Positions 1-64,000 of a DNA stretch of 64,000 bases are shown here, piece after piece. The DNA lies in the NCBI GenBank assembly GCA_020073525.1, contig JAIQFA010000012.1, positions 1-64,000 of the forward strand. The letters run 5' to 3'. Made by a program: the position numbers and the translations under genes. The DNA is from Terriglobia bacterium (lineage in GTDB: Bacteria; Acidobacteriota; Terriglobia; Terriglobales; Acidobacteriaceae). Below the pieces are notes generated by a model, which was given only the letters and a program-made list of their open reading frames with translations, was not told where the DNA came from and made no database searches. The first letter of the stretch is position 1; the number at the start of each line of letters is the position of its first letter.

Positions 1-123
1 GCAGGCTCTGCATACGATCGAAATACGATGGAAGCAGAGGTTTTGCAGGGAGTGGGCGAAGGAGTAGAGGTCATCCTGCATCTTGGGAACCAGGTGTCGG
101 AAAGCACTCGTCTAAGCCATTGA
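1..123 (+). CDS. C-terminal end of a probable HlyD/RND-type efflux adaptor (5' end outside window)
   Basis: An open frame runs from base 1 to a TGA at 121-123 and encodes 40 residues. The stretch 'VLQGVGEGVEVILHLGNQV' has the pattern found at the end of membrane-fusion (periplasmic adaptor) proteins of RND and ABC efflux pumps, where a 'V..GL.eGd.Vi' strand is followed by a short hydrophilic tail. The gene is co-directional with the Usp gene that starts 34 bases later. Only the tail is visible, so the family call is tentative and the transported substrate unknown. Confidence 0.4.
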   Translation, partial: AGSAYDRNTMEAEVLQGVGEGVEVILHLGNQVSESTRLSH

Positions 124-157
124 GAGATGCAGTTCAGAACGGATTCGGGAGTAGCCT

Positions 158-1060
158 ATGAAAACAACATCCCGCGTGAACGACAAAGTAGGCTTCAGAA
201 ATGTTCTCTTCGCCACGGATTTCTCCGCCGCGGCAATGCAAGCGCTGCCGTACGCAACGGGGATTGCGCGACGGTTCGGCTCCAAGTTGTACGTCGCTCA
301 CATCGTGCCCCCTGAGGATTACCCCTCCGGGCTGAGCTCATCCGAAGAGGCGGCGCGGGCAGGTTGCCGTCAGGCCGAGCCCAACCTGAATAGCGTTCTA
401 AACTCTGCTTTGTGCCGCGGTCTTTCCTGTCAGGCTCTCATTGGTGATGGCGACATATGGATTGGCTTGAGCAACATCATCCGCCAGCACGCCGCCGATT
501 TGCTGGTTATGGGAACGATCGGGCGCAGGGGTGTGGGTAAAGTACTGCTTGGGTCCGTCGCTGAGGAGGCCATGCGTGAGTCACGGTGTCCGGTCTTAAC
601 AATAGGTCCGGAAAGCCACAGCGCGGAGGAAAGTGGGTTCGAGAGGATCCTCTACGCGACTGATTTTTCGACCGACTCCCTTGCAGCGGTGCCATACGCT
701 CTCGCTTTTGTGAAGAAGTACAACTCTCGGATAGTTCTGGTGCATGCCCTTGAACACCTTCCGGAGTCGCCTTATCTCGATGCGCAAATGGCGAGAGTTC
801 ATTTGCGTGACCTGGTTTCTCAGCGAGCCAATCTTGTAGCCGAACCCGAAATCATCGTCGAGATGGGGTCAGCAGCGGATGTCATCTTAAAAGCGGCGGA
901 CCATGCTGCTTCGGACCTGATCGTGATTGGGGCACGCGGGGCCGGAGCATTTGCGCGACTAGCCAGCCATTTCGGATCGGTCGCGCACAAGATTGTGTGC
1001 CGGGCGGCTTGTCCAGTGCTCACCGTGCGACCCTTGCATGATAGAGATAAGGAGCAATGA
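158..1060 (+). CDS. Universal stress protein, tandem UspA domains
   Basis: A 300-residue protein with two UspA domains (about residues 10-150 and 160-295). Each ends in the ATP-binding G-x2-G-x9-G pattern: 'MGTIGRRGVGKVLLGSVAEE' in the first copy and 'IGARGAGAFARLASHFGSVA' in the second, each followed by 'CPVLT'. Tandem Usp proteins are cytoplasmic nucleotide-binding stress proteins, often induced by starvation, hypoxia or envelope stress; the exact role here is unknown. The ATG is preceded by a purine-rich GGGAG. It opens a stretch rich in stress functions (HPF-like protein, M48 protease, P-type ATPase). Confidence 0.92.
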   Translation: MKTTSRVNDKVGFRNVLFATDFSAAAMQALPYATGIARRFGSKLYVAHIVPPEDYPSGLSSSEEAARAGCRQAEPNLNSVLNSALCRGLSCQALIGDGDIWIGLSNIIRQHAADLLVMGTIGRRGVGKVLLGSVAEEAMRESRCPVLTIGPESHSAEESGFERILYATDFSTDSLAAVPYALAFVKKYNSRIVLVHALEHLPESPYLDAQMARVHLRDLVSQRANLVAEPEIIVEMGSAADVILKAADHAASDLIVIGARGAGAFARLASHFGSVAHKIVCRAACPVLTVRPLHDRDKEQ

Positions 1061-1098
1061 GACTATTCGTTGCGGTTCAAGCACAAGACAAATCACAC

Positions 1099-3996
1099 CT
1101 AGAAGGAAAAACGTGTCTGGAATTCAATGGTCCGATTGGCGGATGCGCTGCCGTGGCCGAAGCCGTGGATGGAAGTAGATTGTCCAAACAAGGATGAGCT
1201 GAGGTTGCCAACCGGAGCATCCAGATTGACGCGGTTGAACAGGTTGCGCGCGGCAATTGAAAAAGTAACCGTGTATCTCCGGTCGCTTGACGGGGCTTCC
1301 AGACCGTGGTGGCCGCCATGTCCTCCGCCTGGACCGTGGCCGCCTGGGGGTCCACCCATACCTTGTCCTGGCCCGGAGGGACCTCCGGATTCCGAGGCGC
1401 CGAGCCGCCCACCAAAGCCGAACGACTTAGACACGCGAAGATTCACAGCGAACATGCCAGAGCTGTCACCGAGATTGCGAGGAATGATGGTTTGTCCGGC
1501 CTGCGGCCTCGTGTCAAGGTTTCCCCAGCGGGTCCTAAGGACGCTCGGGCGGCTCAGGTCCGTGGCCCACGCGGGACGGTCGTTGAAGAGTGAATCGCCG
1601 TTAAGATCCTCGCCGGTGATGATGTTGAACGGCGCTCCGGAGTGCATCACGATGAACGGGTTCAACGAAATCCCAAACGGAATCGTGATCGAGCCTCCAA
1701 TGAATGCTCGGTGACGAACATCGAACCCGGCTCGGCCATACTCTGTTGCCAAATCATAAGGATTGCCAGGGAAACTGCTGGCGCCGTCGGTGTCGCTCCG
1801 TGCGTTGCTCCACGCGTAGTAACCGAACAGCGTATAGCGCTTGTTAATGCGCGCATTGACGTTGGCGATGAATTGATTCTGGCGGAAGCGGCCGCCCGAT
1901 TCGTATGCGTAGATATTGCCGCCTGGAAGGGGCCGCACTCCGCTGCCGGAGATCAGCGGATCGTAAGTCCCGGGAAGAAAAGCATTGATATTGCGCGATC
2001 GCAATGTGTCCACGCCGCGCGAGTTGGTGTAGGTGGCGCTGAGGGTTACATTCTTCGCCAACTGCCGTTCTGCGGTCAAAGCTACCTGCTGTGTGTAGGG
2101 GGCCTGCAACCCATCGCCAAGAACCCTGACGACCTGTTGCTGGGTGAAGCCTGACAGCTCAGCGACGCTCGGAATGACGGGATAGAAATCAGGGTCGGGT
2201 ATGAGGAACTCCTGTTGACGGAGACCGTCGAGACGCCTGGTGTCGAGCACAAGACTTTCGCGAACGCGGTCGTAAAAGATGCCGAAGCCGGCGCGAAGTA
2301 CGGCGATCGGCTGTTGTCGGTTCGCGCCACCCGGGGCCCACGCGATGCCGACCCGAGGCGCCCAACTGCGCCAGTCGTTGATGTTCGTCTGCTTCTCAAA
2401 ACGGAGGCCGCCACTGAGAGTCAAGTCGTTGCGCACTCGCCAGTCGTCCTGCACGAACAAGCCAGCGTCAATCTGGGTAAGTTGGGCAACGGGATTGCCG
2501 ACTGCAATGGCGAGCTGACTGGCGCCTCCGCCGAGCGCTCGGATCTGATCCGGGGGCAAGCCGGCCTGCAGTCCAGTTTCGGTTATGCGGTAAGTGTCCA
2601 ATGACGTGAATGTGAACACGCCGTTGTAGCTCTCCATGGACCGATTGCTCTCGTTGATCACCCGCAGCCGGCCGCCCAATTTGACAGTGTGGCGGCCGCG
2701 AGAGAGCGACAGGAGATCGTGAAACTCGTATCGATTTTCCGTAAGTCCCGAAAGCCCCATCGAGGAACCGCCTCCGGTGAAGGCCCCGAGGACGTCGACA
2801 GCAGGATCGGAGGTCATTCCCTTGATCACGTCGTGGCTGCGCCTGTACTGAAAACGGATCTCATGAACGGCGCGTGGGTTCAGAATCGCGGTTTCGGTGA
2901 TTTGCACAACGTGTTCTCTCTCGTCGCTGTTGTACGCTGTAGACGGCAGAGAGAAAGTATCCACGCCGGCATTCGTTTCCGTGTTCTTCTCCCATTCGTA
3001 CCGGCCAACGAGAGTGTGGTTTGGGCTCAGTTGGTAATCCAGGCGAGCGCTGACCTCGGTGTTCGTCGTGGGATTCAGCACAGATTCGCGGTAAGGCACC
3101 TGGTTGAAGTTCGGATCAAGCACCAGGGCATTGATGACGGCCGTTTGCCCAATGTCGCGCCGCTCCACCTGGAAAGTGAACGAAGCTTTCTCACTCAAAG
3201 GACCGCTGAATGTTCCCTCGAACATGCGGCGCTGGTAGTCTGGCTTATCGGTAGCAAACGGATTTCTTGAATTGAAAATGGAATCGCCGAAGTTGAAGCG
3301 GGCTTCGCCGTGGAAAGCGTTGCTGCCCGGCTTGGTCAGGATCTCGATTCGGCCGAAGCCGATCCGGTCATATTCGGCCGAGAAGGGATTCTGGTTCACT
3401 CGAATTTCGCGAATCGACGATTTTGGTGGAATCTTGCCGCCAGAAAATCCGTCCACATAGATTTCGCCACCATCCGGCCCCGCGGACGGTCCTGCCAAGG
3501 TCTGCAGATCCTGCGCCAGATCGTCGGGGTCATCCGACAAGGTTTCGAGCGCCGAACCGGTAAGGGACATGGCACTGGCGTTGTTGTCGGGCTCGGTATC
3601 CACCGTGGAGGCGGTCGAGACCGAGACCTCTTGCTGCACGACCGCTACTGAAACCTGAACATTGTGGGCAAGCGTGCGTCCAGCAACCACCCGGACGGTG
3701 CTTGATTTCGACGTCTCGAATCCTTCAGTAGTGACCTCCAGTTGATACTCTCCGGGCGCCACCTCCGGGAGGACATATCGTCCCTGCGCGTCAGATACGG
3801 TAGTCAGGGTGACCCCGCCCGGGCCGGTCGCCCTAATCTGCGCTCTCGGAATGACCGCACCAGTGGGATCGGAGATTACCCCGGTGATTGTCCCCGCACG
3901 TTCCTGAGCAACTGCGGCGGTAGTCCCGAACAAGCAACAACAAAATAATGCAACGATGATCCCCATGATGACGCTGTGCACGTCAATCAATCGCAT
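1099..3996 (-). CDS. Oar-like TonB-dependent outer-membrane receptor with carboxypeptidase-regulatory domain
   Basis: About 965 residues from the ATG at 3996, chosen because GGGAGGA lies just upstream; an in-frame ATG at 4053 would add 19 residues. A signal peptide ('LFCCCLFGTTAAVAQ') is followed by a carboxypeptidase-regulatory-like beta-sandwich (about 30-110), a plug-like region with 'SSIREIRVNQNPFSAEYDR', and a long beta-barrel ending in 'EFQTRFSF' with a terminal Phe as is usual for outer-membrane barrels. Near the C-terminus is a Gly/Pro/His-rich insert ('GGHGPGGGHGGHHG') that could bind metal. Such proteins are greatly expanded in Acidobacteriota and probably import large substrates; the ligand cannot be read from sequence. 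The small gene at 4105-4344 precedes it on the same strand. Confidence 0.9.
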   Translation of the reverse strand: MRLIDVHSVIMGIIVALFCCCLFGTTAAVAQERAGTITGVISDPTGAVIPRAQIRATGPGGVTLTTVSDAQGRYVLPEVAPGEYQLEVTTEGFETSKSSTVRVVAGRTLAHNVQVSVAVVQQEVSVSTASTVDTEPDNNASAMSLTGSALETLSDDPDDLAQDLQTLAGPSAGPDGGEIYVDGFSGGKIPPKSSIREIRVNQNPFSAEYDRIGFGRIEILTKPGSNAFHGEARFNFGDSIFNSRNPFATDKPDYQRRMFEGTFSGPLSEKASFTFQVERRDIGQTAVINALVLDPNFNQVPYRESVLNPTTNTEVSARLDYQLSPNHTLVGRYEWEKNTETNAGVDTFSLPSTAYNSDEREHVVQITETAILNPRAVHEIRFQYRRSHDVIKGMTSDPAVDVLGAFTGGGSSMGLSGLTENRYEFHDLLSLSRGRHTVKLGGRLRVINESNRSMESYNGVFTFTSLDTYRITETGLQAGLPPDQIRALGGGASQLAIAVGNPVAQLTQIDAGLFVQDDWRVRNDLTLSGGLRFEKQTNINDWRSWAPRVGIAWAPGGANRQQPIAVLRAGFGIFYDRVRESLVLDTRRLDGLRQQEFLIPDPDFYPVIPSVAELSGFTQQQVVRVLGDGLQAPYTQQVALTAERQLAKNVTLSATYTNSRGVDTLRSRNINAFLPGTYDPLISGSGVRPLPGGNIYAYESGGRFRQNQFIANVNARINKRYTLFGYYAWSNARSDTDGASSFPGNPYDLATEYGRAGFDVRHRAFIGGSITIPFGISLNPFIVMHSGAPFNIITGEDLNGDSLFNDRPAWATDLSRPSVLRTRWGNLDTRPQAGQTIIPRNLGDSSGMFAVNLRVSKSFGFGGRLGASESGGPSGPGQGMGGPPGGHGPGGGHGGHHGLEAPSSDRRYTVTFSIAARNLFNRVNLDAPVGNLSSSLFGQSTSIHGFGHGSASANRTIEFQTRFSF

Positions 3997-4104
3997 CTGG
4001 AGTTCCTCCCAGCACGGCGGATTGATTACGGAACTTTTCGTTTCAATCGACAAACCGTCGTTCGTAGTCTCCTGGAAAAGCTGATCAACGTCATACCAGT
4101 AGCG

Positions 4105-4344
4105 CTAAAGTTGTTTCTCTCCCTGTTTTTCTGGGCCCACCATCCGGAGCAATCCCAAGAAACGCAGCGCTGCATCTAAATCATGTCGCTCCCTTGTTTC
4201 TGGCGAACCCTCATACCACAACTCCCTGGCTCGGCACCGAATTGCTTCACTTGCCTCGTCAATCCGGGCAGGGAGCCTGGTATGGTCCGATTCCAGGAGC
4301 GCTCCTCGATAAAGCTCTGGCCAGCGTGCGCCTGTGTCCGACAT
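4105..4344 (-). CDS. Small conserved-looking protein of unknown function
   Basis: A 79-residue acidic/basic helical protein ('MSDTGARWPELYRGALLE...'). The start is supported by a strong Shine-Dalgarno, GAAGGAGGA, eight bases upstream. Heptad-like hydrophobic spacing suggests two or three amphipathic helices; no signal peptide, Cys motif or known domain is visible. It lies about 110 bases upstream of the TonB-dependent receptor on the same strand and may be co-transcribed with it. No function is proposed. Confidence 0.6.
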   Translation of the reverse strand: MSDTGARWPELYRGALLESDHTRLPARIDEASEAIRCRARELWYEGSPETRERHDLDAALRFLGLLRMVGPEKQGEKQL

Positions 4345-4444
4345 AAGCTAAATCCTCCTTCTCTGAACTTTGAACGTGGTGATTTGCCCCTTCGGATCTT
4401 CTCTGGAAGGGGCGACCGACGGACTCATCTAGAAGGAGTGGACG

Positions 4445-4747
4445 CTAACAACGAAGCATGCAGAGCAATCGGAGGTTCGATCGACAGTCACGGCAAACGA
4501 AATTGGCAACATGCTCCGCGAGGTGCTGAAACGAGACAGGGCACGGGACATCCACAACGGCGCACTGGGACAATACCCGCGGCAGTGGAGTGCCACGAGA
4601 ACTTGGGGAGATCGCCGCCGGCCCTGCGACAAGATTGATGGCCGGAGGCGCTTGAATGTCATCATTCTCGGCCTCAGCTGTCAGCGGTATACAGAGCAGC
4701 ACGGCTGCGGCTCCGAGAAAGAGAATTATTTTGCGAACTGCGTTCAT
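4445..4747 (-). CDS. Small putative exported Cys-rich protein
   Basis: A 100-residue frame beginning 'MNAVRKIILFLGAAAVLLC' and continuing 'IPLTAEAENDD', a classical signal peptide with a probable cleavage site after AEA. The mature part contains about seven Cys in its C-terminal half (e.g. 'CVVDVPCP'-like spacing, 'CRDCRS', 'LLCMLRC'). No family is recognised. A 7-bp inverted repeat (4787-4803) and one copy of the two-block element shared with the NhaR-like/M48 intergenic region (4834-4877) lie upstream, so it may belong to the same regulon. The ribosome-binding site is weak, so existence is only moderately sure. Confidence 0.45.
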   Translation of the reverse strand: MNAVRKIILFLGAAAVLLCIPLTAEAENDDIQAPPAINLVAGPAAISPSSRGTPLPRVLSQCAVVDVPCPVSFQHLAEHVANFVCRDCRSNLRLLCMLRC

Positions 4748-4786
4748 AATCCCGACCCAAGGTCAAAAGACAAACGGACTCCACAA

Positions 4787-4803
4787 TGTGTGTGCAACAC
4801 ACA
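4787..4803. promoter_or_regulatory. Short inverted repeat upstream of the small exported protein
   Basis: TGTGTGT-GCA-ACACACA, 7-bp arms around a 3-base centre, lying 40-56 bases upstream of the start at 4747 on the minus strand. The position suits an operator, but low-complexity TG/AC repeats can arise by chance. Confidence 0.3.
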
Positions 4804-4833
4804 CTTCTTGATAAACCAAAGGGGAGTATTGCA

Positions 4834-4877
4834 AAAGTAGAAAGTTTGACGCGAATCGTTAGCTTTTGCGAAGGTAT
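4834..4877 (+). promoter_or_regulatory. Two-block LysR-type element, copy A
   Basis: Block 1 is AAAGTAGAAAGTTT (4834-4847). After exactly 10 bases comes block 2, GTTAGCTTTTGCGAAGGTAT (4858-4877). The same arrangement occurs in opposite orientation at 5933-5976: block 1 is identical over 14 bases and block 2 matches at 15 of 20. Two blocks at fixed spacing resemble the recognition and activation sites of LysR-type regulators. The adjacent gene pointing away is the small exported protein (start 4747). Confidence 0.55.
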
Positions 4878-4999
4878 CACGAGTCGCGGCGAGTCTCGCT
4901 AGAAGATCGCTCGAGGAGACATATCTCGGAAGGATTCTCTACCAGTGGGCTCGGCCCCGCGACCAGCCGTTGACCCAGCGTATGCCACCGTCGACCCTA

Positions 5000-5923
5000 T
5001 CACTTCGCATCGATTGGCTCTCGATTCCTCGCGCTGAACAGGCTGTTCCGAGCAACTTCGCAAACGGCTGCTACCGCAGGGTGGCGTACTTGCCGCTCCA
5101 CGGAAATAGCATAAAAGCGGATCGTGATTGTGCTGGTCGCACCAATCTTAGAAAGCCCGTACCGCCGCATCTGATCTTCCATCACACTGGGCACGGCAAA
5201 CACGCCATACCCTTCTTCCGCAAACACTCTGAGCAAAGCGAGGTCGGCAAACTCGCCCATCACCGCCGGCCTTAGCTTTTGGGAATGAAACCATTCGTCC
5301 AAATCGCGCCGCAAAGCAGTGTTGTCCAGGGGAAGGAGGAACGGCGCTCCATCCAGGGACCGGGGGAACCCCTTCTTGAGGAATGCCAGTTTCTTGGGAG
5401 CGAGAAAACTGACTCCGCATTCGCCTAGCAGGTGATTGAACGCCCGGATATTGGCTGCAGGACTTGCCGGAGCGTCGGAAAGGACTACGTCAACATCATG
5501 AACGGCGAGATCGGCCAACAAATGATCCGGTCTGTCCTCGCGGCAGATCAAATGAACAGGAGTGCGCAACCGCAAGGCAGGTTCGATCAGTCGAAACGCG
5601 ATGGTTTTTGGCAAGACGTCGGCAATGCCCACACAAAATCTCAGCGGCCGGCCCGTGGGCCGCTCTCTCATCGTGCTGGCGAATTCCTGGCCCAGGGAAA
5701 AGATCTCATCCGCGTAGCGCATCGCGATCCGCCCCATATCGGTGAGAACCAATTTCCGGCCGGAACGCCGCAATAGCTCTTCGCCCAGGTTGTCTTCCAG
5801 TTTGCGAATCTGATTGCTGATGGTGGGAGAGGCAAGCCCAAGTTCTTTGCTGGCGGCGGAGATGCTGCCCGTCCGGGCTACGGTCCAGAAGTAGAGCAAG
5901 TGATGGTAATTAAGCCATTCCAT
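5000..5923 (-). CDS. nhaR: LysR-family transcriptional regulator, NhaR-like
   Basis: A 307-residue LysR-type regulator. The N-terminal winged helix-turn-helix (about 5-65) reads 'NYHHLLYFWTVARTGSISAA', and the phrases 'GRIAMRYADEIFSLGQE' and 'PLRFCVGIADVLPKTIAFRL' match the NhaR subgroup (activator of the Na+/H+ antiporter gene nhaA in enterobacteria). The effector domain covers roughly 95-295. No nhaA is present here, so the target is likely different. It is divergent from the M48 protease; the shared 115-base spacer holds copy B of the two-block element, consistent with autoregulation and control of the protease. Confidence 0.85.
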   Translation of the reverse strand: MEWLNYHHLLYFWTVARTGSISAASKELGLASPTISNQIRKLEDNLGEELLRRSGRKLVLTDMGRIAMRYADEIFSLGQEFASTMRERPTGRPLRFCVGIADVLPKTIAFRLIEPALRLRTPVHLICREDRPDHLLADLAVHDVDVVLSDAPASPAANIRAFNHLLGECGVSFLAPKKLAFLKKGFPRSLDGAPFLLPLDNTALRRDLDEWFHSQKLRPAVMGEFADLALLRVFAEEGYGVFAVPSVMEDQMRRYGLSKIGATSTITIRFYAISVERQVRHPAVAAVCEVARNSLFSARNREPIDAK

Positions 5924-5932
5924 GCTGAAACC

Positions 5933-5976
5933 ATACTTTCATAAAACCTACCGGTACATCTTAAACTTTCTACTTT
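5933..5976 (-). promoter_or_regulatory. Two-block LysR-type element, copy B (nhaR-like/M48 intergenic)
   Basis: Read on the minus strand, block 1 (5976-5963) is AAAGTAGAAAGTTT, then 10 bases, then block 2 (5952-5933) GGTAGGTTTTATGAAAGTAT. It is the partner of copy A at 4834-4877. It sits between the start of the NhaR-like gene (5923) and the divergent M48 gene (6039), the normal place for a LysR regulator to act. Confidence 0.6.
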
Positions 5977-6038
5977 CCTAATGCACGTCGCTGAGCTTAT
6001 GAATGAAGTTGCCCCCCGCAAGATGAGGGAGGTGCAGC

Positions 6039-7094
6039 ATGAAGCACAGCGCCAAAACATTTGCCGCCACGTTAACGCTGCTCCTTTGTTTCACGCAAGG
6101 GGTTCCAGCACATGCCAGTGACGATCCTGCAACCGATCAGTCGCAGCGTCCCGCACAGCAGCCCAAGGTAAAGGAAGGCAGCAAAGATGACCTTGATGCG
6201 ATCGGTAACCGTGATATCGGCGGCCGGGGGCTAGGAAACTGGTACTCGCTGGAAACAGAGATACGGATGGGCAAGGAATACGCCCAGATGATTGAGAGCA
6301 CGGTGAAGCTGGTTCAGGACCCCGTGATAACCGAATACGTGAATCGCGTCGGGCAGAACATCGTGCGCAATTCCGATTCGCAGGTGCCTTTCACAATCAA
6401 GGTGATTGACGCCAGTGAAGTGAATGCTTTTGCTCTGCCCGGCGGATTCTTCTACGTGAATTCCGGGCTGCTCCTGGCCACTGAGGAGGAGGCCGAACTG
6501 GCCGGAGTCATGGCGCACGAGATCGCTCATGTTGCCGCCCGTCATGCTATGCGGCAAATGACGCGTGCCAACTTTGCCAACATCGCTTCGATTCCCTTGA
6601 TCTTTATTGGTGGCGGTATTGGCTATGCCGCTCGCTCGGCCGCAGGCATCGGAGTGCCTATGGGGTTTTTCAAGTTTTCGCGGGGGTTTGAGGAGGAGGC
6701 CGATTATCTCGGATTGCAGTACATGTACAAAACGGGTTACGACCCGCAATCGTTTATGAGCTTCTTCGAGAAGATGCAGGCGAGGGAGAAGGTCAAGCCG
6801 GGCACACTATCGAAGATATTCGCGTCCCACCCGCAGATGGCGAGCCGGATTGCAAACACCCAGAAGCAGATCGATACCAAGCTCCCGCCGCGTGATCAGT
6901 ACGTCGTCACCAGATCTGAGTTTGACGAGGTGAGAATCCGGTTGGCTGTGCTGGAGAACAGGCACCGGGTCACGGATGAAAAGAAAGACGACAAACCTTC
7001 TTTGCGGCGGGCCACGAAGACCACGGACGATTCGAATACTGACACTGAAGATGATCGGCCAACACTCAAACGCCGCGATAACCGTTCTGACTAG
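6039..7094 (+). CDS. Exported M48-family zinc metalloprotease
   Basis: 351 residues with a signal peptide ('LTLLLCFTQGVPAHA') and the zinc motif HEIAH in 'MAHEIAHVAARHAMRQ' (about residues 165-169). A downstream 'EEEADYLGLQYM' supplies the third ligand typical of M48 enzymes such as BepA/YggG. A short hydrophobic stretch follows the HExxH helix. The tail (about 300-351) is charged and low-complexity. BepA-like proteases act in periplasmic quality control of outer-membrane proteins, which fits a genome rich in TonB receptors. GGGAGGT precedes the ATG. Probably controlled by the divergent LysR regulator. Confidence 0.92.
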   Translation: MKHSAKTFAATLTLLLCFTQGVPAHASDDPATDQSQRPAQQPKVKEGSKDDLDAIGNRDIGGRGLGNWYSLETEIRMGKEYAQMIESTVKLVQDPVITEYVNRVGQNIVRNSDSQVPFTIKVIDASEVNAFALPGGFFYVNSGLLLATEEEAELAGVMAHEIAHVAARHAMRQMTRANFANIASIPLIFIGGGIGYAARSAAGIGVPMGFFKFSRGFEEEADYLGLQYMYKTGYDPQSFMSFFEKMQAREKVKPGTLSKIFASHPQMASRIANTQKQIDTKLPPRDQYVVTRSEFDEVRIRLAVLENRHRVTDEKKDDKPSLRRATKTTDDSNTDTEDDRPTLKRRDNRSD

Positions 7095-7102
7095 GAGGCA
7101 AG

Positions 7103-7441
7103 ATGCAATTCGAGATTCACGCCAAGGACATACCGATCAGCGAACAATTGCGCGTCCACATTGAACGGCGGCTCAGTTTCGCCCTGGAGCGCTTTGCGAT
7201 GCGGATCGTAAAAGTGTGTGTGAGCGTCGGCGACCTGAACGGACCAAGAGGTGGGGTTGATAAACGCTGCCAAGTCGCCATCGTGTTGATGCCCTCGACC
7301 ACGATCGTAATGGAGGACCGAGATTCCAACATTTACGTAGCCATTAACCGCGTAGCCGACAAGGCCGGAAGGTGTATCGGCCGCCGGCTCAAGCGGAGAA
7401 AGAGTGGCGGCCGGCAGACGAGGATTTCTGAATTGCTTTGA
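7103..7441 (+). CDS. HPF/RaiA-type ribosome-associated protein, short form
   Basis: A 112-residue protein of the sigma-54 modulation/ribosome hibernation family: 'MQFEIHAKDIPISEQLRVHI' starts the first beta-alpha unit, and the basic C-terminus 'GRRLKRRKSGGRQTR' could contact rRNA. In stationary phase, family members bind the 30S decoding region and silence or dimerise ribosomes. There is no long C-terminal dimerisation domain. AGGAGG precedes the start, 8 bases after the M48 gene, so the two are probably co-transcribed. Its stop overlaps a possible TTG start of the next frame. Confidence 0.8.
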   Translation: MQFEIHAKDIPISEQLRVHIERRLSFALERFAMRIVKVCVSVGDLNGPRGGVDKRCQVAIVLMPSTTIVMEDRDSNIYVAINRVADKAGRCIGRRLKRRKSGGRQTRISELL

Positions 7442-7497
7442 TAGGAACCGAAGGGTTGCGGTTGCGGGCCCGGCTAGCAGCGGAAGTGAGCGAAGCC

Positions 7498-7902
7498 ATG
7501 AAGACGGCGCGGAAGAAAATTCTAATAGCGGATTGCCACGAGGAAGTCCTTATGGCTCTGGAGAAGATACTGGAGGAAGCGGGATTTGACACAACCACCG
7601 CATGGACTGCTCGTGACACGCTGGCGCTATTGGATTCGCAGGTTTTCGATCTCGTACTGGTCAACGAATATTTACCGGATGCGGAATGCGAGGATCTGCT
7701 GAAAGCGTTGCATGAAAGGGGTGCGCAAATACCCTGCATCATCATGCAGCCGAGCGCGCCCGAGATCACTGACTATACGGGTCTCCAGGCTTTGGGCGCC
7801 AGCCATATCGTGTGCAAGCACGCCCATCAGCAGATTCTTGAGATTGTGAGCGAGTGTCTTTCTGGCGACAGAAAGACTGCGCTGGCTGTGGAAACGTATT
7901 AG
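7498..7902 (+). CDS. Receiver-like protein lacking the phospho-acceptor Asp
   Basis: 134 residues from the ATG at 7498; a TTG at 7438, overlapping the previous stop, could extend it by 20. The fold is that of a CheY-like receiver: 'KKILIADCHEEVLMALEKIL' carries the acidic pocket region, and a K at the beta5 position ('HIVCKHAHQ') is kept. At the phospho-acceptor position, however, 'FDLVLVNEYLPD' has Asn where Asp is expected. It is therefore probably not phosphorylated and may act constitutively or through protein contacts. No output domain is present. It follows the HPF-like gene directly. Confidence 0.65.
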   Translation: MKTARKKILIADCHEEVLMALEKILEEAGFDTTTAWTARDTLALLDSQVFDLVLVNEYLPDAECEDLLKALHERGAQIPCIIMQPSAPEITDYTGLQALGASHIVCKHAHQQILEIVSECLSGDRKTALAVETY

Positions 7903-7937
7903 CGGCATTCAATACGCGCGGTATGGGAGGTGTTGTC

Positions 7938-8240
7938 ATGGACGCCGGTTACATGGTCGCGTGTGGAATCGTCTGGCGGAAGACCGCTGATCCGGAAGCT
8001 GGTTGGGAACTGGTAGAGGCCCTGGAATCCCCCGATCCTCGCCTGCGTTTGCTGGCACAGAGCCTTCTGGTTGAGAACGGAGAAAATTCAATGGAGTTGC
8101 TGGAGAGCGCTGTCGCGACAGGAAAAGTCAGTCCGCAGGTAGCGGGCCCATGCATGGCTGAAATTCTGCGAGGCGGACAAGCCAGACAGTCGGGTGGAGA
8201 AGCAGTTCAGCAGCACTTGGGCGATGTGTGGCTCTGCTGA
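7938..8240 (+). CDS. Small soluble protein of unknown function
   Basis: 100 residues from the ATG at 7938, chosen because GGGAGGT lies at a good distance; an upstream in-frame ATG (7923) is less well placed. The central part ('ESPDPRLRLLAQSLLVENG') looks like a single HEAT-type helical pair, and the rest is unremarkable. It sits in the co-directional stress cluster between the receiver-like gene and a small membrane protein. Function unknown. Confidence 0.55.
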   Translation: MDAGYMVACGIVWRKTADPEAGWELVEALESPDPRLRLLAQSLLVENGENSMELLESAVATGKVSPQVAGPCMAEILRGGQARQSGGEAVQQHLGDVWLC

Positions 8241-8286
8241 CGACGGCGTGCGGAAGACTGACAACGAATAGCTGAAGGGGTGCCTT

Positions 8287-8484
8287 ATGGAACCGGCAAC
8301 GATCATGGTATTGGTTCTGTGCGCCGGTGTTGTAGCTCTTCTTGTATGGTTCGAAATGAACTCGCGCCGAAATGAAGCCAGCAAGAAGCAAACGGCGAGG
8401 CCTGCTCAACCAGAGTTTGAGCCCTTGCTGAAGGAAGCCCAGAGTAAGGCTGACTCCGAAATTAAGAAGCCCAAAGCTGCATAG
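8287..8484 (+). CDS. Small single-pass membrane protein
   Basis: 65 residues: one N-terminal transmembrane helix ('TIMVLVLCAGVVALLVWFEM') followed by a charged Lys/Glu/Ala-rich cytoplasmic tail. AAGGGG lies six bases upstream of the ATG. No known family is recognised. Its position between stress genes suggests co-expression. Confidence 0.6.
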   Translation: MEPATIMVLVLCAGVVALLVWFEMNSRRNEASKKQTARPAQPEFEPLLKEAQSKADSEIKKPKAA

Positions 8485-8520
8485 CGGTGATTAAGCACGG
8501 GGAACAAAAAGGAGTTCATC

Positions 8521-9003
8521 ATGAAGACCCGCTCCACGATCGTTACTGACACTGATATGGACAGGCTCAGCCATTTGGTTCGGGCTCTGAAACATTCTCT
8601 CTTTCGAGATCAACTGCAACTCGAATCGCTGGAGCAAACCTTGGAGAGTGCGGAGGTAACGTCTTCGGAGCGCATTCCGAGAGACGTGATCAGGATGAAT
8701 TCCAGTATCCGTGTTCTGGATCTCGATACGCGAAAAAAAGAGCTGTACACACTGGTTTTTCCGGACAGCGCAGACATCTCCACAGGTCGGATTTCGGTCC
8801 TCGCGCCGGTGGGGATAGCGTTCCTCGGCCGCCGACAGGGCGACGTCATCGAAGCGAAAGTGCCCGGGGGAGACAGGACTTTGAGAGTTGAGCGCGTGTC
8901 GCAAAGACCACAAACAGCACGAAGGCAAGCTCGGTCAGATCGATCAAATAGGCAAGAGCTTCATTCCGGTCGAACGATTCAGAGGACAACACTCGCCGCC
9001 TGA
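8521..9003 (+). CDS. Rnk/GreA-C-terminal-like regulator
   Basis: 160 residues with the layout of Rnk-type proteins: a helical N-terminal part, then the FKBP-like GreA/GreB C-terminal domain ('RVLDLDTRKKELYTLVFP', 'ISVLAPVGIAFLGRRQGDVI', 'RTLRVERV'). Such proteins bind RNA polymerase or act as nucleoside-diphosphate kinase regulators. The start has AAGGAG. After 'RVERV' the usual short ending is replaced by about 35 Arg/Gln/Thr-rich residues that do not look like the family, so a 3' frameshift or a shifted stop codon is possible. Confidence 0.75.
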   Translation: MKTRSTIVTDTDMDRLSHLVRALKHSLFRDQLQLESLEQTLESAEVTSSERIPRDVIRMNSSIRVLDLDTRKKELYTLVFPDSADISTGRISVLAPVGIAFLGRRQGDVIEAKVPGGDRTLRVERVSQRPQTARRQARSDRSNRQELHSGRTIQRTTLAA

Positions 9004-9027
9004 TCCGGTCGCATTGGTATCTCAGCC

Positions 9028-11652
9028 ATGGATAGTGCTGCTGTGCAGCTACTAACGCCACCCGGAGCCGATCACGACTCCGCTGGATCTCCTGCGCTCA
9101 CATTTGAAAATGGTTCCCAATTAGCCGGATTGTCTTCAGAGGAAGCGAGGGAGCGCCTGAGAATCGATGGGCCGAATGAACTGCCTCCGTCCAAGCCCCG
9201 AAGCATCGCTGCGATCGCATGGGATGTGGCAAAAGAACCCATCTTTCTGCTTCTCGTCGCTTGCGGAACGATCTACCTGTTTTTGGGCGATGTGCAGGAA
9301 GCCTTGATGCTGCTGGGCTTTGTCTTCGTGGTGACGGGCATTAGTTTCTACCAGGAACACAAGACCGAGCGCACGCTGGAAGCTCTGCGGGATCTCTCGA
9401 GCCCGCGCGCTCTGGTGATCCGCGACGGCAAGGCCACGCGGGTCCCGGGTCGCGAAGTTGTAAAGGGCGATGTTGTGGTTCTGTCGGAGGGTGATCGAAT
9501 CCCTTCCGATTCCCGCGTGATCTCCTGCGTTAACCTGTCGTGTGACGAATCCTTGCTGACGGGAGAATCGGTACCGGTTCGGAAAGCCGCGAGTGCAGTA
9601 CCGGTCGAAGCCGTTCGTCCCGGGGGAGATGATCTGCCGTTCGTTTACTCCGGCAGCCTGGTGGTGCAAGGTCGCGGAGTTGCAATCGTGCAGGCGGTCG
9701 GGTTGCATACCGAGATCGGCAAGATTGGCAAAGCACTGCAGTCCGTACACCTCGAGAAAACACGCCTGCAAAAAGAAACAGCTCGTTGGGTCCGCATACT
9801 GGCGATCGTCGGCGGTCTGCTTTGTGTACTGGTCGTCGTGCTCCACGGCCTTACTCGCGGCAGTTGGCTTGACGGAATCTTGTCAGGCCTCACGCTGGCG
9901 ATGGCCATTCTGCCAAACGAATTGCCCGTTGTGTTGACCATATTCATGGCGTTGGGCGCCTGGCGCATCTCCAAGCGGCATGTCCTTACTCGTCGGGTGC
10001 CAGTGGTGGAGACTCTAGGTTCGGCATCGGTCTTATGCGTGGACAAAACCGGCACGGTCACGATGAACCGGATGTCGGTCCAAAACCTCTTCGTGGACGG
10101 TGAATATCACGCCTGTACGAATTCGAATCCTTCGCTCCCGGAAAAGTTTCATAACCTGATCGAATTCAGCATCCTGGCGAACCATCGCGATCCCTTTGAC
10201 CCGATGGAACGGGCCTTGAACGAATTCGGGAAATCCAGCTTGGCAAACACGGAGCACTTGCACGGCGACTGGGTCCTTGTCCGCCAGTATCCCCTCTCAC
10301 CCGAACTGCTCGCGCTGTCGCAGGTCTGGAGATCGCCAATCGGAACGGACTATGTGATCGCCTCCAAAGGCGCACCGGAAGCCATTGCCGATCTTTGTCA
10401 TCTCAAGCCTGAGCAGATGGACGCGCTTTTCTCCCATGTTGGCTCAATGGCCGACGAAGGACTGCGGGTGCTCGGCGTGGCCAGGGCTTACTTTCAGGAA
10501 TCGCAACTGCCGCAAAAGCAGCACGACTTCGACTTCGAGTTTCTTGGCCTGGTGGGCCTGGCTGATCCGGTGCGTCCCGGCGTCGCGAAGGCGGTTGAGG
10601 AATGCTACTCGGCGGGCATCCAGGTCGTCATGATCACCGGGGACTACGCGGGAACTGCCGCGAACATCGGACGACAGATTGGACTGAGAAACCCTGATCA
10701 ATGCATCACCGGTCCCGAACTCGACTCGATGGAGGAAGATGAACTTCGGCGGCGGGTTCGTACCACGAACATCTTTGCCCGGGTTGTTCCGGAGCAGAAG
10801 TTGCGGCTCGTGCGCGCCTTCAGGGCAAACGGTGAAATCGTGGCCATGACCGGCGACGGAGTGAATGATGCTCCGGCACTGAAAGCTGCGGATATTGGCA
10901 TTGCCATGGGCGGCCGCGGTACCGACGTAGCCCGCGAAGCCGCCGCACTGGTGCTGCTGGACGATGATTTCTCCTCGATCGTCCACGCCATCAGGCTGGG
11001 CCGGAGGATATTCGACAACCTTAAGAAAGCGATCGCCTACACCCTCGCCAGTCATCTTCCCATCATTGGCCTAACGCTGATTCCGGTGATGATGAAATGG
11101 CCTCTCATACTTTTGCCGTTTCACGTGGCCTTCCTGCATCTCATTATCGACCCCGCCTGCTCCATAGTGCTGGAGGCAGAGCGCGAGGAATCGACCGTGA
11201 TGCAGCATCCTCCGCGTGCTGACAACGAACCATTGTTCGGGCGCCGGACCTTCGCCATCAGCATCCTGCAAGGTCTCAGTGTGCTGGCGGTCGTGCTAGC
11301 AGTCTTTGCCACGGCTCACTATGGCGGAAGGGGGGAGCAAGAGGCACGCGCGCTGACGTTCACCACGCTCGTAATGGCGAACCTGGCATTGATCTTCACG
11401 AACCGCTCATGGGCGAGGACAATACTGGCCAGGCTGCACTCCCCCAATCCCTCACTTTGGTGGGTGATTGGGGGGACCATCGGGTTCTTGGGGTTCGTGA
11501 TCTTTGTGCCTTTTTTGCGGAACCTGTTTCGTTTCTCCACGCTGCATCCGATCGATCTTGTGCTGTGTGCAGGTGCGGCGGCGTTCAGCGTCCTGTGGTT
11601 TGAAGCATTGAAGGTGTGGAATGCGGGGAGACTGCAACCTCAGGTAACCTAG
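9028..11652 (+). CDS. Cation-transporting P-type ATPase (P2-like)
   Basis: 874 residues with all P-type ATPase landmarks: N-terminal cation-ATPase domain (about 25-90), actuator motif 'LLTGESVPV', M4 motif 'PNELPV' (Ca2+ pumps usually have PEGLP), phosphorylation motif 'DKTGTVT', hinge 'MTGDGVNDAPALK', and M5-M6 with 'HLIIDPACSIVLEAE'. About ten transmembrane helices are visible. It uses ATP to export or import a cation across the inner membrane. The Glu/Asp in M4 and M6 fit a Ca2+/Mn2+-type P2 ATPase, but the specificity is uncertain. No strong ribosome-binding site precedes the ATG. Confidence 0.9.
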   Translation: MDSAAVQLLTPPGADHDSAGSPALTFENGSQLAGLSSEEARERLRIDGPNELPPSKPRSIAAIAWDVAKEPIFLLLVACGTIYLFLGDVQEALMLLGFVFVVTGISFYQEHKTERTLEALRDLSSPRALVIRDGKATRVPGREVVKGDVVVLSEGDRIPSDSRVISCVNLSCDESLLTGESVPVRKAASAVPVEAVRPGGDDLPFVYSGSLVVQGRGVAIVQAVGLHTEIGKIGKALQSVHLEKTRLQKETARWVRILAIVGGLLCVLVVVLHGLTRGSWLDGILSGLTLAMAILPNELPVVLTIFMALGAWRISKRHVLTRRVPVVETLGSASVLCVDKTGTVTMNRMSVQNLFVDGEYHACTNSNPSLPEKFHNLIEFSILANHRDPFDPMERALNEFGKSSLANTEHLHGDWVLVRQYPLSPELLALSQVWRSPIGTDYVIASKGAPEAIADLCHLKPEQMDALFSHVGSMADEGLRVLGVARAYFQESQLPQKQHDFDFEFLGLVGLADPVRPGVAKAVEECYSAGIQVVMITGDYAGTAANIGRQIGLRNPDQCITGPELDSMEEDELRRRVRTTNIFARVVPEQKLRLVRAFRANGEIVAMTGDGVNDAPALKAADIGIAMGGRGTDVAREAAALVLLDDDFSSIVHAIRLGRRIFDNLKKAIAYTLASHLPIIGLTLIPVMMKWPLILLPFHVAFLHLIIDPACSIVLEAEREESTVMQHPPRADNEPLFGRRTFAISILQGLSVLAVVLAVFATAHYGGRGEQEARALTFTTLVMANLALIFTNRSWARTILARLHSPNPSLWWVIGGTIGFLGFVIFVPFLRNLFRFSTLHPIDLVLCAGAAAFSVLWFEALKVWNAGRLQPQVT

Positions 11653-11683
11653 ACGAAGGGCTTCCTCAAGGAGTTCATAACGA

Positions 11684-11959
11684 ATGCAAACGAAAGCTAA
11701 GAAACTAGCCGCACTGGCGCTGGGATGGGGCTTCGTTGCACTTGGGGTGGTCGGTCTATTCTTGCCCGTGCTGCAAGGGGTACTTTTTCTGCTGATCGGT
11801 TTGTTCATCCTTTCTTCGGAATATGTTTGGGCGCACCGATTGTTGGAGAGGATCCGGAGTCGCTTCCCAGCTGCGGCCCTGCGATGCGAGGAAGCATCGC
11901 GGAAGGCACATCATTGGCTGGGGAAGGTCCTCCGGCGAGGCGGGCAGCCGGCCCGGTAA
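11684..11959 (+). CDS. Small PGPGW-type transmembrane protein
   Basis: 91 residues: two closely spaced transmembrane segments ('LGWGFVALGVVGLFLPVLQG', 'VLFLLIGLFILSSEY') followed by an amphipathic basic tail beginning 'VWAHRLLERIRSRFP'. This matches small inner-membrane proteins of the PGPGW/DUF454 type, whose function is not established. AAGGAG precedes the ATG. It lies 31 bases after the P-type ATPase and is probably in the same transcript. Confidence 0.65.
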   Translation: MQTKAKKLAALALGWGFVALGVVGLFLPVLQGVLFLLIGLFILSSEYVWAHRLLERIRSRFPAAALRCEEASRKAHHWLGKVLRRGGQPAR

Positions 11960-11995
11960 CCGAGGAATCGAGCAACAGTTCTTGCAACTCCCCTC

Positions 11996-13204
11996 TCACC
12001 GCGCCCGCGCCAGATCCCGTATCTCGTTCAGGTACCCCACATACACCGGGATCGGAATATCGGGCGAGTCCCCGTCATTCAGAAAATGGGACAGCCGAAT
12101 CTCTATAGGAATCGAGCTGATCACTTCGCGGAACCGCGCCATCTTCAAATATTTCACCCGCCAGATCTCCAGCATCAGCGAACGAAACTCTTCGCTGACA
12201 AAGCCCATCCTGCGCTCGCCCAGGTAAATCGCGTCAAAATGCCGCAACTCGAGCGCCTTCCGAGCGGGATCGCCGGGCAGAGAGAATGCATAGACCAGGT
12301 GGAACACATCCGCCAGATCGCCCCACAACACTTTCTCTTCGAAGGCGCTGAAGCGGAACGAGGCCGCGCCGCGCTGCTGCACCACGCGCGCATGATCACT
12401 CGCGCTCAGTGCGTGACGGCCCAGTTCGTCACGGAACCATCGCAGTCGCTCGCGCGCCAGGTTGTGCCGCAGGAATTCCACCGCGTAAGCGTTCGGCAAA
12501 TAGATCTTAGCCTCGCCATCCAGGCGCGCCAACCACGGACCCCAGTCCCTCTGTTCCAGTACGGAGAGCAACTCCGATAGATCGGCCACAGTAACATCGG
12601 GGTGATACTTCACAGCCTGCCAGAAATGTTCGGTGGAATCGTAGGTCGCACCGTAGAGTTGGATGCCTTCTTCAATCGGATACCAGTTTGACAGCACGCG
12701 CGCGGGGATCGACGGCGAAGCGCTCCAGCAGTTCAGCGAATGTTTCCACTTCTCCTGCACCGCCAAGAACGCCTCGCCATAGCCCGGCGGAACCGCCTCT
12801 TTCACAAGCGCGAGCGCCTGCAGCAGCTCTTCGCTGGTATGCGTCACCAAAGTCTCCAGGGGCCGCTCGTCTTCCATCGAGATCACCCGGCTTTCGATCC
12901 CGCGTCGCAACAAATCGCCCGCCAGTAGCCGCCGCTGCTCGTCATCCAATCCGCCCCGAACATTCCAGCGCCGCGTTTGCGACTCGATGTAGGGAAACAT
13001 CTCGGCCAGCGAATTGAACTCGATGAAGCCGTGCAGTGCGAACTTGAGCGGATGGCCATCCTTAACAATCGTAGTGGAAGGTGTAATGAGCGCCTGCAGC
13101 GAGATTGGTTCCGCACTCAGCGGCAAGCTAACACTCAGGACTGTCAAAGCCGCCCGCAAGATCCACCGCGAAGCCGGCAGTATTTTTCGTAAACGTTCTG
13201 TCAC
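11996..13204 (-). CDS. Exported protein with a diverged NADAR-like domain
   Basis: 402 residues from a GTG at 13204, preferred because GGAGGG lies just upstream; ATG or GTG at 13216/13219 would add 4-5 residues. A signal peptide ('AALTVLSVSLPLSAEPIS') comes first. The segment around residues 170-200 ('VLSNWYPIEEGIQLYGATYD' then 'STEHFWQAVKY') has the pattern of the NADAR (YbiA) active-site strand and helix, '.FSNFYP...ldG..yps.EH..qa.K'. The end ('LMLEIWRVKYLKMARFREVI', then 'YVGYLNEIRDL') resembles the NADAR C-terminal helices. The usual WGxG motif is missing and about 140 residues intervene. NADAR proteins cleave ADP-ribose or aminopyrimidine N-glycosidic bonds in the cytoplasm; an exported version is unusual. 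Confidence 0.6.
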   Translation of the reverse strand: MTERLRKILPASRWILRAALTVLSVSLPLSAEPISLQALITPSTTIVKDGHPLKFALHGFIEFNSLAEMFPYIESQTRRWNVRGGLDDEQRRLLAGDLLRRGIESRVISMEDERPLETLVTHTSEELLQALALVKEAVPPGYGEAFLAVQEKWKHSLNCWSASPSIPARVLSNWYPIEEGIQLYGATYDSTEHFWQAVKYHPDVTVADLSELLSVLEQRDWGPWLARLDGEAKIYLPNAYAVEFLRHNLARERLRWFRDELGRHALSASDHARVVQQRGAASFRFSAFEEKVLWGDLADVFHLVYAFSLPGDPARKALELRHFDAIYLGERRMGFVSEEFRSLMLEIWRVKYLKMARFREVISSIPIEIRLSHFLNDGDSPDIPIPVYVGYLNEIRDLARAR

Positions 13205-13231
13205 CAATCCCTCCATCACTATTGTGGCGGT

Positions 13232-13282
13232 GGAGGAACGGGCGTCTCGCCCGTTGGGCCGGGCGGGGACGCCCGGCTCTCC
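13232..13282. repeat. REP-like double palindrome (GC-rich variant)
   Basis: Two neighbouring hairpins, AACGGGCGTCTCGCCCGTT (13237-13255) and GCCGGGCGGGGACGCCCGGC (13258-13277), between the NADAR-like and GNAT genes. Sequence and layout match the dispersed palindromic family seen elsewhere in this window. The hairpin inside atpG (29059-29077) is of this variant. Confidence 0.6.
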
Positions 13283-13297
13283 ACTCGCAAACTTGAA

Positions 13298-13804
13298 TCA
13301 TGCCGCCCGTTCCGTCCAGCACACATCCCAATACTTGCCAAACTTCCGCCCATTCTCGGTGAACACGCCCACCACCTTGAAACCGAATGCCCGATGCAAC
13401 GCCTCGCTCGCCGGATTCGGAAGCGCATACCCCGCCACAAAACGACGAATGTCTTCACCCTTCAGCGCGTCGAACAGTTCCGCATACAACCTGCGCCCAA
13501 TGCCCTTCCCCGCCGCTTCGGGCACACAATAGATCGTGGTCTCCACCGTTGTCTCGTAGGCTGCCTTCGGACGAAATTTCGTCGTGCCCGCGTATCCGAG
13601 GACGACTCCATTTTCTTCGGCCACGAACAGCCGATACCGTCCTGTGGCGCCAAACTGTGCAAACCAAGCCTCCCGCCGCTCGACGGTATAAACCTCCACG
13701 TCGAAGGTCACGGGAGTATTCAGGACATAGTAGTTGTAGATCTCGGTGAGCCGCGCCAGATCCGCGCGCTCCGCCATCCGAATTCGAATACCGCTCATTG
13801 CCAT
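13298..13804 (-). CDS. GNAT N-acetyltransferase, phosphinothricin-acetyltransferase-like
   Basis: 168 residues with the GNAT fold of the Pat/YncA subgroup: 'IRMAERADLARLTEIYNYYV' at the N-terminus, the acetyl-CoA-binding loop 'VPEAAGKGIGRRLYAELFDA' (Q/R-x-x-G-x-G/A type), and 'ALHRAFGFKVVGVFTENGRK' with the terminal 'YWDVCW'. It would transfer acetyl from acetyl-CoA to a small amine; detoxification of glutamine-synthetase inhibitors or methionine analogues is typical of the group. The gene stands between two repeats. Confidence 0.85.
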   Translation of the reverse strand: MAMSGIRIRMAERADLARLTEIYNYYVLNTPVTFDVEVYTVERREAWFAQFGATGRYRLFVAEENGVVLGYAGTTKFRPKAAYETTVETTIYCVPEAAGKGIGRRLYAELFDALKGEDIRRFVAGYALPNPASEALHRAFGFKVVGVFTENGRKFGKYWDVCWTERAA

Positions 13805-13825
13805 CCTCGAACTGAATTTTACAGC

Positions 13826-14989
13826 CTACCGTATCAACCACCCTACAACCGCGGCTGCGGCAACCACCCACGCCGAGTTCACGCGAAAGCGGAGCAGCGC
13901 AATCAAACTTACGCAGAACACGATCAGCGTAGCCCGATCCACAATCGACGCCTTCCCCAACTGCATTGCGACCACCGCCATCAGCGCAAGCGAGCCCGCA
14001 ACCACTCCATCGAGCGCGGCCGCCGCCACCGGGGATCGGCGCAGCCGTGGAAGCACCGGTCCGCTCACCGCTACCAGCGCGAATCCTGGCAGAAAGATTG
14101 CAACCGTCGCCACCACCGCGCCCCTCCAGCCCGCCACCACATACCCGATGAAGGTCGCCGTCGTAAACAGCGGACCGGGAGTAAACTGCCCGACCGCGAC
14201 CGCGTCAATCAATTGTTTGTCCGTGAGCCAGTGCAGATGCTGGACGAACTCGGTTTGCAGAAACGCCAGCAAGACATATCCGCTGCCAAACACCACCGAC
14301 CCAACTTTTAGAAACGACAAGAACAGCCGCGGCAGTCCAACCGGAAAAGCCGCGCCCATGGCCGCGACCGCCATCAAACCGGCGGCAACTTTCGGAAGTC
14401 CGACTGCTTTTGGAAGCCCAACCACACTCAGCAGCCGATTCTTCACTGCCAAGGCCGACGCCGAAATCAGCCCGGCAAACACCAGCACCAGCACCGGACT
14501 GACTCCCAACAAACTCAGCCCCGCCGCCAGAACGGCAATCGCTGCCAGCAGTGCACTCCGAACGCCCGTGCGTCCCAGTTTCCCCAACGCCTGGATCACG
14601 ATCGCGACCACGGCCGGCTTGATCGCATACAGGACGCCCTCGGCCCTTGGCAGCGAGCCAAAGCGCACATAGGCACACGCAATCACCGACACAATCAGCG
14701 CCGCCGGAATGATGAAGCAACAGCCAGCCACTACAAGCCCGCGCCAGCCGCGTTTTAGTTGCCCGACAAAGATCGCGACCTCGGTCGAGCTCGGCCCCGG
14801 AATCAAATTCGCAGTAGCCAGCCGGTCCAGAAATTCGGCATGCGTAATCCAATGCCGCCGTCGAACAAATTCCTCCTCCATCATCGCCAGATGCGCCGCA
14901 GGCCCGCCGAAGGCAATCGTGCCCAGCTTCAGAAACACGAAGGCGATCTCCGCAAGCGAAGCTTCCCGGATTTCCGAAGATTCAGTCAT
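13826..14989 (-). CDS. chrA: Chromate/ion transporter, ChrA family (two CHR domains)
   Basis: About 387 residues from the ATG at 14989 ('MTESSEIREASLAEIAFVFL'). The open frame extends upstream to 15124, but that part translates a palindromic repeat and is not expected to be coding. Two homologous CHR domains are visible: 'KLGTIAFGGPAAHLAMMEEE' with 'GPSSTEVAIFVGQLKRGW' in the first half and 'KVGSVVFGSGYVLLAFLQTE' with 'GPLFTTATFIGYVVAGWRG' in the second. About ten transmembrane segments are present. ChrA proteins export chromate or related oxyanions across the inner membrane. No chromate reductase lies nearby. Confidence 0.88.
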   Translation of the reverse strand: MTESSEIREASLAEIAFVFLKLGTIAFGGPAAHLAMMEEEFVRRRHWITHAEFLDRLATANLIPGPSSTEVAIFVGQLKRGWRGLVVAGCCFIIPAALIVSVIACAYVRFGSLPRAEGVLYAIKPAVVAIVIQALGKLGRTGVRSALLAAIAVLAAGLSLLGVSPVLVLVFAGLISASALAVKNRLLSVVGLPKAVGLPKVAAGLMAVAAMGAAFPVGLPRLFLSFLKVGSVVFGSGYVLLAFLQTEFVQHLHWLTDKQLIDAVAVGQFTPGPLFTTATFIGYVVAGWRGAVVATVAIFLPGFALVAVSGPVLPRLRRSPVAAAALDGVVAGSLALMAVVAMQLGKASIVDRATLIVFCVSLIALLRFRVNSAWVVAAAAVVGWLIR

Positions 14990-15071
14990 AGCCCAGTGTG
15001 GCGCGGGCGCCCCGCCCGCGAACTCGTAGCCAGAGCAGAGCATTCGAGGAGCATCAGTTGAAGGAATTTTC

Positions 15072-15142
15072 CCGTAGAGACGCGGCTTGCCGCGTCTCCC
15101 ACCGCATGAAGCGAGACGGGGCAAGCCCCGTCTCTACGGGGA
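15072..15142. repeat. REP-like element, complete copy
   Basis: Two internal hairpins ('gacgcggcttgccgcgtc' and 'gacggggcaagccccgtc') are enclosed by complementary outer arms CCCGTAGAGACG and CGTCTCTACGGG, so the whole 71-base unit can fold as one cruciform. It lies between aqpZ and chrA, both on the minus strand. Related copies occur at 28378, 33541 and 41411. Confidence 0.8.
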
Positions 15143-15158
15143 CATCAGTCGCCGCGGT

Positions 15159-15848
15159 CTACTCCCCGAACGCCGTTCTATAAACGCCGCCAGCCAGCAC
15201 GCCGCCGACAATCGGCGCCAGCCAGAACAGCCACAATTGCTGCAGCGCCCATCCGCCCACAAACACGGCCGGTCCCGTACTCCGAGCTGGATTCACCGAA
15301 AGATTCGTCACCGGAATTCCAATCAGGTGAATCAAAGTCAGCCCCAACCCGATCGCGATCGGCGCAAACCCTGCTGGCGCCCGCTTGTCTGTGGATCCCA
15401 TGATGATCATCAGAAAGAAAAACGTCAGCACCACTTCCGCCACCAGGCACGACACCAGCGAATAGCCGCCCGGAGAATGTGTCGCGTATCCATTCGAAGC
15501 AAAGCCGCCCAATTCAAAGCCCGGCTTGCCGCTCGCAATCACATAGAGCGTTCCCGCGCCGGCGAGGCCGCCCAGAACTTGTGCCACCACGTACGGCAAA
15601 AATTCCGCTGCCGGAAATCGCTTCCCCGCCACCAGTCCCGCTGACACCGCAGGATTCAGATGACATCCCGAAATGTGCCCGATGGCAAACGCCATTGTGA
15701 GCACCGTCAGTCCGAAGGCCAACGCCACGCCCAGAAATCCGATGCCCAGTTGCGGAAATGCCGCATCCAGCACGGCCGCCCCGCATCCTCCAAATACCAG
15801 CCAGAAAGTCCCGAAGAATTCCGCGATCGCCCTTTTCGACAAGCTCAT
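15159..15848 (-). CDS. aqpZ: Aquaporin Z, water channel
   Basis: 229 residues, the normal length for AqpZ, with both pore motifs: '[15 protein letters not shown]' (first NPA) and '[15 protein letters not shown]' (second NPA). Six transmembrane segments are visible. Long stretches such as '[20 protein letters not shown]' and '[20 protein letters not shown]' are almost identical to proteobacterial AqpZ as I recall it. Passive water flow across the inner membrane is the expected role. GAGGAGG precedes the ATG. Such close similarity may mean strong conservation or transfer. Confidence 0.95.
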
Positions 15849-15997
15849 ACGGCCTCCTCAATCAAAGTTGTTGGTGAACGTTATCTAGCTGCGAATGTTG
15901 ACTACGAAGTGCCAGCGATTGTATCGCAATCTCTCGAGGATGTTCGCAGTCTGTAGAATTGGCATTTGGCCGCGAGCGACCGGAAGGACACAGCGTC

Positions 15998-16216
15998 GTG
16001 AACATACTGACATTATTCGGATTATTCGCGGTGACCGCGATGCTGGTCACTTATGCGCTGGAGAGGCGCAGCCGCTGGTTCATCCTCGCCTTCGCCGTTG
16101 CCTGCGGGCTCGGCTCTGTCTATGGCTTTCTGCAAGGAGCGTGGCCGTTCGGAGTGGTCGAGGCCATCTGGTCAGTGGTAGCCGTACGCCGCTGGCATCG
16201 CGCAGGGCGAAGCTAG
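15998..16216 (+). CDS. Small two-helix membrane protein
   Basis: 72 residues from a GTG at 15998, preceded by AAGGA; a frame start at 15959 is possible but less well placed. Two hydrophobic helices ('LTLFGLFAVTAMLVTYALE', 'FILAFAVACGLGSVYGFLQ') are followed by a Trp-rich amphipathic end. No assigned function. It is divergent from aqpZ. Confidence 0.5.
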   Translation: MNILTLFGLFAVTAMLVTYALERRSRWFILAFAVACGLGSVYGFLQGAWPFGVVEAIWSVVAVRRWHRAGRS

Positions 16217-16239
16217 AGAGTCGCGCCCATTTTCGACGT

Positions 16240-16860
16240 TCATTTCATGCAGAAGGCAACGATCGTCTGCCCACGCCGACCTCGCTTTTTCTCCAGTTTC
16301 TCCACCAGCTTCGATTCCAGATCGTCGGGATCAACTGTCATTTCGCAGGCAGCAATCTGCTCATCGGTTGCGCCGTGAAAACAAAGCTCGCACACTCCAA
16401 GCCCGTCTCCCGATCGCACCGGAGGACCAAACGTGCGGCACGTCATGGGGCGCGCATCGTAAAGATCGCACAACCCCGTCTCCGGATCGAGCACCGGACA
16501 CACCTCATCGTTGGCAAATTCCGCAAAGCGCTCTTCCGCCTCTGGGCCTTCGTCAAGGATGCCGGTCTCCGCATCTCCGGGAAACTCAGCCGCCAGCCGC
16601 TCCACAGAAACTCGCGCCCGCTCGCGAACTCGCCGAGCCCGCTGCGGTTCCGTCTTTTCGAGGCGGGCCATTCCTTGGTGCAACCGCGCCGCATCCAGTT
16701 GATTGATGGCAAACACACCCACGCAGCACTGCGTGCATCCCGGACGACATACCAGCCACTCGCCGCTACGACGCGCGGCATCGGCCAAAGCAGCATCCAG
16801 AATCTGGATCAGCGCGCCATCCCCAGTAGGCAATCGCCGCAAAGACATGACGGAAAGCAT
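16240..16860 (-). CDS. YkgJ-family cysteine-cluster protein
   Basis: 206 residues carrying the zinc/iron-chelating cysteine cluster of the YkgJ/Fli-B type: 'CRPGCTQCCVGVFAI' near residue 40 and, in the second half, 'CPVLDPETGLCDLYDARPMT' and 'CRTFGPP', ending with 'CELCF'. Biochemical function is not established for the family; metal binding is assumed. It is divergent from the exported repeat protein at 16982, and the spacer holds a perfect 14-bp palindrome. Confidence 0.82.
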   Translation of the reverse strand: MLSVMSLRRLPTGDGALIQILDAALADAARRSGEWLVCRPGCTQCCVGVFAINQLDAARLHQGMARLEKTEPQRARRVRERARVSVERLAAEFPGDAETGILDEGPEAEERFAEFANDEVCPVLDPETGLCDLYDARPMTCRTFGPPVRSGDGLGVCELCFHGATDEQIAACEMTVDPDDLESKLVEKLEKKRGRRGQTIVAFCMK

Positions 16861-16890
16861 ACCGCATCGCCGGAAAAAGCAGGCGCTCTT

Positions 16891-16904
16891 CGGTAACGTT
16901 ACCG
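16891..16904. promoter_or_regulatory. Perfect 14-bp palindrome, LacI-type operator candidate
   Basis: CGGTAACGTTACCG is fully self-complementary with a central CG, the layout of LacI/GalR-family operators. It lies in the 121-base divergent spacer, 31 bases upstream of the YkgJ-like start and 78 bases upstream of the gene at 16982. No LacI-type regulator is encoded in the window. Confidence 0.45.
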
Positions 16905-16981
16905 CGCTTCAAGAAATGCCTTCGATTGCGTGCTTGCCGCATCGCAATGATAAAGTGCTTGCTACGAAATGGAGGCGGTAC

Positions 16982-18271
16982 ATGCGCAGAGTCATTGCGT
17001 GGCTGGTCGTTGTATCGTGTGCGGTGTTGTGTGTGGCAACATCGGGATTCGCGCAGGCCGCGGCAGTCCCTGCGCAAACCGAAGCCGACGAATACACGCG
17101 CTACGAATTGCTGTCGCCGGAGAGCGCCAGCTTCGCCATCCGCTACGAGGTGACAGCCACCACCGCTGGAGCGAAGTACTACTTCAATCCCATCCGCAAG
17201 GGCAGCGTGGCCAGTGGCGAGTCGGTGATTGACGTCATGACCGGACAGCCACTGAGGTTTGAGGTCGTGAGCGGCGAAGAGGCCGTCACAGACCCGCTGA
17301 TGAAGGGCGAGGACACGTCGGTGGACTACATCAAGGTGTCCCTGGCGCGTCCCGTGGCGCCGGAAGGACAGGCGCGTCTACTGATCCTAAAAACATATAA
17401 AGATGCGAAGAGTTACTACCGCGAGGGCGATTCTATCGTCTTCAACCGTTCCCTGAGTATTCCGCGCAACAGCGTAGTACTGCCCGCAGGATATGAACTG
17501 GTGGGGTGTAACGTTCCGTCGCAGGTTCTGGCGGAGCGGGATGGACGAATCGCCATCAGTTTCTTGAACGGCAGTGGGGCCGAAGCACCGCTGATTGTGA
17601 AAGCAAAGCCAGGCGCACAGATGGGAGCCACAGCCGCGCCACGTCCGCCAAGTGCGGCGAAAAGTTGGGAAGCGCCCTTCGAAGGAGAGACTGAGAAGGA
17701 GCGCCTTTCCGAGCGCGCCCACCAGGACCGTGAGATTGTCTACTTCCTGCAGCAGCCCGAAACTCACGCCTTCCTCCTCTATCACGACTACACGGAAACG
17801 GCTCCCGGGGCCGACAAGTACTTCAACGTGGTCCGCAGCGGCAGCAAGGTATCGGATCCGTCGGCCTACCTGCTCGACACCGGCGAAAACCTCCAGACGA
17901 AAATCATGACCGGAGCCGAACTAGCAGCCGCCAAACTCGACGCAGGAGAGCCGGTCGACGCAGCAGCGCAGGTAGTAGTAGTTCCCTTCTCCCCGGTGAA
18001 GGCGGGACAGAACGCGCGAATCCGAATTTCAGAAACCTACACCGCTCCAGCCAGCTACCGCCTGGAGGGAGACGAACTGATGTTCGACCGCAGCCTGGGC
18101 CGCCCGCGCAACGCCGTGGTGCTGCCCGAGGGTTGGTACCTGACAGCAAGTTCAATACCAGCAACGGTCACACAAATGGCCGACGGCCGCATACGTCTCG
18201 ACTTCTGGAATGGCCGCCCCGATTCAGTAGACGTCCTGATCAAAGCCAAACGCCGGGCGCCGAAGCGGTAG
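16982..18271 (+). CDS. Exported protein of two homologous halves, function unknown
   Basis: 429 residues from the ATG at 16982, preceded by GGAGG; the open frame runs 279 bases further upstream through the divergent spacer and is not used. A signal peptide ('VSCAVLCVATSGFAQA') is followed by two related halves. 'SFAIRYEVTATTAGAKYYFN' and 'LSIPRNSVVLPAGYELVGCN' in the first correspond to 'AFLLYHDYTETAPGADKYFN' and 'LGRPRNAVVLPEGWYLTASS' in the second, so it arose by internal duplication (about residues 45-200 and 260-425). Predominantly beta structure is likely. No enzymatic motif is seen. Confidence 0.75.
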   Translation: MRRVIAWLVVVSCAVLCVATSGFAQAAAVPAQTEADEYTRYELLSPESASFAIRYEVTATTAGAKYYFNPIRKGSVASGESVIDVMTGQPLRFEVVSGEEAVTDPLMKGEDTSVDYIKVSLARPVAPEGQARLLILKTYKDAKSYYREGDSIVFNRSLSIPRNSVVLPAGYELVGCNVPSQVLAERDGRIAISFLNGSGAEAPLIVKAKPGAQMGATAAPRPPSAAKSWEAPFEGETEKERLSERAHQDREIVYFLQQPETHAFLLYHDYTETAPGADKYFNVVRSGSKVSDPSAYLLDTGENLQTKIMTGAELAAAKLDAGEPVDAAAQVVVVPFSPVKAGQNARIRISETYTAPASYRLEGDELMFDRSLGRPRNAVVLPEGWYLTASSIPATVTQMADGRIRLDFWNGRPDSVDVLIKAKRRAPKR

Positions 18272-18308
18272 CCAGAGATGATTACGTTGTGCTGATATCC
18301 CCGTCAGA

Positions 18309-19844
18309 TCACACCCCTGGGTTGCGTTGCACCCGGCTGTGAGAGCGGCTGTAGCCGAAATAGATCACCATCCCCATGAGCAGCCAGACCCCCAATCGAA
18401 TCCAGGTGATCTGGGTCAGGCTCAACATAAGGGTCAATGAAATCATGATTCCGAGGATCGGAACCAGCGGCACCAGCGGCGTGCGAAACGGCCGTGCCAT
18501 CTCTGGATTGCGTCGGCGAAGTATCCAAACTCCCGCGCAAACGATTACGAAGGCCAGTAGCGTGCCGATGCTCACCATTTCCGAAAGCACATCAATCGGC
18601 AACGATGCAGCGAGCACAGCGACGAAAATGCCCACCGTCAACGTGGATATCCAGGGTGTTCGAAAGCGGGGATGGACGGAACTGAACATTCCAGGCAACA
18701 AGCCGTCTCGCGACATGGAGAAAAACACCCGAGACTGTCCCAACAACATGACAACGATCGTGCTAGTCAGCCCCATGAGGGCGCCGACTTTCACCAGCAG
18801 GCTGCCCCAGCGCACGCCGGTAGCATCAATGCCGATGGCTAACGGATCCGGTACGTTCAGGTTCCTGTAATTCACCAGCCCAGTCAGCACACCCGCCACC
18901 AGGATATACAGGATGGTGCAGATCACCAGGGAACCCAAAATTCCGATCGGCATGTCTTTCCCAGGGTTCTTGGCTTCTTGAGCCGCCGTGGAGACCGCGT
19001 CAAAGCCAATATAGGCGAAGAAAATAATGCCCGAGGCCCGCAGTATCCCAGACATTCCAAATTGCCCGAAGCCGTTGTTTTCCGGAATAAACGGATGCCA
19101 GTTTGCGGCCATCAACTCCCGATGTCCAAGCAGATAACTGCCTCCGATGGCGATGAAGATCAGAAGGACACAGATCTTGATGGCTACAATCCCGGTATTG
19201 AAATTGGCCGACTCTTTTATTCCGACTACCAGTATCAGCGTGCAAAAAAGAATCGCAAGAAATCCCAGCAGATTAAATACGCCATGGGCGTGGGGCAAAG
19301 TTGCGGGATCGATTCCAAGCAGCCGGAGCTTGGGCACAATTTTAGTCACGTTCTCCCAATGGTTGTTGTAGAAGACGAATTCGTCCCAATGCGTTCCTGC
19401 GATCGAGGCCGGAAGCTTGATGCCGAAATCTCCGAGCAAACTGATGAAGTATCCGCTCCATCCGGAAGCAACCGTGGCCGAGCCGAAAGCATATTCCAGC
19501 ACCAGGTCCCAGCCGATGATCCAGGCGAAGATTTCACCGAGCGTGGCGTAACCGTAGGTGTATGCCGAACCGGCGACCGGAATCATCGAGGAAAATTCGG
19601 CATAGCAGAGTCCGGCGAAAACGCAACCGATCGCCGCAAAGATAAACGAGAGAATGATCGCGGGCCCGGCGTGCTGCGCCGTGGCCGTGCCGGTAATTAC
19701 AAAGATCCCAGTCCCAATAATGGCGCCAATCCCAAGCGCGATCAGGTTGCTCGGCCCCAGCGCCCGCCTCAGACTGTGTTCACCGGTTTCGTGCGCTTCG
19801 TTCAGGATGGTCTTAAGCGGCTTGGTCGCCAGCAGATTGGCCAA
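18309..19844 (-). CDS. Amino-acid permease, APC superfamily (CAT-like)
   Basis: 511 residues from a TTG with AAGGAG seven bases upstream. The opening 'LRRALGPSNLIALGIGAIIG' and 'TGIFVITGTATAQHAGPAI' is the TM1 signature of the APC superfamily, close to cationic amino-acid transporters and YfnA/CtrA-type permeases. 'GFDAVSTAAQEAKNPGKDMP' is the TM6-7 signature. Twelve or more transmembrane helices fit. Probable import or exchange of amino acids; substrate not determinable. Monocistronic, facing the lactonase gene across a 160-base divergent spacer. Confidence 0.9.
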   Translation of the reverse strand: MANLLATKPLKTILNEAHETGEHSLRRALGPSNLIALGIGAIIGTGIFVITGTATAQHAGPAIILSFIFAAIGCVFAGLCYAEFSSMIPVAGSAYTYGYATLGEIFAWIIGWDLVLEYAFGSATVASGWSGYFISLLGDFGIKLPASIAGTHWDEFVFYNNHWENVTKIVPKLRLLGIDPATLPHAHGVFNLLGFLAILFCTLILVVGIKESANFNTGIVAIKICVLLIFIAIGGSYLLGHRELMAANWHPFIPENNGFGQFGMSGILRASGIIFFAYIGFDAVSTAAQEAKNPGKDMPIGILGSLVICTILYILVAGVLTGLVNYRNLNVPDPLAIGIDATGVRWGSLLVKVGALMGLTSTIVVMLLGQSRVFFSMSRDGLLPGMFSSVHPRFRTPWISTLTVGIFVAVLAASLPIDVLSEMVSIGTLLAFVIVCAGVWILRRRNPEMARPFRTPLVPLVPILGIMISLTLMLSLTQITWIRLGVWLLMGMVIYFGYSRSHSRVQRNPGV

Positions 19845-20008
19845 TCGGGTACTCCTTGATTCCGCGGTGGGATGATCTCAGTTTCGAAAAGTCGAAGAAG
19901 CACTATACCTTCCACCACAGCAAGATCGCCAGCCGTTTCTGACGCCGCGGTAGCGAGCCACCCCGACCTTGCTTGCGCTCTGCCCTTGAATGCGCTTTGA
20001 TAAAACCC

Positions 20009-21214
20009 ATGACAATCTCGCGCCGCTGGTGCCTGCAATGGCTCCTCCTACTGTCGCTGGTCACCTTGACCGTCGCCAAACACGATCCCAAGAGCAAATA
20101 CCTCCTGTTCGTCGGTACATATACCGAGAAGGGGAGCAAAGGCATTTATGGCTACCGCTTCGATACGGCATCTTCTGAACTGACGGAGCTGGGCGTGGCC
20201 GCAGAGACCACCAATCCCTCATTCCTCGCCGTCGACCCAAGCCGACACCTTCTCTACGCGGTGAACGAAGTTCAGAAGTATAGAGATGCCAGCAGCGGAG
20301 CAGTAAGCGCCTTCGCCATCGATCGTCAGACGGGTAAGTTGTCGCTCCTAAACCAAGTAGCCTCGCGCGGCGCCGACCCCTGCTACATTGCCTTCGACAA
20401 GACCGGAAAGTATGCCCTCGTGGCGAACTACACCGGAGGAAACGTAGCCATATTCCCGATCGATGCCAAAGGCCGCCTCGGCGAACCCTCTGCCGTCCTC
20501 AAGAACAGCGGCGCGCTCGGACCCAATAAGGAGCGTCAGGACGCACCGCACAGCCACTGGATCGAGGCCTCTGCGCACAACCACTTTGTGTACGTCTCTG
20601 ACTTGGGTTTGGACCGTGTCTTGATTTACCGGTTTGACGCAACCAAGGGCACTCTGACCAACGGCGCACCGCCGTCATCAGCAGCAAAATCAGGCTCACC
20701 CATCGACAGCGATTTCTTTTCAGCGACGCTGGCCCCCGGTACCGGTCCGCGCCACGTCGCTTTCTCCGACAATGGCAACTTCATGTACGTCCTCGGCGAA
20801 CTCGATTCCACCGTGACCGTCTTCGCGAACGACGACAAAGAGACGTTTCGTTCCATACAACGCATCTCCGCACTCCCGTCCGGATTCTCCGGGCAGAACG
20901 ACGCTGCGGAAATCGCCATCCATCCGAATGGGAAATACCTGTACACCTCCAATCGCGGACATGACAGCATCGCTCTCTTCTCCATCGACAGCCACACCGG
21001 TGCTCTAACTCTGGTCGATCACTTCCCCACTCAAGGCAAAACACCGCGCAATTTCGAAATCGACCCCACCGGCAAGTTCCTGTTCGTCGCCAATCAGGAC
21101 AGCAACAACATCGTAGTTTTCCGAATCGACTCTAGCTCCGGCCGACTAACCCCAACCGGCCAGACTGTCCACGTGCCGTCGCCAGTGTGCCTGAAGTTCA
21201 TGGCGGTTGATTAA
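20009..21214 (+). CDS. Exported lactonase-family seven-bladed beta-propeller
   Basis: About 401 residues from the ATG at 20009 (a TTG at 19973 would add 12). A signal peptide ('WLLLLSLVTLTVA') precedes a propeller of the 6-phosphogluconolactonase (YbhE/Pgl) family: 'YLLFVGTYTEKGSKGIYGYR' is the first blade, 'GTGPRHVAFSDNGNFMYVLG' and 'TPRNFEIDPTGKFLFVANQD' are later blade signatures. Cytoplasmic members hydrolyse 6-phosphogluconolactone; an exported form more likely acts on other lactones or serves as a binding scaffold. A strong terminator follows. Confidence 0.85.
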   Translation: MTISRRWCLQWLLLLSLVTLTVAKHDPKSKYLLFVGTYTEKGSKGIYGYRFDTASSELTELGVAAETTNPSFLAVDPSRHLLYAVNEVQKYRDASSGAVSAFAIDRQTGKLSLLNQVASRGADPCYIAFDKTGKYALVANYTGGNVAIFPIDAKGRLGEPSAVLKNSGALGPNKERQDAPHSHWIEASAHNHFVYVSDLGLDRVLIYRFDATKGTLTNGAPPSSAAKSGSPIDSDFFSATLAPGTGPRHVAFSDNGNFMYVLGELDSTVTVFANDDKETFRSIQRISALPSGFSGQNDAAEIAIHPNGKYLYTSNRGHDSIALFSIDSHTGALTLVDHFPTQGKTPRNFEIDPTGKFLFVANQDSNNIVVFRIDSSSGRLTPTGQTVHVPSPVCLKFMAVD

Positions 21215-21252
21215 GAGGAGGGCTTTCCCGAGTCACCGCCATCGCCACAGGA

Positions 21253-21283
21253 AAAGGCCGCTCTTTTCGAGCGGCCTTTGGTA
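21253..21283. terminator. Bidirectional intrinsic terminator
   Basis: AAAGGCCGCTC (21253-21263) pairs with GAGCGGCCTTT (21269-21279), an 11-bp stem with a 5-base loop, flanked by A and T runs. It lies between the convergent lactonase and radical SAM genes and can serve both. Confidence 0.9.
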
Positions 21284-21320
21284 TTTCTGAAGCTAAGTGC
21301 TAACGGCTAAGAGCTGCCCT

Positions 21321-23477
21321 CTAGTCTCCCGCTACCGGTTCGCCAACTTCTTCACTTTTCTTAGCAGCCCCATTCCCGTTGGCCGGAGCAATCGCTGCCG
21401 TGATCGCGCCCAAAGGAATGAATCCACCTTCATTCGAAGTCGCCGGCTTCTCTTTCAGGACAACTTCCCGGTAGAGCTGCGCCATGCGCGCGTCGTAGGC
21501 CGCGTCATTCTTGACCTTGTTGGTCTCGGCCTTGCTGTCGCGGGCCCGCTTCTTCTCTTCGCGCGCCGTCTTCGCAATGCCCAGCTTGTCGAGATCGTGC
21601 TGCACTTCGTGGGTAACAATTTCTTCCCGCAGGTAGAGGGCGTGCTCCGCGTCTTCCATGTTGACTTTCTTGCCGCCCGCGAAGATCTCGTGACGTCCGT
21701 GCTCTTCGTACCACTTGGTCAGCGTGGAGGTCATGTGCATCTTCTCGATGATGTTGCGCCATCCCACGCCCGTGTTGTAAGCGCAGAAGCTGATCTCGCC
21801 TTCCTGCGTCGCATAAGGAATGATGCACTGCTCCGTGCGCCGGAAGTCGTAGTTGAACAGATCCTGGAACCACATTCCGGCGATGAACAGGAAGTTCCAA
21901 CGGTCCTGACGCCGCTTCATCACGTCGTCAATCGTGCGGTCCGGACCGACCTTGCCATAGTTCTTGCCCGTGGCATTGAAGTTCTTGTCGAACTTCTTGA
22001 GCAGGTCCATCATCTTGAAGTGCGTCGGCGACTGGAACGGATCGTAGTTCTTCATCAAGCACAGAGCCATGCCAAACGCGGTCCAGAATTTCGAACGAGC
22101 TGCATCGTTGACTTTGGCAATATCCTTCGCCAGCTGATCGCCCTTCAAGAACGCCGTAACCGGCACCGCTTCCTTGGTTTCCTTATCGATCATCATGGCC
22201 ATGCCGGTGCCGCAATTCGGGTGGCATCCGCAAGAAAGCTGGCCCCAGTCATTGTTGGCATCCTGGGAGTGCAGGACGTCGGCCCAGTCGGAGAACGTGC
22301 TCATGAAGCTGATGGGGAACCAATCGCGGGCAGGTACACCGAAGCCAGTCTGATTCTTAACATCGTGGGCCAGGTGCGCCAGAGTGTAGCGCTGCGCTTC
22401 ACGGCGTTCGTCGGTGATGGCTTCGTCGCGTCCGGTAAACGAAACTGGCTGGAAGCTCAGGAAGCCGATCTTCTTCGGATTATCGAGCGCGAATTGAATG
22501 ATGCGTCCCACCTGCTCGTTGTTGATGCCGTTGATGATCGTGATGACTGGTACGATTTCGCAGCCGGCGCGATGCAGGTTGTCGATCGCCTTCAGTTTGA
22601 CGTCGAACAGGTTGCCAACCGCGCGATGATCGTTCGCCGCGTTGCCGATCCCGTCAAACTGCAGGTAGGCATATCGCATGCCAGCCTCAACTGCCTGCTC
22701 GCAGAATTCAAAGCTCTTCGCGAATTCGATTCCGTTGGTTGCGGCTTGCACGCTGTTGTACCCAACTTTCCGAGCGTAACGAACCGCGTCGAGGAAGTAC
22801 GGAGACAAAGTAGGCTCGCCGCCCGAGAACTGCACCGACATCTGCCGTTTCGGCTTCACGGTGATGGCGTTGTCGAGCACCGTCTTGATTTCTTCCCACG
22901 TCAACTCGTGGACGTACCCGACCTGGTTCGCATCCATAAAGCACGGATCGCACATCATGTTGCAGCGGTTGGTGAGGTCAACGGTGAGCACGGCGCCGCG
23001 TCCATACTTCACGGTCGACGACCCGTGGTGATGGAGATGCTCGTCCTTGTGGGCGCGAATGTCGCGGCCGGGGAAAACTTCTTCCAAGTGCTTCGAGAAT
23101 TCCGTGTCAATCGACATCAGGTCTTCGAAATGCCCGTGTTTGGGGCAGTCCTTGACCATCCAGATCTTGCCGTCGCGTTCGACGATCTGGGCCTTGATCT
23201 CGCCAACCTTTTCGTTCATCAGAACGTCGACTGGCAGGTGGCCATCAAGAATCTGCTGCCGAATTTCCGGGACACACTTGGGGCAAAGCGAGTCGGTCGA
23301 CCGCGGCCAACCTAGCGGCGGCTTCGACTTTTCCCACGATTTGAGGAGGGGCTTATCGGACCACTTCGGAGTCGGCGACGCATTCGGAGCCACGCGGTTG
23401 AGGCGTTGAAACACTGCCCATGCACCCGTGGCGGCGACCGTCACGGCCTTCTCAACGTACTTAATCGGCTTATGCAT
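21321..23477 (-). CDS. Radical SAM protein of the Tes/Mss type, probable membrane-spanning lipid synthase
   Basis: 718 residues. The radical SAM cluster motif is CxxxCxxC in 'DLTNRCNMMCDPCFMDANQV' (about residue 175), followed by 'SVQFSGGEPTLSPYF'. Upstream is a Cys-rich N-terminal domain with 'SLCPKC' and 'VKDCPKHGHFEDL', and a further cluster follows ('LSCGCHPNCGTGMAMMI'). This order resembles archaeal tetraether synthase (Tes/MJ0619) and bacterial membrane-spanning lipid synthase, which couple two fatty-acid or phytanyl tails. In Acidobacteriota such enzymes are linked to iso-diabolic acid and branched GDGT lipids. The C-terminus is a charged, Ala-rich tail (about 620-718). An alternative is another peripheral radical SAM oxidoreductase. 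Transcribed alone. Confidence 0.75.
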   Translation of the reverse strand: MHKPIKYVEKAVTVAATGAWAVFQRLNRVAPNASPTPKWSDKPLLKSWEKSKPPLGWPRSTDSLCPKCVPEIRQQILDGHLPVDVLMNEKVGEIKAQIVERDGKIWMVKDCPKHGHFEDLMSIDTEFSKHLEEVFPGRDIRAHKDEHLHHHGSSTVKYGRGAVLTVDLTNRCNMMCDPCFMDANQVGYVHELTWEEIKTVLDNAITVKPKRQMSVQFSGGEPTLSPYFLDAVRYARKVGYNSVQAATNGIEFAKSFEFCEQAVEAGMRYAYLQFDGIGNAANDHRAVGNLFDVKLKAIDNLHRAGCEIVPVITIINGINNEQVGRIIQFALDNPKKIGFLSFQPVSFTGRDEAITDERREAQRYTLAHLAHDVKNQTGFGVPARDWFPISFMSTFSDWADVLHSQDANNDWGQLSCGCHPNCGTGMAMMIDKETKEAVPVTAFLKGDQLAKDIAKVNDAARSKFWTAFGMALCLMKNYDPFQSPTHFKMMDLLKKFDKNFNATGKNYGKVGPDRTIDDVMKRRQDRWNFLFIAGMWFQDLFNYDFRRTEQCIIPYATQEGEISFCAYNTGVGWRNIIEKMHMTSTLTKWYEEHGRHEIFAGGKKVNMEDAEHALYLREEIVTHEVQHDLDKLGIAKTAREEKKRARDSKAETNKVKNDAAYDARMAQLYREVVLKEKPATSNEGGFIPLGAITAAIAPANGNGAAKKSEEVGEPVAGD

Positions 23478-23652
23478 TCTGCTCTCGCTTTCCTCAGTTC
23501 GGGAGTTAGAATTGTCCCGCGGTCCCGCGTACGGAAACCTGTGTAAATAGACTCTCCACGAAGAAACCTGGAAGTTTCGATGCGTGGAATGGGTCTTGGG
23601 GCATTTTATGGAGCTAAGTTATTGAAAAGGCTAGGGAGAGGATGACGAACCC

Positions 23653-24876
23653 TTAAGACGAACTGGTCTCCAGCAGCGGATCTGCCGACGCCTCCGCCTC
23701 CAGCTTCAAGTCCGACATGTCCAGCTGCAGATTCCCCGGATTAGTGGCATAAGCCAGCCCCGTTTCCATATCCAGGACCCCCGCCCGAATCAGTCTCTCG
23801 ATGTCCCCATCGAAATGCTGCATCCCTTCCTGTTCCCCGACCCGCATAGCATCCAGCAAGGTCTTGCCATCAGTCTCGCCCTTTTCGACATATTCCCGAG
23901 TCCGCAAAGTGGACTTCAAGACTTCGATCACCGCCACTCGTCCCGTCCCATCCTTCCGCGGGACCAGTCTCTGAGAAATAATGTAGCGAAAACTCTTAGC
24001 CAGCCGGTTGCGCAGCGTGTGCTGTTCGGCCATGGGAAAGACTCCTACAATCCTCTCCACCGTCTTCGATGCGTCAATCGTGTGCAGCGTAGAGAGGACA
24101 AGGTGCCCAGTCTCCGCTGCCTCCATAGCAATCTCGATGGTTTCCTTATCCCGCATCTCTCCCACCAGAATGACCTTGGGAGCCTGCCGCAAAGCCGCGC
24201 GCAGGGCGAGGGCAAAATTCGGCGTGTCGCTGTGCAACTCGCGCTGATTCACAATGCAGTTCTTGTGCGGGTGCAGAAACTCGATAGGATCCTCAATCGT
24301 GAGCACGTGATACGACTGCTCTTTATTGATCTTGTCGATGATCGCCGCCAGGGTCGACGACTTGCCCGACCCGGTCGGCCCCGTCACCAGCACGATTCCG
24401 TTGCGCAGTTCGACAATCTTCTTCAGTTCCGCCGGCAGGTTCAAGGCTTCGAAGTCCGGCACCTTCGCCGGAATGACGCGCATCACGATGGCACACGATC
24501 CGCGCTGCATAAAGACGTTGACCCGAAACCGGTGCGCGCCGGGCAGGCTGTACGACACATCGCACGACCCGTTTTGCCTCAAGTTGTCCAGCGCAACCTG
24601 ATTTTTGCCGATCAGCTCCGAAGCGATGTGCCGCGTGTCGTCACTGGTAAGCATGCGTGACGTCCCGGCGGGCATGAGTTTTCCGCTGACTTCCACCAGC
24701 GGCGGCTTCCCAGGCGTGAAAAAGAGGTCACTAATCTTGGCCGAAGCCTTCAGCATGGCCGCCAGCAGCGCTGCAGTCGAGAACGGCGCCGGAGCAGGGG
24801 CGGCGGCGGCGGCAGTGCTGGCCGGCCGGGCAACAGGAGGAGCTAGATTCGGTGCACCATTCGTAGGAGAAGACAT
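23653..24876 (-). CDS. pilT: PilT-family type IV pilus retraction ATPase
   Basis: About 407 residues if the ATG at 24876 is used ('MSSPTNGAPNLAPP'); the frame is open to 24951. An Ala/Pro-rich linker (first 40 residues) precedes the N-terminal domain. The ATPase core has Walker A 'GPTGSGKSSTLAAIID', Asp box 'TIEDPIEFLH', Walker B 'VILVGEMRDKETI' and His box 'GHLVLSTLHTIDASKT', as in PilT/PilU. It would power retraction of type IV pili at the inner membrane (twitching). No other pil genes are nearby, which is common for dispersed pilT paralogues. The 175-base spacer before the radical SAM gene has no clear signal. Confidence 0.9.
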   Translation of the reverse strand: MSSPTNGAPNLAPPVARPASTAAAAAPAPAPFSTAALLAAMLKASAKISDLFFTPGKPPLVEVSGKLMPAGTSRMLTSDDTRHIASELIGKNQVALDNLRQNGSCDVSYSLPGAHRFRVNVFMQRGSCAIVMRVIPAKVPDFEALNLPAELKKIVELRNGIVLVTGPTGSGKSSTLAAIIDKINKEQSYHVLTIEDPIEFLHPHKNCIVNQRELHSDTPNFALALRAALRQAPKVILVGEMRDKETIEIAMEAAETGHLVLSTLHTIDASKTVERIVGVFPMAEQHTLRNRLAKSFRYIISQRLVPRKDGTGRVAVIEVLKSTLRTREYVEKGETDGKTLLDAMRVGEQEGMQHFDGDIERLIRAGVLDMETGLAYATNPGNLQLDMSDLKLEAEASADPLLETSSS

Positions 24877-25084
24877 ATGAGGAGGCGGCTTCCTTCCGAT
24901 AAGAAACTTGGATGGTGTCCCTACACGAGATTGCGCCATGCCAAGACTCACGTTGAGTCTACTGCGAGTCCTGGGACCGGAAGATTACGGAAGGCGAATG
25001 CACCGAGGTTCGACGGCCGCCGCCAGAGAGGCTCGAGATGCAGGCATGCCAGGCCCTGTCACGACACACGTCGTCGTTCCCTGG

Positions 25085-25804
25085 CTACTTTGATGACCGC
25101 AGTTCGCCCGCGGCCAGGACATAGGTCGTCGACCTGTCCAGCTTGATATTGGACCGCTTGCAGGTAAGCGTAACGGCCCCGTCGCTCTGGCGCGTGGACT
25201 CCACGCCTTTCATTAACACACGATGTTTCGTAACGTCGGACTCGGGCGAGGACCCCACTGGGCCCCCTCCCTTATCTTGGTTTATGTCACCGCCGAGAGA
25301 TGGCTGTGAGGTTTGGCCGGAATAAACGCCGCCCCGACTCGAGCGTCTCGGAATGGACACGGTATTCTCAGAGGCGCCTCGTGAGGCATCATTGACACTG
25401 TCGTTCGTCGGCCTCGCCGCCGGGTAATACCACGCGGTCAGGTAAACCTTGGGCACGAGCGCAAGCACGACGGGCACCGATCCATTTTTCCATTGCGCGG
25501 AGTCCATGCGAATACCGAGGCGGGAGGGATCGGTGGCGGACTTTGCCACAGACTCGATCACTTCTCCGGACAAGATGGCGCCCTCCGGAAGAACGACTCC
25601 ATTAACCAGCGTTGCGACCGTAAGTTTGGCCTGCACCTTGGTTCCGACGGGAGTCTTGCCCGCTTCGACCTTTTGCCGCATGGTCACGGGAAATTCAAGC
25701 CCGGCCAAGGCCCCGAGCGCCCCGACCGTCGTCTGACTCAGCAGCGCGGTCGTCCCAAAGACGACAAGCGCGAGTCCGCCGGCGATTGTTTTGTTGCAGA
25801 ACAT
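25085..25804 (-). CDS. Exported protein of unknown function
   Basis: 239 residues from the ATG at 25804 with AAAGGGGG upstream. The same frame stays open to 26263, but the extra part is Arg/Pro-rich and overlaps the decayed HEAT gene, so it is not coding. A signal peptide ('GGLALVVFGTTALLSQ') is followed by a beta-rich region ('VGTKVQAKLTVATLVNGVVL', 'PEGAILSGEVIES') reminiscent of the 'G..v.a.l...v.lp.Ga.l.G.v' barrel found in TrbI/VirB10-like and related envelope proteins, then a Ser/Gly-rich linker. Function unknown. Confidence 0.65.
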   Translation of the reverse strand: MFCNKTIAGGLALVVFGTTALLSQTTVGALGALAGLEFPVTMRQKVEAGKTPVGTKVQAKLTVATLVNGVVLPEGAILSGEVIESVAKSATDPSRLGIRMDSAQWKNGSVPVVLALVPKVYLTAWYYPAARPTNDSVNDASRGASENTVSIPRRSSRGGVYSGQTSQPSLGGDINQDKGGGPVGSSPESDVTKHRVLMKGVESTRQSDGAVTLTCKRSNIKLDRSTTYVLAAGELRSSK

Positions 25805-25824
25805 CAGCGTCCCCCTTTTGCCGG

Positions 25825-26289
25825 CTAACCAACCGGGAAGGTGCTTTCGGGCGCAGAAAGGTATTTCCAATTGTACGCGCCGTACAGAGCGGCGGGTTTG
25901 GGTTTTGAGTTTGGGGATGGCCGAAGTGGCATCAACTCTCCGAGGGCGAGGGCGCCCGCCACACGCACTTGATATTTGTTGTCGTCCAGGGCGCGGGCGG
26001 CCAGAGTCGTCGCTCTTCCCTGGCCCGTCAGCAGGGAAAGAAAACGCACGGCCGTGGCGCGTTTTCCGGTGTGGGCGTCCTTGGTTCCCTCTATCAGGAG
26101 TGTCCACGCCTGATCTTTCAGGGGTCGCTCTTTGGCTGGAGTCTCGGCGACTGGTTTGGACTCGGCGGTGGACTTGGCGTTCGGCGGCTGCTCCTGGTCG
26201 GGAGCTGCCTGGGGAGTGGAGGGAGCAGTGGTCTGGGCGAGGGCAGAAATCGCCAGGACGCAAGCCAGCAGAAGTGTGCGACGCGCATA
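25825..26289 (-). pseudogene. Decayed exported HEAT-repeat protein gene
   Basis: One minus-strand frame reads 'RRTLLLACVLAISALAQTT' (a signal peptide), a Pro/Ala/Glu linker, then 'KDQAWTLLIEGTKDAHTGKR' and 'KYQVRVAGALALGEL', typical of HEAT-repeat proteins. There is no ATG, GTG or TTG before the signal peptide in that frame. An ATG at 26289 is out of frame, and removing 2 bases (one CG of 'cgcg') would restore M-R-R-T-L-L-L. After 'ALGEL' the HEAT continuation ('DATSAIPKLK') appears in a different frame, and the reading frame stops soon after. So there are two frame breaks and a truncation: a pseudogene, unless these are sequencing errors. Confidence 0.55.
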
Positions 26290-26396
26290 GTCGGAACTTT
26301 GACTCCGGCTTGTCGTTTACGGTTGTCTTATCTGGCGCGCACTACGTGATCGCGAACCGCGTTCTCGGCTTTCTTTCGGAAAGGATACTTGGAGGA

Positions 26397-26801
26397 CTAC
26401 TTCTCTTTCGCAACGTTCAGACGCGTTTCCGCGCGCTGCAATGCGTCTTCGGCACGGAGGAAGTCAATTTCAGGATCGTTGCTCTTCAGTCGCTGCTCGG
26501 CACGGTCTTTAGCTTTTTGCGCGCGTTCGACGTCAATTTCCTGCGGCCGCTCCGCTGCCTCCGCAAGGATCGTGACCTTGTCCGGCAGGACTTCAACAAA
26601 CCCCCACGCCACTGCCAGCGTGTGCGTACCGCTACTCGCCTTATAAGTAATCACTCCGACGGCGAGTTCGGTTATCAGGGGAGCATGTCCGGGAAGAATT
26701 CCCAGATACCCGCTCAGTCCCGGGATCTGCGCTTCCTCCGCCGCATCCTTTACCAGGAGCCGGGAGGGAGTGACGATTTCGAGTTGGAAAGTGGTAGACA
26801 T
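26397..26801 (-). CDS. atpC: F1Fo ATP synthase epsilon subunit
   Basis: 134 residues: 'FQLEIVTPSRLLVKDAAEEA' opens the N-terminal beta-sandwich, 'GYLGILPGHAPLITELAVGV' is the family signature, and the C-terminal helical pair (about 90-134) is present. Epsilon couples F1 to the c-ring and restrains ATP hydrolysis. It is the last gene of the minus-strand atp operon, 91 bases after atpD, and that spacer is filled by short inverted tandem repeats. Confidence 0.95.
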   Translation of the reverse strand: MSTTFQLEIVTPSRLLVKDAAEEAQIPGLSGYLGILPGHAPLITELAVGVITYKASSGTHTLAVAWGFVEVLPDKVTILAEAAERPQEIDVERAQKAKDRAEQRLKSNDPEIDFLRAEDALQRAETRLNVAKEK

Positions 26802-26892
26802 GGGTCGTTAGTCTTTGGTCGTTGGTCGTTCGCTCAACCCGCTAGCCGCTGGCATTTGCCAACGACTAACGACTAGCGACCAACGACTGATC
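26802..26892. repeat. Inverted GTCGTTAGTC/GGTCGTTGGTC microrepeats, atpD-atpC spacer
   Basis: The left half has 'gtcgttagtctttggtcg' and 'ttggtcgttggtcg', and the right half the complementary 'aacgactaacgactagcg' and 'accaacgac'. They form a long imperfect hairpin that fills almost the whole spacer. It differs from the repeats in the other atp spacers. Confidence 0.7.
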
Positions 26893-28341
<1,449 letters not shown>

Positions 28342-28377
28342 TTAAGGTCTCGACTTGTTTGCTACCAGCTACTTTCC

Positions 28378-28428
28378 TGTAGAGACGCGGCGTGCCGCGT
28401 CTCGAGACGGGGCAAGCCCCCGCCTCTA
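28378..28428. repeat. REP-like element in the atpG-atpD spacer, reaching into the atpG stop
   Basis: 'tgtagagacgcggcgtgccg', then 'cgtctcgagacggggcaagc' and 'ccccgcctcta': two palindromes of the same family as 15072-15142. Its last bases, CTA at 28426-28428, are the atpG stop codon (TAG on the minus strand), so the insertion appears to define the gene end. Confidence 0.75.
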
Positions 28429-29508
28429 CTGTGCTGCTGCTCCGCTTACGATTTCGATAATCTCTTTCGTGATCTTGGCCTGGCGCGCCCGGTTCATGAT
28501 CAGCGTCAGCGATTCGATCATGTCGCTGGCGTTACTGGTTGCCGCGTCCATCGCGGTCATACGGGCGGCGTGCTCGGCGGCTACCGACTCCAGCAGCGCA
28601 TGGAAAATCTGGATGCCGAGGTACTTCGGCAGAATTCCCTGAAAAAGCTGCTGGGGGGGCTGCTCGTAGATGTAATCCACCGGCCACGTCCCGAACCTGG
28701 CAGCGGCTTCGTCTAGGGCACTCGTATCCGTTGGACGCAAAGCGACGCCTGCCGTCTTCGCTGCTTCGATCCGCTTCTTCCGTTCCTCCAACGAAGCCTC
28801 TTCTGCCATCTGGATGTCGACTTCACCGATCTCCTTGATGGGCAGCAAGCGCTCGGCAACGAGGCGTTGCGCAATGACCGACTTGAATTCGTTGAACAGA
28901 ATGTAGACGCCGTCAATCTCGCCGCGGCAGTAGCGGGCGATCACGCTCTCGCTAAGAGTGTTTGCGAAATTATGATCGACCTTGCCCAGAACTCCGACAT
29001 ATTCGCCGACGATCTGCACGCGGCCAGCGCGTGAGGCGGGCACTTCCGTATCATGGTGGACGGGCGAGGCGCCCGTCTCTCCATTGCCCGTTAGAGCAAC
29101 CGGGTAGCGTCGGCGCATGAAGTCGCGGCCCTTGCGTCCGATGCATTCGACATCAATATTCTGCTCAGGCTTCGACTGAATGAATTTCGAAACCATCTTC
29201 AGGATATTGGTATTGAACGCTCCGGCTAGACCTTTATCTCCGGTAACAACGATCAGCAGGATGGTGTTTTCCGGGCGCTCGGCGAGCAAGGGATGCCGCG
29301 GCAGTCCGGTGACCGGGTCATAGATATCGGCGCGCGACACCAGGGATTTCAGAACGTTCGTGAGCATCTGCGAATAAGGACGCGCGGCCAGCGCCCCCTC
29401 CTGCGCGCGGCGCAATTTCGCCGCCGAGACGGTCTTCATGGCCTTGGTGATCTGCCGCGTGTTGACCACGCTGCGGATACGGCGCCGGATGTCGAGAACG
29501 TTTGCCAT
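28426..29508 (-). CDS. atpG: F1Fo ATP synthase gamma subunit with in-frame repeat-derived insert
   Basis: 360 residues against about 285-300 usual. The N-terminal helix ('DIRRRIRSVVNTRQITKAMK') and C-terminal helix ('MTAMDAATSNASDMIESLTL') that form the rotor shaft are normal. Within the Rossmann-like globular domain, after 'GRKGRDFMRRRYPVALTG', about 27 residues ('NGETGASPVHHDTEVPAS' and 'RAGRVQIV') come before 'EYVGVLGKV'. They are encoded by a palindromic repeat (hairpin 29059-29077). A second, milder extension lies around residues 245-275. The stop codon is also contributed by a repeat. The gene must still function, as it is the only atpG seen. Confidence 0.95.
   Translation of the reverse strand: MANVLDIRRRIRSVVNTRQITKAMKTVSAAKLRRAQEGALAARPYSQMLTNVLKSLVSRADIYDPVTGLPRHPLLAERPENTILLIVVTGDKGLAGAFNTNILKMVSKFIQSKPEQNIDVECIGRKGRDFMRRRYPVALTGNGETGASPVHHDTEVPASRAGRVQIVGEYVGVLGKVDHNFANTLSESVIARYCRGEIDGVYILFNEFKSVIAQRLVAERLLPIKEIGEVDIQMAEEASLEERKKRIEAAKTAGVALRPTDTSALDEAAARFGTWPVDYIYEQPPQQLFQGILPKYLGIQIFHALLESVAAEHAARMTAMDAATSNASDMIESLTLIMNRARQAKITKEIIEIVSGAAAQ
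29059..29077. repeat. REP-like hairpin inside atpG
   Basis: GACGGGCGAGGCGCCCGTC, a 19-base palindrome of the same GC-rich type as 13237-13255, embedded in the coding strand of atpG and translated as part of 'GETGASPVHH'. Flanking bases 29035-29090 probably belong to the same insert. Confidence 0.75.
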
Positions 29509-29518
29509 AAATCAGGTG

Positions 29519-29626
29519 TCAGGTCTTAGGTATCAGGTCTCAGGCTCCGGAGCTCAGTTAATCTCGAACGTGAGAGTTCTTCCTGAGACCTGAGACCTGA
29601 GACCTTGGACCTGAGACCTTATTTCG
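29519..29626. repeat. CAGGTCTCAGG/CCTGAGACC microrepeats, atpA-atpG spacer
   Basis: 'caggtgtcaggtcttagg', 'tatcaggtctcagg' on the left and 'tcctgagacctgagacctga', 'gaccttggacctgagacc' on the right: inverted arrays of an 8-10-base unit able to form one long hairpin. It fills the 118-base gap between atpA and atpG. Confidence 0.75.
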
Positions 29627-31272
<1,646 letters not shown>

Positions 31273-31818
31273 CTAGCTCTCCACCAACTGCTCGCGAATC
31301 TTCTCCAACTGGCCTTTAACCGAACCGTCGTAGATCGTACTGCCTACCTGGACTACCGCTCCGCCTAACAACGACGCGTCCTGTTCGTATCTTGCTCTCA
31401 CTTTTTTGCCGGTCATCTTTGTGATCTCGGCTTCCAGCATTTTCTTCTCGGCATCGCTGAGCTGGCGCGCGGTACTCACTTGCGCTTCGGCAAAGCCCTG
31501 GCGGTCGTTCAATTCCTGTTCGAGGTGCTTCAGGATTTCGCTGAACAGCGGGAGCCTTCTGTGATCGGTGAGTACGGCAATAAAATTCCGCACCTGTCTG
31601 GTCGTACCCAGGCGCCCGGTGATGGCATCGAGCACGGCTCGTTTGCGGTCTCCGGGAATCGACGGATTTTCAAGGACGCGGCGCAGCTGATCGCTTTCCT
31701 TCAGCAGCGACTCGATGCCGTGCAATTCCTGTAGTGCTCGCGCGGGATCAAGGTGACTAGCGCCGGTCATGACGACATCGGCGAAGGCGCGGGCGTAGGT
31801 TCCGACTACGGATGCCAT
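31273..31818 (-). CDS. atpH: F1Fo ATP synthase delta subunit
   Basis: 181 residues with the OSCP/delta layout: 'VVGTYARAFADVVM' at the start, a helical N-terminal domain, and 'VRARYEQDASLLGGAVVQVG' with 'IYDGSVKGQLEKIREQL' at the C-terminus, the family signature. It joins the b-stalk to the top of F1. It begins 2 bases after atpF ends. Confidence 0.96.
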   Translation of the reverse strand: MASVVGTYARAFADVVMTGASHLDPARALQELHGIESLLKESDQLRRVLENPSIPGDRKRAVLDAITGRLGTTRQVRNFIAVLTDHRRLPLFSEILKHLEQELNDRQGFAEAQVSTARQLSDAEKKMLEAEITKMTGKKVRARYEQDASLLGGAVVQVGSTIYDGSVKGQLEKIREQLVES

Positions 31819-31820
31819 CG

Positions 31821-32744
31821 CTAGCGGCCGTCCTTTCCGCCGTCATCATCTTTTTTGTGTGAAGGGGGCGAGGCGAGCTTCGAAGCGAAGGTGTGGACCA
31901 GCACCTCGTCGGTGTTGGAGTCGACATGGATCCGCTGGCGAGCGAGAGCGATGGCGAGGCCGGCCGTGTGCGTGCTCAATTCGCGACGGGCTTGTTTGGC
32001 AGCGGTGGCGATTTCCTGCTCGGCGGCCAGCACCACTTTTCGAATGTCTTCTTCGGCGGCTGCCTGGATGCGGACTTCCTCCGCCGTGCCTTCCTTTTCA
32101 GCGTTGGCCTGCATTTGCCCGATTTCGACGTCCAGGTGACGGAGCCGATTTTCGATCTCCGCTAACCGGCGATTGGCGTCCTGGCCGGCCGCGCGCGCTT
32201 CTTCCAAAGCCTGCTGGATGGAGGCATTGCGGTTGCGCAACATGCCGGGAACAAACTTGAACGCGGCCCATAGCACAACCGCGACAATGATGGCGAAGTT
32301 CAGGATGAGCGCCAGCATGTGCGCCTGATGCACATTCAGGCCCAGTTTGCGCCCGAGCCACTGGATGGGCCCAGCGTGCTTGAGGTTGGCGTTCTCTTCT
32401 TCTTCCTCTCCGGTAGCTTCCCGGGTCTCCTCGGCTAGTTGCCCGCCGATACTCGTTGGCTCAGGGACGGCCTGCTTTTCTTCTTTCTTCGCGGGTTCCG
32501 CGGATGCGGGCTCGGTGGCCGTTGGTTGGGAAGCTTGGGCAGGAGGCTGCGCTGCGGGCTGTTCCTGCGCCGAAGCGCATTGCGCGGTGAGCAGCGACAC
32601 CAATGCCAACACGGCGACCGTCAGCAACGTGCGAAAGAACAGGATCGTTTGCTCCCCAGCCCCTAAAAGGGCGGTTGATTGTGAGCGGTTTATAGCATCG
32701 CTGAAGCGATGCCCTGATACCAAGCCAAAACAAAGCGTTTTCAT
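31821..32744 (-). CDS. atpF: F1Fo ATP synthase b subunit with N-terminal signal-like extension
   Basis: 307 residues, about twice the usual b length. The start overlaps the preceding b' stop by four bases (ATGA type). The first 60 residues contain a hydrophobic, signal-peptide-like segment ('TLLTVAVLALVSLLTAQCA'), then a Pro/Ala/Glu-rich linker (about 60-130). The normal b-type transmembrane helix ('LALILNFAIIVAVVLWAAFK') and long coiled coil follow. b and b' form the peripheral stalk. Whether the extension is cleaved or makes a second membrane helix is not clear. Confidence 0.92.
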   Translation of the reverse strand: MKTLCFGLVSGHRFSDAINRSQSTALLGAGEQTILFFRTLLTVAVLALVSLLTAQCASAQEQPAAQPPAQASQPTATEPASAEPAKKEEKQAVPEPTSIGGQLAEETREATGEEEEENANLKHAGPIQWLGRKLGLNVHQAHMLALILNFAIIVAVVLWAAFKFVPGMLRNRNASIQQALEEARAAGQDANRRLAEIENRLRHLDVEIGQMQANAEKEGTAEEVRIQAAAEEDIRKVVLAAEQEIATAAKQARRELSTHTAGLAIALARQRIHVDSNTDEVLVHTFASKLASPPSHKKDDDGGKDGR

Positions 32745-33211
32745 TGGCCACCGACCTGGCTGGGCGACGCCACCGGGCGCAACACTGTGCGTACGATTTC
32801 GGTGGCGAGTCGGGCCGCTTCCGATTGCAGCTTTGACATGGCTTGCTGCTTATCTTCTTCCATGCCGGCTCGCGCCAGCTTGACTTGTTCCTGGGCGCGG
32901 ATACGGGCTTGATTCACAGCCTGGCTGCGGGCCTGAGTGGCCTCCTGGCGGCGGGCTTCCTGATTCTTGAAGATTTTCTGGCGCGCTTCGCGCAGGCGCT
33001 GCTCGTAGTCGGCGGTGCGAGCTTCGGCAGCGGCGATATCGGCGCGGGCCTTTTCCATGGCGCCCTGAGTGCGGCTGCGGCGCTCGGCCAGCACGGCGGT
33101 CAACGGCCGATGAACGACGAATGTGTAGAGGACGTAGAGGGTCGCCAGAAGAATGACCGTGGGTACGCTTCCGAGCAGTAATTCGCCTAGTTGTCGGAGT
33201 GTCTGGTCCAT
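32741..33211 (-). CDS. atpF': F1Fo ATP synthase b' subunit
   Basis: About 156 residues from the ATG at 33211 ('MDQTLRQLGELLL'); the frame is open to 33316 but no ribosome-binding site supports that. One transmembrane helix ('SVPTVILLATLYVLYTFVVH') is followed by a coiled coil rich in Ala, Arg and Gln. Paired b and b' genes replace the b homodimer. This is the first gene of the operon here: no atpI, atpB or atpE precedes it, so the a and c subunit genes must be elsewhere. Confidence 0.9.
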   Translation of the reverse strand: MDQTLRQLGELLLGSVPTVILLATLYVLYTFVVHRPLTAVLAERRSRTQGAMEKARADIAAAEARTADYEQRLREARQKIFKNQEARRQEATQARSQAVNQARIRAQEQVKLARAGMEEDKQQAMSKLQSEAARLATEIVRTVLRPVASPSQVGGQ

Positions 33212-33293
33212 TTTCTGATGATCGAACTGATCGAGTCCTTGCTGGTTTAGCTGGCTGATTCGGCTGGAAGAAGAGCCGCTTACGGAACCAATA

Positions 33294-33323
33294 AAAATAC
33301 CACCGCGGCGAGGCAAGTGTCAA
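33294..33323 (-). promoter_or_regulatory. Likely sigma-70 promoter of the atp operon
   Basis: On the minus strand, TTGACA (33323-33318) is separated by 18 bases from TATTTT (33299-33294), about 83 bases upstream of the b' start. Confidence 0.5.
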
Positions 33324-33392
33324 TGATTGCAGCGCGTTTTGAGGGTGAATTTTCCCGGATTGAAAACAAAATGTCGGGTTGGAAGTTGCTCC

Positions 33393-33420
33393 TTGACAAT
33401 CGGGGCGGAGGGTCTACGAT
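33393..33420 (+). promoter_or_regulatory. Strong sigma-70-like promoter of the small RNA candidate
   Basis: TTGACA (33393-33398), 16-base spacer, TACGAT (33415-33420). No protein gene follows on this strand for several kilobases; the next feature is the compact structured element at 33427-33512. It is divergent from the atp promoter. Confidence 0.6.
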
Positions 33421-33426
33421 GTAGGT

Positions 33427-33512
33427 ATCACCTCCGATCCCAGTCCGGATCGAATGGGCCGATAGCCAAGGAAGAGTCACCGCTTCTTGGCTGGCGGCCC
33501 ATTTTAGTTTCT
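33427..33512 (+). ncRNA. Candidate small RNA starting with an anti-Shine-Dalgarno sequence
   Basis: The expected transcript start, 7 bases after the -10 box, is ATCACCTCC (33427-33435), identical to the anti-Shine-Dalgarno tail of 16S rRNA. Next comes a 6-bp hairpin, CGATCC-cagtcc-GGATCG (33435-33452). Then a long hairpin has outer stem AATGGGCC/GGCCCATT (33453-33460 with 33496-33503) and inner stem AGCCAAG/CTTGGCT (33464-33470 with 33486-33492), ending in TTTTAGTTTCTT. Promoter, short structured body and terminator-like end together make an RNA of about 85 bases likely. C-rich anti-SD sequences are used by many bacterial sRNAs to block ribosome-binding sites. No known family was recognised. 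Confidence 0.5.
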
Positions 33513-33540
33513 TGCACTTTCCTTGCTTACACTCATCTGC

Positions 33541-33603
33541 CGTAGAGACGAAGCTTGCCTCGTCTCAGCGTGCCAAGGAGACGCGGCAAGCCGCGTTTCT
33601 ACG
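33541..33603. repeat. REP-like element downstream of the sRNA candidate
   Basis: CGTAGAGACG...CGTCTC and GAGACGCGGCAAGCCGCG...TCTACG: two palindromes within complementary outer arms, a diverged copy of the 15072-15142 family. Confidence 0.75.
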
Positions 33604-33620
33604 CAAGAAACTTGACGACA

Positions 33621-33642
33621 AGTTGACACGGTTGTGACAACT
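33621..33642. promoter_or_regulatory. 22-base inverted repeat
   Basis: AGTTGACAC-GGTT-GTGACAACT has 9-base arms with one mismatch pair. It lies in the non-coding stretch between the REP-like element and the 3' end of the receiver-like gene (33803). The stretch 33643-33802 shows no gene or further structure. An operator is possible, but no gene starts close to it. Confidence 0.3.
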
Positions 33643-33802
33643 GCCCGGCCGGGGATGTTGAAAATGATGATGATTCCGGAGCGAACGTTTCAAAGGTTGC
33701 ACAACCCGGAATACACGCCTGAATCGCCTGGGAGGTTTGGCTGGGTGCGACTTCTCTCCACCCGGCCAGACCTTATTTTCTTTTTGCGGCGGAAGTGTTG
33801 GG

Positions 33803-34186
33803 TTAGCGGACGGTCGCGGGCTGCAGCAGGGCAGCAATCTTTTCCAGGATCCGATGCATGCTCATGCTAGGATCCACGGCGGCGTCAACTTCATGATGGT
33901 GCGTGCCCGCATGCATCACGAGAACCTTCGTTCCTTCATGAGTCTTCTTCACCATGTAGGGAAGGTGATGGCGATCGTCTTTGGACAAGGTAGAGCCGAG
34001 GATAACGAGGTCAAATGCATCGCGGCGCAGCTCTTCCTGGACGCCTTGGCGGTTAAGGGCGGTGGTCACATGGTGGCCGGCCTTGGTCATTTCGGCGGCT
34101 TGGGCGGAGAGGGTCTGTTCGTCGGACTCGCCGTAAAGAATCTTAATCGTGGATTGATGAGCGGTTTTGTGACCGGTCGCGGGCAA
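33803..34186 (-). CDS. Diverged receiver-like protein without phospho-acceptor
   Basis: 127 residues from a TTG with AGGAGGG upstream. The fold resembles a CheY receiver ('TIKILYGESDEQTLSAQAAE'). At the phospho-acceptor position, 'FDLVILGSTLSKDDRHHLP' has Gly instead of Asp, and the acidic pocket is incomplete ('GESDE'). A His-rich loop ('MHAGTHHHEVDAAVDP') follows. It is the second receiver-like protein in the window without the Asp. Function unknown; phosphorylation is not expected. Confidence 0.6.
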   Translation of the reverse strand: MPATGHKTAHQSTIKILYGESDEQTLSAQAAEMTKAGHHVTTALNRQGVQEELRRDAFDLVILGSTLSKDDRHHLPYMVKKTHEGTKVLVMHAGTHHHEVDAAVDPSMSMHRILEKIAALLQPATVR

Positions 34187-34285
34187 AGGACCCTCCTATA
34201 GACTCACTCGGAGCTTAGCAATTGGCGGGGAACCTTCCGAGGTCACGGAAGATCAGGTCCGGATGGGTACGGGCTGTCGTGCGGG

Positions 34286-36184
34286 CTATTGACGCGCCAA
34301 TTGGGCTGCTTTCTGCCGGGCTTGATTAATGTCGGTTGAGAGGCTTTGGGCCTGCTGGTAGGCCCGGTTGACCTCGGCGTCGCGGCCTGCCTGATGGAGA
34401 GCGTTGGCGAGAAGAAGGAATCCGACGTCGCTGGGATCGACGGCGACAAAACGTGTGTAGTAGTCGGCGGCACGGTTCCAATCGTCTTTTCCCTGCGCGG
34501 TTTTCTGGGCCATCAGGCCCAAGTCGAGGAGCGCGACCGGGAACTCGTGTTTTAGCTTCATCGCGGAATCGAAGTTCTGTTGCGCCTGCGCATAATCGCG
34601 AAGCGCGAAGTGCACCGTACCGAGATTGGCATAGGCCGAAGCCCGCATTTGCGTATCGGTTGTGAGTCGCAGGGCATTAGCGTAGCGCGCCGCAGCCTGC
34701 TGCAAATCGCCGTGCTCCTGGGCGTAGATTCCGAGATTGAGTTGGCTGGCGGAGTCTCCGGGTTCGAGGGCGGCAGCGGCGCGGAAGTGGATGATCGCAT
34801 CGTCAGGTCGGCCCTGCCGGATCAAAGCGTTGCCGAAGTTATTTTCCGCGACAAAGTTGTTCTGGGTAACGGCGAGCGCGCGCGACCAGAGTGTGAAATC
34901 GTCGTACCAGTAACTCAGTTGAATATGGGCAACGTCGGCCAAGGCGAGCAGAGCGGTCAGTCCCACGGCAACCAGAAGCTTCCCGGAAAGTTGGCGGAAG
35001 CGGGCCCATTCGGCGGCGGCCCAGACGCCCATCACGAAAAGCCCAATCATGGGCAGGTAGGCGTAGCGATCGGCCATGGCTTGATTGCCAACCTGGATGA
35101 GTCCAATCATTGGAACCATCGTTCCCAGAAACCACAACCAGCCGGCCACGAGATAGCGATGCCTGCGGTATTTCAGGACGGCAAGAGTTAGGGAGAGCAG
35201 GACGAGTGCCGAGGCAGCGACCTTCCATGTTGGCACCGCATGCGGATATGGATAGAGGACCGCCAGACGGAAGGGCCACACTGCATTCCTTACATAGAGC
35301 ACATAGCTGACGACAACCTTTTCCATAAGCAACCACGGGTCGTGGGCGGCACTGCTGAGCACGGCTCCGCCCGCTCCCTGCGCCATCATGGTCATGATCG
35401 CGCTGCCCGCCGAGAGCGCCAGAAGCGGGAGCTTTTCCACGCACAACTTCCACACAGGCTGGATGCTCACGCCGAAACGTGCTTCCCCCTCAACTTGAGG
35501 TCCGGCTTTGGAGGGGAATCCCATTCTTCCAAGGGGCCAGTAATCCAGCAGCAAAAGCACCAGCGGCAGCGTGATAACCATCGGCTTGGACATCAGGCCC
35601 ATTACGAACAGGGCCGCAACCGCCAGATATCGCGCGATGCCGGGTTTACGGACATACCATCCATAAGCAGCGACCGCGAGCAGAAAGAAAAACATGCTGA
35701 GCACGTTCTTGCGTTCCACCACCCACGCGACCGACTCCACATTAAGAGGATGCAGGGCAAAGAGCGCGGCAACCATCAAGCTGCGGGTGGTGTATCCGCT
35801 AAACCACTGCAGAATCAGAAACAGCAGCAACGCATTCGTGGCGTGGAACAAAACATTCGTGTAGTGATGGCCCACCGGATTGAGTCCAAAAAGCTGGCAA
35901 TCAAGCGCGTGGGAAAGCCAGGTTAGCGGATGCCAGTTCGCCTGATCGAGCGAAGTGAACGCCCATGAAATCGTGCTCCAGCGGAGCCCCGCCTGCACCT
36001 GCGGGTTGTCGGTGACATAGCGGTCATCATCGAAGTTCACAAACCCGTTGCGCGATACCGGATTGTAGAGCGCCAGCGTGGCCACCACCAGCAAGAGACC
36101 CAACACCAGTTTGCGCCGGCCGGGAGAGCGGAACATTCCTGCTTCCCGGAGTACGATCGCCGGCTTGGTGGCAGCAATGGGCAT
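34286..36184 (-). CDS. TPR-containing membrane glycosyltransferase, TMTC-like
   Basis: About 632 residues (the start could be 36202, 36184 or 36136). About ten transmembrane helices occupy residues 20-440, beginning with the luminal/periplasmic acidic loop 'NGFVNFDDDRYVTDNPQVQA', which carries the DD motif of GT-C enzymes, and 'NWHPLTWLSHALDCQLFGLN', a TMTC/PMT-like signature. The C-terminal third contains four to five TPR units ('NFVAENNFGNALIRQGRPDD', 'DSASQLNLGIYAQEHGDLQQ'). These proteins are thought to transfer mannose or another sugar from a polyprenyl donor to proteins or glycans outside the membrane. The target is unknown. Confidence 0.8.
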   Translation of the reverse strand: MPIAATKPAIVLREAGMFRSPGRRKLVLGLLLVVATLALYNPVSRNGFVNFDDDRYVTDNPQVQAGLRWSTISWAFTSLDQANWHPLTWLSHALDCQLFGLNPVGHHYTNVLFHATNALLLFLILQWFSGYTTRSLMVAALFALHPLNVESVAWVVERKNVLSMFFFLLAVAAYGWYVRKPGIARYLAVAALFVMGLMSKPMVITLPLVLLLLDYWPLGRMGFPSKAGPQVEGEARFGVSIQPVWKLCVEKLPLLALSAGSAIMTMMAQGAGGAVLSSAAHDPWLLMEKVVVSYVLYVRNAVWPFRLAVLYPYPHAVPTWKVAASALVLLSLTLAVLKYRRHRYLVAGWLWFLGTMVPMIGLIQVGNQAMADRYAYLPMIGLFVMGVWAAAEWARFRQLSGKLLVAVGLTALLALADVAHIQLSYWYDDFTLWSRALAVTQNNFVAENNFGNALIRQGRPDDAIIHFRAAAALEPGDSASQLNLGIYAQEHGDLQQAAARYANALRLTTDTQMRASAYANLGTVHFALRDYAQAQQNFDSAMKLKHEFPVALLDLGLMAQKTAQGKDDWNRAADYYTRFVAVDPSDVGFLLLANALHQAGRDAEVNRAYQQAQSLSTDINQARQKAAQLARQ

Positions 36185-36309
36185 GGATGGCTGTGACTTC
36201 AAGTTTGCGGGAGACAGTGGCTGGGTGCAACGTGAAATGCAGCCGAGCGGCGAGGTAGCGGAAACTTAAGTCACGGCGGGGTTATGGCAGCAAGCAATCG
36301 CTGCGAAAA

Positions 36310-36342
36310 GCCCCACTTCTCGAAAGGCATGAGAAGTGGGGC
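36310..36342 (-). terminator. Intrinsic terminator of gltA
   Basis: GCCCCACTTCTC and GAGAAGTGGGGC form a perfect 12-bp stem with a 9-base loop, followed on the minus strand by TTTT. It lies 21 bases after the gltA stop. Confidence 0.88.
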
Positions 36343-36362
36343 GCTTCGAAAGTTTCGACGCT

Positions 36363-37673
36363 CTAACGAGCCATGGCGAGAAGCGGCGCGCGTTTTTCAG
36401 CGGGCACGAACTCGCGTACTTCGTGTCCCGTGTAAACCTGCCGCGGACGCGCAATCTTCTGCTCCGGATCGGTGAGCATCTCCTGCCATTGGGCCAGCCA
36501 GCCTGCGGTGCGCGGGATGGCAAACAGCACGGTAAACATTTCCGGCTTGAAGCCCATGGCCTGATAGATGATTCCCGAGTAAAAATCCACGTTGGGATAC
36601 AGTTTGCGCGTGACGAAATATTCATCCTCCAGCGCAATTCGCTCTAACTCCAGCGCGATGTCGAGCTTGGGGTTTCCGCCGGTGACTGCGAATACTTTCT
36701 CCGCCGTCCACTTGATAATCTTGGCGCGCGGATCGTAATTCTTATAGACGCGGTGGCCAAAGCCCATCAGCTTGCCGTGTCCTTCTTTCACCTTCTTGAT
36801 GTAGGCGGGGATATTCGCCTTGGTACCGATTTCGTCGAGCATCACCAGAACGGCTTCATTGGCGCCACCGTGCAGCGGTCCGGCCAAGGCAGCCGCGGCG
36901 GCGGCGGTGGAAAGGTAAGGATCGGTTTGCGCGCTGCCCACGGCCCGCATGGCGTTGGCGCTGCAGTTCTGCTCGTGGTCGGCATGCAGGATGAAAAGAA
37001 TATCCAGGGCGCGGGCGATGACCGGATTGGCCACGTACTTCGGCTCCACCATCCTCCACAACATGTTCATGAAATTTTCGGGATAGCTGAGATCGTTGTC
37101 CGGGTAAGTGTAGGGGAAGCCGAGACTGTGCCGGTACGACATGGCCGCGATCGACGGCATCTTGCCAATCAGGCGTTTGATTTGCAGCAGCCGGTTGGCG
37201 GGATCCTGAATTTTCTTAGACTCGGGATAGACCGTGGACAAGGCTGCCACCGTGCTCACTAGCATGGCCATCGGATGGGCATCGTGGCGAAAGCCCTCCA
37301 TGAACTTCTTGGTGGTTTCGTGCAACATCGTGTGATGGGTGATCTCGTCGACCCAGGTTTTCAGCTCGTCGGAAGTAGGCAGGTCGCCGAACAGCAGCAG
37401 GTAGGCAACTTCGAGAAAAGTGCAGTGTTCCGCCAGCACTTCGATGGGATAGCCGCGGTAGCGAAGGATGCCCCGGTCGCCGTCGATGAAAGTGATCTTG
37501 CTGTGGCAGGACGCAGTATTCATGAATGCCGGATCGTAGGTCATGAGTCCAAAATCGTCAGGGCCGGTCTTGATTTTCCGCAGGTCCATGGCCCGGATCG
37601 TTCCGTTCTCAATCGGAAGGTTGTAGTTTGTGGCGGTACGATTATCAGTAATAGTGAGAGAGTTTGATGCCAT
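36363..37673 (-). CDS. gltA: Citrate synthase
   Basis: 436 residues, typical of the hexameric type I/II form. Signature and active-site regions are intact: 'LHADHEQNCSANAMRAVGSA' (first catalytic His), 'GPLHGGANEAVLVMLDEIGT' (second His) and 'MGFGHRVYKNYDPRAKIIK' (third His and Arg), with the catalytic Asp in 'VDFYSGIIYQAMGF'. It condenses oxaloacetate and acetyl-CoA at the entry of the TCA cycle. AAGGAG precedes the ATG. A GTGA-N6-TCAC palindrome lies 168 bases upstream. Confidence 0.97.
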   Translation of the reverse strand: MASNSLTITDNRTATNYNLPIENGTIRAMDLRKIKTGPDDFGLMTYDPAFMNTASCHSKITFIDGDRGILRYRGYPIEVLAEHCTFLEVAYLLLFGDLPTSDELKTWVDEITHHTMLHETTKKFMEGFRHDAHPMAMLVSTVAALSTVYPESKKIQDPANRLLQIKRLIGKMPSIAAMSYRHSLGFPYTYPDNDLSYPENFMNMLWRMVEPKYVANPVIARALDILFILHADHEQNCSANAMRAVGSAQTDPYLSTAAAAAALAGPLHGGANEAVLVMLDEIGTKANIPAYIKKVKEGHGKLMGFGHRVYKNYDPRAKIIKWTAEKVFAVTGGNPKLDIALELERIALEDEYFVTRKLYPNVDFYSGIIYQAMGFKPEMFTVLFAIPRTAGWLAQWQEMLTDPEQKIARPRQVYTGHEVREFVPAEKRAPLLAMAR

Positions 37674-37840
37674 GGTGAATTCTCCTTATGCCGGTGCCCT
37701 TGGGGCAATCGCGGGGGCTGAGCAGGGCACAAATCTCAAGCCATCCCGATTCCCTTGAACCGCAGACGCTGCAAATCTCGTCCCCTAATATTTTCTGCCC
37801 TATGGGTGGAGCAATGCGGTGTCGTGCCTCACCTCGACCC

Positions 37841-37854
37841 GTGATAAGTGTCAC
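37841..37854. promoter_or_regulatory. CRP/FNR-type palindrome between gltA and the phosphoesterase gene
   Basis: GTGATAAGTGTCAC has perfect GTGA/TCAC half-sites with a 6-base centre. It lies in the 407-base divergent spacer, 168 bases from the gltA start and 227 from the start at 38081. The rest of the spacer shows no other gene. Confidence 0.4.
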
Positions 37855-38080
37855 TTCGGCTGTAGTAAACCAGGGCCGGTGTGTTGCTTTCAGCGCTCTC
37901 ATCTCACGGCTGATCAACTTACGCGCGCTGAAAGTCAGGAAGGGCCGCCCCGTCTGGCGCCAGAGCCGGAACTTTTAATCTGCAGTTCATATTCCTGTTA
38001 TGAGTGCGCAACATGCGGGCAGTACCTCTACAGTGCTGGCTTCTTTCGATATAAAAAAGAGCCACACGGGGAGGGTGAAA

Positions 38081-41000
38081 ATGATTTTCGGAGTGCTTAA
38101 GAATTCCTCGCAGATCATGCGCTGGAATCGGATTTCTAAAATTTTCCGTCCGTTGATCGCCACTTTGGTCTGCGCAGGAATGGCGTTTGGACAATCCATC
38201 AATATGTCGAACTGGGGCACCGTTACCACTCCGGTGTACAACCAGTTGGAGAGCAACCCGTTCTACTCCAACGCGGAGATTCTCGCGGGTCCGAACAAGC
38301 TCGGCAGCTACTATGCCGGCGTGCTGCCCAACGGCAAGAAGGTTACGCCCGCAGGGCTCAGCATCCAGATCGGAATGAACCCGCTCGGCGTCGCCGTGAC
38401 ACCCGACGGTCAGTACGCGGTTACATCGAACGACGACGAACGCGAAGGCGGATTCGTTTCCTACCAGAGTCCCACCAACGTTGGCGGCTATTCGCTCACC
38501 GTTGTGAACACATCGACCTTTAGCGTGGTGTCGCAGTTGCATACATCGCAGAGATTCTTCATTGGACTGCAGATCAGCGGTCCACAGGGTGGGCCCTACA
38601 CGGTGTGGGCGGCAGGCGGGCCAGACAATGACGTGAAGTTGTTCTCGCTTTCGTCCGCGGGCGTGCTCACGTCGGGTACTCCCGCCAACATCGTCATTCC
38701 TCCCACACTGCCTGAAAACGCGGGATACGTCTCGAACTACATCGCCGGCGCGCCGCTGACCTCGTCAACCTCAACGCCTTCGGGCTTCAGCAAATCGGGC
38801 GCAGAAATCACCTTCCCAGCGGGAATCCAGCTCTCTCCTGACGGCAAGTATCTCTATGTGGCCTGCAATGGCGATCAGAGCGTCGCGATCATTGACACAA
38901 ATACGAAAGGAATTCTGAAGCAACTTCCTGCCGGCGCCTTCCCCTACGGGATCGCGGTCAACGCGGCGGGAGACCGCATCGCGGTTTCAAACTGGGGCAT
39001 TGACGAGTACAAGTTCGCCAATCCAACCTACGACCCCGACTCCGGTTTCCTCACGGCTCTAGGGACTACCGGTGCCAATGTGCCCGATGGTTTCTATCCT
39101 CCCGTCAACAACAAGACGGGTAAGTTTCCTCTGAGCTCTTCGGTTCACATTTATGCCGCCCAGGGCGGATTCGCAGGGCTGGCCACACCGAAGTACGGCA
39201 AGCATCTGGGGATGAATAACCTGACACTCACCGGCAACAATGCTATCGGAGATGTTCATCCTTCGGCGATGGCGGTAGTGAAGGGCGCGGACGGAACCGA
39301 CGTTCTTTTCATCGCCAAGACCAACGACGATCACTTGGCACGCTACAAAATGAAGACCGGTGCGGCTGCCGGCGGGGACTACGACTTGGGTGCAACCTTC
39401 GTGCCTTATCTCAACAACAAAAACCGGCAAATCACTTTGGCCAAGGGCACTTATCCCAACGCCATGGCAGTCTCGCCCGACAACACCAAGCTCTTCGTCG
39501 CGGAAGCCGGCATCAACTCGGTGGCCGTGCTCGATGTGACCGACCCGCTCAACCCGAATCTGCTCGGCCGCATTCCCACCGGTTGGTATCCCACGGGTCT
39601 GGCCGTCAGCCCGGATGGAAGCACGCTCTACATTGCCAACGCCAAAGGCGTCGGCGAAGACATCAACCCCAACGTTGACACCACTGGCGGCAGCGGCCAG
39701 ATTCCTCCGCCCAGCGGATTGGGTTCGGATTCCAGGGTGGACAGTAATTTCATCTTCGGCAGCTTGCAGCAGGTCAGCCTGGCTACAACGCCGTGGGACA
39801 ACACCACCGTGCAGGCGAACAACTTCACCGTGCAGAATTCGGTAGACACCTCGATCGTTCCGATGGGCGGGACGGCAGGCTCCACCCGCATCAAGACCGT
39901 GATCTTCATCGAGCACGAGAACAAGACATTCGACTCCATGCTCGGGGACTTGGGCTCGTACTTCGGAAACTTCGCGGGTACGACCTTCAACAATGTCGAT
40001 GGAACCCCCTACAGCAACGGACAATTCACGGGAGTTTCCTTCAACACGCAGGTGCTGGCGCAAGCCTTCGCGACCGGGGTCAACTACTACTCCGAATCCG
40101 AGGAAAGCGACGCTGGCCATCAGTTCTTAGCGTCCGGCACGGCCAGCGATTACACGGAAAAAACGCTGCTCGTGAAGACCGGTCGCGGCCTGCTGGTCAA
40201 CAAGAACTTCGAGCCCGAAGATTATCCGGAAAACGGGTACATCTTCAACAACCTGGCCCGCTGGAACAAATCGTTTAAAGATTACGGCGAGCTCATGCGC
40301 ATTGAAGGCACCGACACCGGCACGAGCGTGCCTACCACGATCAACGACCCGCTTAGCGGCAACCTGGGCTTCCCCACGCTGCTGGCTGACAACTTCACGG
40401 TGTCCAACTACCCCGTGGTCAATGCTGGCGATGTCAGCACTCAGACCCAGGGTCTTGGGCAGTCTTACTTCATGAAGCTGCCGATCCTTGGCGTTCTGGG
40501 AACGACCAACAAGAACGGCACTCCGCGCCTGGATCTGAACTATCCGGGCTACAACTTCAACATCTCCGACCAACGGCGGGCGCTCGAATTCATCAAGGAC
40601 TTCGACAGCATGGTGAATGCGGGGACGCTGCCTCAGTTCCTCTACATCTACCAGCCCAACGACCACACCGGCGGCGTGCAGGCGCCCAATGCCGGGTCGG
40701 TTGTGACCAACGGCCCGCTGCAGGAAGTCGGCGACGGCGACGTGGGTCTCGGCATGGTGGTGCAGCACATCATGAAGAGCCCGATCTACTACAACGCGCA
40801 AAAGAACACTGGCGCTGCCATCTTCATGACCTATGACGACGCACAGTCTTCACTCGATCACATTCATCCGCACCGTACGCCGATGATCGTAATCAGCCCG
40901 TTTGCCAAGCCCGGTTTCATTGCCACTCGTCACTACTCCACAGCTTCGATCGTGAAGACCGAAGACCTGCTGATGGGCTTGCCGGCGATGAACTACGGTG

Positions 41001-41338
41001 ACTTGTTTGCCACCGATTTGCGCGATATGTTCCAGTCCACCTACAACGGCATCACCGCTGACCAGCTCAACTTCAACCTCGACCCGACCATCACACCTTC
41101 GAAGGAAGGCAAGAGGATCTGGTCGCTGGTCAGCAAGCTGGACACCTCGGCTCCCGACAAGGACAGCCAGCGACTGGGCGTGCTCGTGCGACTCTCGATC
41201 GAGGCAGACCAACTGCACGATCAGGCCGCGAAGAGCAACACGCTCGAAAGCGCCGCTTACCAGAAACAGCAGAATGCACTGTACGATGAAGCTGAAAAAC
41301 TGGTGGATACCGCTGGTCCAGCCGACAACGACGATTAG
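38081..41338 (+). CDS. Large exported YVTN beta-propeller/phosphoesterase protein
   Basis: About 1085 residues from the ATG at 38081, where GGGAGGG gives a good ribosome-binding site; the frame is open 81 bases further upstream. A signal peptide ('PLIATLVCAGMAFGQ') is followed by a surface-type YVTN propeller ('QLSPDGKYLYVACNGDQSVA', 'AVSPDNTKLFVAEAGINSVA'). From about residue 610 comes an alkaline-phosphatase-superfamily phosphoesterase of the phospholipase C type ('IKTVIFIEHENKTFDSMLG', with Glu and Asn/Thr metal-site residues, later 'FMTYDDAQSSLDHIHPHRTP'). Such proteins are abundant in Acidobacteriota and may release phosphate from outside substrates. A strong terminator follows. Confidence 0.85.
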   Translation: MIFGVLKNSSQIMRWNRISKIFRPLIATLVCAGMAFGQSINMSNWGTVTTPVYNQLESNPFYSNAEILAGPNKLGSYYAGVLPNGKKVTPAGLSIQIGMNPLGVAVTPDGQYAVTSNDDEREGGFVSYQSPTNVGGYSLTVVNTSTFSVVSQLHTSQRFFIGLQISGPQGGPYTVWAAGGPDNDVKLFSLSSAGVLTSGTPANIVIPPTLPENAGYVSNYIAGAPLTSSTSTPSGFSKSGAEITFPAGIQLSPDGKYLYVACNGDQSVAIIDTNTKGILKQLPAGAFPYGIAVNAAGDRIAVSNWGIDEYKFANPTYDPDSGFLTALGTTGANVPDGFYPPVNNKTGKFPLSSSVHIYAAQGGFAGLATPKYGKHLGMNNLTLTGNNAIGDVHPSAMAVVKGADGTDVLFIAKTNDDHLARYKMKTGAAAGGDYDLGATFVPYLNNKNRQITLAKGTYPNAMAVSPDNTKLFVAEAGINSVAVLDVTDPLNPNLLGRIPTGWYPTGLAVSPDGSTLYIANAKGVGEDINPNVDTTGGSGQIPPPSGLGSDSRVDSNFIFGSLQQVSLATTPWDNTTVQANNFTVQNSVDTSIVPMGGTAGSTRIKTVIFIEHENKTFDSMLGDLGSYFGNFAGTTFNNVDGTPYSNGQFTGVSFNTQVLAQAFATGVNYYSESEESDAGHQFLASGTASDYTEKTLLVKTGRGLLVNKNFEPEDYPENGYIFNNLARWNKSFKDYGELMRIEGTDTGTSVPTTINDPLSGNLGFPTLLADNFTVSNYPVVNAGDVSTQTQGLGQSYFMKLPILGVLGTTNKNGTPRLDLNYPGYNFNISDQRRALEFIKDFDSMVNAGTLPQFLYIYQPNDHTGGVQAPNAGSVVTNGPLQEVGDGDVGLGMVVQHIMKSPIYYNAQKNTGAAIFMTYDDAQSSLDHIHPHRTPMIVISPFAKPGFIATRHYSTASIVKTEDLLMGLPAMNYGDLFATDLRDMFQSTYNGITADQLNFNLDPTITPSKEGKRIWSLVSKLDTSAPDKDSQRLGVLVRLSIEADQLHDQAAKSNTLESAAYQKQQNALYDEAEKLVDTAGPADNDD

Positions 41339-41357
41339 TTTTCACCCTGAACTCCGT

Positions 41358-41396
41358 GGCCCCTGTTCTCGACGAGAGCAGGGCCCTTTTTCTTTT
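41358..41396 (+). terminator. Intrinsic terminator of the phosphoesterase gene
   Basis: GGCCCCTGTTCTC and GAGAGCAGGGCC form a stem with one bulge and a 3-base loop, followed by CTTTTTCTTTT, 20 bases after the stop codon. Confidence 0.9.
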
Positions 41397-41410
41397 GCGC
41401 ACCTAATAGT

Positions 41411-41463
41411 TCCGTAGAGACGCGGCTTGCCGCGTCTGAGACCGGGCAAGCCCCGTCTGTACA
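41411..41463. repeat. REP-like element upstream of gltB
   Basis: 'tccgtagagacgcggcttgc', 'cgcgtctgagaccgggcaag', 'ccccgtctgtac': the same two-palindrome family as 15072-15142, with a few substitutions. The stretch from here to gltB (41464-41681) has no other clear structure. Confidence 0.75.
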
Positions 41464-41681
41464 CGTCCCAAATGAAAATTTGCATCTCTCGTATCGAAAT
41501 TCTGAATTGTACTTTCCGGCCCATCTATCGGTAACTAAGTACATACAGAAGTGTGTTCCTGAGCCAAAAGTGTGCGACACCCCGTAGCCTGTGCGGGCTG
41601 AGTCTCAACTCAAGAACAACTGATCCGGAAGCGGCCACGATGCCGCGCTACCGAGAACCATGCCATGAGGCAAATGATGGA

Positions 41682-44600
41682 ATGACGACGCGTCGAAAAA
41701 ATACGATTGGCCCTCCTCCCGCCCAGGGCCTGTACCATCCCTCCCAAGAGCACGATGCCTGCGGGATTGGATTCGTGGCCAACGTCCGTGGCCACAAGAG
41801 TCACGAAATCATCAGCAAGGGAATCCAGGTGCTGCTCAACCTGACGCACCGCGGAGCCTGCGGCTGCGATCCCGAGACTGGCGACGGCGCCGGCATTCTC
41901 CTCCAGATCCCGCATCAGTTCTTTGTGCGCGAGTGCCGCCAGTTGGGGTTCGAGCTGCCTCAGCCCGGCGCTTACGGCGTGGGCATGACATTTTTGCCGG
42001 TGGAGAAACACCCGCGGCTGCAATGTGAAGGCATTCTGGAACGGATTGTGCGCGAGGAGGGTTTGACGGTATTGGGCTGGCGCGACACCCCTTGCTTCGC
42101 ATCCGCCATTGGCCGCGTAGCGCGAGGTTCGCAACCCTACATCCAGCAGATTTTTGTAGGCTGTGGCGCCTTTACCGACGAGGACGCCTTTGAACGGAAG
42201 CTTTATATCGTGCGCAAGCGCGCCGAGAGTGAGATGGCCACGTCCGACATCGAGGATGCCGAGACCTTCCACATCCCATCGCTCTCTTGCCGCACCATCG
42301 TGTACAAGGGCCTGCTGCTGGCTCCGCAGATTACGAATTTTTACAAGGAGCTTTCCGATCCTGATGTGACCAGCGCCCTGTGCCTGGTACACCAGCGTTT
42401 TTCCACCAACACGTTTCCCAGTTGGCAGCGCGCGCATCCCTATCGCTACATCGCGCACAACGGCGAGATCAACACGCTCAAGGGCAACGTCAACTGGATG
42501 CACGCGCGCCAGTCGCTGCTCGCGTCCCCATTGTTTGGCGACGACATAAAGAAGCTTTTCCCGATCATTGCGCCGCACGGCAGCGATTCCGCGAACTTCG
42601 ACAATGCCGTCGAACTCCTGTTGCAGTCGGGACGCAGCCTGCCGCACGCGATGGCCATGCTGGTCCCGGAAGCGTGGGCGTGGAATCCGCACATGAAGCC
42701 GGAGAAGCGCGCCTTCTACGAGTATCACGCGTGCTTGATGGAGCCGTGGGATGGGCCGGCAGCCATCGCGTTCACCGACGGCAGAGTCATCGGCGCGATC
42801 CTCGACCGCAACGGCTTGCGGCCTGGACGATACGTAGTTACGAACGATGACCACGTCATCATGGCCTCCGAAGCCGGAGTGCTCGACATCGACCCAGAAC
42901 AAGTAAAGATGAAAGGCCGCCTGCAGCCAGGAAAGATGTTCCTGGTGGACACGGTCGAAGGCCGCATCGTTCCCGACAAGGAAATCAAGCACCGGCTGGC
43001 TTCGCGACAGCCGTATGCGCAGTGGCTGAAAGACAACCAGATCACCATCGATCAACTGCCCGCGCCCACGCGCATGCACCATCCGGACGCGGAAACGCTT
43101 CTCCGCCGCCAGCGTGCCTTCGGCTACAGCGATGAGGATCTGCGCATGATCCTCGGCCCGATGGCTTCTAAAGGCCAGGAGCCTGTTGGTTCGATGGGGA
43201 CCGACACCCCGCTCGCATGTCTCTCGGATCGCCCGCAGTCGCTCTTTAACTATTTCAAGCAGCTCTTCGCGCAGGTCACGAATCCTCCCATTGACCCGAT
43301 TCGCGAAGAAATTGTGATGTCGCTCATCAGCTATATCGGGAGCGAGCGCAACATTCTCTCGGAAAATCCCGAGAACTGTCACATGCTGAAGCTGGCCCAC
43401 CCGTTGCTGACTAACGTCGAACTGGAAAAGCTGCGCCGCGTCTCAACCGGGGATCTGCTGGCCATCACGCTGCCCGCGCTGTTCCGCGCCAGTGAAGGGG
43501 AAGCTGGACTGAAGCGCGCGCTCGACGAGTTGTGCCAGCGCGCGTCGCTCGCCGGAAAAGCAGGATACACGTTGCTGATTCTTTCCGATCGCGGTGTGAA
43601 CAAGGATTTCGCTCCCATTCCCAGCCTGCTGGCACTGGCTGCCGTGCATAACCTGCTGGTCCAAGAGGAGACGCGCACCCAGGTCGCTCTGATTACGGAA
43701 TCGGGCGAGCCCCGCGAGGTCATGCACTTCGCCTTGCTCAGTGGCTATGGTGCAAGCGCGATCAATCCCTATCTCGCATTGGAGAGCGTCGAAAGCCTTG
43801 CCCGGCGCGGAGACTTGGCCGATGGCGTGACTCCCGAACTCGCGGTGAAGCACTTCATCAAGTCGGTGAACAAAGGTTTGCTGAAGACCTTCGCGAAAAT
43901 GGGCATCTCGACCTTGCAGAGCTACCAGGGAGCGCAGGTCTTCGAAGCCATTGGCCTGAACAAGCAATTGGTCGACTCGTATTTCTCAGGCACGGCATCG
44001 CGACTGGAAGGCGTCGGCCTAGAAGTGCTCGCCCGCGAAGCGCAACTGAAGCACGAACACGCATTCCGCCCACTAACCGAGTCCGAGACCGAACTCGCCG
44101 TGGGAGGCACTTATCATCAGCGCGTTAACGGCGAGTATCACCTGCTGAATCCCCTGACCATCAGCAAGTTGCAGCAGGCGGTACAGCAGGAAAGCTTCGA
44201 GACTTTTCAGGAATACACCGACCTCATCGACAACCAGAGCAGCAATATGGCGACGCTGCGCAGCTTGATGAAGTTCAAGGAGAGCGCCCATCCAGTTCCC
44301 CTCGAAGAAGTGGAGCCCGCCAAAGAAATTGTGAAGCGCTTCACCACCGGAGCGATGTCATTCGGTTCCATCAGCAAAGAAGCGCACGAAACGCTAGCTA
44401 TCGCCATGAACCGCATCGGCGGCAAGTCCAATACCGGCGAGGGCGGCGAAGATGAAGAGCGCTTCAAGCCGGATGCCAGTGGAGACCTGCGGCGCAGCGC
44501 CGTCAAGCAGGTCGCCTCGGCGCGCTTTGGAGTCACCGCAAACTATCTCGTCAATGCGGACGAGTTACAAATCAAGATGGCGCAGGGCGCAAAGCCCGGC

Positions 44601-46316
44601 GAAGGCGGCCAACTTCCCGGTCACAAAGTCGATGAGGTCATCGCGCGCCTGAGGCATTCCATCCCCGGCGTGGGCTTGATCTCGCCCCCGCCGCACCATG
44701 ACATCTATTCCATCGAAGATCTCGCGCAACTGATCTACGACTTGAAGAATGTGAATCCGCAAGCCCGCATCGCGGTGAAATTAGTGGCGGAAGTCGGAGT
44801 GGGCACAGTGGCGGCCGGAGTTGCCAAGGCGCACGCGGATGTTGTCCTGATCAGCGGCGACAGCGGAGGCACGGGAGCGTCACCACTTAGCTCGATCAAG
44901 CACGCCGGCATTCCCTGGGAGCTAGGATTAGCCGAGACGCAGCAGGTTCTTTTGCTGAACGATCTGCGCAGCCGAATCCGCGTGCAGACCGATGGCAAAC
45001 TGCAGACCGGCCGGGATGTCGTGGTCGCGGCGCTGCTTGGCGCCGAAGAATTTGGTTTTGCCACTACGCCGTTGATTGCGATGGGCTGCGTCATGATGCG
45101 CAAGTGCCATCTCAACACCTGCTCGGTCGGCATCGCCACCCAGGATCCCGTGCTGCGCAAGCAATTCAAGGGACAGCCGGAGCACGTCATCAACTTCTTT
45201 TTCTTCCTCGCGGAACAAGTGCGAAAATACATGGCCGAACTGGGCTTCCGCCACATGGACGAAATGATTGGGCGCGTCGATATGCTCGACGTGCAGCCCG
45301 CCGTGAATCACTGGAAGGGGCGAGGCCTGGATCTGTCGGCCATTCTCTATAACCCGGAAGTGCCGTCGCGCGTGGCACGCCGCTGTATTCAGGCGCAGGA
45401 TCATGGGTTGGAGGAGGCGCTCGACCACCAACTTCTCGCCAACTCACAGGCGGCGATCGAGACTCTTACACCGGTCGAGATCAAACTGCCGGTGCGCAAT
45501 GTTCATCGCTCCGTGGGAACCATGCTGAGCGGAGCAATCGCCCGCCGCCACGGATCCGCGGGCCTGCCCGACGATACGATCCGCATTCATCTCGACGGAT
45601 CAGCGGGGCAGAGCCTCGGCGCGTTTTTGGCCAAGGGAGTCACGCTCACGCTCGAAGGTGAGGCCAACGACTACGTGGGCAAGGGCCTCTCCGGCGGACG
45701 ATTAATTGTCTATCCGCCGCGACGGTCCAGGTTCGAGCCCGAAAGAAATATTCTGATGGGCAACGTTGCCCTCTACGGCGCCACCAGCGGCGAAGCGTTT
45801 TTCAACGGCGTCGCGGGTGAACGCTTTGCCGTTCGCAATTCCGGAGCCATCGCAGTAGTTGAAGGAGTCGGCGACCACGGCTGCGAATACATGACCAAGG
45901 GCTTGGTCCTGGTGCTCGGGGCCTGCGGCAGAAATTTTGCCGCCGGCATGAGCGGCGGTGTCGCTTACGTTTTCGACGAGCGCGGAGACTTCACCGAAAA
46001 GCGTTGCAACCTGGAATCGGTCGACCTCGAGCCGCTTTTCGAAGCAGATGCACAACTCGCCGAGACCGGGTTCACCGAGACGAAGATCGTCGAAGCCAAG
46101 CTGGTCCGAGATCTCGTCGTGCGGCATTTGGAACTAACCGCCAGCCCGCGAGCCGCATGGATTCTCGACAACTGGCAGGAGGCGCTGTCCCGCTTTATCA
46201 AAGTCTTCCCGCATGAACACAAGCGGGTTCTGGGAGTGAGCCGCCGCCCGCAGCATTACATCCCGAGCCCCCAACTCGCCGTGATGGCGCCGTCCGAGCA
46301 GGTGCAGCATGGGTAA
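41682..46316 (+). CDS. gltB: Glutamate synthase large subunit
   Basis: About 1544 residues from the ATG at 41682; the frame is open to 41553 but those residues are not family-like. The catalytic Cys of the amidotransferase domain is in 'SQEHDACGIGFVANVRGHKS', some residues in from this start, so either the N-terminus is processed or an extended leader is removed. The FMN/iron-sulfur synthase domain ('GSISKEAHETLAIAMNRIGG', 'CHLNTCSVGIATQDP') and the C-terminal beta-helix ('GMSGGVAYVFDERGDF') are complete. With GltD it makes two glutamates from glutamine and 2-oxoglutarate using NADPH. Confidence 0.97.
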   Translation: MTTRRKNTIGPPPAQGLYHPSQEHDACGIGFVANVRGHKSHEIISKGIQVLLNLTHRGACGCDPETGDGAGILLQIPHQFFVRECRQLGFELPQPGAYGVGMTFLPVEKHPRLQCEGILERIVREEGLTVLGWRDTPCFASAIGRVARGSQPYIQQIFVGCGAFTDEDAFERKLYIVRKRAESEMATSDIEDAETFHIPSLSCRTIVYKGLLLAPQITNFYKELSDPDVTSALCLVHQRFSTNTFPSWQRAHPYRYIAHNGEINTLKGNVNWMHARQSLLASPLFGDDIKKLFPIIAPHGSDSANFDNAVELLLQSGRSLPHAMAMLVPEAWAWNPHMKPEKRAFYEYHACLMEPWDGPAAIAFTDGRVIGAILDRNGLRPGRYVVTNDDHVIMASEAGVLDIDPEQVKMKGRLQPGKMFLVDTVEGRIVPDKEIKHRLASRQPYAQWLKDNQITIDQLPAPTRMHHPDAETLLRRQRAFGYSDEDLRMILGPMASKGQEPVGSMGTDTPLACLSDRPQSLFNYFKQLFAQVTNPPIDPIREEIVMSLISYIGSERNILSENPENCHMLKLAHPLLTNVELEKLRRVSTGDLLAITLPALFRASEGEAGLKRALDELCQRASLAGKAGYTLLILSDRGVNKDFAPIPSLLALAAVHNLLVQEETRTQVALITESGEPREVMHFALLSGYGASAINPYLALESVESLARRGDLADGVTPELAVKHFIKSVNKGLLKTFAKMGISTLQSYQGAQVFEAIGLNKQLVDSYFSGTASRLEGVGLEVLAREAQLKHEHAFRPLTESETELAVGGTYHQRVNGEYHLLNPLTISKLQQAVQQESFETFQEYTDLIDNQSSNMATLRSLMKFKESAHPVPLEEVEPAKEIVKRFTTGAMSFGSISKEAHETLAIAMNRIGGKSNTGEGGEDEERFKPDASGDLRRSAVKQVASARFGVTANYLVNADELQIKMAQGAKPGEGGQLPGHKVDEVIARLRHSIPGVGLISPPPHHDIYSIEDLAQLIYDLKNVNPQARIAVKLVAEVGVGTVAAGVAKAHADVVLISGDSGGTGASPLSSIKHAGIPWELGLAETQQVLLLNDLRSRIRVQTDGKLQTGRDVVVAALLGAEEFGFATTPLIAMGCVMMRKCHLNTCSVGIATQDPVLRKQFKGQPEHVINFFFFLAEQVRKYMAELGFRHMDEMIGRVDMLDVQPAVNHWKGRGLDLSAILYNPEVPSRVARRCIQAQDHGLEEALDHQLLANSQAAIETLTPVEIKLPVRNVHRSVGTMLSGAIARRHGSAGLPDDTIRIHLDGSAGQSLGAFLAKGVTLTLEGEANDYVGKGLSGGRLIVYPPRRSRFEPERNILMGNVALYGATSGEAFFNGVAGERFAVRNSGAIAVVEGVGDHGCEYMTKGLVLVLGACGRNFAAGMSGGVAYVFDERGDFTEKRCNLESVDLEPLFEADAQLAETGFTETKIVEAKLVRDLVVRHLELTASPRAAWILDNWQEALSRFIKVFPHEHKRVLGVSRRPQHYIPSPQLAVMAPSEQVQHG

Positions 46317-47775
46317 GGAAACGGGATTTCTGGAATACGAGCGCGAGCTTGCTCCGCGACGTCCGGTGACGCAGCGGGTGAACGATTGGTTCGAGATCTA
46401 TCTCGATTTTCCCGAGCCCAAACTGCGTACCCAGGGCGCGCGCTGCATGGATTGTGGAGTGCCCTTCTGCCAGACGGGATGTCCGGTCAACAACCTGATT
46501 CCCGATTGGAACGATCTGGTCTATCACGGGCACTGGAAAGAAGCGGTGCGCCAACTGCACGCGACCAACAACTTCCCGGAATTCACCGGGCGGATTTGTC
46601 CCGCGCCCTGCGAGGCGTCGTGCGTGCTGGGGATCAATCAGCCCCCAGTCACCATCAAGCAAATCGAGAAGAACATCATCGAACGCGGGTTTCACGAAGG
46701 CTGGATTCATCCCGAGCCGCCGAAAATCCGTACCGGAAAGAAGGTGGCGATTGTCGGCTCGGGCCCGGCGGGATTGGCGGCGGCGCAGCAACTGTGCCGC
46801 GCCGGACACTCCGTAGTGGTCTACGAAAAAGCGGATCGCATCGGCGGCCTTCTGCGCTATGGCATCCCAGAGTTCAAACTCGAGAAAGAAATCATCGATC
46901 GCCGCCTGGAACAGATGTCGGCCGAGGGTGTGAAATTCGTGACCGGCGCGGAGGTGGGCAAGAACGTTTCAGTCGAAGACTTGCGCGGCGAGTTCGACGC
47001 CATCGTCCTAGCAGGCGGAGCGGAGCACCCGCGCGATCTGAACGTCCCCGGACGCGAGTTGAAAGGAATCCATTACGCGATGGAGTTCCTGCCGCAGCAG
47101 AACCGCCGTTGTCTAGGCGATGCCATCGAACCCGAAACGGAAATTCTGGCGACTGGCAAGCGCGTGGTCATTATCGGAGGCGGCGATACCGGCGCGGATT
47201 GTCTGGGCACCTGCCATCGCCAAAAACCGCTCTCTGCGCACCAATTCGAAATCATGCCGAAGCCTCCCGAGGAGCGCTCGCCGCTCACGCCCTGGCCCCT
47301 CTGGCCCATGCAACTGCGCAGCGAAGGCGCTCACGAAGAAGGTGGCGTGCGCGACTGGAGCATCGCAACCACCAAATTTACGAGCACGCCTGACGGCCGC
47401 GTTCAGCAATTGCACGCCGTGCGCGTCGGTCCCGCCCCCAAGTTCGAACCGATTTCCGGCACCGAATTTGTGATGGAAGCGGATCTCGTGCTGATCGCAA
47501 TGGGCTTTGTAGGACCGGTTCGCAACGGAATGATCGAACAGTTGGGAGTAAGACTCGATCCGCGCGGCAACGTGGCCACCGACCAGAACCACATGTCATC
47601 GCTGCCAGGAGTTTTCGCCGCAGGCGACATGCGGCGGGGCCAGTCGTTAATAGTGTGGGCAATCGCCGAAGGCCGAAAGACCGCCGCCAGCGTGGATGCG
47701 TACTTGAAGGAAGAGGCAGTCCGGATTGCACCGGGCGAGATGCGCAGTGAAGCTCCTCTCCGAACCGCTCCATGA
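46309..47775 (+). CDS. gltD: Glutamate synthase small subunit
   Basis: 488 residues, starting inside the gltB 3' end (8-base overlap, translational coupling). N-terminal iron-sulfur cysteines ('CMDCGVPFCQTGCPVNN', 'CPAPCEASCVLGI') are followed by the FAD-binding 'VAIVGSGPAGLAAAQQLCRA' and NADPH-binding 'VVIIGGGDTGADCLGTCHR' motifs, and 'GVFAAGDMRRGQSLIVWAI' at the end. It passes electrons from NADPH to GltB. The 303-base spacer after it holds only the CRP/FNR-type palindrome and the next gene's leader. Confidence 0.97.
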   Translation: MGKETGFLEYERELAPRRPVTQRVNDWFEIYLDFPEPKLRTQGARCMDCGVPFCQTGCPVNNLIPDWNDLVYHGHWKEAVRQLHATNNFPEFTGRICPAPCEASCVLGINQPPVTIKQIEKNIIERGFHEGWIHPEPPKIRTGKKVAIVGSGPAGLAAAQQLCRAGHSVVVYEKADRIGGLLRYGIPEFKLEKEIIDRRLEQMSAEGVKFVTGAEVGKNVSVEDLRGEFDAIVLAGGAEHPRDLNVPGRELKGIHYAMEFLPQQNRRCLGDAIEPETEILATGKRVVIIGGGDTGADCLGTCHRQKPLSAHQFEIMPKPPEERSPLTPWPLWPMQLRSEGAHEEGGVRDWSIATTKFTSTPDGRVQQLHAVRVGPAPKFEPISGTEFVMEADLVLIAMGFVGPVRNGMIEQLGVRLDPRGNVATDQNHMSSLPGVFAAGDMRRGQSLIVWAIAEGRKTAASVDAYLKEEAVRIAPGEMRSEAPLRTAP

Positions 47776-47892
47776 ACCGTCGCTGTACCTTTCTTGACGT
47801 TCGCCGCACAGTCATTCGTCCAGCATTGGACGAGTTTGGCCCAAGGATCGTGACGGCAGCGGCGGCGATCCGAACCCGCTGCTCCATCCCAG

Positions 47893-47908
47893 TGTGATTG
47901 GGGTCACA
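47893..47908. promoter_or_regulatory. Consensus CRP/FNR-type site upstream of the protease-enolase fusion
   Basis: TGTGATTGGGGTCACA is TGTGA-N6-TCACA, the full consensus of CRP-like regulators. It lies 171-186 bases upstream of the ATG at 48079. No CRP-type regulator is encoded in the window. Confidence 0.5.
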
Positions 47909-48078
47909 GACCGACAGCCACCGACGATAGAGAATCGAGTGGGAATTCACATTCATTCCGAGTTGATTTCGGAAGTGGTTCTCGAATCAGAGTAGCGAGT
48001 TTGCAGACTGTGGACGGATCGCAGCGCTGTCGCCCGTTAGGTACTACTTCAGCCAACCTCATTTTACTGGAGCCCGCC

Positions 48079-50619
48079 ATGCTGAATTACTCCGGGCCGT
48101 TCAAAGACCCCGTCATTCATTCCACTCATCCACATTCCGGTAGTCGTCGGAATCAGCTTTTGGCAGGGATCGCTCGACCGTTTCGCAGACTGCCTGAGCG
48201 TGTTTTAGCATGGATCCCACAGTCGGGCGACAACGCGCGCCTGGATCGTGGCTGGATCATCGCTAACCACAAGCTCGTTTCCTTCCACGCCGCCTTCCTG
48301 ACCTCATTGCTAAGTATTCCCCTCCTCGTGACATCGAGATTCGATGTCATGCGGCAGATGTTTCTCAGTATTGAGGTCGTGATCTCTTGCCTGATGTGGT
48401 ATGTGGCATGGCATTCGAACATCGCCATCCACGAGATGGGGCACTATTTGACGGCGGTCAAAACCAACAATCTGAGACCGGAGTTCGCAGGTCCCGCTGA
48501 GCAAAAACTGAAACAAGGCTGGATTGGCAGGTGGCTCTGGTACCTCGAGATGTTCGTGAAGATTCCATACGGAGCCTTCCCCGGAGTGCACAAGGAGTCA
48601 GGGAGCTTCCACCCCGGCGTGAAGACGCAGAACCTGGCCGTGTCGGCGGCCGGGCCGCGAGCGAGCAAGGTGTTCGCTCAAATCGCGTTCTTGCCGGGAA
48701 TCGTTCTGATCCTGCTTGGCCTGTACGCTACGTTGCCGGGGGTGGTTTACGCGGGAAGACTCCTCTTCACGGTTGGGGTTGTCGCCCTCTTCGACTTCCT
48801 GCTTTCGGACGCGGGGAAATATAAGGCGTTCCGGGAAAGACAGCGAGAGGCGGCAGCTAGAACGGCGGAGGTCAGGGCCGCGGAACCGGCTCATGACCTA
48901 CAAGACGCGCGTCAAGGCAAGCCCTCTGAGCTCCGGCGCAAGCTCCGGCTGCACCGGCTCCAGGAGCTGGAACTGCCGGACGGAAAGATTGTGTTCGCCC
49001 CATGGGAGTTCAGGAACTCCATTCAGGGAGGGCGTCACACCGAGGAGATGGGCGGGAACTTGAGCTTCCAGGAATTGATGTTCCTGCCGCTTACCGCCAA
49101 AGATTACATTGAGGCCCAACGGGTCATCAATATGCTGCAAACCAGAGCGATCCAGATCATCCAGGACACGGAAGGTCTGAATTTCGTGGGCATCGGCCTA
49201 GAGGGGGGCATCGTGGCCTCCTACGCCAGGGAAAAATGCGACTCGCTCCCGGAAGAGAGGGCACTAAGAGTCGCCGTCCAGGCCATCGAGGAATGCGGCT
49301 TTGTTCCCGACCGAGATGTTTGCATCGCGCTCGATCCAGCCGCCAGCGAACTCAGCAATGCTTACCGGGAGAAGACTGGGGAGAAGGAGTCGGTAGGCCA
49401 GTATCTCTTCTGGAGAGCCGAGGATCCGAAGGTCATGTCCACCGATGAAATGGTCGAGATGTACCTTCGCTGGGTCCAGAAATTTCCCATCGTTTCGCTG
49501 GAAGATCCCTTCGCGGAAGATGACTACGAAGGATGGAAGAAACTCATGAAGGCCCTCGACCAGGAGATCCTCATCATCGGGGACGACCTGGTTACGACCA
49601 AGGATTCCACCATTCAAAGATGCGCCGAGCAAGGGCTCATCAATACTGCCTTGATCAAGGCCAACCAGATCGGCACGCTGAGTGAAACTCTGCTGGCAAC
49701 TCGCATTGCGAAGAAGTTGGGGCTCGCCATAGTGGTGTCTCACCGATCCAAATCGCCTAACGAGGTCATGGAAGCCGATATCAGTTTCGGGGTCGGCGCC
49801 CTGGGCCTGAAGTGTGGCGGCGGGGCGAACACGGAGAGGCTGGTTAAATACGGAAGAATCGTCGAACTGATGGAGATGGCGAAGAAGGGTACAAAGATCA
49901 CCCGGATACTTGATCCCGATCTGATCATCGCCGACATCTCCGCTCACGAGGAACCGACGAACGCGGGCATCCCGACGGTTGGAGTGGTGATCATGCTCGA
50001 CAACGGCATGAAATTCTCCGCTGCCACGCCCTTGGGCGTCTCGGCTGGTACGGATGAGGCTATCCACTTGGTCGACAGCATCATCGAGGCCAACCCGCTC
50101 ACGCGGAAATTCCCGAACTATTTCGTCTTCAAGGAGAAAGAAAAAACCTATCGCTTCGCTGCCAACCTAAAGGCCGATGCGATCACCCAAGAAAATCGCG
50201 AACTGGCCGACCTCTGGATGAGGGCAAAGCGGTACGGCGGCAAAGGCTGTCTGAACGCCGTGGCCAACGTAACCGAAGTGGTGGCTCCCCGTTTCCTGGG
50301 ACAGAGAATCTCGTCTCTGGGCTCGCTCGCCGACATCGACCGCGAGCTTCTGCTGCTCGAACTGGATCTGGCCGTCAAGCGGGGCAAGATCGCTCCCAAC
50401 GCCTCCCCGGAGGAGAAGATCCAGATCATGCAGAGAAAAGCGAATCTCGGCATGAATGCGGTACTTTCCCTATCGCTTGCGCTCGGGCGCCTGGTGGCCG
50501 CCAGGGATGGGAAGGAACTTCCCGATGTGCTTCGGGAGATGGAGTCGACCATTGACCGTGATTATCTGTACGGGATCAAGGCAGCGGTGGAGGTGCCAGA
50601 GGAGGTCCACGCCGATTAG
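48079..50619 (+). CDS. Membrane HEMGH metalloprotease fused to a circularly permuted enolase
   Basis: 846 residues from the ATG at 48079 (TGGAG upstream; an open TTG start at 48001 is less likely). Residues 60-255: four to five membrane helices with HEMGH (118-122) and, in a later helix, 'FDFLLSDAGKYK' (Asp 244), as in site-2-type zinc proteases. Residues 298-600: the enolase TIM barrel, keeping active-site His 320, Glu 332 ('FQELMFLP'), Glu 375 ('GLEGG'), Asp 419 ('ALDPAASE'), Glu 475 ('SLEDP'), Asp 502/503, Lys 527 ('LIKANQIGTL'), 'SHRS' 555-557 and Lys 578. Residues 615-825: the enolase N-terminal domain ('PTVGVVIMLDNG', 'PLGVSAGTDEA', 'RYGGKGCLNAVANVTEVVAP', 'LGMNAVLSLSLALGR'), here placed after the barrel. 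Enolase converts 2-phosphoglycerate to PEP. Function of the fusion unknown; activity looks possible for both parts. Confidence 0.9.
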   Translation: MLNYSGPFKDPVIHSTHPHSGSRRNQLLAGIARPFRRLPERVLAWIPQSGDNARLDRGWIIANHKLVSFHAAFLTSLLSIPLLVTSRFDVMRQMFLSIEVVISCLMWYVAWHSNIAIHEMGHYLTAVKTNNLRPEFAGPAEQKLKQGWIGRWLWYLEMFVKIPYGAFPGVHKESGSFHPGVKTQNLAVSAAGPRASKVFAQIAFLPGIVLILLGLYATLPGVVYAGRLLFTVGVVALFDFLLSDAGKYKAFRERQREAAARTAEVRAAEPAHDLQDARQGKPSELRRKLRLHRLQELELPDGKIVFAPWEFRNSIQGGRHTEEMGGNLSFQELMFLPLTAKDYIEAQRVINMLQTRAIQIIQDTEGLNFVGIGLEGGIVASYAREKCDSLPEERALRVAVQAIEECGFVPDRDVCIALDPAASELSNAYREKTGEKESVGQYLFWRAEDPKVMSTDEMVEMYLRWVQKFPIVSLEDPFAEDDYEGWKKLMKALDQEILIIGDDLVTTKDSTIQRCAEQGLINTALIKANQIGTLSETLLATRIAKKLGLAIVVSHRSKSPNEVMEADISFGVGALGLKCGGGANTERLVKYGRIVELMEMAKKGTKITRILDPDLIIADISAHEEPTNAGIPTVGVVIMLDNGMKFSAATPLGVSAGTDEAIHLVDSIIEANPLTRKFPNYFVFKEKEKTYRFAANLKADAITQENRELADLWMRAKRYGGKGCLNAVANVTEVVAPRFLGQRISSLGSLADIDRELLLLELDLAVKRGKIAPNASPEEKIQIMQRKANLGMNAVLSLSLALGRLVAARDGKELPDVLREMESTIDRDYLYGIKAAVEVPEEVHAD

Positions 50620-53288
50620 GCGTCGTCCGGACCGGGCAATGGGAGGTTTTCTTCCCGGCAGATCTTCTCGAGCTGGCCGACAGACCAGACCGCGTTGAAG
50701 TCATAGAACACGCGATATGGCTGTTGGAGAAGTTCGAGCACTATCTTGGACTGGGGATCGCTCCAGTCTGGGAGGGACTCTTTTGCCTCCTCCAGCTTAA
50801 CGCCGCTGAGTTTCAGTGTAATGAGCGGTTGCACGTTACCTGGGCGAAGCGATAACTGTTCGAGCCCGCCCTTGAGAATCTGCTTACGCGCCAGGAGGAC
50901 TTTCCTCTCGCCTACTTTGTGCAGGACCTGCATATATTTCTCGAAGAGAACCCATTCATTCACCAGCAGTCCAATCTCCGATGTGGTAAAGCACTTCCAG
51001 AAAGTGACAGGATATTGCAGGCATAAAAACCTCCCCAGCATGAAGGCTCCCGCCTCGTAACCAGAGGTACGCTCACGAAAGCATTTGGCCAGAGCTTGCT
51101 TGAAGAACCTGATCTTCCGGTCCAAGGAAAGCATCTCGAAAACATTGCTTTGACCGAGGTGGTCGCCAATGTCACTCTTCAGAACCTCTTCCGTGTACAG
51201 TGCTTCCCGTTCGTCGAACCAGCTGTTCACCAGTTGCCTGGCTTCTTTCGATTCTCCGCGAAATTCGAAGTTCACTAGCCGGGTGACTTCGCTCAGGGTG
51301 GAAATCTGATCGACCTCGAGACCTCGAGTCAATTGCTGGTAGTAGCGGTAGGCATAGGCAATCGACTCGAACGCTTTCTTCTCCTGCTCATCCATCTCGA
51401 CAGGCTCTCCCTTCATATAGCGCAAGAGCCTGCCAGGCTTGAACTTTGCCTTGCCTTCGTAAAGCGTTCGTCGCCTCGAGGAGACCGTGATCCAATCCCC
51501 CTCTTTGATTTCCCTCCCGAAGGAATTCACCAGGCGTCCATCAGGTTGTAATGTCACGCCGTTTTTCTCGAGGCTCAGTAGCGCGGGGATGCCGAGGCTC
51601 TGACATATCGTGACTACGTGCACAGCAGCCGAGGTCAGACTCAGGATTGCATCCATCTCGCGCATCACCACAGTGTCGGTGGGCAAGAAGGTCTTTTTAC
51701 ACAGACACACCATCTCCCCTTGGCTCTTCGCTCCCAAAGCGGCGTCGCCCGTGAAGTAGACGCGCGCCGACACTGCCGACCTGGGCAGAACCGCAATCCC
51801 TGAACAGAAGCTGTTGAGGAGACTGAAATCGTCCTGGTCGATGGTGTCGCTCGTCAACTGCTTGATGTGGTAGGGCCGAATGAGTTCGGTCACGCGCTGC
51901 CGTGATATGGTCCCCGACTTGTGCATGTCCACAATGGAGGTAATTGCAGCACGCCCCGCCATCCCTGTCTGATTCAGTTGCAAGAGCGCGAACAACTGAT
52001 ACCTTTCGGTAGCTTCGACTGCGAACTCGATGGTGACAGGAGACTCAAACTCCCTCTCAAGGTCGCCAAGGTGTGGAACAAAATGATGAACGGCAGGAAA
52101 CGTGTCCTTGATTGCTTCTCGATCCCCGAACGAAGTTGATTGGATCTCGGCTGTTCCCGTCATCATCTCTTCGCCGAAAATGTTGTGAGCGGTTTGTAGT
52201 TCTATACCGGAACCCGTTTGCGTATGGCGGCTGGAGATGACTCCGGCATAGGCATTTTCGTGCCGGACCGTGCAAATCATCTTCTGCAAGATGAGACTGG
52301 GATAATGTTCCGTGCCTCGACACAATGTGAGCACCAGGTCGAGGTTTTCTTCAAAGTGCTTGTAGGCCAGTCTCGCGAAAAAGCTGGCCTGCAAGAAGGC
52401 GTCTTCAATAAGCCGTCGGTCAGTTTTCCGGATGATCTCGGACAGCTGATCCACCAGTCGCTCGACCTCATCAGGACGCAAGTCAGATTTGACGGTCTTG
52501 AGAATCGCCACGTGCTCGTCATGGTGGAGCGCCTGACACAGGTTTCTGAGGTTGTTCAGAAACATTTTGCGCGCGGCCACTGAGCCATACATTCTCTCCA
52601 AGCTGGGCAACGTGCTCTCTGTCACGCCGACGTTGAGATAAGTGTCCATGACTCCAGGAATGTAGTGAGCCGTGGCGCAGCGAATTGCGAACACGAGAGG
52701 CCTTTTGCAGTCTCCCAGGTTCTGCATGGTGAGGATTTCGAGTTGCTTGAGGGCATCCGCGACGTGCTCCTCCAAATGCTGGGCACGCTCGGCATAAGCG
52801 TGAGAGGTGAGTACGACGAAGTCCGGGACGGGATAGCTGAGTTTGGTTAGCTGCAGGAGGACGAATGCCTTTTGACTTATGCTTTGTTCCGAGTGAGGCT
52901 CACAACTCGTAGAAGGAACGACAAACCTGCTTTCGGAGGGCCGAACTCGCTCCACTCCCAAACGTTGTTCTTGCGCCTCCGATGAAAGCTTCTTGGCAGC
53001 TTCCGTGTCACCTCGACGGGCATTCAGAACCAGCGCAAGGTGCGCTTTCGCTTTTTCAAAATCATCGTCACAAAGAGAAGGAATATCGACCTCGCTAACC
53101 GCGACGCTGCTGGTTTGGCCATCGTCGAGTTCGAAATCAACCACGGGCGGGGAGTATCCTGGGCTGTTCGGAACTGCGTTTTCTATCTTGCGAGAATGCA
53201 GTTCCATCCTGGACAGGAGGCTGCGCTGGTTAGCATAGTTGCCGCGAATCCTGAAGTCGCGAATTTCTATCCCTGTGACGGCTTCCAT
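50616..53288 (-). CDS. Pyruvate phosphate dikinase-like protein without the PEP/pyruvate TIM barrel
   Basis: 890 residues. After about 130 variable residues comes a PPDK-type ATP-grasp: 'PLVFAIRCATAHYIPGVMDT' (nucleotide-site Arg, PG.MDT), 'GSGIELQTAHNIFGEEMMTG', 'PVTIEFAVEATERYQLFALL'. Next is the swivelling phospho-His domain, where 'VHVVTICQSLGIPALLS' places His 557 nine residues before the conserved G.P, as in PPDK and PEP synthase, though the preceding Ser and following Arg are changed. 'GREIKEGDWITVSS' ends that domain. The C-terminal 250 residues are helical and do not resemble the PEP-binding barrel. It may phosphorylate another acceptor, as glucan dikinases or rifampin phosphotransferase do. 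Its stop overlaps the stop of the enolase fusion (tail to tail). Confidence 0.75.
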   Translation of the reverse strand: MEAVTGIEIRDFRIRGNYANQRSLLSRMELHSRKIENAVPNSPGYSPPVVDFELDDGQTSSVAVSEVDIPSLCDDDFEKAKAHLALVLNARRGDTEAAKKLSSEAQEQRLGVERVRPSESRFVVPSTSCEPHSEQSISQKAFVLLQLTKLSYPVPDFVVLTSHAYAERAQHLEEHVADALKQLEILTMQNLGDCKRPLVFAIRCATAHYIPGVMDTYLNVGVTESTLPSLERMYGSVAARKMFLNNLRNLCQALHHDEHVAILKTVKSDLRPDEVERLVDQLSEIIRKTDRRLIEDAFLQASFFARLAYKHFEENLDLVLTLCRGTEHYPSLILQKMICTVRHENAYAGVISSRHTQTGSGIELQTAHNIFGEEMMTGTAEIQSTSFGDREAIKDTFPAVHHFVPHLGDLEREFESPVTIEFAVEATERYQLFALLQLNQTGMAGRAAITSIVDMHKSGTISRQRVTELIRPYHIKQLTSDTIDQDDFSLLNSFCSGIAVLPRSAVSARVYFTGDAALGAKSQGEMVCLCKKTFLPTDTVVMREMDAILSLTSAAVHVVTICQSLGIPALLSLEKNGVTLQPDGRLVNSFGREIKEGDWITVSSRRRTLYEGKAKFKPGRLLRYMKGEPVEMDEQEKKAFESIAYAYRYYQQLTRGLEVDQISTLSEVTRLVNFEFRGESKEARQLVNSWFDEREALYTEEVLKSDIGDHLGQSNVFEMLSLDRKIRFFKQALAKCFRERTSGYEAGAFMLGRFLCLQYPVTFWKCFTTSEIGLLVNEWVLFEKYMQVLHKVGERKVLLARKQILKGGLEQLSLRPGNVQPLITLKLSGVKLEEAKESLPDWSDPQSKIVLELLQQPYRVFYDFNAVWSVGQLEKICREENLPLPGPDDA

Positions 53289-53330
53289 AGTGGCGTCATC
53301 CTCTCCGAACAGACCGATCTCGCAAGCGCC

Positions 53331-53816
53331 TTACCGTTTGTAACCGATATTGCGCAGCAGGTCGTGCCGCCAAGCGACGTCTGTCGGTCCCTCCACGCCT
53401 TTTGGCGCACTGCCGTCGATAACACCCAAAACCCCCTGACCCTGGGCGCTTTGGGCGACAATGATCTCGACTGGGTTGGCGGTCGCACAAAAAATCGCGC
53501 AAACCTCGGGCACATTCCGGATCGCGCTCAGTACGTTGATGGGATACGCGTTCTGGAGGACGAGCACAAACGTATGACCCGAACCGAGTGCTTGGGCGTT
53601 GCGTACGGCAATTTCCCGCAGCGCCTGGTCATTTCCTTCCGACCGCGTCAGGCATGCCCCGGAGCTTTCATTGAACGCCAACCCAAACTTGGCTTGCGGC
53701 ACGGTGGTGGCGACCGCTTCGTAAAGGTCTTCCACGGTCTTGATGAAGTGCGACTGGCCGACGATGATGTTGGCGTCGGCCGGAAAGTCCATACGAATCG
53801 ACTTCATTTCGAGCAT
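53331..53816 (-). CDS. Adenosine-specific kinase-like protein (PF04008 type)
   Basis: 161 residues, the normal length of the family. 'MDFPADANIIVGQSHFIKTV', 'AKFGLAFNESSGACLTRSEG' and 'GHTFVLVLQNAYPINVLSAI' match the compact 'adenosine-specific kinase' proteins first studied in Pyrobaculum, which bind adenosine and nucleotides. The 'ESSG..L.R..GND..L' segment is the conserved pocket. It would form AMP from adenosine, but activity is poorly documented. It lies 36 bases after the EF-P paralogue and 42 bases before the PPDK-like gene, so the three probably form an operon. Confidence 0.8.
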   Translation of the reverse strand: MLEMKSIRMDFPADANIIVGQSHFIKTVEDLYEAVATTVPQAKFGLAFNESSGACLTRSEGNDQALREIAVRNAQALGSGHTFVLVLQNAYPINVLSAIRNVPEVCAIFCATANPVEIIVAQSAQGQGVLGVIDGSAPKGVEGPTDVAWRHDLLRNIGYKR

Positions 53817-53852
53817 AGGTCCCCTCCGATTCGCGCTCGACTGAGCAAGGTG

Positions 53853-54434
53853 TTATGCGATACGTTTTCGGTCCGGGTGGGCGCGCTCCACGTACTGGCC
53901 GGTGCGCAGATTCACTCGCACGATTTCCCCGGGGGCAATGAAGAGCGGAACGCGGATCGCGAGACCATTGTCGAGTCTGGCTTCCTTCCAGGCGCTGTCT
54001 TGCTGGGAACGTGTAGCCGGCGCCGTGTCCGCAATCCTGGCCTCCATGATGTCAGGCAGGACGGCGCTGATGGGGACACCTTCGAAGAACTCCACCGGCA
54101 CTTCCATCCCGGATTGGAGAAACTGCTCTGCTGGCCCTAGAATCTCGCCGGATATTTCAATCTGTTCGTAGGTGTAGGGGTTCATAAACGTACAAGTGCT
54201 CCCCTGGCGAAACAGGAATTCCAGGAGTTGCCGTTCCACCTGCAACTCTTCCACTCGTTCCTGCGGGCGGAGATGCGGCTCCCATACGCGGCCGCTACGC
54301 ACATTACTCAGCTTGGCCTTGACGACACCGCCCAGCTTCGCCGCCCCGGCCCGGCTCTCCACTTCGAGAACTCTGTAAATCTCGCCCTCCATGCGGAGGA
54401 CCATTCCTGCCTTCAATTCGGACGCGACCAGCAT
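53853..54434 (-). CDS. Elongation factor P paralogue
   Basis: 193 residues from the ATG at 54434, chosen for its GGGAGGA site; the open frame runs to 54572. KOW-like domain I ('MLVASELKAGMVLRMEGEIY') followed by two OB domains ('FRQGSTCTFMNPYTYEQIEI', 'RVPLFIAPGEIVRVNLRTGQ') is the EF-P layout. The tip Lys that is modified in EF-P appears kept ('RAGAAKLGGVVKAKL'), but the surrounding PGKG-type loop is changed, so this is probably a specialised paralogue and not the housekeeping EF-P. A role in translating proline-rich stretches is only inferred. Confidence 0.82.
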   Translation of the reverse strand: MLVASELKAGMVLRMEGEIYRVLEVESRAGAAKLGGVVKAKLSNVRSGRVWEPHLRPQERVEELQVERQLLEFLFRQGSTCTFMNPYTYEQIEISGEILGPAEQFLQSGMEVPVEFFEGVPISAVLPDIMEARIADTAPATRSQQDSAWKEARLDNGLAIRVPLFIAPGEIVRVNLRTGQYVERAHPDRKRIA

Positions 54435-54552
54435 AGGAATCCTCCCACTAAACGACAGGCCCCACACTTTGGATGAATGTACGGAATGCCAGCGGATCGA
54501 GGGGCTTGGGCACCTCCTCTTGAGCGACCCGGCGGCCGCCGCAACACACCGA

Positions 54553-54729
54553 TCAATCTCGCGGTCGGCCAACCTCGGGTGCAGTTGATTGCACTCTTAA
54601 GCTAGCTCCACCGGTCTTCCCTGTCTGTGATTCACCGCACAACGCGCACACCGCCAAAGCTTCAGGGCTCTGGAGCCGCTCATCACCTGCAGTCCAGCGA
54701 TACGGTTCTTTCGGCGTGCCTGACGTCAT
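54553..54729 (-). CDS. Small protein translationally coupled to the membrane protein upstream
   Basis: 58 residues ('MTSGTPKEPYRWTAGDERLQ'...) whose ATG overlaps the preceding gene's TGA (ATGA, 54726-54729). It contains a CALC motif and is hydrophilic. No family recognised. Overlapping start and stop argue for a real gene, but it could be chance. Confidence 0.35.
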   Translation of the reverse strand: MTSGTPKEPYRWTAGDERLQSPEALAVCALCGESQTGKTGGASLRVQSTAPEVGRPRD

Positions 54730-55118
54730 GCGGACGTTGTGCCCGCCAGCCGTCGGCAAGCCGCGCGCACCAGCATCCACATCAAGTAGTAGAACAACGT
54801 CATAACGAGAACCGCGATTGCACGTGCCGCGATCGGCACTGGTTGTCCGAGAAACCGAGACGGTAAGTTGAGGACGAGAGCTGCCATTGATCCCGCAAAG
54901 AGTCCCAGAATCGCTCCCCAGAGCGGCAATCGTTTCGGCATCCATGCCGAGGGTGTCATCACCGCCCAGACTCCCCACGCGAGCGGCACGCAACACCAGA
55001 GAATGGGGACGGGATAGATCCTCTCGAAGGACAGACCTGGGATGACGCTCAGGACGATGGCGGCAATCGCAATAGCAATGGAAGCGATCGCAGTAGCGGC
55101 GGCAAATCGCTGAAACAT
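54726..55118 (-). CDS. Four-helix inner-membrane protein, function unknown
   Basis: 130 residues from the ATG at 55118, with GGGGAGG at a good distance. Four hydrophobic helices are visible ('ATAIASIAIAIAAIVLSVIP', 'PILWCCVPLAWGVWAVMTP', 'LWGAILGLFAGSMAALVLN', 'AIAVLVMTLFYYLMWMLVR'). No known domain. It is the first gene of the minus-strand run that continues to the EF-P paralogue about 290 bases on. Confidence 0.55.
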   Translation of the reverse strand: MFQRFAAATAIASIAIAIAAIVLSVIPGLSFERIYPVPILWCCVPLAWGVWAVMTPSAWMPKRLPLWGAILGLFAGSMAALVLNLPSRFLGQPVPIAARAIAVLVMTLFYYLMWMLVRAACRRLAGTTSA

Positions 55119-55334
55119 AGTCACCTCCCCGCTGACTATGTTCCTGCGTAGGCGAAAAGTCAGTGACGTCGGACACTATTTTGAGACTGCTCGAGATCGC
55201 AATCGGGTACATGCCTCCTTCGCCACGTTTCGCGGTTCGCGGCCCGTCATCACTGACTTTGTCTTCCTGAAGGAGTATGAATACACCGTCTTTGTTTCGC
55301 AACGCGACCACAACCACGCCAAAAGGAGGGGGGG

Positions 55335-55826
55335 ATGAAGAGCAGTAAAGACAAAGTCCTCAGCCGAATCGTCGAACGCGCTTTATCAGGAGAGGGTGCG
55401 CATGCCGCGACGCAGAACGCTCTTGACGGGCTGGACTGGAAAGTCGCCGCTATGCGACCGCCCGGAGTTCCACACTCCATTTTCCAACTGCTGGCGCACA
55501 CCAGCTACTGGCAGAACTGGGTGTTGCAGTGGCTCGACGGCAAGGACCCTACTGCCCCCAAGCACGCGGCCGGCAGTTGGCCGAAAAACCCTGAACCGGC
55601 AAGTGCGGCGGAATGGAAACGTGAGGTTCGGAATTTCCGCGGGGGCCTCGACAAATTGGAGGAGCGATGTCGCAAGGTAGATCTCCTCGGAGCAATTGGT
55701 AAGACTAGCCGTCTACAAATGCTCCAAGCGATTGCCTCTCACACCAGCTACCACATTGGGCAAGTCGTCATGTTGAGACAGCTACTCGGGAAATGGCCGC
55801 CTCCGTCGGGCGGGCTCACTTGGTAG
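55335..55826 (+). CDS. DinB-family four-helix protein
   Basis: 163 residues with a very strong ribosome-binding site (AAAGGAGGGGGGG). The DinB/YfiT four-helix fold is suggested by 'GVPHSIFQLLAHTSYWQNWV' and 'MLQAIASHTSYHIGQVVMLR', where the three His residues (in 'LAHTSYW', 'ASHTSYHIGQ') match the usual metal triad. DinB-like proteins are often metal-dependent thiol transferases or hydrolases induced by stress; the substrate is unknown. Confidence 0.8.
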   Translation: MKSSKDKVLSRIVERALSGEGAHAATQNALDGLDWKVAAMRPPGVPHSIFQLLAHTSYWQNWVLQWLDGKDPTAPKHAAGSWPKNPEPASAAEWKREVRNFRGGLDKLEERCRKVDLLGAIGKTSRLQMLQAIASHTSYHIGQVVMLRQLLGKWPPPSGGLTW

Positions 55827-55860
55827 GCCGGAGGACGAATTGCCGATGTCACAACGTTAG

Positions 55861-55874
55861 TTGACGGGGGTCAC
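55861..55874. promoter_or_regulatory. CRP/FNR-like site upstream of the ligase-ACP-Kbl cluster
   Basis: TTGACGGGGGTCAC resembles the other GTGA-N6-TCAC sites, with half-sites TTGAC and GTCAC and the same GGGG centre as the site at 47893. It lies 74-87 bases upstream of the ATG at 55948. Confidence 0.35.
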
Positions 55875-55947
55875 TGCGAGGGAGTTGGGAGATCCGCTAA
55901 CCTGATTGAGGAACGTTGTGCAGGCATGGCCGCACCAGGGGACAACC

Positions 55948-57648
55948 ATGAGCGCCCCGCCTTCCTACGAGCAACTCGCCGCCAACTTCAGTTGGAGTGT
56001 TGCCGAGCGACAGTTAGGGTACCGGCCCGGCGCCCCCATCAACATTGGTTGGATGTGCAGCGACCGCATCTGCCAACTGGGAATGTCGCAAAAGTTAGCG
56101 CTGCTTTGGGAAGACTACCAAGGCAACAAGAAGCGCTTCACTTACGACGACGTCCGATCTCTCTCGAACACGGTAGCCCATTTCCTTACGCTGCACGAGA
56201 TTCTACCCGGAGAGCGCGTTTGCCTGTTCATGGACCGCGTGCCCGACCTCTACATCGGCTTTCTCGGCATCTTGAAGATGGGAGCGGTGGCGCAGCCGCT
56301 GTTTTCCGCGTTCGGCGACGAATCTCTTTTTGTGCGGCTCGCCGATGCCAAAACCTCAGCCATCCTCATCCAAAAGAAGCACCTCTACAAGGTGCGCAAG
56401 ATCCGCAGCCAGCTTCCCCATCTGCGGCACGTTATCGTCGTGGACGCGGACCAGACTTCGTTGCAGCCTGACGAGATTGCCTTCCAGATGGAGAAAACTC
56501 CACGCATCGAGTTCTTCGCGGTGCATCCCACCACTGCGGAGTCGCCCTCCGTCCTGCACTACACCTCCGGCACGACCGGTCTACCTAAGGGCGCGCAGCA
56601 CGTCCACTACTCCATCGTCTCGCAGTATCTCACCGCCAAGTGGGTTCTTGATTTGCGCCCCGACGACATTTACTGGTGCAACGCCGATCCCGGCTGGGTC
56701 ACCGGCACGTCTTACGGCATCATCGGCCCATGGGCGAACGGAGTGACCCAGGCGGTTTTCGATTCCGGTTTCAGCGCCGCTCGCTGGTACGAATTCATCG
56801 AGAGATACCGGGTAACGGTCTGGTACTCCGCGCCTACCGCCATTCGTCTGCTGATGAAAGAAGGTGCAGAAATTGTTCGCAAGCATGACTTATCCAGCTT
56901 GCGTCACCTGGCAAGCGTCGGTGAGCCTCTGAACCACGAGGCGGTGCTCTGGTCCCAGGAGGTCTTTGGAAAGCCTTTCCACGATACCTTCTGGCAAACC
57001 GAGACCGGTTGCATCGTGATCACGAACTTTCCGGGAATGCCGGTGAAACCCGGGTCGATGGGGAAACCCTTCCCCGGAATCATCGCGACCGTGCTCGATC
57101 CCAAAACGTATGAGCCCGTGGATCGTCCGGGAGTAGCGGGCTTGATCGCGCTGCGCCCCGGCTGGCCATCGCAGATTCGCGGCTACTGGAACAACGAGCC
57201 CGGATTCCGGGCACGATTCAAGAATGGCTGGTATCTGTGTGGCGACCGCGCCTCGATCGATCCCGACGGCTACTTCTGGTTTATGGGCCGGGACGACGAC
57301 GTCATCAACACCGGCGGGCACCTGATCGGTCCTTTTGAGATCGAGTCGGCGCTGCTGGGATGCCCCGCCGTCGCCGAGTCCGCGGCCGTGGCCAAGCCTG
57401 ACCCCATCAACATGGAAGTGGTCAAAGCGTTCGTAACCCTGAAACGAGGTTTCCAGCCATCCGATGATCTCGAACTGGAAATCATGAACAACATTCGCAA
57501 GCGGCTTTCGCCACTCGCCATGCCCCAGGAAATTGAGTTTGTTGATTCTCTGCCCAAGACGCGCAGCGGCAAGATCGTGCGCCGCGTCCTGCGCTGCAAG
57601 GAATTCCATGAACCGGTGGGGGACCTCTCCACCATCATGGACGACTAA
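55948..57648 (+). CDS. Acetyl-CoA synthetase-like AMP-forming acyl ligase
   Basis: 566 residues from the ATG at 55948. The adenylation motifs are complete: 'LHYTSGTTGLPKGAQHVHYS', 'TFWQTETGCIVITNF', 'GWYLCGDRASIDPDGYFWFM', and the catalytic Lys in 'KTRSGKIVRRVLRC'. Order and sequence resemble AcsA-type acetate ligases. It makes acyl-AMP and transfers the acyl group to a thiol. Eleven bases downstream is a lone acyl carrier protein, so the natural acceptor may be that carrier's phosphopantetheine arm and not CoA. Confidence 0.87.
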   Translation: MSAPPSYEQLAANFSWSVAERQLGYRPGAPINIGWMCSDRICQLGMSQKLALLWEDYQGNKKRFTYDDVRSLSNTVAHFLTLHEILPGERVCLFMDRVPDLYIGFLGILKMGAVAQPLFSAFGDESLFVRLADAKTSAILIQKKHLYKVRKIRSQLPHLRHVIVVDADQTSLQPDEIAFQMEKTPRIEFFAVHPTTAESPSVLHYTSGTTGLPKGAQHVHYSIVSQYLTAKWVLDLRPDDIYWCNADPGWVTGTSYGIIGPWANGVTQAVFDSGFSAARWYEFIERYRVTVWYSAPTAIRLLMKEGAEIVRKHDLSSLRHLASVGEPLNHEAVLWSQEVFGKPFHDTFWQTETGCIVITNFPGMPVKPGSMGKPFPGIIATVLDPKTYEPVDRPGVAGLIALRPGWPSQIRGYWNNEPGFRARFKNGWYLCGDRASIDPDGYFWFMGRDDDVINTGGHLIGPFEIESALLGCPAVAESAAVAKPDPINMEVVKAFVTLKRGFQPSDDLELEIMNNIRKRLSPLAMPQEIEFVDSLPKTRSGKIVRRVLRCKEFHEPVGDLSTIMDD

Positions 57649-57659
57649 ACCGAGGCCCT

Positions 57660-57926
57660 ATGGACGAAATCATCACTGCAGTTCGCGATTACATCATCCG
57701 AGAGTATCTGCCAGAAGGAGATGATCGGCAGATCACCGACAAAACCCCACTCATCTCGAGTGGCATCGTGGATTCCTTTTCCATGGTGTCTCTGCTGCGG
57801 TTTCTGGAAAAGAAGTACTCGATTCACATCCCTGACGAGGCGGCCACGCCCGAGGCTTTCGACACGGTCGAGCGTATCGCCGCGCTGGTGCGACGATTCC
57901 AGACAGCGGGAGTCGGCAGCGTCTAG
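57660..57926 (+). CDS. Dedicated acyl carrier protein
   Basis: 88 residues, a four-helix carrier with the attachment Ser in 'SSGIVDSFSMVSLLRFLEKK' (DSF in place of the usual DSL). Acidic helix II follows as expected. It lies between the AMP-forming ligase and the Kbl-type synthase and is unlikely to be the fatty-acid synthase ACP, which is normally found with fab genes and carries DSL. Confidence 0.85.
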   Translation: MDEIITAVRDYIIREYLPEGDDRQITDKTPLISSGIVDSFSMVSLLRFLEKKYSIHIPDEAATPEAFDTVERIAALVRRFQTAGVGSV

Positions 57927-58002
57927 ACCGCTCCCGGCACCACTGCCCTCGTCACGCGAAGGGCGCCACATTTATTCGAACCTCATTTACGCGAGGCACA
58001 TC

Positions 58003-59247
58003 ATGGCTTTCTCCGAATCATTTCGCAATTGCTATCAGACGGACATTGAGGGAATCAAAGCCGCTGGCTTGTTCAAGGAAGAGCGGTACATTCATTCGCC
58101 CCAATCTTCTGAAATCGAAGTGGAGTTTCCAGCAGGCTCCGCGGTCAGGAAGTGCATTAACATCTGCTCCAACAACTACCTTGGACTCTCCAGTCATCCC
58201 GAAGTCATCGCAGCCGCGCACGCCGGACTGGACTCGCGGGGTTATGGAATGTCCTCCGTGCGCTTTATTTGTGGCACGCAGGACATGCACCGGGAACTCG
58301 AGAACCGTTTGACGCAGTTTCTCGGCACTGAAGACACCTTGCTCTTTCCTTCTTGCATGGACGCGAACGCTGGATTTTTCGAGGCCTGCCTGAACGATCA
58401 CGACGTGATGATTGCCGACCGCCTGGTGCACGCCTCCATGGTCGACGGAATGCGTCTGTGCAAGGCCATGCAAGACACCTACAAACATTCTGACATGGGG
58501 CACCTCGAGGAGAAACTCAAGGAACATCAGGACAAGCGCTTCCGCATGATCATCACCGACGGGGTCTTCTCGATGGACGGCGACACCGCAAAGCTCGCCG
58601 ACATTGTGACGTTAGCTGAGAAGTACAACGCGATGGTTTTCGTAGATGACTCGCACGCTACCGGCTTCATGGGCAAAACCGGACGTGGGACGCACGAGCA
58701 CTGCGGCGTGTTCGGCAAGATCGATGTCATCACTACCACGTTGGGAAAAGCGTTGGGCGGTGCTTCGGGAGGCTGCGTCAGCGGCCGCCGCGAACTGGTA
58801 GAGATGTGCCGGCAGCGAGCACGTCCTTACCTGTTCTCGAATGCCGTGGCGCCGGTGATCGTGGCGGGTGCTCTGAAAGTGCTGGATCTGATCAGCGCTT
58901 CCACCGATCGCCGCGACAAACTGGAGTGGAACGCCAGATACTGGCGCGGTTTGCTCAAGCAGGCGGGTTTCGATCTGAAGGAAGGGGATACCCCGATCGT
59001 ACCGGTCATGTTCTACGACGCCAAACTGGCACAAGACTTTGCCCGCGATCTCTTTGATGAGGGCGTTTACGCCATCGGGTTCTTCTTCCCCGTCGTGCCC
59101 AAGGGGCAAGCTCGCATTCGGACACAACTGTCCGCGGCGCACGAGCAACATCATCTGGACACCGCCATCGAAGCGTTCAAGAAAGTAGGAAAGAAACACG
59201 GCATCCTGGGTCTCGGAAGAAAAGAGCTCATGGCACGCTGCGCGTAA
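58003..59247 (+). CDS. kbl: Kbl-type alpha-oxoamine synthase (glycine C-acetyltransferase-like)
   Basis: 414 residues, PLP-dependent. 'INICSNNYLGLSSHPEVIAA', 'SVRFICGTQDMHRELENRLT', 'FVDDSHATGFMGKTGRGTHE' and the PLP Lys in 'TTTLGKALGGASGGCVSGRR' match E. coli 2-amino-3-oxobutyrate CoA ligase very closely, as does 'GFFFPVVPKGQARIRTQLSA'. The family condenses glycine (or another amino acid) with an acyl thioester. Threonine dehydrogenase is not adjacent; instead ligase and ACP genes precede it, which suggests the acyl donor may be carrier-bound. A 9-bp hairpin (59249-59287) follows without a T run. Confidence 0.9.
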   Translation: MAFSESFRNCYQTDIEGIKAAGLFKEERYIHSPQSSEIEVEFPAGSAVRKCINICSNNYLGLSSHPEVIAAAHAGLDSRGYGMSSVRFICGTQDMHRELENRLTQFLGTEDTLLFPSCMDANAGFFEACLNDHDVMIADRLVHASMVDGMRLCKAMQDTYKHSDMGHLEEKLKEHQDKRFRMIITDGVFSMDGDTAKLADIVTLAEKYNAMVFVDDSHATGFMGKTGRGTHEHCGVFGKIDVITTTLGKALGGASGGCVSGRRELVEMCRQRARPYLFSNAVAPVIVAGALKVLDLISASTDRRDKLEWNARYWRGLLKQAGFDLKEGDTPIVPVMFYDAKLAQDFARDLFDEGVYAIGFFFPVVPKGQARIRTQLSAAHEQHHLDTAIEAFKKVGKKHGILGLGRKELMARCA

Positions 59248-59343
59248 TCAGGAGCCGACTCCAGGTGACTGGGGATGCCGGCTCCTGCCAGTTCAACCTG
59301 GCACCAACATCCGCAACGGCAGCGGAAGAGGACGGAGGCCGTC

Positions 59344-59526
59344 ATGCTCTGCGCACAACTTGAACACCTGGAAGCGGAATTCGATGACATTCTGACCGCG
59401 CTGGAGAATCCGAACCTGACGGAGGAAGAAAGACAGTCCTTGCAGGACGCTTATGCCCGGCTGAGCCGTACCATTCTGGACCATCAGAGGTCAGGTCACG
59501 AAGGCCACCCTTGTTTTGAAGAATAG
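59344..59526 (+). CDS. Small acidic helical protein
   Basis: 60 residues from the ATG at 59344, with GGAGG six bases upstream. 'LEHLEAEFDDILTALENPNL' and 'TEEERQSLQDAYARLSRTIL' form two predicted amphipathic helices. No known domain. It is co-directional with the ligase-ACP-Kbl genes. Confidence 0.55.
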   Translation: MLCAQLEHLEAEFDDILTALENPNLTEEERQSLQDAYARLSRTILDHQRSGHEGHPCFEE

Positions 59527-59608
59527 GGAATGGCGGGTCAGTTTGGCGTGTGATGCGATACTGTCAGGAAAATCAGTAACCCACAGGTAATGCATCAGTT
59601 TGCGAAAC

Positions 59609-59693
59609 CGTTAACCACCAAGGCCACGAAGGTTCACGGAGGAAGCCTTAAGCCAATAGCCTTCGTGATACTTCGTGGCCTTAGTGGTTAACG
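59609..59693. repeat. MITE-like long inverted repeat
   Basis: CGTTAACCACCAAGGCCACGAAG (59609-59631) pairs with its inverted copy at 59671-59693, 22 of 23 positions complementary, followed by CTTTTTC. 'Accaaggccacgaag' repeats of this kind are widely scattered in soil bacteria. It may also end transcription. Confidence 0.75.
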
Positions 59694-59845
59694 CTTTTTC
59701 TCGGTTCTGCCGTGAAAGTGCAACACTACCAACCCACAGCCGTCATTGCAATTTCATGGAGAAAAGGAGCCTAATAAAAGGGGAGATTTCGTAAGGCGGT
59801 GGGAGCCTGCTTGAAGGAATCCGGGCTGTCGCCAAGGGGGCTTAC

Positions 59846-59983
59846 ATGAAGACCCTAATGCATCTTAGGAGGCACGGGAACCACGATTTCCACATGCACC
59901 CGTTGCACGCGATGTTCTCGCTTATAGCAGGCTTCGTGTTGGCGGTGCTGATCCTCTTGATCCTTGTCCCGGCAGCGAAGTAA
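59846..59983 (+). CDS. 45-residue single-pass membrane protein
   Basis: AAGGGGG lies five bases upstream of the ATG. The protein has a His-rich N-terminus ('MHLRRHGNHDFHMHPLHAMF') and one transmembrane helix ('IAGFVLAVLILLILVPAAK'). The His cluster (7 His among the first 25 residues) might bind metal. No homologue recognised. Confidence 0.5.
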   Translation: MKTLMHLRRHGNHDFHMHPLHAMFSLIAGFVLAVLILLILVPAAK

Positions 59984-60033
59984 AGGACAGGTCTCGCGCA
60001 CGCGTTCACGTCCTCCTCCGTAGAAACAGAATG

Positions 60034-60303
60034 ATGAAGAACAGGGGGCAAGAATTGTCCTCATTTCCCGCGCAACTTCCGTGGAGACGCTTCGTCCATC
60101 TTCTTCGTGACCTGGGCTATCGTCCGTTGAAATCGCATCGCGGATCCCTGAGGCAGTTCTTCAGCGCTACGCGCAGCCCCAATCTGGTCTCATTTCACGA
60201 GCCTCACCCGGGCGACACCCTGCACAAAGCGACCCTGTGCGACTCTCTTCGTAAACTCCAGCTCAGCCCCGATGAATTTGTTCAGCTACTTGGGAAGCGT
60301 TGA
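60034..60303 (+). CDS. HicA/YcfA-like mRNA interferase-type protein, no partner
   Basis: 89 residues. 'WRRFVHLLRDLGYRPLKSHR' and 'GDTLHKATLCDSLRKLQLSP' follow the HicA double-stranded-RNA-binding-like fold. The catalytic motif, usually G-S-H, appears as 'RGSLRQFF', with Leu in place of His, though an SH occurs four residues earlier. No HicB-like antitoxin gene is adjacent. Probably an inactive or repurposed HicA relative. The start could be the ATG at 60031 or 60034. Confidence 0.55.
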   Translation: MKNRGQELSSFPAQLPWRRFVHLLRDLGYRPLKSHRGSLRQFFSATRSPNLVSFHEPHPGDTLHKATLCDSLRKLQLSPDEFVQLLGKR

Positions 60304-60370
60304 CGAATGACCACCACAGCGGTCGGCGTCCAAGGCCAGAACCCTCGTTGCTTGGGCTTTGTTTCCTTTG

Positions 60371-60384
60371 GTGATGCTAGTCAC
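60371..60384. promoter_or_regulatory. CRP/FNR-type palindrome upstream of hsp20
   Basis: GTGATGCTAGTCAC has perfect GTGA/TCAC half-sites with a 6-base centre, 149-162 bases upstream of the ATG at 60533. The spacer 60304-60532 holds no other gene. Confidence 0.4.
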
Positions 60385-60532
60385 TGCACCGGTGGCGAAT
60401 TGCGAGGACAATCAAAACAAATAGCTGTCTTTTGTTAACACAGACTGTCCATGACGGCTCGCCCTCGCCTGTGCCGACCGCGACAAAAGGCCGAGCGATG
60501 CTCCTTCACTGTCATATTCGAAGGAGGATGTT

Positions 60533-61063
60533 ATGAAATCCAAAAGGGTGTCGCAACCGCAGCAACCTGATTCACCCACCACGTTATTGAGTCCGGGGAA
60601 CGCTGACGATCTCCGCTGGGAAATGCAAAAAGTTCAGCTTGCAATCACACGCCGCGCCTATGAGCTGTTTGAGGCGCGTGGCGATGAACACGGTCACGAC
60701 TGGGAAGACTGGTTCCGCGCGGAATCAGAGATCCTGCGCCCGGTTTCCGTTTCCATGTCGGAGTCAGAGGATCGGGTTAGTGTTCGGGCTAATGTCCTTG
60801 GCTTTGAAGCGAATGAGCTGAGGGTGAGCGTCGAACCGCGCCTCATCACGATCCTAGGTAAGAAAGAGACGGGTGCGACGGGATCCGAAGGAGGGAAAGT
60901 CGTGTACATTGACTGGCTTCCCGACCAGGTTCTCAAGCTCATCGAGCTTACAACGGACGTGATGCCGGAAAGGTCCGTGGTCGAATTGCAAGCGGGGTTG
61001 CTTAAGTTCGAACTCGTCAAAGCTGCCCAGCACCAGATCGAAACTGCAGCCATTGCGGCGTGA
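60533..61063 (+). CDS. DUF2934-Hsp20 fusion protein
   Basis: 176 residues with GGAGGA upstream. Residues about 33-68 ('ITRRAYELFEARGDEHGHDW') are a DUF2934 domain, usually found as a stand-alone small protein or next to stress genes. Residues about 72-166 form an alpha-crystallin beta-sandwich ('VSVRANVLGFEANELRVSVE', 'DVMPERSVVELQAGLLKFEL'), though the C-terminal I-x-I motif is absent. Hsp20 proteins hold unfolding clients; loss of I-x-I may limit oligomer size. A CRP/FNR-type palindrome lies upstream. Confidence 0.82.
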   Translation: MKSKRVSQPQQPDSPTTLLSPGNADDLRWEMQKVQLAITRRAYELFEARGDEHGHDWEDWFRAESEILRPVSVSMSESEDRVSVRANVLGFEANELRVSVEPRLITILGKKETGATGSEGGKVVYIDWLPDQVLKLIELTTDVMPERSVVELQAGLLKFELVKAAQHQIETAAIAA

Positions 61064-61185
61064 TGGACCACACACGCTCTGTCGCTCGGTGTACATCGCC
61101 GCAGTGCGGACCTGGGAGGCCTATCCGATGAAACGAGAGATGGAACCAAGCCGATGCAATCCGAAATCGGCGTCAGGAGGGCAGC

Positions 61186-61350
61186 ATGACCAGGCTTGTG
61201 TACAGGGTATGGTCGGAGGAAGAAGGCCAGGACATCGCTGAATACGCAGTGATGTTGGCGGTGATCCTGGTGATCGTCGTTGGCACCCTGAGATTGATCG
61301 GCTCAAACGCTAACAACGTTTTTTCCAGCGCGGCTAGCACGCTGCAGTAG
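61186..61350 (+). CDS. Lone Flp/Fap-type pilin
   Basis: 54 residues with AGGAGG five bases upstream. 'EEEGQDIAEYAVMLAVILVI' is the Flp pilin signature: a prepilin-type G|x(4)E-Y processing site followed by the hydrophobic assembly helix. 'GTLRLIGSNANNVFSSAAST' is the usual tail. Flp pilins make tight-adherence pili, but no tad/cpa assembly genes are nearby, so it depends on a distant system or works in another way. Confidence 0.8.
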   Translation: MTRLVYRVWSEEEGQDIAEYAVMLAVILVIVVGTLRLIGSNANNVFSSAASTLQ

Positions 61351-61427
61351 GGCGGCGAAGTTCGAATCACTGGAGTCGAGTTGGGCTGGATTTTAAGCTC
61401 GAAGAACGCTGCAACGAGGAGGAGGAC

Positions 61428-62720
61428 ATGGCCACGTTGGCGAAGTCTCTACTCGGGGAGACGCCTTCCGCGGTCTGCACGGAGTTCCTAGACGTTCACC
61501 TGGCAGATTACCCGAAGCGCGACTTTCAGGTTGTGTTGTGGGACGGCACTACTTGGGGATCGACAAAGCAGCCGCGCTACACGCTGGTTCTCAAGCACCC
61601 AGAAGCGCTACGGGCGATGTTCCTCTCGCCGGACGAACTCACCCTGGGAGAAGCCTATATTTATGATGACTTCGACATTGAGGGCGATATCGAAGCCGCC
61701 TTCGACTTGGCCGACTATCTAGTTGGTCAGGAGCGCAGCTTGCGGGAAACTGTTGACCTTGGAAACCGGCTGCGGAAGCTGCCAGTGAGGGATCACGCAC
61801 AAGCAGGTTTGCATCCCATCACGTTGCGGGGCCCCGTTCACTCCAGAGATCGGGACCGGCAGGCCGTTACCTATCACTACGATCTCCCCACTGAGTTCTA
61901 CGCGCTCTGGCTGGATCGGCGCATGGTTTACTCCTGCGCCTATTTCCACACGCTGGAAGAAAACCTGGATAGCGCCCAGGAGCGCAAGCTGGATTACATC
62001 TGCAGGAAGCTGCGGCTCCGGCCCGGCGAGCGCCTCCTGGATATTGGCTGTGGATGGGGAGCATTGATCATGCACGCGGCCGCTCACTACGGCGTGCAAG
62101 CCGTAGGCATCACGCTTAGCGTGCCGCAGGCAGAGGTGGCGCGACAACGCCTGCGCGAGGCGGGTCTGAACGATCGATGCCGCGTGGAGGTGTCGGACTA
62201 CCGCGACATTGATCATGACCAGCAGTATGACAAGCTTGTCAGCGTCGGCATGTTCGAGCACGTCAGTGAGGCGCTCCTGCCCGAGTACTTCAGCCGAGCT
62301 TGGGACCTGTTGCGGCCGGGTGGCGTATTCCTGAATCATGGAATTTCCCATTCCGCTACGTGTCGCAGGCGGGGAGCGTCGTTTATCGACCGCTATGTCT
62401 TTCCCGATAGCGACCTGGTACCGATCAGCGCAAGTCTCCGTGCGGCGGAGCTGAACGGTTTTGAGGTGAAAGACGTCGAGAGTCTGCGCGAGCACTATGC
62501 CTTGACGCTCCACCTATGGGTCCAGCGACTGGAGGCTCATGCAGAAAAAGTGCGTTGCATCACCGACGAGACTACTTACCGGATATGGCGCCTCTACATG
62601 GCAGGCGCCGCGCATAGATTCCGGAGTGGGCGACTGAACGTGTACCAGACCCTGCTCGCCAAGCCATTGAACGGGCGGAGCGGTTTGCCACTGACCCGGG
62701 AAGACTGGTATCACGTCTAG
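61428..62720 (+). CDS. cfa: Cyclopropane-fatty-acyl-phospholipid synthase
   Basis: 430 residues preceded by GAGGAGGAGG. N-terminal lipid-binding region ('LTLGEAYIYDDFDIEGDIEA'), the SAM-binding motif 'LLDIGCGWGALIMHAAAHYG', and 'AVTYHYDLPTEFYALWLDRR', 'YSCAYF' and 'SVGMFEHVSEALLPEYF' are the family landmarks. It adds a methylene bridge to unsaturated acyl chains of membrane phospholipids, usually in stationary phase or acid stress. It ends the plus-strand stress run. Confidence 0.93.
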   Translation: MATLAKSLLGETPSAVCTEFLDVHLADYPKRDFQVVLWDGTTWGSTKQPRYTLVLKHPEALRAMFLSPDELTLGEAYIYDDFDIEGDIEAAFDLADYLVGQERSLRETVDLGNRLRKLPVRDHAQAGLHPITLRGPVHSRDRDRQAVTYHYDLPTEFYALWLDRRMVYSCAYFHTLEENLDSAQERKLDYICRKLRLRPGERLLDIGCGWGALIMHAAAHYGVQAVGITLSVPQAEVARQRLREAGLNDRCRVEVSDYRDIDHDQQYDKLVSVGMFEHVSEALLPEYFSRAWDLLRPGGVFLNHGISHSATCRRRGASFIDRYVFPDSDLVPISASLRAAELNGFEVKDVESLREHYALTLHLWVQRLEAHAEKVRCITDETTYRIWRLYMAGAAHRFRSGRLNVYQTLLAKPLNGRSGLPLTREDWYHV

Positions 62721-63208
62721 GCCCAGGCAGATCGGAGGCTCCTTAATTATATGGAATGGATAGACCGTCACGCGTTTAGTCGTCAGTAGCCCGTGCAGAA
62801 TTGAAAGTGCATTGGATCTTTGGATGTCCCTGCCCAGTCCGAGAACCAGGATTTCGCAAATGGGCTGCAAGCCGGCATTGAAAGCCCCTGCAGATCCGCC
62901 GATCACAGGATTCGTATTGGGCGTTTAATGGACGTTGATTCCTCTGTGGTCGTACTTGTTCTCGTTTGCCTCAATGAGTCGGGAGTTGGAGCAAAGTTCG
63001 ACCAGGGAGTACGCACTTCGCGCATCGGAGCCAGAAGTTCCCGACCGGCGAGACCGGTAACGCACCTGCCGATCGGACTTCACGCCCCCAGCGACAACGA
63101 AATCGCCGTGCTGGTTCGTGAGTCGCGGGCCGACAGGCTGGTTGAGATTTGTTCATAAATTCTAAAGCTCGGAGTTTTGTTCTTCATGAATAGTACTGAG
63201 GTCTATTC
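62721..63208. other. Non-coding stretch between cfa and the permease
   Basis: About 490 bases without a convincing gene. A weak frame (62929-63158, 'MDVDSSVVVLVLV...') has no ribosome-binding site or known motif. No hairpin, repeat or palindrome of note was seen. Confidence 0.4.
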
Positions 63209-64000
63209 TCAGCTCCGGCGTCCCGATCGATAAACACCGTAAATCAGAGACATCACAGCCAACAGAGGCAGGAATGTGGGAATCGTGTATTCCAGCCCGC
63301 CCACCCAAAACGTGCTCAGCGCAATGCCGGACAGCGCCAGGATTGCGAACAGCGTGGGCCAGGGATGGAAAGGTAGTCTTAGCGGAAGGGCGGAGAGCGC
63401 CGCCGAACTGATCCTCTGGCTAAATAGCAAATGCGTAATCAGGATGACACCCCAGACGTAAAACATGCCCGAGACGGCAGTGCCATAGAGCAAGAGGAAA
63501 GCATTCTTCGGCGCGAAAACTGCCAGCAGAATCGCAGCAATCATCCCTGCACTGGAGACTGCCAGGGCCCGGTGTGGAACTCCCTTCCTACTCAAACCAC
63601 CGAGCCATCCCGGGGCATATTTTCCCCTTGATAGAGAGAACAACATCCGGGTCGAGAGGTATAAGTTTGTGTTCGCACTGGAAAGGGCTGCCGTTATTAC
63701 AACCAGGTTCATGATTCCGGCCGCAAACGGAATTCCCACCGTTTCGAAGGCGCGCACAAACGGGCTGCCAGTGATGCTCGCACTTCCAGTGCGATTCCAG
63801 GGGGTCATCGCCAGCATGACGGTGATGGCCAACACATAGAAGATGATGAGCCGATAGACGATGGTTCGCATCGCCCGGGGAATGCTGGTGGACGGGTTCT
63901 GAGCTTCACCCGCAGTCACGGCGATCACTTCCACTCCCATGTAACTTGTGATCGCCAGAGTCAGCGCCAGCCATACTCCGCGCCATCCGTGGGGCAGAAA
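63209..64000 (-). CDS. Amino-acid permease, AAT/GabP-like (5' end outside window)
   Basis: At least 263 residues, open to the window edge. 'TSYMGVEVIAVTAGEAQNPS' and 'TSIPRAMRTIVYRLIIFYVL' are the TM6-7 signature of the amino-acid transporter (AAT) group of the APC superfamily, as in GabP, ProY or AnsP. 'VVITAALSSANTNLYLSTRM' and 'RKGVPHRALAVSSAGMIAAI' follow in normal order, and the C-terminus is complete. It is a proton-coupled inner-membrane importer; substrate unknown. It differs from the CAT-like permease at 18309-19844. Confidence 0.9.
   Translation of the reverse strand, partial: FLPHGWRGVWLALTLAITSYMGVEVIAVTAGEAQNPSTSIPRAMRTIVYRLIIFYVLAITVMLAMTPWNRTGSASITGSPFVRAFETVGIPFAAGIMNLVVITAALSSANTNLYLSTRMLFSLSRGKYAPGWLGGLSRKGVPHRALAVSSAGMIAAILLAVFAPKNAFLLLYGTAVSGMFYVWGVILITHLLFSQRISSAALSALPLRLPFHPWPTLFAILALSGIALSTFWVGGLEYTIPTFLPLLAVMSLIYGVYRSGRRS

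What the first reader, a model, noticed from the sequence alone, without database searches (positions are those of the whole stretch)
48079..50619. Membrane metalloprotease fused to a circularly permuted enolase
Seen: a HEMGH zinc-protease motif within several membrane helices is followed by the enolase TIM barrel, and then, after it, by the domain that is N-terminal in all enolases I know ('PLGVSAGTDEA', 'RYGGKGCLNAVANVTEVVAP'). The barrel keeps every catalytic and metal-binding position that I can align by motif, so selection for enolase chemistry, or at least the fold, seems to persist. Swapped domain order plus a membrane protease anchor would be a new architecture: it could place PEP formation at the membrane, or the enolase could be a sensor released by cleavage.
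Basis: partly seen in the sequence, partly recalled or inferred. Interest (0 to 1): 0.95.

Follow-up and report, generated by a model that had tools for sequence, protein, structure and literature searches.

The report
Permuted enolase fused to membrane protease
A soil bacterium encodes a protein in which a membrane-embedded protease is joined to the sugar-burning enzyme enolase with its two halves in swapped order, kept together with a partner gene in several bacterial groups, which hints at an undescribed link between metabolism and the cell membrane.

Summary
Window 48079-50619 (+) encodes 846 aa: an M50-like membrane metalloprotease core (HEMGH), the enolase TIM barrel, then the enolase N-domain. 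It is not an assembly error: 21 relatives (70-95% identical) share the architecture in Acidobacteria, 'Deltaproteobacteria' and Elusimicrobia assemblies, under purifying selection. All 12 enolase active-site positions tested are kept in 18 of 18 aligned type A rows. In distant relatives both are one polypeptide of 2051-2397 aa. A third type includes a paralogue with both the protease motif and the enolase active site lost. Of 32 carrier genomes examined 27 also have a full ordinary enolase. Seven paper searches returned nothing on it (listings only). Function is inferred: most likely an intramembrane protease coupled to PEP/2-phosphoglycerate through an enolase that may still be active; a membrane-anchored PEP enzyme is nearly as likely.

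The parts
48079..50619 (+). M50-like protease / permuted enolase fusion gene, 846 aa
   Evidence: open frame; Pfam order; 21 relatives; dN/dS 0.03-0.18 by domain against five relatives
48241..48948 (+). M50-like membrane core, residues 55-290, four hydrophobic windows (66-84, 94-112, 198-216, 228-246)
   Evidence: Pfam M50 match in 18 of 18 family members at E<=0.1, best 6e-6; hydropathy
48430..48444 (+). HEMGH zinc-protease motif, residues 118-122
   Evidence: H, E, H invariant in 18 of 18 type A rows and in a 12-row alignment of types A, B and C; lost in paralogue L041
48808..48810 (+). Asp 244, candidate third zinc ligand
   Evidence: invariant in 12 of 12 rows of types A, B, C; role inferred from M50 proteins in general (recalled)
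49000..49875 (+). enolase TIM barrel (Enolase_C, residues 308-599)
   Evidence: catalytic residues
49924..50538 (+). enolase N-domain placed after the barrel (residues about 616-820), with the loop serine S655 at 50041-50043
   Evidence: profile match to canonical positions 4-134, E 5.1e-18; serine kept 18/18 A, 8/8 B, 2/3 C
50077..50217 (+). insertion inside the N-domain (residues about 667-713), present in types A and B, absent from canonical enolases and from type C L039
   Evidence: N-domain alignment
50616..53288 (-). PPDK-like partner gene, 890 aa, convergent, stop codons overlapping by 4 bases
   Evidence: TIGR01828 115.7 bits over residues 136-619; convergent neighbour in 20 of 21 relatives
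51969..52901 (-). partner: ATP-grasp-like region (residues 130-440)
   Evidence: related by profile to the C-terminal part of type B fusions, prob. 95.9%, E 5.8e-9
51618..51620 (-). partner: invariant His 557, in the column of the PPDK phosphohistidine but in a changed motif (SAAxHVV, not TSHAA)
   Evidence: 15 of 15 rows
50619..51395 (-). partner: helical C-terminal region of unknown kind, where PPDK has its PEP/pyruvate barrel
   Evidence: no TIGR01828 match beyond residue 619; helical in a model of moderate confidence

Best explanation
SHOWN: one gene encodes an M50-like intramembrane metalloprotease core followed by an enolase with swapped domain order; it is a conserved family that keeps both active-site motifs and travels with a PPDK-like protein, as a convergent neighbour (type A, this window), an adjacent same-strand gene (L037) or a fused C-terminal part (type B). 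INFERRED: it is a metabolite-gated site-2-type protease. The cytosolic enolase module binds, and probably still interconverts, 2-phosphoglycerate and PEP; the PPDK-like part binds adenine nucleotide; their state opens or closes the intramembrane protease, which cuts an unknown membrane protein. Carbon and energy status would thus be coupled to membrane proteolysis, in the place where SpoIVFB and mjS2P carry CBS domains. Protease substrate, direction of control, topology and nucleotide binding are not shown.
For: HExxH and the later Asp are kept across types A, B and C (12 of 12 rows) together with all enolase active-site residues (18/18 A, 8/8 B, 2/3 C), and in the one paralogue that lost the enolase residues the protease Glu is lost as well, so the two activities appear linked. 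Every permuted enolase found at E<=1e-75 in 396 Acidobacteriota genomes lies at an M50-fusion place (9 of 9). 27 of 32 carriers have a full ordinary enolase, so a second one is not needed for glycolysis there. Consistent changes beside the active site (DEGG to L/IEGG, SHRSGE to SHRSKS) suggest altered specificity or rate. The type A partner keeps K22-, R92-, E323- and Q335-like residues but has T/A for D321 and N/D for R337 (15 of 15), which could fit binding more than turnover. CBS domains in the same C-terminal place in SpoIVFB/mjS2P: passages of PMC11486902.
Against: Complete retention of the catalytic residues, with the lowest dN/dS in the barrel (0.03-0.06), is what a working enzyme would show; a pure sensor need not keep them. 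Type B keeps TSHAA (4 of 4 rows that reach it) and the type A partner keeps a histidine in the same column (15 of 15), so phosphoryl transfer is not excluded. The M50 match is weak (below the Pfam cut-off) and a profile of the M50 part found no PDB M50 protein. PMC11486902 calls the role of the CBS domains enigmatic and says they were dispensable in one in vitro assay. No model of usable quality. No gene for a protease substrate is conserved nearby.
Confidence: 0.33

Rival explanations
1. Membrane-anchored PEP enzyme: a working enolase held at the membrane to make (or drain) PEP locally for a membrane-bound consumer, with the PPDK-like protein as channelling or regulatory partner; the M50 part is an anchor or a self-processing device.
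For: All 12 tested active-site positions kept; barrel is the most constrained part; the partner is related to a PEP-making enzyme and is fused to it in type B.
Against: An anchor would not need an invariant HExxH and Asp; most carriers have an ordinary enolase (27 of 32); no PEP consumer is conserved nearby; the partner lacks the PEP/pyruvate barrel.
Confidence: 0.3
2. New phosphoryl-transfer enzyme: the ATP-grasp and His domains phosphorylate an acceptor held in or near the enolase active site (for example glycerate to 2-phosphoglycerate, then dehydration to PEP). The enolase barrel takes the place of the PEP/pyruvate barrel that PPDK has.
For: Type B ends right after the His domain, so the only TIM barrel in the polypeptide is the enolase one; type B keeps TSHAA, K22-, R92-, E323-, Q335- and R337-like residues; the type A partner keeps a histidine in the same column.
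Against: In type B D321 is E, and in type A D321 and R337 are both replaced; the acceptor is pure conjecture; it leaves the protease unexplained.
Confidence: 0.18
3. Assembly or annotation artefact: separate protease and enolase genes joined in error.
For: The window's genome and nearly all named relatives are draft or metagenome-assembled (record titles).
Against: 21 relatives in separate assemblies with the same order and differing flanks; dN/dS far below 1 in all three parts; types B and C repeat the order.
Confidence: 0.01

Closest known systems
Enolase (phosphopyruvate hydratase; Pfam Enolase_N + Enolase_C)
   Same: Both domains, all 12 active-site positions tested; 35-36% identity to the genome's own enolase
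   Different: Domain order swapped; membrane protease in front; insertion in the N-domain; LDSRG motif lost; DEGG to LEGG and SHRSGE to SHRSKS; below the eno equivalog cut-off (237 of 300 bits)
Site-2-type intramembrane metalloproteases (M50; SpoIVFB, mjS2P with C-terminal CBS domains)
   Same: HExxH beside a membrane helix, a later Asp, a C-terminal soluble regulatory-sized part (CBS comparison from passages of PMC11486902)
   Different: Weak Pfam match, no PDB sequence match; an enolase instead of CBS domains
Pyruvate phosphate dikinase (PPDK)
   Same: Partner aligns with the ATP-grasp and His domains (TIGR01828 positions 17-510)
   Different: No PEP/pyruvate barrel; two ATP-site residues replaced and the His motif changed in type A; extra unassigned domains. 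Of 9 carrier genomes examined, 7 have a separate PPDK over the family cut-off
Rifampin phosphotransferase and glucan, water dikinase (recalled, not compared)
   Same: ATP-grasp plus phosphohistidine domain without a PEP/pyruvate barrel, phosphorylating another acceptor
   Different: No protease, no enolase; no sequence comparison was made here

Membership tests
Enolase (phosphopyruvate hydratase) | Enolase_C and Enolase_N domains | tested here: met
   187.9 and 53.7 bits, both over Pfam cut-offs
Enolase (phosphopyruvate hydratase) | N-domain before the barrel | tested here: not met
   order reversed
Enolase (phosphopyruvate hydratase) | catalytic, metal and phosphate residues | tested here: met
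   12 positions in 18/18 type A and 8/8 type B rows
Enolase (phosphopyruvate hydratase) | NCBIfam eno equivalog cut-off (300 bits) | tested here: not met
   237.3 bits
Enolase (phosphopyruvate hydratase) | 2-PG dehydration activity | not testable with these tools
   needs an assay
Peptidase M50 (site-2 protease) | Pfam M50 gathering score | tested here: not met
   21.9 of 27.2 bits for the window protein; 18 of 18 members match at E<=0.1
Peptidase M50 (site-2 protease) | HExxH zinc motif in or beside a membrane helix | tested here: met
Peptidase M50 (site-2 protease) | Asp third ligand (LDG-type motif) | tested here: inconclusive
   D239 and D244 invariant, but the motif is not LDG
Peptidase M50 (site-2 protease) | M50 fold | tested here: inconclusive
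   model too poor; no PDB sequence match
Pyruvate phosphate dikinase (partner gene) | equivalog cut-off (843 bits) and C-terminal PEP/pyruvate barrel | tested here: not met
   115.7 bits, match ends at profile position 510 of 865
Pyruvate phosphate dikinase (partner gene) | phosphohistidine in a TSHAA motif | tested here: inconclusive
   histidine in the same column in 15 of 15 rows, same spacing to the next Gly, but motif changed
Pyruvate phosphate dikinase (partner gene) | ATP-site residues K22, R92, D321, E323, Q335, R337 (numbers recalled) | tested here: not met
   four kept; D321 is T (A in L018) and R337 is N (D in L013) in 15 rows
Anti-phage defence systems in PADLOC | match to a PADLOC model | tested here: not met
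   0 families for either protein at E<=0.1

The most novel reading that the evidence does not exclude
An undescribed class of membrane machine in which a naturally circularly permuted enolase and a PPDK-like nucleotide module control an intramembrane metalloprotease, so that the cell's 2-PG/PEP and adenylate state is read out as regulated proteolysis.
Probability: 0.33. Interest if true: 0.93.

Novelty: new variant of a known kind. Interest (0 to 1): 0.82.

Why it matters
Enolase is one of the most conserved enzymes; in the papers I could search I found no natural domain-order permutant of it and no fusion to an intramembrane protease. If the enolase part controls the protease, this is a testable case of a glycolytic intermediate governing regulated intramembrane proteolysis. 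If it is only an enzyme, it is still a natural experiment in how an enolase works with reversed domains and without the otherwise invariant LDSRG motif. Either way, the type B fusion gives a firm lead to a new ATP-grasp/enolase partnership.

Tried and rejected
Rejected or dropped. (1) 'The permuted enolase is the only enolase of G265': that genome (100% complete by estimate) has no canonical enolase match, but it also lacks gpmI, its GH57 gene lies near the end of contig C3, and that contig ends inside the small ORF that in the relative G121 sits between GH57 and eno (eno, gpmI and GH57 are neighbours in G121, G073 and the window's genome). An assembly gap is the simpler reading. (2) 'The partner has lost the phosphohistidine': I first read the changed motif so; the alignment puts the invariant histidine in the same column. 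Mended, and the odds of the two enzyme readings raised slightly for it. (3) Common origin of the extra domains of the type A partner and the type B linker: hhalign probability 0.3% and 0.2%. (4) Phage defence, virus or plasmid carriage: none of 17 pattern matches in viral contigs encodes a relative (two peptides only); in plasmids no record covers 80% of the query, and the best 10 listed cover at most 38%. Phage records were not searched. (5) Structures: fusion model poor, its fold search not used; partner model moderate (mean pLDDT 68.5, pTM 0.49) and not searched. (6) A match in G080 is a short fragment with stops, not pursued.

Rows left out. Alignment A1: window + 17 of 18 relatives (L020 truncated, left out). 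A2: 15 rows; L004 left out though its gene is there, L010 and L012 truncated, L020 absent. A5: L019 left out (internal deletion). A10: 11 of the 15. Canonical profile A12: 16 of 17 loci given to the script. Tree: 27 of 29 canonical loci tried could be cut out; C_L041 has an extreme branch. Enolase family scan scored at most 3 candidates a genome.

Full report
OBSERVATION. The ORF at 48079-50619 (+) is 846 aa. Pfam places Peptidase_M50 (115-279, weak), Enolase_C (308-599, 3.3e-55) and Enolase_N (692-774, 3.1e-14) in that order. In the PDB sequence search the best chain, 4a3r, matches query 308-599 with its barrel and query 717-775 with its own residues 57-110 (E 0.0036); its first residues match query 617-666 only weakly (E 20). 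Profile comparison with 16 canonical enolases of carrier genomes gives canonical 141-410 for the barrel (E 4.2e-49) and canonical 4-134 for the C-terminal part (E 5.1e-18). The domain order is swapped.

RELATIVES. A scan of the genome collection (84,980 species) with six short peptides gave 19 loci. Eighteen are relatives at 70-95% identity: by record title 14 Terriglobia/Acidobacteria, 2 'Deltaproteobacteria', 2 Elusimicrobia; one of them, L020, is cut off inside the barrel. The nineteenth (L021, 37%, no M50 part matched) I take for an ordinary enolase. Three more close relatives came from genomes G265, G073 and G121 (79-82% identical), making 21. G088 has the same coordinates and contig length as L013 and is not counted again. 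As a profile, the M50 part found 11 of 396 sampled Acidobacteriota genomes, the window's own included: 5 type A, 4 type B, 2 type C. In the phylum of an Elusimicrobia carrier it found 1 of 198, and that one is the carrier itself. In the phylum of a 'Deltaproteobacteria' carrier it found 6 of 282, two of them already known and four new, all four type B. So the family is rare and patchy. A profile of the permuted enolase alone at E<=1e-75 found 9 of 396 Acidobacteriota genomes, all at M50-fusion places; type C falls below that threshold.

THREE TYPES. Type A (window): M50 core + enolase, open frames of about 810-900 aa. Type B: L035, L036, L038 and L053 are single open frames of 2078, 2184, 2051 and 2397 aa. 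Pfam on two of them (L035, L053) gives Enolase_C, Enolase_N, PPDK_N and PEP-utilizers in that order, then the end; L053 also shows a weak HD-domain match. In L037 the parts are two adjacent same-strand ORFs, 957 and at least 1098 aa. L054-L056 are cut by contig ends. Type C: L039 and L040 (open frames of 867 and 866 aa) and L041, a paralogue with HMMGH and with all 12 enolase positions replaced (its alignment is uncertain), followed in frame by the start of another M50 copy. In the barrel tree the 27 canonical enolases form one side of a branch (100/100), as do type A (97/96) and type B (100/100); type C is not resolved because C_L041 is an extreme branch. One origin of the permutation is compatible with this, not proved.

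PARTNER. Compared with the 18 relatives (at most 8 kb on each side, several much less), the neighbour 50616-53288 (-) is found beside the gene in 17; the only other widely shared ORF, 53040-54140 (7 of 18), lies partly antisense to it and is probably not a gene; no other window ORF is found in more than 2 of 18. With the three extra genomes it is 20 of 21, always convergent; stop-to-stop distances run from -43 to 493 bases, with one of 2143, and seven are -4, as in the window. In the 21st, L020, the contig ends inside the enolase. The partner is PPDK-like over residues 136-619, and its ATP-grasp part is related by profile to the C-terminal part of type B (95.9%, E 5.8e-9). In type A the K22-, R92-, E323- and Q335-like residues are kept in 15 of 15 rows, D321 is T (A in L018) and R337 is N (D in L013); the histidine column is H in 15 of 15 with the same spacing to the next Gly, but TSHAA has become (T/A)SAAxHVV. 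In type B TSHAA is intact in the 4 of 5 rows that reach it, D321 is E, and the others are kept. PPDK numbering is recalled. The type B fusion is the strongest evidence that the convergent neighbour in type A is a functional partner.

SELECTION AND ACTIVE SITES. dN/dS against five relatives is 0.06-0.18 (M50 core), 0.03-0.06 (barrel) and 0.05-0.12 (N-domain). The 11 barrel residues and the loop serine are kept in 18/18 A, 8/8 B and 2/3 C rows. Of 73 barrel columns invariant in the canonical set 44 are kept in A, B and C together, and 14 of 34 in the N-domain (C_L041 left out); consistent changes include DEGG to L/IEGG, SHRSGE to SHRSKS and loss of LDSRG. It should work like an enolase, but substrate or rate may differ. 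Window versus L016 and L018 (other phyla): permuted barrels 80 and 81% identical, canonical barrels of the same genomes 58 and 52%; all seven pairs compared go the same way, which suggests horizontal transfer or stronger constraint.

GENOMES. The window's genome has its own canonical enolase and a PPDK over the cut-off. Of 32 carriers, 27 have a full canonical enolase (384 bits or more), G090 and G727 show a canonical-type fragment, and G265, G396 and G890 show none (G088 and G401 give identical places and are probably one genome, so 26 of 31). The absence in G265 is best explained by a contig end; G396 and G890 were not followed further.

MECHANISM. I commit, at 0.33, to a metabolite-gated intramembrane protease. 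Shown: architecture, partner, conservation of both active-site motifs, joint loss in one paralogue. Inferred: cytosolic location of the enolase, gating, PEP/2-PG as the signal, nucleotide binding by the partner. SpoIVFB and mjS2P carry C-terminal CBS domains in the same place; the paper calls their role enigmatic (passages of PMC11486902). Close rival (0.30): a membrane-anchored PEP enzyme. Third (0.18): a new phosphoryl-transfer enzyme. These odds were shifted slightly towards the enzyme readings once one search showed the histidine column kept.

LITERATURE. Seven searches returned 11, 5, 155 (10 listed), 1, 0, 0 and 0 papers; I saw titles and abstract openings only, and none of those listed is about this architecture. 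The library holds open-licence papers only, so this is weak evidence of absence. I therefore rate it a new variant of a known kind: known parts, in an order and combination I did not find described.

Noticed in passing
L041 (G090:C59) 2-2959 -: Paralogue in which the protease motif (HMMGH) and the enolase active-site positions are lost together, followed in frame by the start of a second M50-like copy.
   Followed up: partly
L039 6050-7492 -: In a type C genome an ordinary enolase gene lies tail-to-tail with the M50/permuted-enolase gene.
   Followed up: no
L053 3544-10734 -: The 2397 aa type B protein has a weak HD-domain match between the enolase and PPDK-like parts.
   Followed up: no
G265 contig C3, end (L110): Canonical eno and gpmI are missing beside a contig end in a genome rated 100% complete: a caution for presence/absence calls.
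   Followed up: yes
window 53853-54467 -: Elongation factor P-like protein scoring below the efp equivalog cut-off (164.1 of 185.8 bits), beside an adenosine-specific kinase family gene (PF04008) at 53331-53816 -.
   Followed up: no
window 38000-41335 +: A 1112 aa protein with matches to both lactonase/NHL-type propeller and phosphoesterase families.
   Followed up: no
L019 8001-10391 +: The relative has an internal in-frame deletion of about 49 residues in the enolase N-domain; real or an assembly fault.
   Followed up: no
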